This document shows positions 1 to 42,749 of a DNA stretch of 42,749 nt, piece after piece. The notes under the pieces were generated by a model. That model was not told the DNA's origin. It was given only the letters and a program-made list of their open reading frames with translations, and did no database searches. This DNA comes from a virus, in IMG/VR virus record IMGVR_UViG_3300033151_001073, positions 1-42,749 of that record; one strand, written 5' to 3'. Positions within the stretch are counted from its first letter, which is position 1. The number at the start of each line of letters is the position of its first letter. Both the position numbers and the translations under genes were made by a program.

Positions 1-114
1 TGTCCGTCGGACCCGGGAGTGGTTGGAGCTGCAAAAACGGCGGGAAAACATCGCGCCGGATTTTAATTGGGATTAAGGACTTGCGCAATAATTGGAGGTC
101 AATATGGACGAGCA
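1..114. repeat. Terminal direct repeat (circular closure)
   Basis: Bases 1-114 match bases 42636-42749 exactly. The overlap cuts through one gene whose start is at 42313 and whose stop recurs at 74-76. The simplest reading is a circular assembly of 42,635 bp that was not trimmed. True short terminal repeats are less likely because a gene runs straight through and lambda-type terminases use cos or headful ends. Confidence 0.95.
2..76 (+). CDS. 3' end of the small protein gene at 42313-42711 (duplicated by the overlap)
   Basis: The last 24 codons and the stop (TAA at 74-76) of the gene starting at 42313 appear here because the window repeats 114 bases. It is not a separate gene. See the full copy at the other end. 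Confidence 0.9.
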   Translation, partial: VRRTREWLELQKRRENIAPDFNWD

Positions 115-544
115 TAGGTTGCCCATTGTGGGTGCATTTGTAAGGGGTTTTGGTGAGGTGGTGTCTATTGAAACAATCGAACCGCCTCCCCCGCCTGCGC
201 CTAAGAAAGAATATGGTTTTCTCTCAACGGAGGCTAGAGGCGAATTGCGATTAAATGGTGAAGTGATCGCGCGGCTATGTGGTTTTAATGATTTTTATGG
301 CCTCGAAACGAGCGTCAAGAGCGCGACCAAAGAAATGCGGACATACGCTGCCGACCGGAAAATAGGCTCGGAAAGTGAGCTGGAAGTAGTGGTGGTGAAG
401 TCGGTTGTCAAGTCCGCCGCCATTCCATCTATGTTGGCGGCAAACCGTTATGATAAAGCATATTGCGGTTTTGAAGGAGTTTGTCCTTCCCTGGATGAGG
501 ATTTGGTGGAGTCTGTTGTTTGGAGCAGCAAAACAATCAAATGA
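104..544 (+). CDS. Hypothetical phage protein
   Basis: A 146-residue protein of unknown function. The ATG at 104 has a clear GGAGG at 94-98; an in-frame TTG at 92 would overlap that site, so 104 is preferred. A proline run (PPPPPAP, about residues 27-33) separates a short N-terminal piece from the rest. There is no membrane segment or recognised motif. It is the first gene of a run of short plus-strand accessory genes and sits 27 bases after the gene that spans the join. The stop overlaps the Shine-Dalgarno region of the next gene, so the two are probably co-translated. Confidence 0.75.
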   Translation: MDEHRLPIVGAFVRGFGEVVSIETIEPPPPPAPKKEYGFLSTEARGELRLNGEVIARLCGFNDFYGLETSVKSATKEMRTYAADRKIGSESELEVVVVKSVVKSAAIPSMLAANRYDKAYCGFEGVCPSLDEDLVESVVWSSKTIK

Positions 545-558
545 AAGGAGCAACTGCC

Positions 559-888
559 ATGATCCACGTATCGTTTTGCAGGACCACGGGTGCATACGCT
601 GATCGATCCAAAACCGATACCCGACGTTTTTGGAAAGCCAGACATGCCGCAAAATTCAAGCCGGGCGTTGTTTTCATGGGAATCAACAAAGATTTCCGCG
701 CCGGCGGCGTGCGGTTGCATCCGGCGCGGGTGGTCTTTTGCCGAAAGGAACGCCTGGTGGACATGACGGAAGAGAGCTTTGTGCGCGAGGGCGGCAAGCG
801 ATACTGGCCGGACCGCGCGGCGTACATCTCCGAAATGGGGGGCCCGGACCGGGTACCGTATTTGATTCGGTTTGAGCATTTGCAGTGA
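559..888 (+). CDS. Hypothetical protein, possibly ASCH-like
   Basis: A 109-residue basic protein. The ATG at 559 follows AAAGGAG with good spacing; in-frame upstream ATGs at 520 and 541 lie inside the preceding gene. The pattern of a compact beta-rich protein with KDFRAGG and VRLHPARVVFC followed by an acidic/EGG stretch is reminiscent of ASCH-type RNA-binding folds, but no diagnostic residue settles this. The function should be treated as unknown. It is co-directional with its neighbours and 14 bases from the gene before it. Confidence 0.7.
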   Translation: MIHVSFCRTTGAYADRSKTDTRRFWKARHAAKFKPGVVFMGINKDFRAGGVRLHPARVVFCRKERLVDMTEESFVREGGKRYWPDRAAYISEMGGPDRVPYLIRFEHLQ

Positions 889-922
889 TTAGGGCGTAAT
901 TGATTGAGGGGAGGAAATAACA

Positions 923-1204
923 ATGTGGACATGTGGTAAATGCGGAGATTTCAAATTCGATGCTACAACAAGCTGTGATTGCATTGAATTTACCATCATT
1001 GATGAAGACGGCGAGAAGGATAAACTATTTGCCGTAAACCCGGAAACTGCAGCATTGAAATATGCGAAAACATCCAATGAATTACATGATTATTATCTCG
1101 TGAATGAATCGATAGAGATTAAAGTTTCCTCGAAAGGTTGCCCGGTAGAGACGTTTATAATCAGCGCAGAACCGGCTATCCATTATTCTGCATCTTTGCA
1201 ATGA
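923..1204 (+). CDS. Small putative zinc-binding protein
   Basis: A 93-residue protein with an N-terminal CGKCGDF motif and a second pair (CDC) near residues 18-20, so it could bind one metal ion. The GGGGAGG just upstream of the ATG at 923 is a strong ribosome binding site. The remainder is acidic with no recognised domain. Its stop overlaps an alternative ATG of the methyltransferase gene at 1201, so the two are translationally linked. The role is unknown; nearby genes suggest DNA or RNA transactions. Confidence 0.7.
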   Translation: MWTCGKCGDFKFDATTSCDCIEFTIIDEDGEKDKLFAVNPETAALKYAKTSNELHDYYLVNESIEIKVSSKGCPVETFIISAEPAIHYSASLQ

Positions 1205-1227
1205 ATCGGAGACAAGGAGAGCGACCT

Positions 1228-2538
1228 TTGACGGAAATAATAGTGGATCTGTTCGCGGGCGGAGGTGGAGCATCAGCAGGAATTCGGATGGCACTGGGAC
1301 GTGACCCGGACGTGGCTATCAATCATGACCGGGTGGCCATCGCCATGCATGAGGCGAATCATCCCGGCACATGGCATCTTCGCCAGGATATCCGGGACGT
1401 GCCGCCACGGTGGGCAACGCGCCGCCGTCCGGTGGGATTACTGTGGGCGTCTCCGGATTGCAAACATTTCAGTAAAGCCAAAGGGTCCGCGCCGAAACGG
1501 GACCGGGAGATCCGGAGTCTCGCATGGGTGGTGGAGAAATGGGCAAGGGAGGTAAGGCCCCGGGTAATCATCTTGGAAAACGTCGAAGAATTCAAAACCT
1601 GGGGGCCGCTTGACCATGATGGGGTCATTATCCCGGATCAGAAAGGCGCGACCTATCGTGAGTTTATACGATCGTTGCGGCGGCTGGGTTACCGGGTGGA
1701 ATACAGGACGCTACGGGCATGTGATTATGGGGCGCCCACCATCCGAAAACGCCTCTTCATTATTGCCCGCTGCGACGGCCTGCCCATCGTTTGGCCCGAA
1801 CCGACCCACGGACCCGGGCTAATCCCATATCGAACCGCTGCGGAAATTATTGATTGGTCAATCCCCTGCCCTTCCATTTTTGAGCGCAAGCGTCCTCTGG
1901 TGAAAAACACCATGCGCCGGATTGCCGAGGGGATCAGGCGGTATGTGATTGAGGCGGACGAGCCGTTTGTTGTCCCGGCAACGCTAATCCAAACAGGTTA
2001 TGGGGAACGAAAAGGGCAAAAGCCGAGGGTGCCGGGTCTTGGAAAACCTCTGGGGACGGTAGTTGCTGGGGGTGTTAAACATGCCCTTGTCACCTCCCAT
2101 CTGATAAAAATGCGCGGGACTTGCAAACACGGCCAGCCCGTCACGGATCCAGCGCCAACCATCACCGCCGGAGGAACCCACGTGGGGGAAGTGCGGGCGT
2201 TCCTGATGAAATATAATAACCATAGCATCGGCCAATCCATAGCCGACCCGATGGCCACGGTTACCACAAAAGACCGGTTCGGGTTAATAACCGTCATGAT
2301 CAAAGGGGAGCCCTACATCATCACCGATATCGGCATGCGGATGCTTTCCCCCAGGGAGTTGTTCCGGGCTCAGGGTTTTTCAGACGATTACAAAATTGAC
2401 ATTCAGGTTGATGGGAAACGGATTACGAAAACCAACCAGGTGCGCTGCTGTGGAAATTCGGTTTGCCCGCCGATTGCTGCGGCATTGGCGGACGCTAATG
2501 TATCGGTATATGAGTCACGGAAGGAGGGGCGAGCATGA
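1228..2538 (+). CDS. DNA (cytosine-5-)-methyltransferase
   Basis: Transfers a methyl group from S-adenosylmethionine to cytosine C5 in a specific DNA sequence. With the TTG at 1228 the protein is 436 residues. Motif I is DLFAGGGG (about residues 7-14), the catalytic loop is SPDCKHFS with Cys about 78 (the PDC variant common in phage enzymes), motif VI is ENVEEF (about 117-122), and TIRKRLFII resembles the QxRxR motif VIII. The C-terminal part has the DPMATVTTKDRFG and SPRELFRAQGF segments of motifs IX-X. AAGGAG at 1214-1219 lies eight bases before TTG 1228; ATG 1201 lacks such a site. No cognate nuclease is adjacent, so protection of phage DNA from host restriction is the likely role. The target sequence is unknown. 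Confidence 0.93.
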   Translation: MTEIIVDLFAGGGGASAGIRMALGRDPDVAINHDRVAIAMHEANHPGTWHLRQDIRDVPPRWATRRRPVGLLWASPDCKHFSKAKGSAPKRDREIRSLAWVVEKWAREVRPRVIILENVEEFKTWGPLDHDGVIIPDQKGATYREFIRSLRRLGYRVEYRTLRACDYGAPTIRKRLFIIARCDGLPIVWPEPTHGPGLIPYRTAAEIIDWSIPCPSIFERKRPLVKNTMRRIAEGIRRYVIEADEPFVVPATLIQTGYGERKGQKPRVPGLGKPLGTVVAGGVKHALVTSHLIKMRGTCKHGQPVTDPAPTITAGGTHVGEVRAFLMKYNNHSIGQSIADPMATVTTKDRFGLITVMIKGEPYIITDIGMRMLSPRELFRAQGFSDDYKIDIQVDGKRITKTNQVRCCGNSVCPPIAAALADANVSVYESRKEGRA

Positions 2539-2771
2539 CCGAAATTGAAGAGGGAATGAAACATCTGGCCGCCGGAATCAACGATGTCCTCACGGAACAA
2601 TTTGGGAGAAAAGGATTTGCTCTGATCGTATTCGAATTCTCCAAGCCAGGGATCAGTAATTACATTTCCAATGCCAAGCGGGGGGACATGATCACCGCAT
2701 TGCGCGAGACGGCGGACCGGCTGGAGCGGAATCAGGATATTCCGACGGCGGTATCTTTCACGGCACAATGA
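2535..2771 (+). CDS. Conserved small phage protein (unknown function)
   Basis: A 78-residue protein whose ATG overlaps the methyltransferase stop (ATGA), indicating coupled translation. The segment GISNYISNAKRGDMITAL followed by RETADRL is typical of small early proteins in many Proteobacteria phages, whose role is not known. It has no membrane segment. Being coupled to the methyltransferase may only reflect operon packing. Confidence 0.8.
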   Translation: MTEIEEGMKHLAAGINDVLTEQFGRKGFALIVFEFSKPGISNYISNAKRGDMITALRETADRLERNQDIPTAVSFTAQ

Positions 2772-2805
2772 AATGAATAACCTAACATGAATCGGAGGAC
2801 TCAAA

Positions 2806-3006
2806 ATGGGCAAACTTGAACCCGTCGAGTTTTGTGGAGAACTTAGACGCGAAACACCACAAGCGTATTGTGTTTACGATGGCGCCAATGAGGTTTGGAT
2901 TCCCAAAAGTCAGGTCCGGGAGGCCCGACAAGTCGGTGGAAACAATAGCCCTGCTTATGAATTCGTTGTGCCGGAATGGTTGGCAATCGAAAAAGGCATC
3001 ATATAA
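2806..3006 (+). CDS. Hypothetical phage protein
   Basis: A 66-residue protein with GGAGG nine bases before the ATG at 2806. The layout (QAYCVYDG, then EVWIPKSQV, then a C-terminal VPEWLAIEKG) is seen in small phage proteins that wrap a substrate or regulate recombination genes, but no function can be assigned. It has no cysteine cluster or membrane segment. Confidence 0.7.
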   Translation: MGKLEPVEFCGELRRETPQAYCVYDGANEVWIPKSQVREARQVGGNNSPAYEFVVPEWLAIEKGII

Positions 3007-3068
3007 CAAGCAGGGGTTTGGATGCCATTTGTGAAAATACATTAGGTGACCGCCAGGAGGAGGAAGAA

Positions 3069-3446
3069 ATGAGCAATGAATGCTGGGTTTGTAATGGATC
3101 AGAGCCAAAGATGTTTTCTAAAAAATGTGAAGCGCATGATGTATGCGATGCTTGCGGCGTAAAACGTGCCAACGTAGGCGGCATCTCGTGGGGGACCCTG
3201 ACCGGGTTCATTTGTCAAAAGTGCAAAGATGCAAAATGCCAAAAAGCAATTTCTGATTTTGAAAAAGAAGAACATGACGATTTTGACTTTCAAGACAATG
3301 ATTACGTCAAGTGCCCGCATTGTGGCTATGAGTACACCCCTGGCCCGGAGGGATTGCACAAATCAACAGACGAGGAAAAATGCCCAAACTGCAACAGCTA
3401 CATAAAAGTAGAAGTTGAATGTTCCGTGATGTATTCAACGCGATAG
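3069..3446 (+). CDS. Zinc-ribbon protein
   Basis: A 125-residue cysteine-rich protein. AGGAGGAGG directly precedes the ATG at 3069, which decides the start over an upstream in-frame ATG. Cysteines come in pairs: CWVC near the N-terminus, CDAC, CQKC, then CPHCGYEY and CPNCNSY about 20 residues apart, which looks like a classic zinc ribbon. An acidic linker (EKEEHDDFDFQDND) separates the halves. It is probably a nucleic-acid or protein-binding accessory factor; the function is unknown. Confidence 0.72.
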   Translation: MSNECWVCNGSEPKMFSKKCEAHDVCDACGVKRANVGGISWGTLTGFICQKCKDAKCQKAISDFEKEEHDDFDFQDNDYVKCPHCGYEYTPGPEGLHKSTDEEKCPNCNSYIKVEVECSVMYSTR

Positions 3447-3485
3447 GTGCAAGCATGAAGCCAAATGAATATTGGAGGGATAAAG

Positions 3486-3674
3486 ATGGATTCAGGAGAA
3501 GGAAAATTCATTCAAACAGCGAAAATAGAAGACCTGGAAGCAATGCGGGACCAATACCCGAAATCAAAAGGGGTATTTACGGTGGGGGTAAAACTTGAGA
3601 TTAAGGGGAGTAAATTCCTTGTCAAAGATATTTCACCGTTTGGCATAAAATTGAAGCGCTTGGCTCAGGATTGA
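3486..3674 (+). CDS. Hypothetical small protein
   Basis: A 62-residue protein. GGAGGG is placed correctly before the ATG at 3486, whereas the ATG at 3465 lies upstream of that site. It contains VGVKLEIKGSKFLVKDISPFGIKL, given here in pieces: VGVKLEI, GSKFLVKDI and PFGIKLK, which reads like a small beta barrel. The family is unknown. It lies in a run of short co-directional genes. Confidence 0.6.
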   Translation: MDSGEGKFIQTAKIEDLEAMRDQYPKSKGVFTVGVKLEIKGSKFLVKDISPFGIKLKRLAQD

Positions 3675-3685
3675 GGGAAAATAAA

Positions 3686-3778
3686 ATGCTCATAGTAACA
3701 ACAATCATCATATCCGGCCTTCTCGTCCTCCTGTTAATCTGTGGGATTATTTCCGCGCATTCTGATAGGAGGGGCTAA
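3686..3778 (+). CDS. 30-residue single-pass membrane peptide
   Basis: ATG at 3686 opens a 30-codon frame ending TAA at 3778. Almost all of it is one hydrophobic helix (ISGLLVLLLICGIIS) followed by a basic tail (HSDRRG). It fits exactly between two neighbours, and its 3' end carries AGGAGG. GAGGGAAAA upstream could act as its ribosome binding site. Possibly a small membrane regulator; it could also be a chance frame. Confidence 0.45.
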   Translation: MLIVTTIIISGLLVLLLICGIISAHSDRRG

Positions 3779-3810
3779 TTGAGAAAGGCGGAGCGCAATT
3801 GGAGGTGATT

Positions 3811-4011
3811 ATGGGTTTCAAATGCCCTATTTGTCTGAAGGATTTTGCAATAAATAAAAGCGCCTGGGAAAAACATATAAAGTTTGCTCATGATGGAGTG
3901 GGTAATAGTATTGTTGATTTTGTGAGATGCACTGCCGAACAACCCCATACCGCCGCTACAAAAACGCTCCCGACGGCCCGGCACGTTGTGCCAAAGGAGG
4001 TTGTTTCTTGA
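3811..4011 (+). CDS. Small C2H2 zinc-finger protein
   Basis: A 66-residue protein. GGAGGT at 3801-3806 precedes the ATG at 3811. The N-terminal half holds CPICLKDF, then KHIKFAH, spaced as in a classical C2H2 finger (Cys-X2-Cys, 13 residues, His-X4-His). Such single-finger proteins in phages are usually of unknown role. The C-terminal half is low in structure. It probably binds nucleic acid. Confidence 0.65.
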   Translation: MGFKCPICLKDFAINKSAWEKHIKFAHDGVGNSIVDFVRCTAEQPHTAATKTLPTARHVVPKEVVS

Positions 4012-4055
4012 CCGGTCAAGCTGTTTTGGTCAGTTTGCTAAATTTCACAAATTGC

Positions 4056-4099
4056 CAGCGAGGTAGTAAATGAGACGATTTCTAATCGCAGAATATTGC
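4056..4099 (+). repeat. 44-bp direct repeat, copy 1
   Basis: These 44 bases recur without a mismatch at 4612-4655. The repeat covers the ribosome binding site (GAGGT), the ATG and the first ten codons of each of two paralogous genes. It marks the left boundary of a recent tandem duplication or recombination. Confidence 0.95.
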
Positions 4100-4411
4100 A
4101 GTGGCTCGTTTTATACGGGCTGGCATATATATCTCCGTGACCATCGGCCCCCCCGGCGGAGAAATAAAGACGGAAGTTGGGGTTGGATCAGGATGAGCGG
4201 ATGGTCATGGATGCAGCCCAGGGTGAGTAATTTTTTATCATCGATCGGAATCGAAATTCATGACGATGGCACTTGCGATGATAATGAAATTGCCGAGTTT
4301 GCAAGGAGGTATCCGATCAAGGGACGTCGATGTGGCGGGAAATTGCGGGGATGTTTAGAGGTGGAGGTTGATGAGTTTGATGAAATTAGGCTGGCTGATC
4401 CGATGAAATAA
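4070..4411 (+). CDS. Hypothetical protein, paralogue A of a tandem pair
   Basis: A 113-residue protein of unknown function, paralogous to the gene at 4626-4970. Both start MRRFLIAEYC, share GWH-YLRD in the first quarter, NFLSSIGI or SFLSSIGI in the middle, and DGTCDD--IAEFA, then RCGGKLRG, near the C-terminus. The two conserved cysteines (in GTCDD and RCGGK) might be functional. Copies differ most in the tryptophan-rich loop at about residues 32-48. The identical 5' end suggests recent duplication, the rest diverged more. Confidence 0.75.
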   Translation: MRRFLIAEYCSGSFYTGWHIYLRDHRPPRRRNKDGSWGWIRMSGWSWMQPRVSNFLSSIGIEIHDDGTCDDNEIAEFARRYPIKGRRCGGKLRGCLEVEVDEFDEIRLADPMK

Positions 4412-4425
4412 CAGAGGATAGCATC

Positions 4426-4629
4426 ATGGAAACAAATAACAACACCATCAAAATTGACGTCTCCGGTCTGGAACCGGAGGTTGAATCGTTTATGATGAAA
4501 ATCCTTAAACAGCTCCAAGATCCTCCTAACGTGCAGATTGCGGTGGATATGGAAAGCCCGATAACATTCAAAGAGATGTGCAAAAAACTGTCGATCAGCA
4601 AAACACAGTTACAGCGAGGTAGTAAATGA
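4426..4629 (+). CDS. Small protein ending in a partial helix-turn-helix
   Basis: A 67-residue protein lying between the duplicated paralogues. Its C-terminal segment ITFKEMCKKLSISKTQLQR looks like the first two helices of an excisionase-type HTH, but the frame stops (GSK, stop) exactly inside the 44-bp repeat. This suggests that the recombination that created the duplication cut off the end of a longer HTH gene. The N-terminal half resembles a dimerisation helix (VESFMMKILKQL). Its stop overlaps the next ATG (ATGA). Confidence 0.65.
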   Translation: METNNNTIKIDVSGLEPEVESFMMKILKQLQDPPNVQIAVDMESPITFKEMCKKLSISKTQLQRGSK

Positions 4630-4655
4630 GACGATTTCTAATCGCAGAATATTGC
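4612..4655 (+). repeat. 44-bp direct repeat, copy 2
   Basis: Exact second copy of bases 4056-4099, covering the ribosome binding site and first codons of paralogue B and the last codons of the HTH-like gene before it. Confidence 0.95.
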
Positions 4656-4970
4656 CGCGGCCCATTTTTTATGGGATGGCATTTATACCTACGAGATAAC
4701 AGGGAATTTAAGCGGAACTCAGATGGCGGATGGGGATGCCTAAGGCAAATCCGCGAAAATTCTCATGTCACATCGTTCCTTTCGTCCATCGGGATCATCA
4801 TTACCGGGGACGGCACATGTGACGATGATGGAATCGCAGAATTCGCAGGACGATTTCCGATCAAGGGCATCCGGTGCGGTGGGAAATTGCGTGGAGGTAT
4901 TGAGGTATATGTCGGTGAATATGGAGCAATCAAAGGTGCGGGAAAATGTCAGATAAAATCCAAAAACTAA
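4626..4970 (+). CDS. Hypothetical protein, paralogue B of a tandem pair
   Basis: A 114-residue paralogue of the gene at 4070-4411, with the same N-terminus and the same spacing of SFLSSIGI, DGTCDDDGIAEFA, FPIKG and RCGGKLRGG. The C-terminus differs (KCQIKSKN) because it runs 25 bases into the terminase small subunit gene. Function unknown. Retention of two diverging copies directly upstream of the packaging genes could point to a role in late expression or packaging, but nothing in the sequence proves it. Confidence 0.75.
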   Translation: MRRFLIAEYCRGPFFMGWHLYLRDNREFKRNSDGGWGCLRQIRENSHVTSFLSSIGIIITGDGTCDDDGIAEFAGRFPIKGIRCGGKLRGGIEVYVGEYGAIKGAGKCQIKSKN

Positions 4971-5665
4971 TGGAGGTTGCCGGGGATGAGGACCGGGATG
5001 AACTCACAATCCTACGTAACGCCCTGGCCGGATGCCTTAAAGCCTATGACACCCAGCCCACCGCCGCGCACAAAAAAAACCTGGATGCGGCTCGGGCGGC
5101 CCTGGATGAGTCCGTGGAGCGGATGTGGAAAAAATACGTCCCCGAGGATAGCCGGTTTAAAAACCTCATGGAGGTGGTGGGGTACCTCCGTGGGAAAGGC
5201 TACAAGATTGGCAAAAGCAAAATCTATAAGGACCGGCAGGGAAATCAGATCCGGGTTCAGCCGGATGGAAGCGTGCTCCAGCGGGACGCGGACGCATACA
5301 GCAAAACCCTCCAGCTCCTGGGGGATCCCCTTCGGGGCCTTGAGGCGGCCCAACAGAAAAAGGTGGACCTGGAAGGGAAACGGCTGCAGGGGCAGATCGA
5401 TGCGCTGGAACATGACCTGGACGTCAAGCGCAATCTCTACGTGTTGCGCGATGATTCCGAAATGGAGAAGTCCGAAAATGCCGCCGCCATTTTCATCGGC
5501 ATTTCAAACGGCATGATCGACAGCGCCCGGGTATTTATCGAGGCGGCCGGGGGAGACCCCAACCGGCTGCAGGAATTTGTGGCGGCCCTGAAGCAGGAGT
5601 TGAATCGGGCCGCCAATTCGTTGGCTAAACTGGAAACCATTAATTTCAGCATCGATAGGGAATAA
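4946..5665 (+). CDS. terS: Putative terminase small subunit (Nu1-like)
   Basis: A 239-residue protein directly upstream of, and overlapping by one base, the large terminase gene, as expected for the small subunit that recognises the packaging site. Residues about 67-110 (LMEVVGYLRGKGYKIGKSKIY, given in parts as EVVGYLRGKGY and KIGKSKIYKD) resemble the winged-helix region of Nu1-type proteins, in which a wing helix reads cos DNA. Residues 135-175 look like coiled coil (LEAAQQKKVDLEGKRL), a likely oligomerisation or large-subunit contact region. The assignment rests on position and these features. A nearby cos site could not be identified by eye. Confidence 0.75.
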   Translation: MSDKIQKLMEVAGDEDRDELTILRNALAGCLKAYDTQPTAAHKKNLDAARAALDESVERMWKKYVPEDSRFKNLMEVVGYLRGKGYKIGKSKIYKDRQGNQIRVQPDGSVLQRDADAYSKTLQLLGDPLRGLEAAQQKKVDLEGKRLQGQIDALEHDLDVKRNLYVLRDDSEMEKSENAAAIFIGISNGMIDSARVFIEAAGGDPNRLQEFVAALKQELNRAANSLAKLETINFSIDRE

Positions 5666-7659
5666 TGGAAGCACCGCAACCCATATCCGCCGAATCGCCG
5701 CCCCCATGGATCCCCAACGCGATCCTGAAAGGCCTGCCCCACGGCAAACCCGTGGTGTTGACCGCCCGCCTCTCCGCCGGGGAACGCCTGATCCTCCGGA
5801 AACGCCGGCCCATCCGCGTCTCCGTCTGGTCCGAGCGCCACCGGGTGTTGACCATGAGCAGTCGCCCGGGTCCCTGGCGGAATGACCGGACCCCGTATCT
5901 GACGGGGCTCATGGACGCACTCGCCTTTCCATCGGTACGAACCGTCATCCTGTGCAAGCCGCCCCAGGTGGGGGGTAGCGAGGCGGTCAATAATTTTGTG
6001 GGGAGCCGCATCGACCGGGACCCCGGTCCGGTGCTGTACGTGTTCCCCGAAACCAACACAGCCCGCGAAAATTCGCAGGATCGCATCCTTCCCATGATCG
6101 AATCATCCGCAAATCTATCCCAATACCTGACGGGTCATGATGATGATAAGGCCAGTTTCAGAATTAAATTGCGTCATATGCCCATCTATATGGCGTGGGC
6201 CGGATCCGTGTCCCGGTTGGCCAACAAGCCGATCAAAATCGTGGTGTTTGACGAAACGGACAAATATCCCCCGGCATCCAAACGGGAGACGGATCCCATC
6301 ACTCTCGGGGAAAAACGGGTCATCACCTATCCCTATGACCATAAGATTATAAAAATCTCCACGCCCACCGTTGAATCCGGTCCCATCTGGGTGGCCATGG
6401 AGACCGAAGCACAGGTGATATTTGATTTCTGGGTGGAATGCCCCGGATGCGGCGAGATGCAGCCCATGGTGTTTGATCAGATCAAATGGGACAAGGTAGA
6501 GGGGGAAGACGGAAAACCTACGCACCCCGATCCGGAGCGCATGCAAAACCTTCAACTGGCCTGGTACGAATGCCCGCACTGTCAATGCCAATGGGATGAC
6601 GGGTGGCGGGATAAGGCGGTATCCGCCGGGGAATGGCGGTCACGGACCACGCGGGAAGAGAAACAGCCGCTTGAGCTGGAATACTATCTGAATTCACGAC
6701 GCCCGACAAAAATCGGGTTCCATATCCCGTCGTGGATTAGTTCCCTGGTGAGCATGTCAACGGCGGCCGCCGCGTTCATCAAAGGCCGTCACAACCTGAA
6801 CGCCCGGAAGGATTTTTGGAACGCTCACAAGGCCGAGGCGTTCGTCTTCCGTAAATCGGAGCGGGCCGAGGATTCTATTCTGGCGTTGCGGGATGACCGG
6901 CCCAGGGGTGTGGTGCCGTCCGCCGGGGTGGGAGAACCGGCGATCATATCCTGTCTGACCGCCGGGGTGGATACCCAGGATCATGGGTTTTGGTATGAGA
7001 TCCGGGCATGGGGATTCGGCCTGGAGTTGCCCAGTTGGCAGATCCGTGAGGGGTATGTCGAGACATTCGCGGCCCTGCATCAGGTTTTGTTCTCTGATGA
7101 TTATGTGGATCCGGCGGATCAGAAGTACTTTGTCCGGCTGGCCATCCATGATGCCATGGGGCACCGAACCAGCGAGGTCTATGATTTCGCCCGCCAGCGC
7201 CGGGGGCGTGTGTTGGCGTTCAAGGGGGAGCGCCGCCTGGCCCAGCCGTATGCCTTCAGCGAACAGGAATTTTATCCGGGGACCAAAAAGCCCATTCCCG
7301 GCGGCATCAAGTTGTGCCGGGCGGATGTGACCTATTTTAAAAATCAGTTGTCGAGCAAGTTGAACATCACGCCCGGGGATCCCGGCGCGTGGATGATGAA
7401 TGCGGAGACCAGCTTTGAATGGGCTAAGCAGATGTGTGTCGAGGTTTTGACCGAAAAGGGGTTTTGGGAAAACCCGAAAGAGCGTGCCAACCACGGGTGG
7501 GATTGCAGCGTTTACAACCTGGTGGCCGCGGAGGTCCTGGGGATCCGCCACTGGCGGCTGCCGGGGGCCCCAAAACCCAAACCGGCAAAACCGCCCTCAT
7601 CCGGCAAACGTGATGGAACCTGGCATGGGTATCGGCGGCCGGGTTGGCTGAATCGGTGA
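5665..7659 (+). CDS. terL: Terminase large subunit, lambda gpA family
   Basis: ATP-driven motor and nuclease that cuts and packages phage DNA into proheads. The length (664 residues) fits the GpA family. A Walker-A-like KPPQVGGSE lies near residue 98, a Walker-B-like VVFDETDKYPP near 195, and the C-terminal nuclease half contains AGVDTQDHGFWYEIRAW near 435 and a later AIHDAMGHR. A zinc-knuckle-like CPGCGEM and CPHCQCQW pair sits between the two domains, as in many GpA proteins. Start and the previous stop share one base (TAATG). The following gene is not the usual W-like connector, which appears only at 11155; a 3.5 kb regulatory cassette separates them. Confidence 0.95.
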   Translation: MEAPQPISAESPPPWIPNAILKGLPHGKPVVLTARLSAGERLILRKRRPIRVSVWSERHRVLTMSSRPGPWRNDRTPYLTGLMDALAFPSVRTVILCKPPQVGGSEAVNNFVGSRIDRDPGPVLYVFPETNTARENSQDRILPMIESSANLSQYLTGHDDDKASFRIKLRHMPIYMAWAGSVSRLANKPIKIVVFDETDKYPPASKRETDPITLGEKRVITYPYDHKIIKISTPTVESGPIWVAMETEAQVIFDFWVECPGCGEMQPMVFDQIKWDKVEGEDGKPTHPDPERMQNLQLAWYECPHCQCQWDDGWRDKAVSAGEWRSRTTREEKQPLELEYYLNSRRPTKIGFHIPSWISSLVSMSTAAAAFIKGRHNLNARKDFWNAHKAEAFVFRKSERAEDSILALRDDRPRGVVPSAGVGEPAIISCLTAGVDTQDHGFWYEIRAWGFGLELPSWQIREGYVETFAALHQVLFSDDYVDPADQKYFVRLAIHDAMGHRTSEVYDFARQRRGRVLAFKGERRLAQPYAFSEQEFYPGTKKPIPGGIKLCRADVTYFKNQLSSKLNITPGDPGAWMMNAETSFEWAKQMCVEVLTEKGFWENPKERANHGWDCSVYNLVAAEVLGIRHWRLPGAPKPKPAKPPSSGKRDGTWHGYRRPGWLNR

Positions 7660-7670
7660 AGGAAAAACTC

Positions 7671-7931
7671 ATGCCACTGTGGAACGAACATAAAAACTAC
7701 ACTACCTCCGGCGGCCGGTTCCAGCATTTCGGGCGGCGGACCGAGGTCACCTACTCCGTTTCGGAAACCGCTGAGATTTTTTCCGTTCACAAGCAGACGG
7801 TTATGAAATGGCTGCAAACTGACGAGGACGGCGCGGCGGTCATTACTTCGGGTGCATGGTTCAGGATGCCGGTATCCGGGCATATCCGCATAAGAGAATC
7901 GGCTATTTTGAAATTGCAGGAAAAAACCTGA
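7671..7931 (+). CDS. Small helix-turn-helix protein
   Basis: An 86-residue DNA-binding protein. GAAGGA lies eight bases before the ATG at 7671, so this start is favoured over an ATG at 7644 inside the terminase gene. The middle (YSVSETAEIFSVHKQTVMKW) is an HTH_17/excisionase-type helix-turn-helix with MerR-like helix spacing; the tail (GHIRIRESAILKL) is the usual wing and C-terminal helix. It lies just before the promoter and C4-like RNA leader and could regulate that promoter or act as excisionase, which is otherwise not visible in the genome. Confidence 0.7.
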   Translation: MPLWNEHKNYTTSGGRFQHFGRRTEVTYSVSETAEIFSVHKQTVMKWLQTDEDGAAVITSGAWFRMPVSGHIRIRESAILKLQEKT

Positions 7932-7978
7932 GTCTTTTAAACCCTAATCACGAAAGCGGGATCAAAACTTCTTTTTCG

Positions 7979-8007
7979 TTGACAGCATTTCCAACCCCGA
8001 GTATTCT
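7979..8007 (+). promoter_or_regulatory. Sigma70-type promoter of the antisense RNA / antirepressor transcript
   Basis: TTGACA at 7979-7984 and TATTCT at 8002-8007 are separated by exactly 17 bases, close to the vegetative consensus. Transcription would start near 8014, just ahead of the C4-like RNA and the three-gene antirepressor operon. It is the best consensus promoter noticed in this cassette. Confidence 0.7.
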
Positions 8008-8056
8008 GGCAGTGTCGTGGCAAATTCCACGGCCCGGATTAACAGCCGGAATACTC
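7999..8056 (+). promoter_or_regulatory. Inverted repeat overlapping the promoter
   Basis: GAGTATTCTGGC (7999-8010) and GCCGGAATACTC (8045-8056) are inverted with one mismatch, enclosing a second short hairpin CGTGG/CCACG (8016-8020, 8027-8031). The left arm contains the -10 hexamer. It may be an operator for a repressor, or fold in the 5' end of the transcript. Confidence 0.5.
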
Positions 8057-8059
8057 AAA

Positions 8060-8199
8060 AGGTGCGCAAGCGCCTCAATTTCGTACGGCGCTTTTTTTGT
8101 CCGTACGATTCCCCTGGCGGGTTGCGCGCGGGAGCCTTCGGGCTCGCCGGTCTTGCCTTTTGAGCCGGTCTGTTAACCGCGTGCAGCCCGCCTTTTTTT
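8060..8199 (+). ncRNA. C4-like antisense RNA
   Basis: The region has the hallmarks of C4 antisense RNA, which in P1/P7 (and the related P4 system) is processed from the leader of the antirepressor transcript and blocks its translation. A perfect 8-bp stem TCGTACGG (8081-8088) / CCGTACGA (8101-8108) displays a T-rich loop, CGCTTTTTTTGT. A UUCG-capped stem GAGCC/GGCTC follows at 8132-8145, then CCGGTC repeats, then GTTAACCGCGTGCAGCCCGCC. Conceptual translations (AFFVRT, later SVNRVQPAFF) match the fortuitous reading frames seen over such RNAs in enterobacterial prophages annotated as ash/Icd-like. T-loop and TGTTAACC (8171-8178) can pair with 8200-8221. Exact ends are not known. Confidence 0.72.
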
Positions 8200-8221
8200 G
8201 GTTAACAGCAAAAAAAGGCGG
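8200..8221 (+). promoter_or_regulatory. Probable target site of the C4-like RNA
   Basis: GGTTAACA (8200-8207) is complementary to TGTTAACC (8171-8178), and AAAAAAAGGCGG (8210-8221) is complementary to CCGCCTTTTTTT (8188-8199) and partly to the T-rich loop near 8091-8098. This is the a/b target arrangement of C4 systems, here placed 35 bases before the ATG at 8256. Pairing in cis would form a hairpin with a loop that can pair upstream, i.e. a pseudoknot. Confidence 0.6.
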
Positions 8222-8255
8222 ATCTCTTCCAACCCTTGTCAAAAGGAGATTCGTT

Positions 8256-8510
8256 ATGGAAAACAACACCATCCCGTCCGAGTACCTGCTACACGATCCG
8301 CGAGACATTAATCCCCTGCATCCCGGTTACACATCCAAAAACCCCAGGCTTATTGATTACAACACCCGTTGCGACCTAGTCGATATTCTCAATGGTCTCG
8401 TGGAGGCAGCAGAGATGGTGCCAGGTACACCGGGTTGTAAGCATCTGTTAACCCAAATGAAAGCCATCGTTTCCATTGTCAGTGAAAGCACGGAGGGGGT
8501 GAAATCATGA
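8256..8510 (+). CDS. Small first gene of the antirepressor operon (unknown function)
   Basis: An 84-residue protein with AAAAGGAG eight bases before the ATG at 8256. It is the first frame after the C4-like target site, the position held by icd or leader genes in P1-type operons, whose translation is coupled to the antirepressor. It lacks known motifs; a helical segment (DLVDILNGLVEAAEM) lies in the middle. Its stop overlaps the next start (ATGA), so shutting off its translation would affect the genes downstream. Confidence 0.72.
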   Translation: MENNTIPSEYLLHDPRDINPLHPGYTSKNPRLIDYNTRCDLVDILNGLVEAAEMVPGTPGCKHLLTQMKAIVSIVSESTEGVKS

Positions 8511-9034
8511 CCGATTACCAGGCAGGCATGATGGTGAGACAGAGGGCCATTGAGTGGTGGCCATACATAGGGACTATCGTCAACCGTTTAAATGAGGCAT
8601 GTGAAAAAAGGAACCCCGAGGTGCTGACGGATATATTTTTGGATGCCGGAAAAGTGGTATGTAAAATCAGGAGAGATATCACGGTCAACGCATTTCGAGA
8701 GAACCTTAACGAACAACTGAGGTATTACCGGATCGTTGTCAGAGATGCGGTGCGTAAGAATAAGAGGCTTCAGAATCCAATCGGGAAGCATGGAAAACCA
8801 TTAACGGAGAATACACTCAAACAATACCGCGCCATCGTGAAAAACTGGCCGCTGCGCCGGGAAGGGTTGAAAGAGGAAATCCGGAATAGAATAGACGAAA
8901 TTAAGACGTTTTCCAATGAGCACGGCAAAATCATTTCACGGGGCAATGTTTCATTAAAATTGCTTTACGGGGGTCAACATTCGGCAAAGCTGCAGGTCTT
9001 GAACGGCGCAAACGAGTGGCGTCAGATTCGATAG
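8507..9034 (+). CDS. Hypothetical protein of the antirepressor operon
   Basis: A 175-residue, basic, mostly helical protein that overlaps its upstream neighbour by four bases. The N-terminus (AIEWWPYIGTIVNRLNEA) and a basic mid-section (RDAVRKNKRLQNPIGKHGK) suggest a nucleic-acid-binding or protein-binding role. No family was recognised. Position in the operon suggests that it acts with the antirepressor. Confidence 0.7.
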   Translation: MTDYQAGMMVRQRAIEWWPYIGTIVNRLNEACEKRNPEVLTDIFLDAGKVVCKIRRDITVNAFRENLNEQLRYYRIVVRDAVRKNKRLQNPIGKHGKPLTENTLKQYRAIVKNWPLRREGLKEEIRNRIDEIKTFSNEHGKIISRGNVSLKLLYGGQHSAKLQVLNGANEWRQIR

Positions 9035-9047
9035 GAGGGCATAAATT

Positions 9048-9893
9048 ATGGAGCATAATGTAATTCCGTTTATGTATGAGGCAAATGAAGTCCGAACCAT
9101 TCTCGATGAAGAGGGCAATCCCTGGTTTGTGGCCAGGGATGTATGCAATATTTTGAGTTTGGAAGATACTGGCCGTGCTTTAGAAAAATTGGACGATGAT
9201 GAAAAGCTGACCCGAAAAGTTTTCGGGTCAGGTCAGGAAAGAGATGTATGGTCCATCTCCGAATCGGGGCTTTACACCCTGATCATCCGGAGCAACAAAC
9301 CCGAGGCCAAACCCTTCCGGCGGTGGGTAACCCATGAGGTGCTGCCATCCATTCGGAAAACCGGGTTTTACGAAGCCCGCGAGCAGGAATCCGACGTCCT
9401 GAGCAAACACCAACTGGCCGAGGTGGCCTACCGGGTGAAACAGATCATGATCATGACACGGGCTTTCGGCTACAAGGGCGCCCGGGGAAAGCTTATCGCC
9501 AACGACGTGATCAGGGACGCTATCGGCGTGGATCCCCTGTCGCTTCTGGGCGTAAAGGATGAGGTTCTGGCCGAATATGAATCCACACACCGGGCCGATG
9601 AAGACGACCGCCTGCCGGTCCTTATGTCCCCGAACGTCCGGCTCGACAAAAAGACGCTGGCCGATTTCGTGGAAGCATGCTGCACCGTTCAAGAGGAGTT
9701 GATCGAAAGCGCCATGAAGCTCTATCAGCGTTTCGATTCCTGGTACGCAGCCACCCGCGGCATCCAAACGGCCCCGTCGCAAAAGGCCTTCGGCCTTCTG
9801 ATGTCCGCTCATTTCCAGAAATTCAAGGGCGGCACGTATTTTTATAAAGGCATTCGCTTGAAGGAAGAAACGGCGGATCTTCGTGCGGTGTAA
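9048..9893 (+). CDS. BRO-family antirepressor with a helicase-type C-terminal domain
   Basis: A 281-residue protein. Residues 1-115 are a BRO-N domain: NPWFVARDVCNIL, a DDDEKLT stretch, VWSISESGLYTLIIRS and FRRWVTHEVLPSIRKTG are the family signatures. BRO-N proteins bind DNA, and several phage ones lift repression. The C-terminal part is not the common KilA-C or ANT domain. Residues about 205-275 end in KAFGLLM---F, then GGTYFYKGIRLKEE, which closely resembles the end of the SF3 helicase at 37341 and of the small protein at 40237. GGAGGG precedes the ATG at 9048. It lies third in the operon behind the C4-like RNA, so its synthesis is probably repressed by that RNA during lysogeny. Confidence 0.88.
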   Translation: MEHNVIPFMYEANEVRTILDEEGNPWFVARDVCNILSLEDTGRALEKLDDDEKLTRKVFGSGQERDVWSISESGLYTLIIRSNKPEAKPFRRWVTHEVLPSIRKTGFYEAREQESDVLSKHQLAEVAYRVKQIMIMTRAFGYKGARGKLIANDVIRDAIGVDPLSLLGVKDEVLAEYESTHRADEDDRLPVLMSPNVRLDKKTLADFVEACCTVQEELIESAMKLYQRFDSWYAATRGIQTAPSQKAFGLLMSAHFQKFKGGTYFYKGIRLKEETADLRAV

Positions 9894-9940
9894 GATGGTA
9901 TCGGCTTCCGGTCATGGCAGGGTCCGGCCGGAAGCCTTTC
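9886..9940 (+). terminator. Terminator after the antirepressor operon (left copy)
   Basis: GGCTTCCGG (9903-9911) and CCGGAAGCC (9928-9936) form a perfect 9-bp stem followed by TTT. The segment from CGGTGT to the T run is similar, over about 55 bases, to 10795-10851. It ends the plus-strand transcript. Confidence 0.65.
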
Positions 9941-10016
9941 TGGGATGTCAGGGGGCATCTGCGAACAGTAAAACAGTTTATAGTGAAATGGATGGTTCGG
10001 TAATTTTTGCTTTTTT

Positions 10017-10685
10017 CTATTCTGTTAAGGCAGCCGCTTTTGATGTTAAACTTTCTACGTGTGAGTCGTAACTTTGAACATCATAAATATCGATAGGTTC
10101 CTGAATTTCTTCCAGGAATAAAATCTGAGATGGTCTTATTTTTGTTTCCTTTTCCCATTCCAGATGATCACCCATTGTCTTACTTCTATATCGTTTCGGG
10201 AGCAATAGCCCAACTTTCAGAAATAATTTTTTCTTTCCTTCAACTAAGACCTCTTCGAATTCGACAACATCCGAGATTATTTTTCCACCTCTTTTAAAAA
10301 TTAAACCGTAATGTTTGCCGGAACTGCAAAACTTTTCCCATTTGGCCATTTCTTCATAGAGTTCGTCCCCGAACTCTTCGCGTTCTTCTTTCTCAACTTC
10401 GGACCTTTGTTCCTTTTGATATTGGTCGTATATCTTTTTGGTTTCCGGGTGTTCCAGCGATTTTTCGATTAATGAATTAACGGCACGAATATCCATGTCG
10501 GGCGTCACTTTGAGCCCTAGCCTTTCACATAGCTTCAGTTTGCTTTTGCTTGGAGGATATTTTTTAGCATCGCGCGGCGGATCTTGGTAAACAGCGGAAT
10601 TTTTTATCTGTACGGCAGAAGGTTTTTCTTTGTATTTCGAATAGAGAATAAACCCGATTACTAACAAAGCGATAAACCACCACAT
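10017..10685 (-). CDS. Membrane-anchored cargo protein (moron candidate)
   Basis: A 222-residue protein on the minus strand within an otherwise plus-strand region. AGGAG lies six bases before the ATG at 10685. The N-terminus is a single transmembrane helix (WWFIALLVIGFILYSKY), followed by a long cytoplasmic, charged, helical part (EKEEREEFGDELYEEM) and a beta-rich end with FKRGGKII and LFLKVGLLLPKR. No family was recognised. Reverse orientation, its own flanking sequences and isolation between similar terminators are typical of lysogenic-conversion genes, for example superinfection exclusion. The role is inferred from context only. Confidence 0.75.
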   Translation of the reverse strand: MWWFIALLVIGFILYSKYKEKPSAVQIKNSAVYQDPPRDAKKYPPSKSKLKLCERLGLKVTPDMDIRAVNSLIEKSLEHPETKKIYDQYQKEQRSEVEKEEREEFGDELYEEMAKWEKFCSSGKHYGLIFKRGGKIISDVVEFEEVLVEGKKKLFLKVGLLLPKRYRSKTMGDHLEWEKETKIRPSQILFLEEIQEPIDIYDVQSYDSHVESLTSKAAALTE

Positions 10686-10794
10686 TGCGTTACTCCTAGT
10701 TTCCTCAGTCTTTATATGGATAAAACAGTTAAGCATTAGGGGGAAGCAAACGGAATGTCAAGTAGAATTTGTTCAAAGTGGACGGACTGTTTTC

Positions 10795-10851
10795 CGGTGT
10801 GAGATGGATAGGATTCCGGTGAGGTTATGGTATGGCCGGAAGCCTTTTTTT
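10795..10851 (+). terminator. Terminator-like repeat (right copy)
   Basis: ATTCCGG/CCGGAAGCC-type stem: AGGATTCCGG (10810-10819) pairs with CCGGAAGCCT (10836-10845) with one mismatch, followed by seven T. It matches 9886-9940 along most of its length, including the AGATGG lead-in. The two copies bracket the minus-strand gene. Confidence 0.65.
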
Positions 10852-11154
10852 AATTTAGAAATATTTAAGACATATATTGATAAATTTTACATAATAAGAC
10901 AAGCTAAGACTAAGAACCGTACGAACCCGCACGAATCCATACGAATCCGTACGAATCCGAAAAGTACCCTATTGACCTGCCACAAAAATTTCCTCAAGCT
11001 GAGCCCACTTTCATTCTTACCTCCTTTCATTGCGGGTTCCGGCCGGATTCGGACCCAACCGTTTCCGGCACGGAACTTCCCTCCAAAGGGGGTGGAAAAA
11101 CGGCTTGCACAATCGAACCACAATCGACGATCAGACCGAAAGGAATACTCAGGT
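10852..11154 (+). other. 300-bp gene-poor leader upstream of the head genes
   Basis: AT-rich for its first 60 bases, then four 10-bp repeats at 10921-10960, then a GC-rich stretch. TAAGAC recurs at 10895 and 10905. An inverted CGGATTCG, the complement of the repeat core, lies near 11044-11051. No credible gene is visible; an open frame exists but lacks a ribosome binding site before 11155. It is probably the control region of the head genes. Confidence 0.55.
10921..10960 (+). repeat. Four 10-bp iterons (consensus ACGAAYCCRN)
   Basis: ACGAACCCGC, ACGAATCCAT, ACGAATCCGT and ACGAATCCGA follow one another with a strict 10-base period, about one helical turn, so a protein would bind all copies on one face of the DNA. 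They precede the head operon and follow the cargo gene. A regulator binding array is the likely role; the protein is unknown. Confidence 0.75.
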
Positions 11155-11376
11155 ATGGCCGTAAAAACCACACTGGAACAATTGGAAGAAGTACAGACGG
11201 CAATCAGCAAAGTCATGAACGCCCAGAGCGGTTCCCGCGGGGATAAAACCCTCCAACGGGCACGGCTCGATCAACTGGAAGCCCGGGAAGAAAAACTTCT
11301 CCTCCGGTACAAGGCGGAGCAGGGAACCGGCGGAATGCCGGTCCGAAACATCGCAATCCCCAAGAGGCTATATTGA
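11155..11376 (+). CDS. Head-tail joining protein, lambda gpW-like
   Basis: A 73-residue helical protein immediately upstream of the portal gene, the place of gpW in lambda. The composition (TLEQLEEVQTAISKVM, then a long basic helix) fits the small gpW-like connector that plugs the portal after packaging. AAAGGA lies about ten bases upstream of the ATG at 11155. The identification rests on position, size and helical pattern rather than on invariant residues. Confidence 0.7.
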   Translation: MAVKTTLEQLEEVQTAISKVMNAQSGSRGDKTLQRARLDQLEAREEKLLLRYKAEQGTGGMPVRNIAIPKRLY

Positions 11377-11377
11377 T

Positions 11378-12946
11378 ATGCAGATCGCCCAAGCCATATC
11401 GTCCATGGCGGCCAGTCAAAAACCGCTCCTCTACGGACCCACCGGCCAGCCGTTAAAAAGACAATCCGCCTACAATTATCAGCGCAAGGCCGCAAAGCGC
11501 GAGGGGTCCATGCAAAACTGGATCCCCCGGCGTATTTTTTCAAACCAGGCGGAAAGCCTGGAGCGCGAACGCATCGTTGAGCGATCCATTGATCTGGTCA
11601 ACTCCAATCCCAACGCCGCCGGCATCATCGACAATTTCGCCACCACCATCGCCGGGGCGGGACTCTACCCGGAACCGTCCCTGGATACCGATGCCCTGGG
11701 CCTGGATAAAACGGAAGTCCGGGCCATCCAGGCGCAGCAACGGGTCATTTATAATTCCTGGGCGCCCCATGCGGATGCCGGGGGGCGCATGTCGTTTGGG
11801 GAAATTCAATATTTGGTCCAGCGCAACCTCCTGGAATACGGCGAATTTATTGTTCTCCTCCCCATGTTGGATGACCCCATCCGTGCTTATTCCCTGGCCT
11901 GCATGGTGATCCATCCGCTTCGGCTGGGAACGCCTACCGACCGGGTCAGCAATGACAACATCCGGGACGGCGTCGAGCTGGGGGAGTACGGTCAACCGGT
12001 GGCCTACTGGATTAAGAACGTGGACGGAAACAACCCGACCGCCTACCTGGCCAACACCTCTAAAAATTATACCCGTATCCCGGCCCGGAAAGGGCACCGG
12101 TGGAACGTCCTGCACGGTTACGTCCAGACATCCCCGGACCAGGTGCGCGGCATGCCGATTTTTGCCGCGGCCATGAAATATTTTTTGGATCTCAATGATT
12201 GTCTGGATGCCGAGCTGGTGAGCAACGTGGTGACCGCGGCGTTTTCCGTATTTGTCGAAACGGGCGCCGTGGACCCCCTCACGGCCGCCAACGCCATGGC
12301 ACACCACACGGGCCTGGATAACGATGATCGTTCATCCGATATCCGGTATGAAGAATTAATCCCCGGAACCATAATGTACGGCAGCAACGGCCAGAAACCC
12401 CATCCCATCAGCGGAAATCGTCCCGGGCCAACGTTTGGCATGTTTATCAAGGAAATTAAAAAAACCCTGGCCATGAGCGTGAACATGCCGTATGTGAGCC
12501 TGTTTCACGATGTTGAAGAGACCAATTACGCCGGTTTCCGCGCGGCCATGCTGGACGCCTGGCGGGTATTCGCCTACCGACGTACCTGGCTGGGGCAGCG
12601 GGTTAACTCACCGATCCGGAATATGCTCATGGAGGAGGCGTATCTCCTGGGGGATCTGAACGTTTCCGGGTTTTACGATCGGATGGATGCGTTCTGCAGC
12701 TGTCAATGGACCGGCAGCCCCAAGGGCAACATTGAGCCCATCAAGGAAGTCCAGGCCGATATCCTCGCCATTAATAATAATCTCAAAACCCGGTCCCAGT
12801 CCATCAGCGAGCGGGGCGGCGAATGGCGCCGAACGTTTGAGCAGTTGGAAGAGGAGCAGGACGATCTGGCGGCCAAGGGATTGCCCGTTGATCCGGCGGA
12901 AACCGAACTGAAACAGGAGCGTGATGATGCCGACGAATCTGATTGA
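11378..12946 (+). CDS. Portal protein, lambda gpB family
   Basis: A 522-residue portal: twelve copies form the ring at the head vertex through which DNA enters and leaves. The N-terminal part contains AGIIDNFATTIAGAGLYPEP, the middle has VIHPLRLGTPTDR and GYVQTSPDQVRGMP, and the C-terminal part has SVNMPYVSLFHDVEETNYAGFR (in shorter form: SLFHDVEETNYAGFRAA). These are characteristic of the lambda/HK022 portal group. The C-terminal tail is acidic (EQDDLAAK). It overlaps the protease gene, as in lambda. Confidence 0.94.
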   Translation: MQIAQAISSMAASQKPLLYGPTGQPLKRQSAYNYQRKAAKREGSMQNWIPRRIFSNQAESLERERIVERSIDLVNSNPNAAGIIDNFATTIAGAGLYPEPSLDTDALGLDKTEVRAIQAQQRVIYNSWAPHADAGGRMSFGEIQYLVQRNLLEYGEFIVLLPMLDDPIRAYSLACMVIHPLRLGTPTDRVSNDNIRDGVELGEYGQPVAYWIKNVDGNNPTAYLANTSKNYTRIPARKGHRWNVLHGYVQTSPDQVRGMPIFAAAMKYFLDLNDCLDAELVSNVVTAAFSVFVETGAVDPLTAANAMAHHTGLDNDDRSSDIRYEELIPGTIMYGSNGQKPHPISGNRPGPTFGMFIKEIKKTLAMSVNMPYVSLFHDVEETNYAGFRAAMLDAWRVFAYRRTWLGQRVNSPIRNMLMEEAYLLGDLNVSGFYDRMDAFCSCQWTGSPKGNIEPIKEVQADILAINNNLKTRSQSISERGGEWRRTFEQLEEEQDDLAAKGLPVDPAETELKQERDDADESD

Positions 12947-14324
12947 AATCGTGCAGGCCCAAAGCTGGGCCATTGTACCGGAAAAACTGGACGCCATCCA
13001 CCAGGTATTGGCGGCCCACGCCGCCGGGCGAACGATTGAATATGATGCGGCAACACCGGGGGATTCGGAAGCGGATAAGCCGTACCGGATCATTGACCGG
13101 GTGGCGGTGATCCCCATCCACGGGGTGATTGCCAAGCGGATGAACCTCATGCAGGAATTTTCCGGGGGCACGTCAAGCGAGATCGTGGGCCGGGATATCC
13201 GGGCGGCACTGGCGGATTCGGAAGTCCGCGCCATCGTGCTGGACATGGATTCCCCCGGCGGAACGGTGGACGGAACGGAAGCCCTGGCGGAAATAGTTTA
13301 CGAGGCCCGTGAGGTGAAACCCATTGTGGTATTTGCCAACGGGCTCATGGCATCCGCGGGCTACTGGATCGGCAGCGGGGCGCAACGGATCATCACCAAC
13401 CAGACCGGGGAGATCGGCAGCATCGGCGTTGTCATGGCCCATTACGATTATTCGGAGGCCAACGAAAAGGCCGGCGTCAAACGAACCTATATCTACGCCG
13501 GTAAATATAAAACCATCGGAAACGATTCTGAGCCCTTAAGCAAGGAAGGGGAGGCCTACCTGCAGGCGGGGGTGGATTATGTCTATTCCCTGTTTATCGA
13601 AACCGTTTCCAGAAACCGGGGATGCACCATTGCCGACACCCTAGCCATGGCTGAAGGGAAAATCTTCATCGGCCAGCAGGCGCTTGATATTGGCCTGGTG
13701 GATGAGATCGGAAATTTTGAAACAGCGTTAGAAACCGCTCGATCCATGGGGGTCGAGCAATTTATATTTGGTTATAAACCCGGGGCAAAGTCCCCAACAA
13801 AACAGGAGGGCGACACCATGCCTAAGGAAAAAACAGGAAGTTCCATCACGCTCGACCGGCTGGAAGCCGAGGCCCCCGACCTGGTGGCCGAGATCCGGAG
13901 CGATGCCATCGCATCGGTGGACCCGGAACCGGCACGCGCTGAAGGCGCAACGGCGGAGCGGGATAATATTTTGGCGCTGGCAACGGTCCATTTTGGTGAG
14001 GACCCGGCGAAAAGTTTTGCAGCCATCGTCACCAGCGGCGCATCCGTTGAAATGTATTCAGCCATGAAATCGGCCATGCCGGAGGCGAAAAAGCCGGAAG
14101 GCGAAAAGCCGGACAAAATGGGTGAGATGCTGGACGTCATTAAAAAATCCGGCGCGGACAACCCTGGCGCCGGGGCCGGGGCATCCGGTCCCCGAAATTT
14201 CTCCGAGGCCTGGACGGCCATCAAGGCCGAAACAAAATGCTCCACCGAAGTAGCCATGAAACAGGCGGTCCGGAAATATCCTGATCTCCACAAATCCTTT
14301 ATCGGCCAGGCCGGCAACGCCTAA
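12927..14324 (+). CDS. S49-family prohead protease (gpC-like) with C-terminal scaffold region
   Basis: A 465-residue protein that processes head proteins during assembly. The protease domain, about residues 55-270, shows VIPIHGVI, LDMDSPGG, MASAGYWIGSGA (catalytic Ser), GEIGSIGVVMAH and YAGKYKTIGND (catalytic Lys) as in SppA/S49 enzymes. From about residue 298 the protein becomes alanine-rich and low in complexity like a scaffold. AGGAG at 12915-12919 best serves the ATG at 12927; ATG 12924 and GTG 12921 are alternatives. The last 168 codons are also read from an internal start (see 13818). Confidence 0.92.
   Translation: MPTNLIEIVQAQSWAIVPEKLDAIHQVLAAHAAGRTIEYDAATPGDSEADKPYRIIDRVAVIPIHGVIAKRMNLMQEFSGGTSSEIVGRDIRAALADSEVRAIVLDMDSPGGTVDGTEALAEIVYEAREVKPIVVFANGLMASAGYWIGSGAQRIITNQTGEIGSIGVVMAHYDYSEANEKAGVKRTYIYAGKYKTIGNDSEPLSKEGEAYLQAGVDYVYSLFIETVSRNRGCTIADTLAMAEGKIFIGQQALDIGLVDEIGNFETALETARSMGVEQFIFGYKPGAKSPTKQEGDTMPKEKTGSSITLDRLEAEAPDLVAEIRSDAIASVDPEPARAEGATAERDNILALATVHFGEDPAKSFAAIVTSGASVEMYSAMKSAMPEAKKPEGEKPDKMGEMLDVIKKSGADNPGAGAGASGPRNFSEAWTAIKAETKCSTEVAMKQAVRKYPDLHKSFIGQAGNA
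13818..14324 (+). CDS. Nested capsid scaffold protein (Nu3-like)
   Basis: AGGAGG at 13804-13809 followed by ATG at 13818, in the frame of the protease gene, would give a separate 168-residue protein identical to its C-terminal part. This repeats the C/Nu3 arrangement of lambda, where an internal start gives the scaffold. The piece starts MPKEKTGSSITLDRLEAEAP and is rich in Ala, Glu and Lys, with a C-terminal basic stretch (MKQAVRKYPDLHKSF) that could bind the shell. The strong internal ribosome binding site is the main evidence. Confidence 0.75.
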   Translation: MPKEKTGSSITLDRLEAEAPDLVAEIRSDAIASVDPEPARAEGATAERDNILALATVHFGEDPAKSFAAIVTSGASVEMYSAMKSAMPEAKKPEGEKPDKMGEMLDVIKKSGADNPGAGAGASGPRNFSEAWTAIKAETKCSTEVAMKQAVRKYPDLHKSFIGQAGNA

Positions 14325-14356
14325 GCGGGCCGGAAACGCACACGGAGGAATACACC

Positions 14357-15301
14357 ATGTACAACGAAGGCATTTTAACGTTTCAGGCCGGTGAGGATCT
14401 CGAAGCCCATCGGCGCGTAAAAATCGAGAGCGGTACCGTCACGACACCCCCGGAAGTGGTTTACGCCGATGCCGGGGAACAGGCCATCGGCGTGACCGAG
14501 CTGGCCGTCAGTGACGGCGGCGCTGTGGCGGTGAAGTTGAATACTTTTCCGGGGTCTGTTGAATGTGTGGCGGCCGATACCTTTTCCGTCCCGGCTATCC
14601 TGTACGCGGCGGCTGATGGGAAAGTATCCGACAGCTCCAACGGAACGGCGATCGGCATTGCCAAGGAAGCGGCCACCGCCGCCGGGGATGTCGTGGAAAT
14701 CCTGGGCTTTGGTGTTTTGTCCACCACGGCGGCAACCGTATCGGTGGCCGATGCCGGAAGCCTGATCACCGCCGTGACCGTTGAGGCGGCCCTGGCGGAG
14801 ATATTCACCCATATTTTGAGCGCCCAGAAATTCATCGGCATTCCGTTGGGGATTTGCCTTGAATCGGATGGCACCAACGCCAGCGCACTGACCGCCAGCA
14901 CCACGCCGGTTTTGGATATGGCCAATGGCGATACGGATTCCGGGCTTGTTTTGCTCTGGGTGGCCACCAACTCGGATGCCATCATTTTTCAAACCCCGCT
15001 TCCGCCCAGCCTGGATCCGGCATCTGACCTGGTGATTCATTTCCGGGCCAAGAGCGGCGGGGCCACCGACACACCCACCATTGCCAGCGACGCCTATTTT
15101 AACGAGGGAGACACCAAGGTGGAGGATGTTTCGGCGGCATTGGGTGCGGCTTACGCCGAGAAAACCATCACCATTGCCGCGGCCGATATTCCGGCGGGCG
15201 CTCAGAGCCTGACCGTTGAGCTGACACCGGGTGCCCATACTACCGACACCATCGTCCTGTCCAGCATTTGGATTGAGCACAAAGGTGCGACCCTGACCTA
15301 A
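14357..15301 (+). CDS. Head decoration protein (gpD/DUF2190-like) with extra C-terminal domain
   Basis: A 314-residue protein located between scaffold and major capsid, where lambda has gpD. The first 115 residues are a DUF2190-type decoration module (AGEDLEAHRRVKIESG, AIGVTELAVSDGG, VVEILGFGVL). The remaining 200 residues have a different, beta-rich composition with a coat-like domain (ASDLVIHFRAKSGG, TITIAAADIPAGAQSLTVEL), so the protein is about twice the size of simple decoration proteins. GGAGG is seven bases before the ATG at 14357. The fused domain could be exposed on the head and bind surfaces. Confidence 0.8.
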   Translation: MYNEGILTFQAGEDLEAHRRVKIESGTVTTPPEVVYADAGEQAIGVTELAVSDGGAVAVKLNTFPGSVECVAADTFSVPAILYAAADGKVSDSSNGTAIGIAKEAATAAGDVVEILGFGVLSTTAATVSVADAGSLITAVTVEAALAEIFTHILSAQKFIGIPLGICLESDGTNASALTASTTPVLDMANGDTDSGLVLLWVATNSDAIIFQTPLPPSLDPASDLVIHFRAKSGGATDTPTIASDAYFNEGDTKVEDVSAALGAAYAEKTITIAAADIPAGAQSLTVELTPGAHTTDTIVLSSIWIEHKGATLT

Positions 15302-15375
15302 ACATGACGGTTGCCGATTGATACGGATCAACCCGTATCACGGCAACTGATTTAAAACAAACGGAGGAATAAAAA

Positions 15376-16374
15376 ATGCCTGCACCGACGTCTGACACCG
15401 CCATTCAGCGCCCCGATTTGGGCGTGCTTGTTTATGAGTATATGGATCAAGGGCCCACCATGGGTTTTATCGGCCTTGATGTGATGCCGTTGTTTCCCAC
15501 TGCCGAGCAATCAGCCCAATTTTCGGTGATGCCCCAGGAAGCGCTTTTGAAAATCATGGACACCAAACGGGCCATGCGGGGCAGTTACAACCGGAGCGAT
15601 TATGAGTTTGAAGAGGGGTTTTACGCCACGTCTGAAAATGGATGGGAGGAACCCGTTGACGACCGTGAGCGCAAACTTTATCAGAACAAATTTGATGCGG
15701 ATGTGGTTGCGAGCAAGCGGGCCACCAATCACATTCTCCGTGGGCAGGAAAAAAGGGTGGCGGATAAGGTTTTTAACGCCACCAATTTTACCGCCCATGC
15801 CGTGACCCATGAGTGGGACGATGCAAGCAATGCCGTTCCGCTGGATGATATGGAGACCGGGAAACTCGCGGTTCGTTCTGCCTGCGGAATCATTCCGAAT
15901 ACGATGATTGTCTCTTATTCGACGTTTCTGAATCTCCGGCGGAATGCCCAGCTCATTGCACAATTCGGTCAGAATTTTTCGGGTCAGGATGCCAATCGGA
16001 TGACCGTGTCTCAATTGGCGGCGTTGTTGGACATTGAGAAACTGCTGGTGGGTGGCGCTATTTATGACAGCGCCAAAAAAGGGCAGTCGGCAAGCATCGC
16101 GGATCTGTGGAGTAATGAGTACGCCATGCTGACCGTCACCAGCGACAACCCGGATTTGTCCGAGCCCTGTATCGGCCGGACATTTTTGTGGACGGAGGAA
16201 TCTCCCGGAAATGTTGTTACCGAGCAATACCGGGATGAAGGCCGCCGGTCCGATATTTTCCGGGTGCGGCACGATACGTCCGAGACGTTTGTTCAGTCGT
16301 TTGATGAAGACGGCGTGGCCAAGAGCACGATTTACAAAAGCGTGTCGTATCTGTTCAGCAACATTACTACCTAG
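15376..16374 (+). CDS. Major capsid protein (gpE-like, HK97 fold)
   Basis: A 332-residue shell subunit. Size and position after protease/scaffold and decoration genes fit the major capsid of the lambda-like gpE group. It contains FIGLDVMPLFPT, then an N-terminal arm, YEFEEGFY, a long middle with LRRNAQLIAQFGQ, AALLDIEKLLVGGAIYDSA, and a C-terminal EESPGNVVTEQYRDEGRRSD typical of the family. The GGAGG at 15363-15367 lies eight bases upstream of the ATG. A GTAGGGA-type palindrome starts at its stop codon. Confidence 0.93.
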   Translation: MPAPTSDTAIQRPDLGVLVYEYMDQGPTMGFIGLDVMPLFPTAEQSAQFSVMPQEALLKIMDTKRAMRGSYNRSDYEFEEGFYATSENGWEEPVDDRERKLYQNKFDADVVASKRATNHILRGQEKRVADKVFNATNFTAHAVTHEWDDASNAVPLDDMETGKLAVRSACGIIPNTMIVSYSTFLNLRRNAQLIAQFGQNFSGQDANRMTVSQLAALLDIEKLLVGGAIYDSAKKGQSASIADLWSNEYAMLTVTSDNPDLSEPCIGRTFLWTEESPGNVVTEQYRDEGRRSDIFRVRHDTSETFVQSFDEDGVAKSTIYKSVSYLFSNITT

Positions 16375-16401
16375 TAGGGACACGATGCATCGTGCCCCTA
16401 C
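16374..16401 (+). repeat. GTAGGGGC-type palindrome 1
   Basis: GTAGGGA CACGATGCATCGTG CCCCTAC: a 28-base palindrome with one mismatch in the outer arms and a perfect 14-base centre. It starts on the last base of the capsid stop codon and ends 17 bases before the next start, so it occupies the whole junction. It resembles other such palindromes at 19146, 19852 and 22590. Confidence 0.85.
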
Positions 16402-16417
16402 GGGCCGGGAATCCGCC

Positions 16418-16726
16418 ATGACCGACATATGGGACGAAATTGCCGAGGACCTGACGAACGATTCGGATTTGACCGTTGCCGCCGTTTTCACCCCGGCGGT
16501 CGGGGACCCGGTCTCGCTGAATGTTGATGTGTCGACCGGGACCGACTTTCAGCCCGGTGGCCTGGATGTCCAGGCCTGGGGGACTGAGACCACCCTTGAG
16601 TATCTTTTGTCCGATATTGGCCGGGAGGTGAACAAGGGGGAAACCTTCACCGTGGGCGGAACGGTTTACACGGTGCAGGACGTGGAGCGAAACGATGGGC
16701 TTTTTGTGATGGTGAATGTGAAATGA
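16418..16726 (+). CDS. Head-tail joining protein, gpFII-like
   Basis: A 102-residue protein at the FII position after the capsid gene. Its C-terminal half (FTVGGTVYTVQDVERNDGLF) matches the short beta-barrel of lambda gpFII-like stoppers, which plug the connector and accept the tail. The ATG at 16418 has only a weak site upstream (GGGAATCC), because the palindrome fills the junction; translation may rely on coupling. Its stop overlaps the next start (ATGA). Confidence 0.75.
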   Translation: MTDIWDEIAEDLTNDSDLTVAAVFTPAVGDPVSLNVDVSTGTDFQPGGLDVQAWGTETTLEYLLSDIGREVNKGETFTVGGTVYTVQDVERNDGLFVMVNVK

Positions 16727-17391
16727 CGGCGCTGAGCATCAAATTGGATCCCATGGACATTGCCAAGGTTAAATTGATTCTGGGCGCTTTCGAAAATGCC
16801 GGGGATACGGTCATCAAGCAGGCTGTCAACAAGACTTTGACCGGGGTGCGCACGGATGTCACCAATGAGGTGGCCAAGGTGATCACCCCCACAAAAACGA
16901 AAATCCGGGCCACCGTCACCGTTAACAAAATGACTGCCGGAGACGGGAACGCTTTTGTTAAATGTGTTGGCGGACCTCTCAATTTGATCAATTTTAAGGC
17001 GCGGCAAACCAAAAATGGCGTGACGGTCCAGGTGAAAAAATCTGCCGGGCGGAAGTTGGTCAAACACGCCTACATCACCACTATGAAAAATGGCAACAAA
17101 CTGGTGATGATGCGGCAATATGACGGGCCGCGAAAATCGTTGAGAAAAAGCGGCGGTTCATGGGGAGCGGCGGGGCGTTCCGGTGGGCAATCATTTAACG
17201 AGGGCGGTTATGGGTGGTATGCAAAATTACCGAAAAAATACCGGTTTCCGGCCAAATCCCTCATGTCCCTGTCCATCCCCGACGTTATGGGGCATACGCC
17301 CACCATGAACGAGATTTTAAGGCTAGCTGACATCCGCCTCAAGAAAAACCTGAATGCCCGTCTAAACTACGAACTGAGTAAACTAAAATAA
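16723..17391 (+). CDS. Minor tail protein, gpZ-like
   Basis: A 222-residue basic protein in the Z position. It has the Z family's pattern: an N-terminal helix with ENAGDTVIKQAVNKTLTGV, KVITPTKTKIRATVTV, LINFKARQTKNGV, a glycine/serine segment (GGSWGAAGRSGG) and a C-terminal helix (LRLADIRLKKNLNARL). Z acts in forming the tail terminus that joins the head. It overlaps the previous gene and shares one base with the next start (TAATG). Confidence 0.82.
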   Translation: MTALSIKLDPMDIAKVKLILGAFENAGDTVIKQAVNKTLTGVRTDVTNEVAKVITPTKTKIRATVTVNKMTAGDGNAFVKCVGGPLNLINFKARQTKNGVTVQVKKSAGRKLVKHAYITTMKNGNKLVMMRQYDGPRKSLRKSGGSWGAAGRSGGQSFNEGGYGWYAKLPKKYRFPAKSLMSLSIPDVMGHTPTMNEILRLADIRLKKNLNARLNYELSKLK

Positions 17392-18107
17392 TGGAAACCA
17401 TCCGCGAACAAATCATCCTCGCCGTCATGAGCAAGCTGGAAATTATCCGCACCGCCACCGGGTACAACACCGACATCGGCGCGAACGTCCAGCGGGCCAT
17501 GAAAAAGCTGGATGGTGATGAAATCCCCGCCTGCGTGGTCTGGCCGAAAAGCGAGGAATCCGGGCGCCAGTATGGATCCGGAATCCATGTGATGCCGATC
17601 CGTGTGGAAGGGCTGGTGCTTCACGTCACGTCCAATCCGTCGGTGGTTTCCGAGCTGATGCTGGGAGATTTGATCGAAGCCATGGTGGGGATCGTGTGGA
17701 CCCTGGGATTTACTTCAGGGGGAATTTACGAAATTGAAGTCGGGGGCACCATTACGGGTGCCACGAGCGCGGCCACGGCCCATGTGGCCGGAGTTAGCCT
17801 TTCATCCGGATCGTGGGCCGGGGGCGATGCCGTCGGAACCCTGACATTACGGCGCGTGATCGGGACGTTTCAAGCGGAAAATCTGGATGTGGGGGCCAAC
17901 GCAAACGTGGCCGCCATTGCCGGAGAACCCTCGGGAACCGACCCGCTGGACAGCACCACCGGCGGTCTGGCGGATTCCATGGAATACGCCGGTGGCGGGA
18001 TTGACGAATACCCGAAAGGGGCCGATCAGGCCACGGGCGTTATCACAAATTGGAACATTAAATATCGGACCCTTAACGGCGATCCGTATCATCAATCAGG
18101 AGGATAA
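17391..18107 (+). CDS. Tail terminator, gpU-like with inserted beta domain
   Basis: A 238-residue protein at the U position, which caps the tail tube and fixes its length. The first 105 residues (REQIILAVMSKLEIIR, ACVVWPKSEE, VEGLVLHVTSN, LGDLIEAMVGIVW) and the last 20 (NWNIKYRTLNGDPY) form the usual U fold. Between them lies an insert of about 80 residues (GGTITGATSAATAHVAG, DAVGTLTLRRVIGTF) with the GATS-type repeats of tail fibre proteins. Typical gpU is about 130 residues, so the insert is clear. Confidence 0.78.
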   Translation: METIREQIILAVMSKLEIIRTATGYNTDIGANVQRAMKKLDGDEIPACVVWPKSEESGRQYGSGIHVMPIRVEGLVLHVTSNPSVVSELMLGDLIEAMVGIVWTLGFTSGGIYEIEVGGTITGATSAATAHVAGVSLSSGSWAGGDAVGTLTLRRVIGTFQAENLDVGANANVAAIAGEPSGTDPLDSTTGGLADSMEYAGGGIDEYPKGADQATGVITNWNIKYRTLNGDPYHQSGG

Positions 18108-18111
18108 AACC

Positions 18112-19137
18112 ATGCCAACATCTGAAAATGCAAAACTAATGTATGAAGCCGGGCAGGATTTCACCGATTTTACAACGCTGTCCGATGACGGCGACCATAA
18201 ACAGTTTAACAGCGATGTCAATTTTTGGTCCATGAAAAGCGGCAAAGAGCCGGAAGTGTACCCCAATGGTCTGGTCAGTGGATGTGAGATTACCCCGGCG
18301 GCCAGCGGCACCAACAATCTGGTGGATATTGCAGCAGGATATGCCTACATCGCCGGGGTGTTGATGGCCATTTCGGCGGCCGCGGATGAGACCATTGCCC
18401 GTCCCGCCGGGAGTGGAGATGATTGTAAAATCAACTCCGTGACCATCAATGTTTCCGGGGCCATTGCCATTGTGGCCGGTGCGGATCATACGGATCTGGC
18501 CACCACACGCGGTGCGGACGGTGGACCGGAGTGGATCCCCACCACCTCCATCGAAATCGGCCAGGTGAAATACACCTCCGATACCGCCGGGGCGGTGCTG
18601 GCTTCTGAGATTTATCAGGTGCCAAATACGCATTGCGAATTTTCCACCTATCCGGTGTTTAACAAATACCCCATCCGGGTGGAAAACCAGGTGGTGGATT
18701 ATGCGGGGATCACGTTCAATTCCGCCCTACCCCTGATTCATTCCGATGATGCCGGCGCCACCACGGCCGGAAAGTTGGTCTATGCGAAATTCTATGAGCC
18801 GCAGATGGCCGAGGCGGCCGATTCGGAAAATTTCGTACCGCCAAAAAATTCCCATTCAGTCAGTTCCAAGCAGGTGTACGGCCGCACCATCGGGTCGAGT
18901 TCGTCCAGCCTGGGACAAGGGGGGTTTACCAAATATTCCGCTGATGGCATTACCGACAACCTACTGAAACTGGAGGATGAGATCCTCCTGTTCAAATTTT
19001 TCCAGCACACATTAAAATCGCCTTACATCGTTTGCCAGGGGAAGCTGGGGATCGCCTATTCGTTCCCGGCGGGCGACAGCATTTCCAACGGCTGCACCAT
19101 TTCGGCAGATCTGAAGGGCGAAAACGTCGCCAGTTAA
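18112..19137 (+). CDS. Major tail (tube) protein, gpV-like
   Basis: A 341-residue protein at the V position; it polymerises into the tail tube. AGGAGG lies before the ATG at 18112. The sequence is beta-rich (YPNGLVSGCEITPA, AGYAYIAGVLMAISAAAD, ATYSTYP-like STYPVFNKYPIRVENQV) with no transmembrane part. The length is larger than lambda gpV (246), so it may carry an additional Ig-like domain. The assignment is by order and composition. Confidence 0.75.
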   Translation: MPTSENAKLMYEAGQDFTDFTTLSDDGDHKQFNSDVNFWSMKSGKEPEVYPNGLVSGCEITPAASGTNNLVDIAAGYAYIAGVLMAISAAADETIARPAGSGDDCKINSVTINVSGAIAIVAGADHTDLATTRGADGGPEWIPTTSIEIGQVKYTSDTAGAVLASEIYQVPNTHCEFSTYPVFNKYPIRVENQVVDYAGITFNSALPLIHSDDAGATTAGKLVYAKFYEPQMAEAADSENFVPPKNSHSVSSKQVYGRTIGSSSSSLGQGGFTKYSADGITDNLLKLEDEILLFKFFQHTLKSPYIVCQGKLGIAYSFPAGDSISNGCTISADLKGENVAS

Positions 19138-19145
19138 CCCCCGTA

Positions 19146-19244
19146 GGGGCGACCCCCCGTGGCCGCCCAATTTCAGGAGGGGCGACCCCCCGTGGCCGCC
19201 CAATTTCAGGAGGGGCGACCCCCCGTGGCCGCCCAATATATCAG
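19146..19244 (+). repeat. Three tandem 33-bp palindrome-bearing repeats
   Basis: GGGGCGACCCCCCGTGG followed by CCGCCCAATTTCAGGA recurs at 19146, 19179 and 19212 with a period of exactly 33 bases; the third copy diverges after CCCAAT. Each contains an imperfect palindrome (GGGGCGACC / GGCCGCCC) and ends AGGAGGGG, a ribosome-binding-site-like run. The cluster lies between the major tail gene and the chaperone gene. Confidence 0.9.
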
Positions 19245-19253
19245 GAGAATGGT

Positions 19254-19718
19254 ATGTTTGACATCAAGAAATTCATGTCCACGAAGTTTTCCCCCCGCGA
19301 AGAAGATGTCCCGGTGCCTGACCTGAAGGATTTTTTTGATCCGGATCAAAAACCGGTGTGGCGGGTGCGCGGGATCACCGGCCAGGAATTGGGGGTAGCC
19401 AATGAAACCGTGGAGCGGAACCGGCGCGGCCTGGTGGAAGTGGTGCAAAAGATGGTGGCCAGCCTGTCGGTGAAGGATGCCGAAAAGGTGGCTGCCATGG
19501 TCCATGACCCGACGCGCGTGACGGATGAGTTGGCCAAACGGATGGAGATGCTGGTGATCGGTTCGGTTTCGCCCGAGGCTGATATGGATCTGGCGATTAA
19601 ACTCTGCAAGGTCCGGCCCATTGAATTTTTTGAAATCACCGGCGTTATCAACCGGCTCACCGGACAGGGGCAGGAAGCAAAAAAAAAGCCCAAATCCTCT
19701 GGGAAGACGGTGACGTAA
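19254..19718 (+). CDS. Tail assembly chaperone, gpG-like
   Basis: A 154-residue protein at the G position. TCAGGAG lies five bases before the ATG at 19254. It contains RVRGITGQELGVANETVERN, VGSVSPEADMDLAIKLCK-type helices and a lysine-rich C-terminus (QEAKKKPKSSG). The run GCAAAAAAAAAGCCC at its 3' end is a slippery site, giving a longer G-T product. G-type chaperones coat the tape measure during tail building. Confidence 0.85.
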   Translation: MFDIKKFMSTKFSPREEDVPVPDLKDFFDPDQKPVWRVRGITGQELGVANETVERNRRGLVEVVQKMVASLSVKDAEKVAAMVHDPTRVTDELAKRMEMLVIGSVSPEADMDLAIKLCKVRPIEFFEITGVINRLTGQGQEAKKKPKSSGKTVT

Positions 19719-19852
19719 GGGCCTCCCTGGCCTTGTGCCATGTCAAACATGATTTTCTTTACAAGGTCCGCCCGGACCTGATGCCCTACGGATTTTTGAG
19801 CGACGTGGAACTGCATTTGTGGGCAAAATATCTGGATAGCATCAACCCGTAG
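19254..19852 (+). CDS. Tail assembly chaperone GT fusion made by -1 frameshift
   Basis: In zero frame the mRNA reads GCA AAA AAA AAG CCC; the heptamer A-AAA-AAG (19682-19688) is the canonical -1 slip site. After slipping, reading continues 54 codons as AQILWEDGDVRASLALCHV, then DFLYKVRPDLMPYGFLSDVE, ending TAG at 19850-19852. This gives a fused protein of about 199 residues, the G-T product of long-tailed phages. The stop codon lies within the palindrome CCGTAGGGGCGACC. Confidence 0.85.
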
Positions 19853-19884
19853 GGGCGACCCCCCGTGGTCGCCCAATTTCAGGA
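19852..19884 (+). repeat. GTAGGGGC-type palindrome unit 5
   Basis: GGGGCGACCCCCCGTGG followed by TCGCCCAATTTCAGGA matches the 19146-19244 units except for one base. It begins at the stop of the GT product and ends with the AGGAG used by the tape-measure start at 19892. Confidence 0.9.
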
Positions 19885-19891
19885 GCAATCC

Positions 19892-22585
19892 ATGGCCGAT
19901 CTGGAAAAAACAGTATCCATCATATTTTCAGGTGTGGATAAAACCGGCGCCGTATTCGCCGGCATCACCAAAAATATCGACCAGTTCGCCGGAAAAGTCG
20001 GGGATGTCACCCAACCCCTGGCGGATGTGGCGGCCGGGGTGCTCAAGACCGAGGGGGCGCTGGCCGCGCTTGCCGCCGGGGGGTTGGCCTACGCCTACGC
20101 CAAAAGCATCGAATTTGAAGGGGCCGTCATCGATCTCCAAAAGGTGCTGGGAGATGAGGCGGGCGGCCTGGATGCGGCCAAAGACGCCGCCCTTGCCCTA
20201 TCCAATCAATACGGCGTTTCCGCCACGGAAGTGCTCCAGTCCACCGCCAATTTTAAGCAGGCGGGATTTGATATTGAGGAATCCATACAGCTGACCAAGA
20301 ACGCCCTGGATCTCAAAATTGCGGGAGATGTGGAGGCGGCTCAATCCAGTGAAATTTTGATTGCCGCTCTGAAGGGATTCGATGCGCCGGCATCCGAGGC
20401 GGCCCGGTTGATCGATATTTTAAACGGTGTGTCCAACGAATATGCCACTGACGTGGGTGAGCTGGCCACCGGCATAGCCAAACTTTCCCCCATCGCCAAA
20501 ACCATGGGGTTTACATTTGAGCAAACCGCCGGTCTTGTGACCCCCATTATTGAAATTTTCCGCTCCGGGGATGAGGCGGCCACCGCGTTGAAAACCGGTC
20601 TGCTGAAATTGGTGGATGATTCCAAGCCAATCGAGGAAGCCTTGAAATCCATCGGGGTGGCCCAAAAAGATGCCAATGGCAATTTGCGGTCCGGAAAAGA
20701 CATCATTCTTGACGTGTCGGTGGCGTTCCAATCCCTGGACCAAACGCAAAAGCTGGCGGTGGCGTCTCAATTGGTGGGGATCAACCAGGCCGCCCGCATG
20801 GTCACGGTGTTTGACAACCTTAACAAAACCACCGCCATTACCCAGACCGCCCTCCAGTCCACCGGATCCGCGTCGGAGGAAGTCGCCCTCCGCCTGGCCT
20901 CCGGAGAAGTGGCCGTTGATCGTTTTAAAGTTGGATTTGAAAACATGGCGATAGCGGTGGGGACAAAATTCCAGGCCGCGGCCACCAACGCCATTTCCGG
21001 CGCCACGGATATTGAAAATACATTTCAGGAACTGGTTTCGTCCGGCGTTTTCGATGACCTGCTGAACGAGGTATCCGGCATGAGCGATGAAATGGCGGAG
21101 CTGTTTACGGGGATCGCCGAGGCCATGCCCGAAGCCATGGAAAATGTGGATTGGTCCGGGTTTACCGCATCGCTCCAGGGCGTGGTGGATGCGGTGGGGA
21201 ATCTCTTCGGCGCCATGTTCGGCGATGTGGATTTGACCACGCCGGAAGGGCTGGCAGAAGCGTTCCAGAAAATCGTTGACGCGGGCACGGCGTTGAACAA
21301 TGTGGTTACGGGATTGCTCGGGGCCTGGGAGCCGTTTTTCCGGAGTTTGAGCGATGGGATTGACAAATTTAGCAAAGGGGGCCCGAAAGTGCAGGAGTTT
21401 GTAGGCAAACTTCTGGGTTTTGGCCAGGCCATCAATACAGTTGCCGGTCTGGTGGGACCCCTCGCGGGCAGCCTGACCAGTCTGACAAATATTTTTATTG
21501 GCCTGGCGGGGATCAAGGCAGGGAAAGCCCTGCTCGGATTTGCGGGCAATGCCACCACCACCGCGGCGGCGGTAAAAGGGTTGCCGGTTGCTCTGAACGC
21601 CGTGATCGGTTCCACCGCCGGAAAGGCGGGCATGATGGGACTGGCGGCGGCGGTCGGGTGGGCCGCGGGAACTATCATTAACACCCATGTGCCGGCAGTG
21701 GGGCAGGCGGCGCAATCGCTATTGGGATGGAGTGATAAACTCCTCAATTGGACCGGGACCCAGAAGGGGGCCAACCAGACATTGAAGGATAACCAGGCGT
21801 TTTTGGCCGCCCAGGCCCAGGCGTTGGAACGGGTCACCTACACGTTGTCGGAGCTGGAAGAGGAGATTGACGGATCAGGCCTGGTGATCAAACCGGTGTT
21901 GGACATGGAGGATCTTGAGCGGGAACTGATGAATCAAGATTGGTCTGATTTCAATATCGCGCCGCTTTCCATCCCTGTTGAAACCGACTTTGATTCCATC
22001 CAATCCGATTGGGACGCCATCACCGATGAGTTGGAGGAATCGGATATTAAGTTACCCGTTGACGCCGATAATAGATCCATCGCCGCCACGAAAAAGAAAA
22101 TCAAAAAGGCGTTCTCCAAAGCGTCCATGGGGCCCATCAACCTCCCGATCGAGTTCGGTGGGGAAGGCGGGTCCGGCATGGGCGGGATTGCGGACAAGTT
22201 TAAAGATGCGTTTAAGCAGACCGAGCCGATTCCCATCGATGATTTGGTGGATATGAGCGGTATTGCCGAATTGTTGGATGCGATCAAGGGCATGGATGAC
22301 CCGATAGATAAAAACAGAATGAAAGATGCCGCCATGAAAATTATGGAATCGCAACGTAAAATCATCGATGCGGAACGGGGAAACCTCAATGCCCGGACGG
22401 CCCTGGCGGAGCAGGAATGGCGGACCGCACAGATGACGAAAATGTCCGGAGAGCAGGAAAACGTCATTAAAATTGAGGCGGCCGGCCTGGAAGCGCATAT
22501 GGAGGCGTTTATGTGGCAGCTTCTGAAAATGATCCAGGTGCGGGCGAATAAATCCGGCGCTGAATTTCTGCTGGCGGCAACGTAA
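19892..22585 (+). CDS. Tape measure protein
   Basis: An 897-residue protein that sets tail length and is coated by the chaperones. The N-terminal TP901-type core holds GEATALKT-like motifs: VIDLQKVLGDEAGGLDAAKD, SNQYGVSATEVLQSTANFKQ, GFTFEQTAGLVTPIIEIFRS. The middle has hydrophobic helices (AGSLTSLTNIFIGLAGI, ATTTAAAVKGL) that are typical of the DNA-ejection part. The C-terminal part is charged and coiled. AGGAGCAATCC lies before the ATG at 19892. A tail of roughly 130 nm would follow from 1.5 angstrom per residue. Confidence 0.92.
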   Translation: MADLEKTVSIIFSGVDKTGAVFAGITKNIDQFAGKVGDVTQPLADVAAGVLKTEGALAALAAGGLAYAYAKSIEFEGAVIDLQKVLGDEAGGLDAAKDAALALSNQYGVSATEVLQSTANFKQAGFDIEESIQLTKNALDLKIAGDVEAAQSSEILIAALKGFDAPASEAARLIDILNGVSNEYATDVGELATGIAKLSPIAKTMGFTFEQTAGLVTPIIEIFRSGDEAATALKTGLLKLVDDSKPIEEALKSIGVAQKDANGNLRSGKDIILDVSVAFQSLDQTQKLAVASQLVGINQAARMVTVFDNLNKTTAITQTALQSTGSASEEVALRLASGEVAVDRFKVGFENMAIAVGTKFQAAATNAISGATDIENTFQELVSSGVFDDLLNEVSGMSDEMAELFTGIAEAMPEAMENVDWSGFTASLQGVVDAVGNLFGAMFGDVDLTTPEGLAEAFQKIVDAGTALNNVVTGLLGAWEPFFRSLSDGIDKFSKGGPKVQEFVGKLLGFGQAINTVAGLVGPLAGSLTSLTNIFIGLAGIKAGKALLGFAGNATTTAAAVKGLPVALNAVIGSTAGKAGMMGLAAAVGWAAGTIINTHVPAVGQAAQSLLGWSDKLLNWTGTQKGANQTLKDNQAFLAAQAQALERVTYTLSELEEEIDGSGLVIKPVLDMEDLERELMNQDWSDFNIAPLSIPVETDFDSIQSDWDAITDELEESDIKLPVDADNRSIAATKKKIKKAFSKASMGPINLPIEFGGEGGSGMGGIADKFKDAFKQTEPIPIDDLVDMSGIAELLDAIKGMDDPIDKNRMKDAAMKIMESQRKIIDAERGNLNARTALAEQEWRTAQMTKMSGEQENVIKIEAAGLEAHMEAFMWQLLKMIQVRANKSGAEFLLAAT

Positions 22586-22589
22586 AACC

Positions 22590-22648
22590 GTAGGGGCACG
22601 GTGCTCCGTGCCCTGATGGATAGGGGCACGGATGCATCGTGCCCCTAC
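22590..22648 (+). repeat. Paired GTAGGGGC-type palindromes
   Basis: GTAGGGGCACGGTGC TCCGTGCCC and TAGGGGCACGGATGC ATCGTGCCCCTAC lie side by side. They fill the junction between the tape measure gene and the next gene. The right one shares its ATGCATCGTGCCCCTAC core with palindrome 1 at 16374. Confidence 0.9.
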
Positions 22649-22658
22649 AGGGGACATC

Positions 22659-22991
22659 ATGATCAGCATATCGACCCGATCGGCAAGTGAATATTTCGTG
22701 GTCCTGGAGGAAAAACCGGACTCGGACCCCGAGCGGTATTCCCGGCGGAATTCCGTGCGTGCCACCCTGGATGGGGGTGGGGTGGGCCAGGACGCCGGGT
22801 ATTCGGACACGGACCGGGATATTAAATTCACCGCGGACATCACCGATGCGCAAAAGGCAATTTTGACGCACATGATCCAAACGTATGTGCTTTTCAACGT
22901 CTCCACCAAAGACGGTTTTTTCATTGGCCGGTTCAATCAGTTTCATCCGGGTAACGGAGAGGCATTTTTTCGGTTTTTGATCACGGAATAA
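22659..22991 (+). CDS. Hypothetical tail protein
   Basis: A 110-residue beta-rich protein (SEYFVVLEEKPD, DIKFTADITDAQ, YVLFNVSTKDGFFIGRFNQ). It follows the tape measure gene, the place of minor tail-tip proteins such as lambda M, but the sequence does not identify it as such. The ATG at 22659 is nine bases after the paired palindromes, with GGGGAC as a weak ribosome binding site. The tail-tip role is inferred from context. Confidence 0.65.
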   Translation: MISISTRSASEYFVVLEEKPDSDPERYSRRNSVRATLDGGGVGQDAGYSDTDRDIKFTADITDAQKAILTHMIQTYVLFNVSTKDGFFIGRFNQFHPGNGEAFFRFLITE

Positions 22992-23003
22992 AGGGGAAAT
23001 ATC

Positions 23004-23435
23004 ATGGCGGTTACAGCGGTATTGAGCAACCATTTTAAGTATCAGCAAAATGTCGGGAATATTGATTTTGATGCGGATGTTTTCAAGGTCATTTTAATGA
23101 ATACGGCATTTGCATTTGACAAAGACGCCCACGCAACCCTGGCCGATGTGACCGCGTCGCAAATTGCCGCCGGGAACGGGTACACCCAGAACGATAAAAC
23201 CCTGGCCGGGGTTGCGGTGGATGAGGACGATGTGAATGACCGGTCAAACGTGACGTGGGATGACGTTTCGTTCACCGCTTCTGGCGGGGCGTTCCCGGCT
23301 ATCGGCGCGTTCATCGTTTATAACGATACCACTGCTGATGACACGGTGATCGGGTGCATTGATTTCGGCGCGGATTACACGGTGGCGGATGGATTGAGTT
23401 TTCTCTTGAAGGACATTGAATTCAGGCTTTCATAA
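23004..23435 (+). CDS. Conserved phage structural protein (tail)
   Basis: A 143-residue beta-rich protein, with VTAVLSNHFKYQQN near the start and the sequence NVTWDDVSFTASGGAFPAIG near residue 75. This combination is common in phage tail-region proteins of unknown role. GGGGAAA precedes the ATG at 23004; the stop overlaps the next ATG (23435) by one base. It may be a tail-tip or fibre-adaptor component. Confidence 0.7.
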   Translation: MAVTAVLSNHFKYQQNVGNIDFDADVFKVILMNTAFAFDKDAHATLADVTASQIAAGNGYTQNDKTLAGVAVDEDDVNDRSNVTWDDVSFTASGGAFPAIGAFIVYNDTTADDTVIGCIDFGADYTVADGLSFLLKDIEFRLS

Positions 23436-25036
23436 TGGCGAATGTTTTTTCATATGATTTGGATTGCGTTGCCGTTTGGAGATTTGAGTCGGGGGCGTTG
23501 ACCACCGATTCGCAGCGGTCCAATACGCTCACCGATAACAATACCGTCGGAACGGAAACATCTGATTATAAGGAGGGGTCCGCTTGTGCGGATTTTGAGT
23601 TATCCAACTCTGAATATTTTTCAATTACGGATACAAATCTTGATTCCGCCTTCCCAATGAAGTCTGGAGATACAAACAAAAAACTCAGCATCTGTGGTTG
23701 GTTTAAACCTGAAAGTCTTTCTGGCGGGGCCATCGGAGTATTTTCAAAGTATGATAGTGGTGGTGATAGACGATGTTTTATGCTTCGAATTGATGGTACC
23801 GATAATTTCATAATGTATATTGGCTATAATGGGGGGGCCAGCTCAGAAGCATTGGTAACGGCTGGCACCCCCGCAACTGGCCACTGGTATCATGTAGGAT
23901 TTACATTTAATGACTCTGACAAGTCCTGGCAGTTTGTTTTGTGGGATGACACCGCAGGTTCAAAAGTCATAGACGCAAGCGGGACTGCAGCGAATAATAT
24001 TAATATCTCCACAGCGGGCTTCTTCATTGGCGGGCGGGATGAAAATGGTGGGGTTGATTATTTTTTTGATGGGCTGATTGATGAAGTTGTTGTTTTTAAT
24101 GATATTTTAACAGCTGCTCAAATTGACGAAATCCGCCAGGGGGCATATTCAGAGGGTCCTATTACATGCCCGCCATTCGAAGCAGTCGCTGCCCTGATCG
24201 CCACCCCTGAAATTCAAATCCCATGCGAACCGTTTGAAGCTGACGGGGTTTTATCTGCGGATGTGTTCGCTGGGGCGTTTGTCAACTGTGAACCGTTTAT
24301 CGCCGCTGCAGGATGGGTAGCGCCAATCATTGAATTGCAGGTGAACTGCCCGCCGTTCGTCGTATCCGCATCCCTGATCGTTACATCAGAGATACAATTG
24401 ACCGTTCCGCCGTTTCTGGCAACCGCTGTTCTGGTTCCACCCACCATCTGGGACGGGTCCGCCTGGGCCGCATGGATCGCAGCCAACCAATCCCGGATCA
24501 CCCGCCACTATTATTTCACCCTCACCGGCGATGCGGACGCCACCACCGATGTCACCATCCCCATCACCTCATGGCAGGCCCGCCGGAAATCGGGGGCGCC
24601 CACATTTTTGTCGGTGGTGATCCCCTGGACGGCCGCGTACCAGGCCGCCATTGAGGCCCGGACCCACGGCGTCATGCAGATCCAAATGGCCTATCTCCTG
24701 GACGGGGTGGAGCAGTACCGGGAAATCATCTGCCGGGCCGATTATGAAACCATGCGCGATGATCACGGCGGGCGGAACCATAGCCTGTCCCTGACCGGGC
24801 ACAAAACGGAAACATTCACCCAAAAAACAATTGACCTGCAGGACGTGATTTACGTCTCAAACGACAACGGCGATTACCGGTACCGGTGCGCGAGTTGCGA
24901 CATGTACCTGAACCCCGGGGATACGGCCCGGTACGGCAGCAACGAAATTACCGTAGCCCAAATCGTGTACATGGTGGCCATTGAGGGGGCGGGCACCGTC
25001 ACGGCGTCCATGGATGTCGAGGAGGCGGCCACATGA
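23435..25036 (+). CDS. Tail protein with LamG-like lectin domain and PPF repeats
   Basis: A 533-residue protein. Residues about 5-240 form a LamG/concanavalin-type jelly roll (WRFESGALTTDSQ, SICGWFKPESL, WYHVGFTFNDSD, DGLIDEVVVFN), a fold that often binds carbohydrates. Residues 245-340 are five or so degenerate repeats with CPPFEA, CEPFEAD, CEPFIAA, CPPFVVS and VPPFLAT motifs spaced about 22 residues. Residues 345-530 form a higher-GC C-terminal module with a CASCDMYLNPGD cysteine pair, likely joining it to the next tail protein. It could be a receptor-binding tail component. Confidence 0.8.
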   Translation: MANVFSYDLDCVAVWRFESGALTTDSQRSNTLTDNNTVGTETSDYKEGSACADFELSNSEYFSITDTNLDSAFPMKSGDTNKKLSICGWFKPESLSGGAIGVFSKYDSGGDRRCFMLRIDGTDNFIMYIGYNGGASSEALVTAGTPATGHWYHVGFTFNDSDKSWQFVLWDDTAGSKVIDASGTAANNINISTAGFFIGGRDENGGVDYFFDGLIDEVVVFNDILTAAQIDEIRQGAYSEGPITCPPFEAVAALIATPEIQIPCEPFEADGVLSADVFAGAFVNCEPFIAAAGWVAPIIELQVNCPPFVVSASLIVTSEIQLTVPPFLATAVLVPPTIWDGSAWAAWIAANQSRITRHYYFTLTGDADATTDVTIPITSWQARRKSGAPTFLSVVIPWTAAYQAAIEARTHGVMQIQMAYLLDGVEQYREIICRADYETMRDDHGGRNHSLSLTGHKTETFTQKTIDLQDVIYVSNDNGDYRYRCASCDMYLNPGDTARYGSNEITVAQIVYMVAIEGAGTVTASMDVEEAAT

Positions 25037-27288
25037 GCAAGGGGATCATAAGCGGCGATGGGGAAAACGGTCTGTATGACGTCACTATTGAGATGCTGGA
25101 CGGGTCCCCGTTTGTTTCTCCGGCGTGGTGCGTGGATCGAACAGAGGATTTGAGCGGCGCCGTGGGCATCATTGAGATTGCCGGGGCCCTGGACAAGGGG
25201 TTTAACATCCAGCCCGGCCATGAAAACAACGCCGCTTACAATGCGGCCCGTGACGGGTCTTTGAAGCAAGTGCAGCCGTTCCCGAACACTTCACCCACGG
25301 GTGAGGTCTACTGGAACTGGGCGATGCGCTCAGGGTGGCAGAAGTGGAAACCGAACTATCGGTATGGTGTCATTTCCAACATAAACATGGATTCAGACAC
25401 TTGCAACGTGGCGCTTGACGACTGTTATGCCACCGACGCGCCGGATGGGCAACTGCTCGACATCAATCAAGCGTCAAGCCTCACGGGCGTTGAGATCGAT
25501 TACATGGACTGCAATGCAACGGCTTTTAAAGATGGGGCCCGGGTAATTGTAAAATTTGAGAATAACGACTGGGAAAGTCCAAAGGTGATTGGGTTTGAGA
25601 GTGAACCTCAACCGTGCGTGGAACCGGGACAATATTACGTGTTTTTTGTTGGTCGATGGCCTGGGTCCCATTTTTTGATATGGGATGGCATCTTAAACCA
25701 AGAAGCGGTGCTTGAAGACAACTTCCCTTCTTCCGGATCGCTTGATGCTCATTTTGGTGGTGCGACTCAAGGGTATCTTGCAATCCGTAGATATATGGCT
25801 GACACCCCAGAGCTTGAGGAGGAGCCTGACCGAGATGTAAATACATTATATACCGTCATTGATGATGATAGAGATTCGCAAATTCCTATTACGGACGGGT
25901 TCCAGGATTCCACGGTACAACAGGTATGGTGGAACGGATATAGCGCAGTTACTCAGTTTGAGAGTGTCTGTCCGAACGATCCTGATGTTCCAGAGGATCC
26001 GGATCATTCAAATGATAGGCCATACGACATAGAAAAGGACAGTGCATATAAGGTTTATAATGCACCGTTTAACGGACAATCAGATCAGGACATTATGCGT
26101 GGCCACAATATTGGTCTGTGTGATGTGATGGGAGACCTTTGGAAAGCGACCTGGGATGCGTATTTCTTTGTGGCTTATGGTAATAGTTTCCAATCCGGAT
26201 GGAACACTTTCTCAGGGTTTACCAGGTATGGGATTTTTCAACGTGCTCAATTAGTTGTTCCAAACGCAGGGCCTAGCCTAGAAACTCAATATAGTATCAG
26301 ATCGAGCCACGAAGAGACATCTTCCGGTTGGCAAATTGTTAATGAGGATATTGAGGGCGCATATCCTGATGATGCCAGATGGTATAAGCGGGATACGGAA
26401 TTTAGGTTTTTTATCCCCCCGGGCGAGATGGAAGATTGGAAGATTGCGTACTCCGAATATGATGCGAATGACGCTCTCACTTCTTATGGCATATCGCCTG
26501 GTGAGACCGCTTTAATGAGTGATGGGAAGAATATACGCATAAACCCTTCTTATTTTACGGCCCGGGACTCAGGTGGCTATGATGCAATGATTTACGCTCG
26601 TTTTGACGAAGTGAGTGACACTCAGTTTAACATGTTTCAAATTTATGTTTTTTTGCGGATGCAAAGGACGTCTACGTGGATTGATGGCGTCGGCCCTGAA
26701 TATTCGTATGAACGTATTGTGAAGCTCTGGGCCGGGATGGATGTAACTGAATATTCAGTTGATGGCCCATATCCTAATCCAATAACCCAGGGCCGGAATA
26801 ATGCCTTAGAGGCTGCTATTCTATCTCAAATAAATGCGGCGAACAACGCGCTGACAGATGAGACGGAGTTTGTTGACTATTTACATTTATACACGTTTGT
26901 CCAGAAGCAACCTGAAACTACAATGTTTGAATTAATCAATAATCATCGAGTTTCAATGGGCGTATCTATGGTTAGATGGTCTCCTTGCATATTGGCATCT
27001 ATAGCAACAGAACATAGCCAAAATATAGAAGATCAAACTATAGCGTGTGGCCATACCGGATGGGCAGCTCGACAAACCAAGATTCACGGATATTACGGAA
27101 CATATTTAGTGCTCGGTGAGGTTGTCGCTTGCGATTGGGCCACAGAAGCAGAAGCATTCCAAGCGTGGCTTGATAGCCCGGAACACCGAGCCATAATTGA
27201 AAATGTGGATGTGGATCATGTAGGGTACGGGCGAGTCGGGGACAATTATACTGCGATATTCATGGGTTATTTAGCGGAAGTTATTTGA
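25033..27288 (+). CDS. Tail-tip protein with C-terminal CAP/SCP domain
   Basis: A 751-residue protein that overlaps its neighbour (ATGA). The first 200 residues are high in GC and resemble tail-tip adaptor sequence (DGENGLYDVTIEMLDGSPF, FPNTSPTGEVYWNW). The middle is variable and AT-richer. The last 120 residues are a CAP/PR1-like domain: ELINNHR at the start, a His in GHTGW, GEVVACD, and AFQAWLDSPEHRA followed by VGYGRVGDNYTAIF. CAP domains are common in secreted proteins and can bind lipids or act as hydrolases. As a tail part it might bind or process a surface component; the activity is not predictable. Confidence 0.8.
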   Translation: MSKGIISGDGENGLYDVTIEMLDGSPFVSPAWCVDRTEDLSGAVGIIEIAGALDKGFNIQPGHENNAAYNAARDGSLKQVQPFPNTSPTGEVYWNWAMRSGWQKWKPNYRYGVISNINMDSDTCNVALDDCYATDAPDGQLLDINQASSLTGVEIDYMDCNATAFKDGARVIVKFENNDWESPKVIGFESEPQPCVEPGQYYVFFVGRWPGSHFLIWDGILNQEAVLEDNFPSSGSLDAHFGGATQGYLAIRRYMADTPELEEEPDRDVNTLYTVIDDDRDSQIPITDGFQDSTVQQVWWNGYSAVTQFESVCPNDPDVPEDPDHSNDRPYDIEKDSAYKVYNAPFNGQSDQDIMRGHNIGLCDVMGDLWKATWDAYFFVAYGNSFQSGWNTFSGFTRYGIFQRAQLVVPNAGPSLETQYSIRSSHEETSSGWQIVNEDIEGAYPDDARWYKRDTEFRFFIPPGEMEDWKIAYSEYDANDALTSYGISPGETALMSDGKNIRINPSYFTARDSGGYDAMIYARFDEVSDTQFNMFQIYVFLRMQRTSTWIDGVGPEYSYERIVKLWAGMDVTEYSVDGPYPNPITQGRNNALEAAILSQINAANNALTDETEFVDYLHLYTFVQKQPETTMFELINNHRVSMGVSMVRWSPCILASIATEHSQNIEDQTIACGHTGWAARQTKIHGYYGTYLVLGEVVACDWATEAEAFQAWLDSPEHRAIIENVDVDHVGYGRVGDNYTAIFMGYLAEVI

Positions 27289-27314
27289 TAGACAAAAACC
27301 AAGGAGGAACCACC

Positions 27315-27350
27315 ATGAAAAAAACAATCATTATCATCACCAGGTTCTAA
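27315..27350 (+). CDS. 11-codon mini-ORF in frame with the next gene
   Basis: AAGGAGGAACCACC then ATG opens MKKTIIIITRF and stops at TAA 27348-27350. The frame is the same as for the next gene, starting three bases later at 27354. It has the best ribosome binding site of the junction. It may be a leader peptide, or the residue of a longer gene with a premature stop. Confidence 0.4.
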   Translation: MKKTIIIITRF

Positions 27351-27353
27351 TTG

Positions 27354-27617
27354 ATGACGATTTTAAACTGGATAAACAGAGCATCATTCCGCTGGCGACA
27401 GCTGGCATCGTTCAGGTGGCGTCCCGCGCCGGATTCAATTTTCGGGCAAACCGTCACCACCCGATTCTCCGTGCGGAAACCGGTCTGTGAATTTTCAGAA
27501 ATTGCACCTTCATGCGCGTTTGTTTCCCGCGCGGCCGGGTGCGAATTCACGGGCGGAGCACCGGCGGCGTTGTTCAGGGCCCGGGCGCCCAACACGGTTT
27601 TTGAGGTGGCAACATGA
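27354..27617 (+). CDS. Short-repeat tail-associated protein
   Basis: An 87-residue protein made of roughly ten-residue repeats alternating A-F or C-F motifs (RASFRWRQLASFRWR, TTRFSVRKPVCEFSE, PSCAFVSRAAGCEFTG). Similar repeats occur in small phage tail-region proteins; a stacked beta arrangement is likely. The ATG at 27354 has no ribosome binding site of its own, so translation probably depends on the upstream mini-ORF at 27315. The stop overlaps the next ATG (27614). Confidence 0.6.
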   Translation: MTILNWINRASFRWRQLASFRWRPAPDSIFGQTVTTRFSVRKPVCEFSEIAPSCAFVSRAAGCEFTGGAPAALFRARAPNTVFEVAT

Positions 27618-27973
27618 TTGAAACAACCACGGAATTATCTCCAGGCGCAAGCGAGGAATCCACCTACATCATTCGGGGCCGGTTTTACGATGAAAACAGT
27701 GTGGCGGTTACGCCCAATGCGTTGACCTGGACCCTGACGGATGCCGCCGGGACGGTCATCAACAGCCGGGAGAATATTGTAATCACGCCGGGGACCGTGG
27801 TGGATATCGGATTGAGCGGGGATGACCTGGCCATTTTGACCGGGGAATCGGACCGGGTGTTTGTATGGCGGTACCTGGTGATCGAGGGGAATTATGATTC
27901 CGCGTTCGGATCCGGCCTTCCCATCCGGAGCCAGTGCAAATTCGCCGTGACCAATTTGCGGGGCGTATCATGA
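27614..27973 (+). CDS. Putative tail-associated Ig-like protein
   Basis: A 119-residue beta-rich protein (TYIIRGRFYDENSVAVTP, TWTLTDAAGTVINSR, VDIGLSGDDLAILTG, VWRYLVIEGNYDS) that looks like an Ig-like fold of the kind found on phage capsids and tails. GGCAAC before ATG 27614 is a poor site, so it depends on the coupled upstream gene. Its stop overlaps the next start. Function inferred from context. Confidence 0.65.
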   Translation: MIETTTELSPGASEESTYIIRGRFYDENSVAVTPNALTWTLTDAAGTVINSRENIVITPGTVVDIGLSGDDLAILTGESDRVFVWRYLVIEGNYDSAFGSGLPIRSQCKFAVTNLRGVS

Positions 27974-28800
27974 CCGTCTATGCCATCGGCGCCACATCGT
28001 TGATCGGAGGCGGATCCGGGGCTTTGGATGCGGAGCATGTTAATGATGCCGATGGGAATCTGCAAATTCACGATGGCGATCCGGCTTTTGTGTGTGTGCA
28101 GGGGGATGTCATTTATCATTTTATTGCGGATGCGGATTCAGGCGGCGTGCCGGATGGGGAAGCCGTTATCAAACCTCTCTGGGAGAGTGACGGTGTATCC
28201 TACACCGGGGATTTGCGGTGGATCCGGCATTATGTATTCGGCATCGGCGGGGAAGCGTTTACGACCGCTTTAAAGAACAAACTGGAAGGCGTTGAAGCAT
28301 TGGCCGATGTGACCGATGCTGTGAATGTGGCGGCGGCCGGCGCCGTCATGTCCGAAACGGATCCCGTGTTTTCCGCATGGGATAAGGATTATGCCGATCT
28401 GAGCAATACACCCACGTTGGGGACGGCGGCCGCTGAAAATGTGGGTGCGTTTGCCCCTGCCTTGGGGGCGGATGACAACTATGTGACCGATGCCGAAAAA
28501 TCCGTTGTCGGAAATACGAGCGGTGTCAACACGGGCGATCAGGATTTGAGTGGAAAGGAAAATACCGGGGTTGCCTCCGGATTGGTGACCGCCCATGAAT
28601 CAGCCTACGATCACAGTTTAATCGGTACGGCCCTGCAGGCGGATGGCACAAAGGCCATGACCGGAAATTTGAATATGGGAACGCACAAAATTACCGGCGT
28701 TGTTGACCCGGTTGATGATCAGGATGCGGCTACGAAGAAATTCGTCATGGATCAAATTGAAAACGCCCTGGCAAAGGCCGCGGTGCTCGGAACACTGTAA
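27970..28800 (+). CDS. Tail fibre protein
   Basis: A 276-residue protein with fibre signatures: TDPVFSAWDKDYADLSNTPTL (given in part), NTGDQDLSGKENTGVASG, and near the end GTKAMTGNLNMGTHKITGVV followed by DPVDDQDAATKKFV, the standard repeat of trimeric tail fibres. The ATG at 27970 overlaps the stop of the previous gene. The C-terminus is truncated relative to long fibres and would need the next protein to complete the tip. Confidence 0.82.
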   Translation: MTVYAIGATSLIGGGSGALDAEHVNDADGNLQIHDGDPAFVCVQGDVIYHFIADADSGGVPDGEAVIKPLWESDGVSYTGDLRWIRHYVFGIGGEAFTTALKNKLEGVEALADVTDAVNVAAAGAVMSETDPVFSAWDKDYADLSNTPTLGTAAAENVGAFAPALGADDNYVTDAEKSVVGNTSGVNTGDQDLSGKENTGVASGLVTAHESAYDHSLIGTALQADGTKAMTGNLNMGTHKITGVVDPVDDQDAATKKFVMDQIENALAKAAVLGTL

Positions 28801-28812
28801 ATGGAGGATAAA

Positions 28813-30453
28813 ATGAAACGGATATTGTTGATGGTTTTTATTGCGCTCATGTGGGCGATGCCTGCAAACGCCATGATCTGCCTGGACAACACCGATACCC
28901 TGGAGGGCGGCGCATCGGTTGCGGCTGTGGTGGATTATACGGTGCATGGCCTGGTGGGGAGCACATTTACAAACATCGCCCAGGGGCAGCTATCCGATAC
29001 GGACCCGTCCATACTTTACACTGCGGGAACTGCCATCAGCGTCGTGAGTGTGATTTTCGTCAATACTCATTCATCGGCTGTGACGGTCAATTTTTACCTG
29101 GATCCGGGCAATGCCGGGACTCCCCGGCGGCTGATCCCAAAAAACCTGTCTCTCGGGGCCGGGTACTCCATGGTTTTTGATGGGCAACGGTGCTCTGTGT
29201 TGGATGCCAGTGGAGCGATCCAGCAGAGCTATATTAACCATGCTGCAAGCCACACTGATGGAACGGATGATATCCAAAACGCGACGGCTGCTCAAAAAGG
29301 CCTTGCGACGGCTTCGCAAATCACCAAGCTCGATGGAATTTCGGATTCTGCTGATGTAAGCCAATGGACCACAACGGGCAGCGATATCTATTACAATTCC
29401 GGCAACGTCGGTATCGGGACTACGGCGCCAAATACGTTATTACATTTATATAAATCAGGGGACACAACTACAGTATTTCCAGAAATCAGATTAAGTGCAT
29501 ACGGCGACCAAAGCACTGGTAGGGTAGCTGTAGGTGATACTATTGGAAAGATTTCGTTTTTTAACCCGACTAACGCTGACTTCCAAAAAGCTTATATTGA
29601 TGTGATTGCAGAAGATGACGGTTTTTGGAAGACAGGGGCATCTATACGTCTTTTCACGGTTCCTGAAAATATTGCTGACCCTATAGAAAGGGTAAGAATT
29701 TTAGGAAACGGCAACGTCGGAATCGGGACCACGAGTCCGGGATATAAACTCGAAGTTTCTGGGACCGCACATGTATCCGGAGTTTTTACCGCTGGGACAA
29801 AGACCTTTGTTATTGACCATCCTCTCTTTCCTACCGACAAACTATTGACCCACGCTTCCATCGAAGGTCCACGGCATGATCTGATTTATCGTGGTATTGC
29901 GACGCTGAAAGACGGAAAGGGGAATGTTGATATTGATGATGCTTCCGGTATGACAAGTGGGACGTTTGCCGCGCTTTGTCAAAACGTAGTCGTCACATCA
30001 CTTCAAAATCAGGATAGTTTCGACAGACTGAAGCCCGGCCCGGTGTCGGGTGCGGTATTTGAAATTATCTGTGAAAATAAAACATCGAGCGATAAAGTAG
30101 CTTGGGTGGTAATGGCAGAAAGGCAAGACCCGCTTGTTAAAAATTCATTTCAGAATGATGGAGGCGGTCATTTGATTGTTGAAACTGATAAAGCAGAACC
30201 CACAATCGAGGAATTGTCTTTGCTGCAAAAAGAAGTCGTTGAAACGAAAGATGCGGAGTTAATCGGAACAACGAAAACGCAGACTGTCGATGCCCTGAAC
30301 TGGAAAAAGGGTTATTTGATTCAACCTGAATGTCGGGGCGCGACTAAGCCTATGAAAACGATTGAATATGAAGAAAAGGCCGATGTCGTTGAGCCCCCCA
30401 TTTCCGTAGAGAATAAACGAATTGAAAAACTGGCAACCCCGGCGGTAAAATAA
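28813..30453 (+). CDS. Fibre-like protein with N-terminal signal peptide
   Basis: A 546-residue protein. GGAGG sits seven bases before the ATG at 28813. The N-terminus, MKRILLMVFIALMWAMPANA, is a typical Sec signal peptide with an AxA cleavage site, unusual for a structural tail protein. The body contains two GNVGIGTTAP/GNVGIGTTSP motifs found in fibre and pyocin-like proteins, and a C-terminal half with DALNWKKGYLIQPEC near the end. It may be secreted by the lysogen, or may be a fibre gene recombined with a host secreted-protein gene. No S74 chaperone motif was seen. Confidence 0.75.
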   Translation: MKRILLMVFIALMWAMPANAMICLDNTDTLEGGASVAAVVDYTVHGLVGSTFTNIAQGQLSDTDPSILYTAGTAISVVSVIFVNTHSSAVTVNFYLDPGNAGTPRRLIPKNLSLGAGYSMVFDGQRCSVLDASGAIQQSYINHAASHTDGTDDIQNATAAQKGLATASQITKLDGISDSADVSQWTTTGSDIYYNSGNVGIGTTAPNTLLHLYKSGDTTTVFPEIRLSAYGDQSTGRVAVGDTIGKISFFNPTNADFQKAYIDVIAEDDGFWKTGASIRLFTVPENIADPIERVRILGNGNVGIGTTSPGYKLEVSGTAHVSGVFTAGTKTFVIDHPLFPTDKLLTHASIEGPRHDLIYRGIATLKDGKGNVDIDDASGMTSGTFAALCQNVVVTSLQNQDSFDRLKPGPVSGAVFEIICENKTSSDKVAWVVMAERQDPLVKNSFQNDGGGHLIVETDKAEPTIEELSLLQKEVVETKDAELIGTTKTQTVDALNWKKGYLIQPECRGATKPMKTIEYEEKADVVEPPISVENKRIEKLATPAVK

Positions 30454-30455
30454 TT

Positions 30456-30617
30456 ATGGATGATGATGCCAAAGAAATTTGGGCCATGTTTTTCTTCAGC
30501 AACGCACTTGTTATGGTGTTGCCGTTCATTTTCTTATGGTGTTGCCTGGATTGGCTGTCAAAAACAGTGGGCGGAATTGCTTGGGCGATCCTAACGAGGG
30601 CTAAAAAATGCCGGTAA
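30456..30617 (+). CDS. 53-residue membrane protein
   Basis: ATG at 30456, two bases after the preceding stop, opens a frame of 53 residues. It has a hydrophobic segment (FFFSNALVMVLPFIFLWCC) and a shorter second one, with a basic C-terminus (LTRAKKCR). Its end overlaps the next start at 30608 by ten bases. Position just before the lysis genes suggests a holin or holin regulator, but the sequence alone does not show it. Confidence 0.5.
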   Translation: MDDDAKEIWAMFFFSNALVMVLPFIFLWCCLDWLSKTVGGIAWAILTRAKKCR

Positions 30618-30886
30618 ACGAAATGCCATCATGGGCGGAATGGAACGAACAGCTATCGGAAGAACAGCGAAAGTATTCCCTCTATAAAACTCTTGAGTCT
30701 ATCAACAGTCAGTTAGCAGAGAGAGATAAAAGTTGTGTAGCGCGAGAAACCATTTGCATTGCCCACTTTCAGAAACTGGACCGCCGCAAAAAATGGAACT
30801 CGGCAGAATCAATGCTCGGCGGGATTATCGGTGGGATTTTAGCCGTGATCGGCGGCTGGGCATTTTGGATGGGGCTGGTGCCATGA
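30608..30886 (+). CDS. Lysis-region membrane protein (holin candidate)
   Basis: A 92-residue protein. The N-terminal 65 residues are soluble and helical (KYSLYKTLESINSQLAERD), the C-terminal 25 form one membrane helix (GGIIGGILAVIGGWAFWMGLV). The single C-terminal segment recalls the XhlA type of lysis protein. AGGG lies ahead of the ATG. It overlaps the lysozyme start (ATGA). Confidence 0.65.
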   Translation: MPVNEMPSWAEWNEQLSEEQRKYSLYKTLESINSQLAERDKSCVARETICIAHFQKLDRRKKWNSAESMLGGIIGGILAVIGGWAFWMGLVP

Positions 30887-31293
30887 TGGATGAACTCAGA
30901 AAACGAATCAAAAAAGCGGAAGCATTACGGCTGAAACCCTACCGGGATACTGAGGGGTATTTGACGATCGGATACGGGAGATGCCTGGATATCAAAGGAA
31001 TCTCAAAAGATGAAGCCGAAATGATGCTTGAAACAGATTTGCATCATGCTTCTGATCAGTATTTAAAATTGCCGTGGGCCATGACCAAAAACCTGAACGC
31101 CACCCGGCGTCGGGTAATCGTCGAGATGATTTTCAACCTAGGGCTGGGTGGGGTGTTGGGGTTTAAGCGCATGTGGGCGGCAATTCAGGCCGGGGATTTC
31201 CACCGGGGTGCGAACGAGATGATGGATTCTAAATGGGCTCGGCAGGTAAGGAGCCGGGCAGATCGGTTAGCCGACGATATGAGAGAAGGATAA
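30883..31293 (+). CDS. Endolysin, T4-type lysozyme (GH24)
   Basis: A 136-residue muramidase that cuts the peptidoglycan backbone. Catalytic residues are in place with the T4 spacing: Glu 13, Asp 22 and Thr 28 in AEALRLKPYRDTEGYLTIGY. The rest has the family pattern (VEMIFNLGLGGVLGF, WARQVRSRADRLADD). There is no signal peptide or membrane anchor, so release depends on a holin such as the small membrane genes beside it. Start overlaps the preceding stop. Confidence 0.95.
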   Translation: MMDELRKRIKKAEALRLKPYRDTEGYLTIGYGRCLDIKGISKDEAEMMLETDLHHASDQYLKLPWAMTKNLNATRRRVIVEMIFNLGLGGVLGFKRMWAAIQAGDFHRGANEMMDSKWARQVRSRADRLADDMREG

Positions 31294-31296
31294 ACC

Positions 31297-31647
31297 ATGA
31301 AACGATTTGCAATAATCCTGGTCTTGGTTCTGATGGTCACGGCGTGTGCCACGGCATCATTCTCCAAAAACACTTACGATACCCTTGCGTCATCGGCAGA
31401 TGCCTACAGGGCGTCAATGCAAAGCGCCGGAGACCTCTATTCAAATGGGATGATAACCGAGGAGCAGAAAACCAAAATCATCGTGTACGGGGAGGATTTC
31501 TGGCTGGCTTATCATACGGCGGTTGATGCCCTGGAGGCGTACCAGCTCAACAGGGATCACGCGGGAGTCTATACGGCGCTCGCAACATTATCAACAGCGT
31601 TGGGCTCATTCCTTGAGTATGCCCAATCGTTGCGGGGAGGGTCGTGA
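31297..31647 (+). CDS. Small lipoprotein of the lysis module
   Basis: A 116-residue protein with a lipoprotein signal: MKRFAIILVLVLMVTAC ends in a lipobox Cys at 17. The mature part is alanine-rich and helical. GAAGGA precedes the ATG at 31297. Lysis-region lipoproteins include Rz1-type outer membrane spanins, but no companion Rz was found, so an unassigned envelope role is safer. Its stop shares a base with the next start (31647). Confidence 0.75.
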   Translation: MKRFAIILVLVLMVTACATASFSKNTYDTLASSADAYRASMQSAGDLYSNGMITEEQKTKIIVYGEDFWLAYHTAVDALEAYQLNRDHAGVYTALATLSTALGSFLEYAQSLRGGS

Positions 31648-31817
31648 TGGAATTGGCAGTTGTGATAGCGATCAGTGAGTTGATTTTGAGATATGGCGTG
31701 CCGGCGGGATTATCAATCGTCAAAAGATGGGAATGCGACGGCGAACCGACCCTGGATGACATTCAGTCGCTCAGGGCCATGGTTCCGTTGCCTGAAACGT
31801 TTTTTAAGGAGGCCTAA
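31647..31817 (+). CDS. 56-residue phage protein (unknown function)
   Basis: The frame starts at the ATG overlapping the lipoprotein stop (TGATG) and ends TAA at 31817. The sequence includes IAISELILRYGVPAGLSIVK, a hydrophobic start, and an acidic, proline-containing tail (VPLPETFFKEA) seen in small late phage proteins. AGGAGGCC at its 3' end serves the next gene. No function can be assigned. Confidence 0.6.
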   Translation: MELAVVIAISELILRYGVPAGLSIVKRWECDGEPTLDDIQSLRAMVPLPETFFKEA

Positions 31818-31818
31818 A

Positions 31819-31971
31819 ATGAACCTTGACGACAAGCAAATGGTGATCATCGCGGCTACCGTTTTGGGTGGGATGGCAATGTGTATTATGGCAACTCCGG
31901 AAACGGTGGTGTCAAATATCATCACCGGCCTTTTCGGGATTGCTGTGGGCCGGTCTTATAAAGCGGAATGA
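31819..31971 (+). CDS. Small two-helix membrane protein (holin candidate)
   Basis: A 50-residue protein from ATG 31819 (AAGGAGG upstream). It has two hydrophobic segments, MVIIAATVLGGMAMCIMA and VVSNIITGLFGIAVG, with a short loop and a basic C-terminal end (RSYKAE). This is the size and topology of a class II holin. It lies last in the lysis module, downstream of the endolysin. Confidence 0.65.
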   Translation: MNLDDKQMVIIAATVLGGMAMCIMATPETVVSNIITGLFGIAVGRSYKAE

Positions 31972-32015
31972 AAATGGGCCTATTTGATGCCGTAGGAAAT
32001 TAAAACAAAATTTCC

Positions 32016-32450
32016 TTAATTTTGAACTATGCGGCATCCATTTAATATAACATTTCCAAATTTTCCATCAACCTTTCCCCTGATTTTCACTACAGATCCC
32101 ATTTGCACTTCGGCCACTTCACTGGCATCTTTGTCGCTGAAGAAACATTGCACGGAAAAGAGCATCCCGCCAGCGTACAATGCAATGTAAATTTGGCTTA
32201 GCAAATCCTTTGCGCGACCGGTCACTTTTCCGGAGACAACAATAACCTTGCCTTTGTACTTCAGATCGGCGGCAATTTCGTTTTCGCTGTATTCATCCAT
32301 GAGTTGTATGGCCGTAACCTCATACGCCGGAGTTACCTCAGATCCAAAATCGCCGATACTATCCTTAAAATACCATCCCAGAACCACCAAACAAATGACA
32401 GCAAAAATCAGAGTTGAATGTGTTTGTTTGCTTTCGGGTTTCTCGCTCAT
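32016..32450 (-). CDS. Membrane-anchored OB-fold protein (tRNA_anti-like)
   Basis: A 144-residue minus-strand protein. One N-terminal membrane helix (LIFAVICLVVLGWYF) is followed by an OB-fold domain: AIQLMDEYSENEIAADLKYK, GKVIVVSGKVTG, QCFFSDKDASEVAEVQMGS, VVKIRGKVDGKFGNVI. This is the tRNA_anti-like family, whose roles are poorly known. Placed beside the repressor and convergent with the lysis genes, it may be a lysogen-expressed moron, for example in superinfection exclusion. AAGGGG precedes the start only weakly. Confidence 0.75.
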   Translation of the reverse strand: MSEKPESKQTHSTLIFAVICLVVLGWYFKDSIGDFGSEVTPAYEVTAIQLMDEYSENEIAADLKYKGKVIVVSGKVTGRAKDLLSQIYIALYAGGMLFSVQCFFSDKDASEVAEVQMGSVVKIRGKVDGKFGNVILNGCRIVQN

Positions 32451-32462
32451 GACCGCTACCCC

Positions 32463-32666
32463 TTATTTCTCGAAAGATAATTTAAAACAAAACCGAAAAA
32501 TCATATAAGTACGCCCATTCCGTCCAATCCGAAACATCCGGTAAATGGCGAATCGTCGGAATTTCCGTAAAATGGTTGGTTTAATGCGGGTGTGGATGTG
32601 CCCTTCAACTACTTTGTAGACCGTGCCGTGTTTATACCCCCATTTTCCGGGCCACTGTTGTTGCAC
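32463..32666 (-). CDS. Possible small overlapping gene
   Basis: A GTG at 32666 follows GGAGGCGGGGCA at good spacing and opens a 67-residue, very basic frame (GTVYKVVEGHIHTRIKP, ILRKFRRFAIYRMFR). It overlaps the 3' end of the repressor gene by 58 bases and fills the gap before the OB-fold gene. It might be translated, but it lacks recognisable family features and could be chance. Confidence 0.3.
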   Translation of the reverse strand: MQQQWPGKWGYKHGTVYKVVEGHIHTRIKPTILRKFRRFAIYRMFRIGRNGRTYMIFRFCFKLSFEK

Positions 32667-33376
32667 TGCCCCGCCTCCAAGGAGGCGATAGATTTTTTTA
32701 CGTTTTCCAACTCTTTTTCTAATTTTCTTTGACGGAATTCGAGTTGCTCTTTCTCAATTTTAGCCTTCTTTCTCTCAATTTTAGCCTTCTTTCTCTCAAT
32801 TTTAGCCTTCTTTCTCTCAATGATTTTTTCGTGAAACTCTTTGATATTCGATTTGAGCGCTTCTATCGTGCCTCGTTCACCGCTGTCAAATATCTCAATG
32901 ACTGTATCAATGTACTCCTGATCCGGGTGGGGTTGCCCAAAAAGGGTTTGCGGCATAAAGGTTCCGTCCCTGGGTTCTGTGTAGAGCTGCGGGCGGCTGT
33001 CGCGGCCTTGGTCTTTGGGTATGCCGATATTTTCTTCAGGTTCCGGATACGGTTCTGGGGTGATACCGCCATTATTGCTGTCTTTGTCTGAGTTGTTCTC
33101 TTTACTGTTACGTTTTTTTGGATTAGCGCATAATGCACAGAGTTTCTTTATATCCTCTGGCAAGTCGTCAAGATTTAGGATTACTTCAATATCATGATCA
33201 GGGATGGATTTCCTACGGATCCAGGTAGCAATTAGCTTGTTGCTGTTTACATTAATTTTTTTCCCAGCCTTTTTGTATAAATCTGCCTTCCATTTTTTGT
33301 TGCCAGAAACTCGCACACTATAGTGTGCCGCAAGCGCTTGAAAAAACTTATCCACAATATTTTTATACTTTGTCAT
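32609..33376 (-). CDS. Probable lysogeny repressor with coiled-coil C-terminus
   Basis: A 255-residue minus-strand protein that diverges from the early genes, the usual place of the CI gene. Residues 1-75 look like a helix-turn-helix (LYKKAGKKINVNSNKLIATW, IRRKSIPDHDIEVILNL). A proline/acidic linker follows, then residues 165-235 form a coiled coil with three exact ERKKAKI heptads. No S24 peptidase motif (cleavage Ala-Gly or catalytic Ser/Lys) is visible, so SOS self-cleavage is unlikely. No Shine-Dalgarno precedes the ATG at 33376, so it may be leaderless, as for lambda cI. Confidence 0.7.
   Translation of the reverse strand: MTKYKNIVDKFFQALAAHYSVRVSGNKKWKADLYKKAGKKINVNSNKLIATWIRRKSIPDHDIEVILNLDDLPEDIKKLCALCANPKKRNSKENNSDKDSNNGGITPEPYPEPEENIGIPKDQGRDSRPQLYTEPRDGTFMPQTLFGQPHPDQEYIDTVIEIFDSGERGTIEALKSNIKEFHEKIIERKKAKIERKKAKIERKKAKIEKEQLEFRQRKLEKELENVKKSIASLEAGQCNNSGPENGGINTARSTK
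32755..32817 (-). repeat. Three 21-bp tandem repeats in the repressor gene
   Basis: CAATTTTAGCCTTCTTTCTCT recurs at 32755, 32776 and 32797 without change, each unit coding one coiled-coil heptad (ERKKAKI). Copy number could vary without shifting the frame. Confidence 0.9.
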
Positions 33377-33398
33377 TTCAATGGTTTAAAGCGTTTTC

Positions 33399-33460
33399 GG
33401 AGTCAATAGAGCCATCGGATACAATTTTTTCACTTGACTCCGTTGACTCCAATGTATAAT
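33399..33460 (+). promoter_or_regulatory. Repressor operators and early promoter
   Basis: TTGACTCC occurs at 33434-33441 and 33443-33450, and inverted (GGAGTCAA) at 33399-33406. TTGACT at 33434 and TATAAT at 33455-33460 (15-base spacing) make a rightward promoter that these boxes overlap. The region separates the leftward repressor gene from the rightward early genes, as an operator should. Confidence 0.65.
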
Positions 33461-33529
33461 CTTGCACCGTCACGACATAAAAACACATTTCATCCACCAG
33501 GAACGTACCGACTTAAGGGGGTAAAAATC

Positions 33530-33685
33530 ATGTCTCTTGATACAAACCAAAAATTACAAGTTATGGCCCTTGCCGCCCAAACTTCAACAGCCAAAGACGC
33601 CGTTGGCGGATTTGAAACGCACTACAGTAAAATGCTCTATTTGTTGGAGCGTGACCAATCCGAGAACAAGACGGATAGGGATTAA
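33530..33685 (+). CDS. Small first gene of the early operon
   Basis: A 51-residue protein; the ATG at 33530 has AGGGGGT nine bases upstream. It is the first gene after the proposed early promoter and operators. No DNA-binding motif is apparent. The stop lies inside the 3' end of an opposing small gene. Confidence 0.55.
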   Translation: MSLDTNQKLQVMALAAQTSTAKDAVGGFETHYSKMLYLLERDQSENKTDRD

Positions 33686-33849
33686 TCCCCTTCATCTTTC
33701 TTGTTGGCATCCTCTCGGAGTTCTTTGAGTTTCAAATATAGTTCATTCAGGTTTGAGGCAAGCGAACCCATATTTTTTGTGCTTCCAGCATAGGCCACCG
33801 TGATTTCAACCGCTTGTTTCAAACACAATGCTTTGTAATCTTGATCCAT
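33682..33849 (-). CDS. Small minus-strand protein
   Basis: ATG at 33849 after TTGGAGCAATC gives a 55-residue protein: MDQDYKALCLKQAVEITVAY, a glycine/serine turn (AGSTKN), and a long helix ending in a basic/acidic tail. It is of the type seen beside phage regulator genes. It lies between two plus-strand genes and converges with the first, overlapping by four bases. Confidence 0.55.
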   Translation of the reverse strand: MDQDYKALCLKQAVEITVAYAGSTKNMGSLASNLNELYLKLKELREDANKKDEGD

Positions 33850-33878
33850 GATTGCTCCAAATTTAAAAGGGTTTAGTT

Positions 33879-34184
33879 ATGTTACGTACCAGATTGAATA
33901 AAATTATACAAGCCCACCGACAGAAAAGCCGAAACCGGGCTGCCTTGATGTGCCTGGTAGAACTCGGGTTTCCATTATGCGACATCCGATCTTCCTTGCT
34001 GAGATTAAACCGCATTAAGGTTCCGTCATTAGCGAAACATGACAACACCTTAAACCCATCCACACTTTATAATACGCTGAAAGGTTTAAGGCCGCACCCA
34101 AAATCAAAACAGGTGTGTGCCAATGCCCTCGGGGTCGATGTTACAGAGCTTTTTCCGAAGTCGACTGATGCCCAAGGCAATTAA
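33879..34184 (+). CDS. Small DNA-binding protein (Cro/Ner-like)
   Basis: A 101-residue protein at the Cro position, downstream of the early promoter. The C-terminal part is a lambda-type HTH: STLYNTLKGLRPHPKSKQV followed by NALGVDVTELFPKS, the Ner/Nlp or Cro pattern. The N-terminal 60 residues are basic. It could shut off the repressor gene or early promoter. AAAAGGG lies at a distance from the ATG at 33879; the start is reasonable. Confidence 0.65.
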   Translation: MLRTRLNKIIQAHRQKSRNRAALMCLVELGFPLCDIRSSLLRLNRIKVPSLAKHDNTLNPSTLYNTLKGLRPHPKSKQVCANALGVDVTELFPKSTDAQGN

Positions 34185-34236
34185 ATAATACCTGAACGGT
34201 ACAATGTCAGAATAAGACACGGGAGGTTTTTTCCTT

Positions 34237-34674
34237 ATGCAGGATGTGATTGATCTTCTGGACGTAGCAGCAAAGAATTACCCCATGAAAGCCCTCGCCC
34301 CTGACATTGGGAAGGCCGAGAGCACCCTTCGAAACGAGCTGACCCAGCAGGATGGATACAAACTGGGGCTCATCACGTCATATCAAATCCTCAAACTCAC
34401 CAAAGATTTCCGCCCCCTGGACCGGTTAGAGAAACTGCTGGGCCGGGTGGCGTTTGTTTTACCCAGGGCAACGGCAACCGATATGCCCACCCTGATGCAG
34501 TTGACCGGAGACCTGACCCGGGAATTCGGTGAACACATGACAGCATTGGGGACGGGCCTGGCAGATGGGAAATTAGACAAAGACGAAATTAAACTCTGCG
34601 TCAAAGAGTTATCGGAAGTTGTTGATGTGAGCATAAGGCTTAAGGCGTACCTTGAGCAATTGGAATCAAGTTAG
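34237..34674 (+). CDS. CII-family regulatory protein
   Basis: A 145-residue protein with the phage regulatory CII pattern (PF06892-like): QDVIDLLDVAAKNYPMKALA, IGKAESTLRNELTQQDGYKL, then LGLITSYQILKLTKDFRPLD and a helical C-terminus (VVDVSIRLKAYLEQLE). GGGAGG precedes the ATG at 34237. Such proteins act in the lysis-lysogeny decision. It follows the Cro-like gene, in lambda-like order. Confidence 0.8.
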   Translation: MQDVIDLLDVAAKNYPMKALAPDIGKAESTLRNELTQQDGYKLGLITSYQILKLTKDFRPLDRLEKLLGRVAFVLPRATATDMPTLMQLTGDLTREFGEHMTALGTGLADGKLDKDEIKLCVKELSEVVDVSIRLKAYLEQLESS

Positions 34675-34677
34675 CTG

Positions 34678-34881
34678 ATGTCTACACTACAGATACAAAC
34701 ACCGGAACGTCGTCTCCTTGCCGCCATTTTGCTTCAAGCCAGAAAGGACGCCAGGGGCACCATGAACGTACGTCCATCAACACAGGCGGCGGCGGTGCGA
34801 TGGTTGCGCCAGGGGGACGCAGATTGGATCTGTCACATCCTGGGCTTGGACACAAGCAGGGTTCGTGAACAAACGTTTTAG
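34678..34881 (+). CDS. Small early protein (unknown function)
   Basis: A 67-residue protein. The ATG at 34678 is four bases after the preceding stop. The middle is basic (LLQARKDARGTMNVRPSTQA) and the end has a tryptophan motif (WLRQGDADWICHILGL). Similar small early phage proteins exist without assigned function. It is probably co-translated with the CII-like gene. Confidence 0.65.
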   Translation: MSTLQIQTPERRLLAAILLQARKDARGTMNVRPSTQAAAVRWLRQGDADWICHILGLDTSRVREQTF

Positions 34882-35131
34882 GATTGAGAATGGAATTCGC
34901 GGGGAATTATTAAAAGATATAACGTTATGATTTCAAAGCGTTATTCTAATTCCCCTTTCCCCCATTAACTTTTTATCAGACCAATATCCAATATGCATTT
35001 TGCATCCAATAAAGAGCGGGTCCTCCCTGGAGATACTTTCTATACGGCACAAAGAGGCTCGATACTCGCGAATTTTTAAAAATGAAATGGAATTGGAAAA
35101 ATGGAAAACTTCAAAATCAAAGGGATCAACG
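34882..35131 (+). other. 250-bp segment between early genes
   Basis: It has no convincing gene. GGGGAATTA (34901-34909) and TAATTCCCC (34947-34955) form a 9-bp stem around a smaller AACG/CGTT stem, followed by a T/C run, which could end transcription or form a structured leader. Short frames at 34993 and 35101 lack support. Confidence 0.45.
34901..34955 (+). terminator. Hairpin in early operon, possible terminator
   Basis: Perfect 9-bp arms GGGGAATTA/TAATTCCCC with an inner AACG...CGTT stem. It is followed by CTTTCCCCC rather than a strong T run, so intrinsic termination is possible but not certain. Confidence 0.4.
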
Positions 35132-35668
35132 ATGCTTTATGGCAAGAATATAGCAGGTCAAAAGCGCGGGGATCTCATCGTCGTTAAATTGAAAGATCCA
35201 AGCGCGGTAGGTGTCAGGCGATTATGGGAGTGCAAATGTGATTGTGGAAATACGCACTTCGTAGTCGAGAGCAATTTGATTTATAAAAAATTTACGAAAT
35301 CATGCGGCTGCCGTAAACGGGGGAGAAAACCGAGAGATATAACAAATAAAAAATATGGCCGACTCACTGCCAAAGAAATAGTGCGTATGGACAAAACCAA
35401 CGGCGCCGTTTGGATGTGCCTATGTGATTGTGGAAATATACATATCGTGCTGCTTACCAATCTAATTCAGGGTGACACAACTTCCTGTGGCTGCAGGTCT
35501 ACAGGTGACAGATCTGATATTGGTGAATTAACAAAAGGGTATATTCTCAGAACTTTGATTAGAGGGACATCTTTAAAGAGGTCAGAAATTCCGGATGATA
35601 TTATAGCGTTAAAAGCCTTATTGTTGACGGCAAAACAGGAGGTTAAAAATGCAGAAAATGGATATTAA
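35132..35668 (+). CDS. Double zinc-ribbon-like protein
   Basis: With ATG 35132 (AAAGGG upstream) the protein has 178 residues. It holds two copies of one module: WECKCDCGNTHF followed by SCGCR, and WMCLCDCGNIHI followed by SCGCR. In each a CxCxCG and a CGC provide four cysteines for a metal site. Between them lies NKKYGRLTAKE, seen in the same family. The module occurs in phage proteins near HNH or AP2 domains and is probably DNA-binding; no nuclease domain is visible here. The frame extends upstream to a TTG at 35000. Confidence 0.65.
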   Translation: MLYGKNIAGQKRGDLIVVKLKDPSAVGVRRLWECKCDCGNTHFVVESNLIYKKFTKSCGCRKRGRKPRDITNKKYGRLTAKEIVRMDKTNGAVWMCLCDCGNIHIVLLTNLIQGDTTSCGCRSTGDRSDIGELTKGYILRTLIRGTSLKRSEIPDDIIALKALLLTAKQEVKNAENGY

Positions 35669-35939
35669 CACTATCAGGACAATTTTAGCGGAGGAAATCG
35701 GTAAACTCAGGGATGGCCAAACTACAGCGGCCAATGTGAATGCGATTACCAACGCGACCGGAAAAATATTGTCAACTGTCAAACTGGAAATGGAATATCA
35801 CAAATTAATCGGAAAGACTCCGAATATCGATTTTATCAAGGTGAGCAGTAAAAAAGCGATCGGAAATGGTGCTAGTGAGAACAAGAATACTTCCGAAAAA
35901 ACCCCGAAAATCAATCAACTCAAGAATGTTGGTAAATAG
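35649..35939 (+). CDS. Conserved small phage protein before the integrase
   Basis: A 96-residue protein. AGGAGG precedes the ATG at 35649. It includes ILAEEIGKLRDGQTTAANVN and GKILSTVKLEMEYHKLIG with TPNIDF, a conserved pattern in phages next to integrases or replication genes. The tail is lysine/asparagine rich (SENKNTSEKTPK). Function unknown; a regulator or structural adaptor are both possible. Confidence 0.65.
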   Translation: MQKMDINTIRTILAEEIGKLRDGQTTAANVNAITNATGKILSTVKLEMEYHKLIGKTPNIDFIKVSSKKAIGNGASENKNTSEKTPKINQLKNVGK

Positions 35940-35983
35940 GACCCGATAAAATGATTGCTTCCCTTTCACACTCCCATGCTATG

Positions 35984-36015
35984 ATTCCCCCATTTCAATA
36001 TGAAATGGGGGGAAT
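35984..36015 (+). promoter_or_regulatory. Long palindrome upstream of the integrase start
   Basis: ATTCCCCCATTTCA (35984-35997) and TGAAATGGGGGGAAT (36001-36015) are inverted with one extra G; the spacer is ATA. It could be an operator or hairpin controlling integrase. ATTTCAATATG within it recurs in the attachment region at 37237. Confidence 0.65.
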
Positions 36016-36019
36016 GGAG

Positions 36020-37180
36020 ATGAGAGGCGGTATTTACACAAGGGAAAAGTGCCCGGAATGCGGGCGCAATTTCAAGGATAATGGGAGGAACGGGCTCCAA
36101 TGCATGGATCACCCGAGGCACTGGGCGCGCCGGAATTTTTCGGTTCGGTTTTTATCTATCCACCGCGAATTCAAATATTACGAAAAAGCATCCCGTTTTT
36201 TAAATGGGCTTCGCTATGAGGTGGACGCACAAAAATTTGACGTTCGCGATTATCAAGAAAAAAGTAAACCCTTAGCTTTTGAAAATCTAGCAGATACCTG
36301 GCTTGAAGTAAAACGTCAGGGTGGCATTAAAAAAGGCTCTTTCAAAAACATCAACACCCACATGAAGCGGGCAATTGCTAATTTTGGAATTCAAAATATA
36401 AAAGCAATATCCTCGTTTGACATTCAAACTTATCTATTGGGCCTTTCAGATCTATCCAGTAAATCGCAACACAACCACATGAGCACATTACGACAGTTTT
36501 GGAGATGGGTGGTATCAATGGATGAATCAATTCCGCTCCCGACATTTCCAACGGTATCTTTTACCTTGGGGTGGAGGAAAACTATATCTAAAAAATTACA
36601 GCAAGATATTTTAGGAGAAATCCAAAGAATTGCACCTAAGAAGGTTTGGATAGGGATCAAATTTCTTTGTATTTATTTCAATGTACGGCCTGGTGAGCTT
36701 TTAGCAATTCTTGAGAGCGATATTGAGCTTGACCGGGCCAGGATTTGGATCCGTAAAACAAAAGAGCGAGAAGCAAAATTCCTGTATTTGTTAGACGATG
36801 ATGTGGAATTGTTATCAGCACTTCCATCGGTAATCAATAAAACCATGCGGTTTTTCAGGCATGACTCTGGAGTTAGTGGAACACAAAAATGCGCACCTTA
36901 TGGCGAAAAATATTTTTATAAATGGTGGAAACGTGCATCCGGTAACCTTGAAATTCACGACGTTGATTTATACGGCGGCACGCGGCATTCAACAGTTCAG
37001 TATTTAAGAGATGAAGGAGTTACTCCGGAGGAACTTCGCATGGCTTCGGGTCATGCAACCAGCAGGGCTTTTACCAGATATTTTGGGAAATCGCCGGACT
37101 ATTTGAGAAGGATTTACGCGGGGAAAACCCGTACGACTTCGGTCACGGAAATCGTACGGGATAAGAAGGTAAGCCATTGA
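36020..37180 (+). CDS. int: Tyrosine-family integrase
   Basis: Site-specific recombinase that inserts the phage into the host chromosome. With ATG 36020 (GGGGGGAATGGAG upstream) it has 386 residues; an ATG at 35951 would extend it through the palindrome. An N-terminal zinc ribbon (CPECGRNFKDNG, then CMDHPRHW) precedes a SAM-like core-binding domain (NINTHMKRAIANFGIQNIKA). Catalytic elements: FNVRPGELLAI (first Arg), LYGGTRHSTVQYLRDEG (Arg-His), ASGHATSRAFTRYF (His, and the Tyr nucleophile). The attachment site is directly downstream. Confidence 0.95.
   Translation: MRGGIYTREKCPECGRNFKDNGRNGLQCMDHPRHWARRNFSVRFLSIHREFKYYEKASRFLNGLRYEVDAQKFDVRDYQEKSKPLAFENLADTWLEVKRQGGIKKGSFKNINTHMKRAIANFGIQNIKAISSFDIQTYLLGLSDLSSKSQHNHMSTLRQFWRWVVSMDESIPLPTFPTVSFTLGWRKTISKKLQQDILGEIQRIAPKKVWIGIKFLCIYFNVRPGELLAILESDIELDRARIWIRKTKEREAKFLYLLDDDVELLSALPSVINKTMRFFRHDSGVSGTQKCAPYGEKYFYKWWKRASGNLEIHDVDLYGGTRHSTVQYLRDEGVTPEELRMASGHATSRAFTRYFGKSPDYLRRIYAGKTRTTSVTEIVRDKKVSH
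37128..37160 (+). repeat. Inverted repeat inside the integrase 3' end
   Basis: CCCGTACGA (37128-37136) and TCGTACGGG (37152-37160) are perfect inverted arms separated by 15 bases, about 40 bases from the attachment core. Their position suits arm-type integrase or excisionase sites. CCGTACGA also occurs in the C4 stem and the iterons at 10921. Confidence 0.6.
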
Positions 37181-37250
37181 AATGATTTCATTATAGTGGT
37201 GGAGGCGGCGGGAGTCGAACCCGCACGCCTTCAATCATTTCAATATGTTA
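37176..37250 (-). other. Attachment site (attP) containing a tmRNA/tRNA 3' end
   Basis: On the minus strand, bases 37230-37198 read GCGTGCGGGTTCGACTCCC followed by GCCGCCTCCACCA: a T-arm with a perfect five-base stem, an acceptor 3' strand and an encoded CCA. TTCGACTCC and the A before CCA are more typical of tmRNA (ssrA) than of most tRNAs. It lies directly downstream of int, as expected when int targets such a gene. ATTGAAATGATT (37176-37187) and its inverse (37233-37244) flank the core. Confidence 0.75.
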
Positions 37251-37340
37251 GCATGCCTTCCGTAATCTTCTAGTACACCTCCTCTCAAAATTTCGTTAAA
37301 AAAATACATTTAATTGGCATTTGTCGTTAAGAGGATTTCT

Positions 37341-38909
37341 GTGGCTGAAACCGATATCCCCATTGAGGAACTGGTTCGAAAGCGGGTGGAGGCGGAAAAA
37401 AGCGCGGGGGCGGATCCGCCGCCTGCAAAAAGCCCGGCTGCAACCGGTGGGAACGGGAATATTACTCGGAAATTCGTCCGGGATTGCTTGAAAGCCAATC
37501 AGCTCGGGGACGGCTTGCTGTATGCGGCGCTACACCAGGGGAAATTTGCATTGAATATGAAAACCTTGGAGTGGATTAGATGGGCCGGACATTTCTGGAC
37601 CTTGGATGAGATGGAAGAATCACTGGCCAGCGTCGAAACCGTAGCACAGCGGTACCTCGAAGAGGCTAGGGATATTGTAGCCGATATTGATCAGGCCATG
37701 AAAAAGGATGATCAAGAGACAGCGACCGCATTAAAGAAAACCCAGAAGAATATTTATGGCCGGGTCCAATGGTTGCGAGGGGAAAACGGCCGCAAAAACT
37801 GCCGGAAGTTCGCGGCTGTGAACCTGGATAATCCGTTGGCGATATCCGGCAATGAGTTGGATCAGGACCCATGGCTGTTTGCGTGCCAGAACGGCGTGAT
37901 TGATTTGCGGACAGGCGACATGCGGCCCGGGCGCCCGGAGGACTGGATCAGCAAGGCCAGTCCCATAGAATATCCGGGCATTGATGCAAAACCCACAGTT
38001 TGGGAACAAACCCTACTTCAGATTTTTGACGGCGATCAGGAATTGGTGGATTACATGCAGCGCCTCCTGGGGTACGGCATGGCCGGCCTGACGGATGAAG
38101 CGGTTTTGCCCATCATGTGGGGGAAGTACCGTAACGGAAAAACAACAATCGTGGAAAAGATCAAACGCATTTTGGGGCCTTTGTCAACGCCCGTTCAATC
38201 CGAAATGCTATTGGATCAGGGCCGGAACCAAAGCGCCGCCGCCGCCAGTCCGGACGTCATGTCCCTGAAAGGCGTTCGGATTGCGTTTGGATCCGAATCG
38301 GATGAAGGCCGGCGGTTTTCAACAGCCAAGGTGAAATGGCTTTCCGGATCGGATAGCCTGGTGGCTCGCTCTCCTTACGATCGCCGTACCACAACATTTA
38401 CACCGACCCACCTCCTGATTCTCCTGACCAACAATCGCCCTCATGCCCCGGCCAATGATTTGGCGTTTTGGATCCGGGTTCAGCTGATCCCTTTTCCGTT
38501 GTCGTTTATTGATAATCCCGTGCGGGACAATGAGCGCCTTCGGGACAAATCGATCCCTGATAGGTTGATAAAAGAAGAGCCTGAAATCCTTTCGTGGCTC
38601 GTTCGTGGCTGTTTGCGGTGGCAACGGGACGGGCTTGCGCCGCCGAAGGTGATTCTGGATGCCACAAAAGCCTATCAGCGCGAAGAGGATATGTTGGCGG
38701 ATTTCCTGGAGCAGAGATGCCATCTTGACCCAAAATCTCAAATTTCCGCCTCTGATATTTACGACGCGTTTAAAGAATGGCATTCCGAAAATGTGAGCAA
38801 GAAATACACTGTTAGTCAGAAGAAATTTGGAATGTTAATGAAGGATAAGTTCGATAAGGTTAAACGTGGCACCTATTTTTACAAAGGCCTGCGTTTAATG
38901 GTGGCGTGA
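37341..38909 (+). CDS. SF3/D5-type replicative helicase (phage primase-helicase C-terminal half)
   Basis: A 522-residue protein with the D5_N plus SF3 layout of P4-like replication proteins. D5_N region: FACQNGVIDLRTGDMRPG; Walker A: GKYRNGKTT (about residues 261-269); later FGSESDEG and LLILLTNNRPHAP (sensor 1). The N-terminal primase of P4 alpha is missing; a separate primase lies downstream. Residues about 450-522 form the C-terminal module ending FDKVKRGTYFYKGLRLMVA, shared with two other genes. GTG 37341 with AAGAGG is the likely start. Confidence 0.92.
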   Translation: MAETDIPIEELVRKRVEAEKSAGADPPPAKSPAATGGNGNITRKFVRDCLKANQLGDGLLYAALHQGKFALNMKTLEWIRWAGHFWTLDEMEESLASVETVAQRYLEEARDIVADIDQAMKKDDQETATALKKTQKNIYGRVQWLRGENGRKNCRKFAAVNLDNPLAISGNELDQDPWLFACQNGVIDLRTGDMRPGRPEDWISKASPIEYPGIDAKPTVWEQTLLQIFDGDQELVDYMQRLLGYGMAGLTDEAVLPIMWGKYRNGKTTIVEKIKRILGPLSTPVQSEMLLDQGRNQSAAAASPDVMSLKGVRIAFGSESDEGRRFSTAKVKWLSGSDSLVARSPYDRRTTTFTPTHLLILLTNNRPHAPANDLAFWIRVQLIPFPLSFIDNPVRDNERLRDKSIPDRLIKEEPEILSWLVRGCLRWQRDGLAPPKVILDATKAYQREEDMLADFLEQRCHLDPKSQISASDIYDAFKEWHSENVSKKYTVSQKKFGMLMKDKFDKVKRGTYFYKGLRLMVA

Positions 38910-38913
38910 TACC

Positions 38914-39099
38914 GGACCATAGGGACCATTGGACCTTATACGCGCATAACCGCCTATAACCATATCACTGTTTTCAATATCGGGGTTTACTGCTTTTAAT
39001 GTCCCATTGTCCATTTAAAGGTAAAAAGAATGAGTAAGTAGTTTAATTAAAAAGAGAATTCCTTTGGACCATTGGTCTGGACCTTCCTGGACGATAGGG
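38914..39099 (+). other. Probable replication origin with iterons
   Basis: GGACCATAGG (38914), GGACCATTGG (38923 and 39066) and degenerate GGACCTT/GGACGATAGG (38931, 39079, 39089) flank an AT-rich stretch at about 38936-39060. Iterons around AT-rich DNA next to an SF3 helicase gene match P4-like origins. No gene is present here. Confidence 0.6.
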
Positions 39100-39119
39100 A
39101 GGATCGAGGGTGGACGAAA

Positions 39120-40205
39120 ATGACGAATGTTTTGGATTTGCTGAGACAATATTGTGAGACCAAAAAGGTGAGTTCCCACAAGGGTGGCGAATACCATTCT
39201 CCGTGCCCGCGATGCGGCGGGGAGGATCGGTTCCATGTCTGGCCGGATGAAAACGGCGGGGCCGGATCGTGGTGGTGTCGTCAATGCCCTCCAGGTCACA
39301 ACGGCGGAGACAATATTCAGTTTCTCCGGGAATTCGAAGGCCTGGGATATTTGGAGGCCTGCGATCGCCTGGGCCGTGAGCCCCGTCAGCAGCAGGCATA
39401 CCACGGACCGAAACCAACCCCAAACGGAAAAGGAGGGAAACCCATGTGGAAACCGGATCCGCTCCAGGACCCGCCGCCTGAAGTTTGGCGGGAAAAAGCG
39501 CGGAAATTTGTGAACTGGGCCGTTGAAGAGCTCATGAATATGTCCAACGATCATGGCATTAAGGCCTGGCTGTACAAACGCGGAATCAACGAATTTGTGA
39601 TCAATCATTTCGGGCTGGGATGGAACCCGGGCAAAGACGGAAAAGATCTCTTTCGCCCCCGCGAATCTTGGGGACTGCCCACGGAATTGAAGAAGGACGG
39701 CCGAAAAAAAAAGCTGTGGATCCCGCGCGGCTTGGTGATTCCGCTTCTTTCGGATAGCAGTCCTTCTGAAATTCATCGCATCCGCATCCGCCGGGAAAAG
39801 GCGGATCCCCGTTATTACGTCATGCCCGGATCTAACATGCGTTGTCTGCTCGAAGCGCCGATGGGCGTCCGGGCTTACACTGTTGTCGAATCTGAACTGG
39901 ATGCGATGATGATCCATTATAGGGCCAACATAGGGGGAGACATCACCGGCGTGGTTGCCCTGGGGAATTCCAGCCGAAAACCGGATGAGGCCGCCGCCGC
40001 GAAGCTACGGGATGCGGCGGTGATCCTGAACGCCCTGGATGCAGACAAATCCGGCGCGGATCAGGGGATTTGGTGGACGGAGAACTTCCATCGGACCATT
40101 CGTTGGCCGGTGCCGTTGGGAAAGGATCCGGGCGAAGCGTTTGAGGCGGGCGTCAATATTCGGGATTGGGTCAAGGCCGGGCTTCCGAAGGGATGGTTTT
40201 TGTAA
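39120..40205 (+). CDS. DNA primase with zinc finger and Toprim domain
   Basis: A 361-residue primase that makes RNA primers for replication. The N-terminal zinc finger is CPRCGGEDRFHVWPDENG followed by WWCRQC, the phage CHC2-like pattern. The Toprim domain has VVESELDAMMIHY (catalytic Glu), VVALGNSSRKPD, and ILNALDADKSGADQG (metal-binding Asp). ATG 39120 (GAGGGTGG upstream) is favoured over an in-frame ATG at 39072. It lies behind the helicase, reversing the order within fused P4-like proteins. Confidence 0.9.
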   Translation: MTNVLDLLRQYCETKKVSSHKGGEYHSPCPRCGGEDRFHVWPDENGGAGSWWCRQCPPGHNGGDNIQFLREFEGLGYLEACDRLGREPRQQQAYHGPKPTPNGKGGKPMWKPDPLQDPPPEVWREKARKFVNWAVEELMNMSNDHGIKAWLYKRGINEFVINHFGLGWNPGKDGKDLFRPRESWGLPTELKKDGRKKKLWIPRGLVIPLLSDSSPSEIHRIRIRREKADPRYYVMPGSNMRCLLEAPMGVRAYTVVESELDAMMIHYRANIGGDITGVVALGNSSRKPDEAAAAKLRDAAVILNALDADKSGADQGIWWTENFHRTIRWPVPLGKDPGEAFEAGVNIRDWVKAGLPKGWFL

Positions 40206-40236
40206 GGAAGCGGGACAATAAAAGGAGGGAATGATT

Positions 40237-40731
40237 ATGACTGAAGAAAAGATGGGCCGTTCAGAGCAACAGATACAGCGTCACGGAGAACGGGTGGCGT
40301 CTCTGGTGGTGGAGGTGGGTGAGGCCTTTGGGGTGAACCCCCCGGAAGTGGACCGCCTGAAACGCTATACGCAGTGGCTTTTCTGTGAGGGCGCTCATTA
40401 CGGCGTGGTGATAGCCGGCATGCCCAATGCCGACAAAGAAAAACAACCAGACGCCACGGAGACGTACATCCAAGAGGAGGACCTGATCGCGGATTTCCTT
40501 GAAGAGTGCTGCCGTATGGATTCGGAGTTTGAAATGCCGGTGTGGGTTATTTATGACGCATATAAGGAATGGTTTTCCGAAAACGTCAGCAAAAGGATAA
40601 TCCCCTCCCGGAAAAAATTTGACACTTTAATGGGAGATCGGTTCGATCAGGTCAACCGTGGGACGGGTTTTTATAAGGGACTCCGGCTAATGGTGCCTGA
40701 TTCCGGATCATCGGGCAGTAGCTGTGTTTAA
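40237..40731 (+). CDS. Small protein with helicase-type C-terminal domain
   Basis: A 164-residue protein. AGGAGG is eight bases before the ATG at 40237. Residues about 80-155 match the helicase C-terminus almost position for position: DLIADFLEECC, VIYDAYKEWFSENVSK, RKKFDTLM---F, GTGFYKGLRLMV. The N-terminal 75 residues are unrelated to the helicase (GERVASLVVEVGEAFGVNPP). It may bind the same DNA or partner as the helicase and so regulate replication. Confidence 0.8.
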   Translation: MTEEKMGRSEQQIQRHGERVASLVVEVGEAFGVNPPEVDRLKRYTQWLFCEGAHYGVVIAGMPNADKEKQPDATETYIQEEDLIADFLEECCRMDSEFEMPVWVIYDAYKEWFSENVSKRIIPSRKKFDTLMGDRFDQVNRGTGFYKGLRLMVPDSGSSGSSCV

Positions 40732-40746
40732 CGAGAAGGGGGGTAT

Positions 40747-41109
40747 ATGAGCAGGTTACATGATCAAATGAGGGCGCGACTGATGCAACAGGCCAACATC
40801 ATCCCTAATCCGGTTACGGATACACATCGAGAATTGCAAATTAGCGAATGGTCCATTGAATTCGAAGCACATATGCGGAAACGGTTGGTGATGGGGGCTT
40901 TTCGGTACGGCAAATTGGGTGAAAAAAACAAGCCCAAATATGATCGCGTTAACGGAATTTCCAGTCACCTTTCCCGATATCAGCGTGATGGGAATTTGGA
41001 ACACCTGGTGGATATCGCCAATATCGCGCTCTGTGAATTCGTTGAAGGGGAACACCCTGAAAAACACTTCCACAGCGTTGATGACGGGCCTCACGTAAAA
41101 CTCAAATGA
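40747..41109 (+). CDS. Conserved phage protein near thyX
   Basis: A 120-residue protein. GGGGGG precedes the ATG at 40747. It has MGAFRYGKLGEK, YDRVNGISSHLSRY, and DGNLEHLVDIANIALCEFVEG, a conserved pattern in phages, where it often neighbours nucleotide-metabolism genes. A MazG-like helical hydrolase is conceivable (EHLVDIAN), but metal-binding residues cannot be assigned. Function uncertain. Confidence 0.7.
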   Translation: MSRLHDQMRARLMQQANIIPNPVTDTHRELQISEWSIEFEAHMRKRLVMGAFRYGKLGEKNKPKYDRVNGISSHLSRYQRDGNLEHLVDIANIALCEFVEGEHPEKHFHSVDDGPHVKLK

Positions 41110-41121
41110 AAGGAGCAAAAA

Positions 41122-41772
41122 ATGAAAATCATCAATCAGTCATGGGGATGGGAGCGTAAGCCCGAGGCTCCTTTGGAAACAATCGAGGAAGCCGGACGGA
41201 CCTGCTACAAAACCGAGGACAAAATCACAAAAGACTCCGCTGAAAAATTTGTCCGGATGATCCTGAAACGTGGTCATGAAAGTGTGATCGAGCACGTTTC
41301 GGCCAGCGTGCGGCTTGTGACGAACCGGGGGGTTACCCACGAGCTTGTCCGGCATCGGCCTTGTTCGTTCTCGCAGGAAAGCACTCGGTATGTCAATTAT
41401 GGCGGGAAGGATATTGAATTTATTCATCCGGTCTGGATGAGAAACAAAAACATCCACGATATCGCCAACAATTACGATAAAGCAGAACTCATATGGTTTC
41501 GCGCTATGGGCGATGCCGAAGGCCGATACGTAGCACTGCTTGATTGTGGCTGGCTCCCGGAACAAGCCCGTGAAGTCCTCCCAAATTCCCTGAGAACCGA
41601 AATTGTCGTCACAGCCAATCTTCGAGAATGGCGGCATATTTTCAAACTCCGAACATCCAAGGCCGCGCATCCACAGATGAGGGCGTTAATGAGGGACTGC
41701 CTGGCCGGGTTTCAGGAGGCCGTGCCGGTCATCTTTGACGATATCGTCTATGGTCATGCGATTTCTGCATGA
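41122..41772 (+). CDS. thyX: Flavin-dependent thymidylate synthase
   Basis: Makes dTMP from dUMP using FAD, methylenetetrahydrofolate and NADPH. The 216-residue protein has the ThyX signature RHRxxSxxxxSxRY perfectly (R77 H78 R79 to Y90), plus HESVIEHVSASVRLV before it and LRTSKAAHPQMRALM near the end. AAAGGAG is before the ATG at 41122. Supplies thymidine nucleotides for replication; it is common in phages of hosts that use ThyX. Confidence 0.96.
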   Translation: MKIINQSWGWERKPEAPLETIEEAGRTCYKTEDKITKDSAEKFVRMILKRGHESVIEHVSASVRLVTNRGVTHELVRHRPCSFSQESTRYVNYGGKDIEFIHPVWMRNKNIHDIANNYDKAELIWFRAMGDAEGRYVALLDCGWLPEQAREVLPNSLRTEIVVTANLREWRHIFKLRTSKAAHPQMRALMRDCLAGFQEAVPVIFDDIVYGHAISA

Positions 41773-41808
41773 GGGATCGGATTTGTTTTTAAACGAAAGG
41801 AGGGAGAA

Positions 41809-42156
41809 ATGCACACAAAAGAGGAAACGTTAACACTTGAGAATCTGTTGGACGGAGCTGTTGTAATGGCATTCGGGATTGAACAGAAAAAAGTCATTAA
41901 GGACATCCTGGATCCATACTCAAATCCGATTAAGCCCCGCAGTATTACCATTAAAGTGACGTATGAGCCATCCCCTGATCGGGATATCGGCGACATCGTT
42001 GTGTCGGTTTCCCCGGCGAAGTTGCCAAAGCGAATATTGGCAACAAAGGTTGAATTTTTTAACGGGGAAATCAGGGAGTTTGAAACCGGGCAACCAAATA
42101 TGTTTGCATCGGCCGACAATGTTGTTCCCATCGGCGAGGGAAACCATGGAAAATAA
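41809..42156 (+). CDS. Conserved phage protein, replication-terminator-like
   Basis: A 115-residue protein. AGGAGGGAG precedes the ATG at 41809. LENLLDGAVVMAFGIEQKKV, ILDPYSNPIKPRSITIKVTY and DIVVSVSPAKL match small phage proteins often labelled replication terminator protein by similarity, a label without experimental support in most phages. It probably forms a beta-rich dimer. Overlaps the next start by 11 bases. Confidence 0.65.
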   Translation: MHTKEETLTLENLLDGAVVMAFGIEQKKVIKDILDPYSNPIKPRSITIKVTYEPSPDRDIGDIVVSVSPAKLPKRILATKVEFFNGEIREFETGQPNMFASADNVVPIGEGNHGK

Positions 42157-42316
42157 TCGGATATCGGATGCCGAGTTTCAAAAAAGGCTGGAAATCCTTT
42201 TCCCGCCGATCACTCGTAAAACACCGCCATTGCCGCGGATCATGCTGACACTCTTTTGGACATTCATCAGTGTGGCGTTCGGATATTTTTGGTGTTGGGA
42301 GGCGCTTACATCATGA
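42146..42316 (+). CDS. Small single-pass membrane protein
   Basis: A 56-residue protein from ATG 42146 (GAGGGAAACC upstream), ending TGA 42316. The N-terminal half is soluble (DAEFQKRLEILFPPITRKTP) and the end is one membrane helix (LTLFWTFISVAFGYFWCW). It overlaps both neighbours. Function unknown. Confidence 0.55.
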   Translation: MENNRISDAEFQKRLEILFPPITRKTPPLPRIMLTLFWTFISVAFGYFWCWEALTS

Positions 42317-42711
42317 CGGATCTGCAAAATATTGCAAATCGCCTGCGATCGCTGGCGTCTGAAATGATTGATCTGGGGTTTTCCATGAACTCTTCCGGCG
42401 GGTTTTCGGACCTGGCGGTTCGCGGTGTGGAGCTGATGGAAGCGGGCACGGTGGTGAATTCGTGGGTGGATGGCATTGCCGAGGCGTCATGTGAAGCCAC
42501 GGAAATGGAAAAGCTGGTCAACGATTTGGCTAAACAGGGTGGAGTCATCGTGTCGTCAAACGATTGCTCTGAAATGGAAATAGCGGACGCCCACGCTACC
42601 GGGCGGTTTGCAGTACTCCCGGATGGCATGGGTTTTGTCCGTCGGACCCGGGAGTGGTTGGAGCTGCAAAAACGGCGGGAAAACATCGCGCCGGATTTTA
42701 ATTGGGATTAA
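42313..42711 (+). CDS. Hypothetical helical protein spanning the join
   Basis: A 132-residue protein whose ATG overlaps the previous stop (ATGA). It has LQNIANRLRSLASEMIDLG at the start and an acidic/alanine middle; the end is basic (RRTREWLELQKRRENIAPD). Its last bases are repeated at the window start. No family was recognised. Confidence 0.7.
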   Translation: MTDLQNIANRLRSLASEMIDLGFSMNSSGGFSDLAVRGVELMEAGTVVNSWVDGIAEASCEATEMEKLVNDLAKQGGVIVSSNDCSEMEIADAHATGRFAVLPDGMGFVRRTREWLELQKRRENIAPDFNWD

Positions 42712-42749
42712 GGACTTGCGCAATAATTGGAGGTCAATATGGACGAGCA

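Follow-up and report, generated by a model that had tools for sequence, protein, structure and literature searches.

A probable C4-type immunity switch over a Bro-N antirepressor operon between terL and portal in a putative Desulfobacteria phage

Complete C4 cassettes have been described chiefly in phages of enterobacteria and other gammaproteobacteria, and members of the C4 family are processed by RNase P to a product of about 77 nt that is stable in the lysogen. In the immI region of P1 and P7 (C4 RNA-icd-ant1/ant2), the antisense RNA sits in the leader of the operon under its control, its a' and b' elements are aimed at the site where ribosomes load onto a small first cistron, an extra target lies upstream, and the antirepressor is encoded downstream; repression of the P1 icd-ant operon by C4 (PMC8198154), as well as RNase P processing of C4 and the functions of its a' and b' loops (PMC5320573), have been described. 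The isrK-orf45-anrP system of Gifsy-1 (with STnc1160), whose mechanism was shown experimentally, consists of a promoter, a short leader RNA with a terminator, a small first cistron, and an antirepressor; a stable RNA is processed from read-through, and the leader RNA is complementary to it (PMC4825925). The CI RNA of P4 is a processed antisense RNA with complementary sites, seqA and seqC, on both sides in its own transcript, and it acts through transcription termination on replication genes. Finally, the Group 1 C4-like sRNAs of Acinetobacter baumannii, whose C4 processing has been seen in RNA-seq, have the C4 fold and a variable a' loop, and they occur in many bacterial copies whose targets are unknown (PMC5320573).

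Here, we analyzed the whole of the IMG/VR virus record IMGVR_UViG_3300033151_001073 (42,749 bases; referred to as the window), in which a reading made from the sequence only had proposed C4-type control of an antirepressor operon. Conserved loop/target complementarity and the operon content bear this proposal out, and the locus is very probably a C4-type immunity switch over orf1, orf2, and the antirepressor gene (Table 1). The arrangement of elements given above for P1/P7 recurs, but the putative window antirepressor combines a Bro-N domain with a primase-type C-terminal domain, orf2 (175 aa) is additional, the cassette lies between terL and portal, and the host is probably not gammaproteobacterial. 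The Gifsy-1 traits recur as well, with the processed stable RNA and its complementary leader predicted from sequence, although the isrK match of the window falls under the family threshold. An antisense RNA that is processed and flanked by sites complementary to it, likewise predicted, is shared with P4, from which the locus differs in that its targets lie on a ribosome site. In contrast to the Acinetobacter sRNAs, whose fold and variable a' loop it has in common, its target is evident.

Table 1. Positions of the features of the C4 locus and of the related regions of the window
Feature	Position	Strand	Basis or remark
terL (end)	7659		C4 cassette between terL and portal
Sigma-70-type promoter, TTGACA-17 nt-TATTCT	7979-8007	+	Promoter scan
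c4-a1b1-like element holding b1	8001-8053	+	Rfam c4-a1b1, 42.9 bits
isrK-like leader RNA	8014-8098	+	Rfam isrK, 47.7 bits, below gathering score of 50
Upstream target b1, UUAACAG	8039-8045	+	Seven pairs with b'
Upstream target a1, CUCAAAAGG	8054-8062	+	Complementary to a' loop
Candidate intrinsic terminator, GCGCC...GGCGC then T7	8070-8098	+	3' end of isrK-like leader
C4 antisense RNA	8110-8198	+	Rfam C4 (RF01695), 60.6 bits, gathering score 45
C4 P1 closing helix	8116-8129/8179-8192	+	
a' loop, CCUUUUGAG	8156-8164	+	Targeting element
b', CUGUUAACC	8170-8178	+	Targeting element
Inverted repeat, C4 3' strand and U7 with AAAAAAAGGCGG	8188-8222	+	b2 in loop
U7 tract after P1	8193-8199	+	
Downstream target b2, GGUUAACAG	8200-8208	+	Nine of nine with b'
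Downstream target a2, UCAAAAGG	8239-8246	+	Complementary to a' loop
First cistron orf1 (84 aa; placed like icd of P1)	8256-8510	+	No family found
orf2, 175 aa	8507-9034	+	ATGA overlap with orf1; no family found
Putative antirepressor	9048-9893	+	Starts 13 nt past orf2
Putative P4/D5-type C-terminal domain of antirepressor	aa about 200-271		
Head-tail adaptor	11158		
Portal	11378		
255-aa gene	32609-33376	-	Upstream of and divergent from CII-like gene
CII-like gene	34237-34674		PF06892
Integrase-like gene	35951-37180		

The C4 RNA and its four targets

The Rfam C4 model, which the sequence-only reading had named as a check on its proposal, with the lack of a match counting against it, aligns over its full length (1-87) with an E value of 2e-9 over the whole window, and RF01695 is the only Rfam family above its gathering score there. 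The fold is stable relative to shuffles (MFE z-score, -5.9), and its three-stem shape was seen independently in the MFE fold: a P1 helix with GG at its 5' end (8116-8117), a P2 capped by UUCG, and a P3 that carries the a' loop, with the b' segment following P3. A small RNA product is predicted from this locus.

One target for each element lies upstream and one downstream of the C4 RNA, and all four pairings are intact in the window. Their significance was assessed against 5,000 dinucleotide shuffles of the flanks. The complementarity of TGTTAACC to 8200-8208 is a perfect 9-mer (0/5000 shuffles), and the single-site p values are 0.0028 for a1, 0.085 for a2, 0.04 for b1, and 0 for b2; the upstream pair and the downstream pair each arose jointly in 0/5000 shuffles. 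The helix between a1 and a' reaches 8064 when G-U pairs are counted. By itself, a2 is not rare in shuffles, and it has weight only together with b2 and with its position, as it overlaps the Shine-Dalgarno sequence AAGGAG (8243-8248) of orf1 (ATG at 8256). All targets had first been placed at 8200-8221, which was right for b2 as the partner of b', but the T-rich a' loop pairs with a1 and a2 instead. Moreover, the UUCG-capped stem, which had been counted among the targeting elements, is the structural P2, and 8209-8222, rather than being a target, repeats the C4 3' strand in inverted orientation.

This repeat can form a 13-bp hairpin (MFE z-score, -5.8), with 8209-8222 as the arm past b2, that would compete with the P1 helix. 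Comparable pairing tends to be seen at other C4 loci, with 7.31 paired bases against 4.02 in a distant control stretch, and it is moderately locus specific (7.31 at the own locus versus 5.62 across loci). No description of a competing hairpin past b2 was found in the literature searched. Separately, a b' 10-mer, TCTGTTAACC, is repeated in the same sense inside orf1 (8444-8453) and might anneal to either b1 or b2 of the mRNA; as a family feature it was dropped, as only 1 of 121 other loci has such a same-sense copy.

Loop and target pairing across C4 loci

C4 loci were gathered by scanning viral contigs for the P2 core and by an Rfam search of 389 genomes from the class of Desulfonema magnum (Desulfobacteria), wherein 19 genomes had a C4 over the cut-off and 23 had one at an E value of ≤0.001. 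A home-made covariance model built from the Desulfobacteria C4s was abandoned because its alignment put helices in the wrong places and RNAalifold retained no more than 6 pairs. Therefore, a rule-based finder, checked on Rfam positions, was used, giving a set of 128 nonidentical C4s with enough flank; these loci are not all independent, with 98 distinct loops among them.

Over the 128 loci, the a' loop forms 8.16 paired bases with its own downstream flank, compared with 5.37 with the flanks of other loci, and 7.41 with its own upstream flank, compared with 5.05. The corresponding values for b' are 6.96 and 6.95 with its own flanks and 4.87 and 4.86 with those of other loci. A strong a2 site is present in 106 loci, and in 104 of these an ATG lies no more than 22 nt behind it, at a median distance of 8 nt, against 22% of random positions by the same rule; a2 is thus nearly always the site at which ribosomes bind to start the following gene. 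Loops and targets also covary between homologous leaders. The loop CCUUUUGAG of the window faces UCAAAAGG, that of locus L281 (CCUUGUGG) faces CACAAGG, and that of L027 (CCUUUGGU) faces ACCAAAGG; the L281 leader can be aligned with that of the window, and its a and b elements have changed together.

The collection also holds C4 RNAs in other settings. At four Desulfobacteria loci (L165, L171, L176, and L183), C4 precedes what seem to be replication or helix-turn-helix genes instead of antirepressors, a P4-like use. A 14-kb viral contig (L129) has three C4 RNAs (214-293, 4788-4867, and 10155-10237) that differ in loop or b', and several genomes of the class, such as G028, G029, and G032, carry between 4 and 8 C4 RNAs per genome, distributed over separate cassettes.

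The leader and the proposed switch

The promoter proposed from the sequence was recovered as the sole match in 421 bp (shuffles average 0.3); it is near consensus and ends just ahead of the isrK-like start at 8014, and transcription is predicted to begin near that position. A relaxed-threshold Rfam search of 7900-8300 gave the isrK and c4-a1b1 matches. Both miss their gathering cut-offs, the first at 47.7 bits for isrK (RF01394; 50 bits) and the second at 42.9 bits for c4-a1b1 (RF03163; 46.7 bits), and are hence called "isrK-like" and "c4-a1b1-like" only, although the complementarity is present in the latter. Their order is the one that a C4 locus should show, and it recurs, likewise below threshold, at L027, L281, L282, and L283, with isrK scores of 45.9 bits in L282 and 40.3 bits in L281. 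A simple terminator scan of the leader called no terminator, missing the candidate at its 3' end because the loop is long. The peptides AFFVRT and QPAFF, earlier taken as a sign of C4 loci, are present in the fortuitous frames 7856-8176 and 8097-8510, but these frames have no convincing Pfam match and were given no weight.

We propose the following model for the switch. A single transcript from near 8014 would carry the isrK-like leader with the decoys b1 and a1, then C4, then b2 and a2, and finally orf1, orf2, and the antirepressor gene. In the lysogen, C4 would be excised from its own transcript, as RNase P does in P1, and would pair b' with b2 and a' with a2, masking the orf1 ribosome-binding site. 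Because orf2 overlaps orf1 and the antirepressor gene starts 13 nt behind orf2, loss of orf1 translation would also shut off the antirepressor through translational coupling, possibly with a contribution of Rho. If C4 were diluted or titrated, either by an incoming phage lacking C4 or by a surplus of the short leader with its a1 and b1, the three genes would be translated, and the antirepressor would inactivate the prophage repressor, favoring lysis. The decoy role of the isrK-like leader is suggested by the Gifsy-1 system.

The same leader could be given a larger part. If isrK-like logic were dominant, the 8014-8098 RNA would be the main trans regulator, refolding the long transcript and activating the first cistron, with C4 being a by-product or secondary. 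The near-threshold isrK matches in the expected place and order, in the window as in its relatives, point this way, as do the experimental precedent of isrK-orf45-anrP in Gifsy-1 (PMC4825925) and the predicted leader fold, in which the orf1 ribosome site is held in a hairpin of its own. Nevertheless, the strongest conserved signal is the complementarity between the C4 loop and the ribosome site, and C4 is above its threshold where isrK is below; we consider dominance of the leader RNA unlikely. The two ideas are compatible, since a1 and b1 in the leader would titrate C4.

Alternatively, C4 might chiefly force early, Rho-dependent termination through its upstream and downstream targets instead of blocking translation. 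Like seqA and seqC around the P4 CI RNA (PMC4825925), the targets lie on either side of C4, and the C4 3' strand with its U7 tract and the competing repeat resembles a choice between terminator and antiterminator. Such P4-like control is nonetheless rather improbable, given that a2 falls on a ribosome-binding site in nearly all loci, which points to translation, that the U tract behind P1 is missing from some relatives, and that the terminator scan gave no simple terminator.

The antirepressor and the terL-portal slot

The three frames of the operon, in the order orf1, orf2, and antirepressor, are open and tightly packed; orf1 found no relatives when used as a query against the viral contigs. 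That the last gene encodes a BRO-N protein, as had been read from the sequence, was confirmed, and the C terminus that was called unusual there resembles that of P4/D5-type primases. The Bro-N domain (aa 14-100) matches PF02498 with an E value of 1.5e-25 (90 bits; cut-off, 25.6), and the protein matches the Ant family phrog_130 (E = 7e-49) and the primase C terminus of phrog_1156 (E = 4e-6). Residues 192-271 resemble the C terminus of the D5/P4-type primase that the phage itself encodes (BLASTP E = 6e-15; 88 aa aligned at 40% identity), and the C-terminal domain resembles a small protein at 40231-40731 (E = 9e-14) that passes PF03288 (Pox_D5) at 29.4 bits. PF03288 itself gives 15.5 bits on the antirepressor C terminus, under the Pfam cut-off of 21.4; the assignment of the tail as a P4/D5-primase C-terminal domain is thus based on BLASTP homology. 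Counted in this way, the domain is seen three times in the phage, in the primase (37314-38909), in the 40231-40731 protein, and in the antirepressor.

Similar tails appear in relatives. Pox_D5 matches below threshold were obtained for the antirepressors of the window, L027, and L164 (whose antirepressor gene is also that of L281); a C4-controlled Rha-type regulator in L282 has a primase-like C-terminal stretch (phrog_1829, E = 7.9e-5; Pox_D5, 18 bits); and a 532-aa frame upstream of terL in genome G054 has the same stretch. As the head is Bro-N in the window, L281, and L027 and Rha in L282, the head domain, judged by these matches, is exchanged and the primase-type tail recurs. In L281, a small frame resembling that of the 40231-40731 protein was noticed by eye at about 6901-7191 on the reverse strand, directly beyond the antirepressor. 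An AlphaFold model of the antirepressor (3 sequences) was too poor for use (pLDDT, 54.8), and a PDB sequence search with the phage primase gave no match. One joint reading, which we regard as quite doubtful, is that in Desulfobacteria phages the C4-controlled antirepressors with exchangeable heads and primase-type tails act at the DNA or protein partner of the primase, tying the lysis decision to replication start beyond repressor binding, and that throughout the C4 family the 3'-strand competitor downstream of b2 sets the balance between free C4 and a target-displaying hairpin.

The phage is temperate, and its host is probably a sulfate reducer and probably not a gammaproteobacterium. That the window is a Desulfobacteria phage is suggested by relatives of the C4 cassette in this class, wherein TerL matches also reach 57%. 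The CII-like and integrase-like genes are at least about 24 kb away from the cassette in the linear order of the record. The N terminus of the 255-aa gene next to the CII-like gene looks repressor-like by eye; family searches gave no convincing match.

The cassette had been located correctly between terL and the adaptor and portal genes, but the location is less exceptional than supposed. It was dropped as a unique feature, as three host-genome prophages (L281, L282, and L283) have C4 cassettes in the same interval. In L281 (host genome G054), the order is terS, terL, HTH, C4, orf1, and Bro-N antirepressor, with a portal-like match further downstream; the orf1 stop overlaps the antirepressor start, and the antirepressor is 36% identical to that of the window over 275 aa. 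The cassettes of L282 and L283 (C4 at 75.1 and 73.6 bits) lie between terL and head genes, and the leader order of the window is shared by two further relatives, L027 and L140. In the nearest TerL relative found, L185 (TerL, 64%; adaptor, 82%), the 2.9-kb terL-portal interval holds other genes, without C4 or antirepressor; in many others only 0.6 to 1.3 kb separates terL from portal. A Bro-N gene occupies the slot in L194, and the rule-based finder saw no convincing C4 at any of the 80 TerL loci. The window slot also contains a 239-aa gene of no family (10017-10736, minus strand) between antirepressor and head-tail adaptor. The terL-portal interval is thus a variable cargo site, with the C4 cassette as one occupant. 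It is very improbable that the cassette is decayed, with a persisting C4 fold and an antirepressor operon that is mere cargo without a role in the immunity of this phage: its distance from the CII-like gene and the related phages carrying other cargo in the slot would fit, but each of the four targets still pairs, the promoter departs little from consensus, none of the three closely packed frames is interrupted, and L281, although strongly diverged, retains the same cassette at this site.

In conclusion, the cassette is genuine and, as part of a known type of phage immunity switch, not unprecedented; its site among packaging and head genes is unusual, and the pairing of Bro-N with a primase-type tail and the recurrent late-region slot are modestly new. 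A complete C4 cassette is now placed in a phage that probably infects sulfate reducers, and with the rule, drawn from a comparison of 128 loci, that links the a' loop to the ribosome site, sequence is enough to find the target of any C4 RNA. New hints on how immunity, packaging, and replication may be linked come from the primase-type tail of the antirepressors and from the repeated use of the terL-portal slot.
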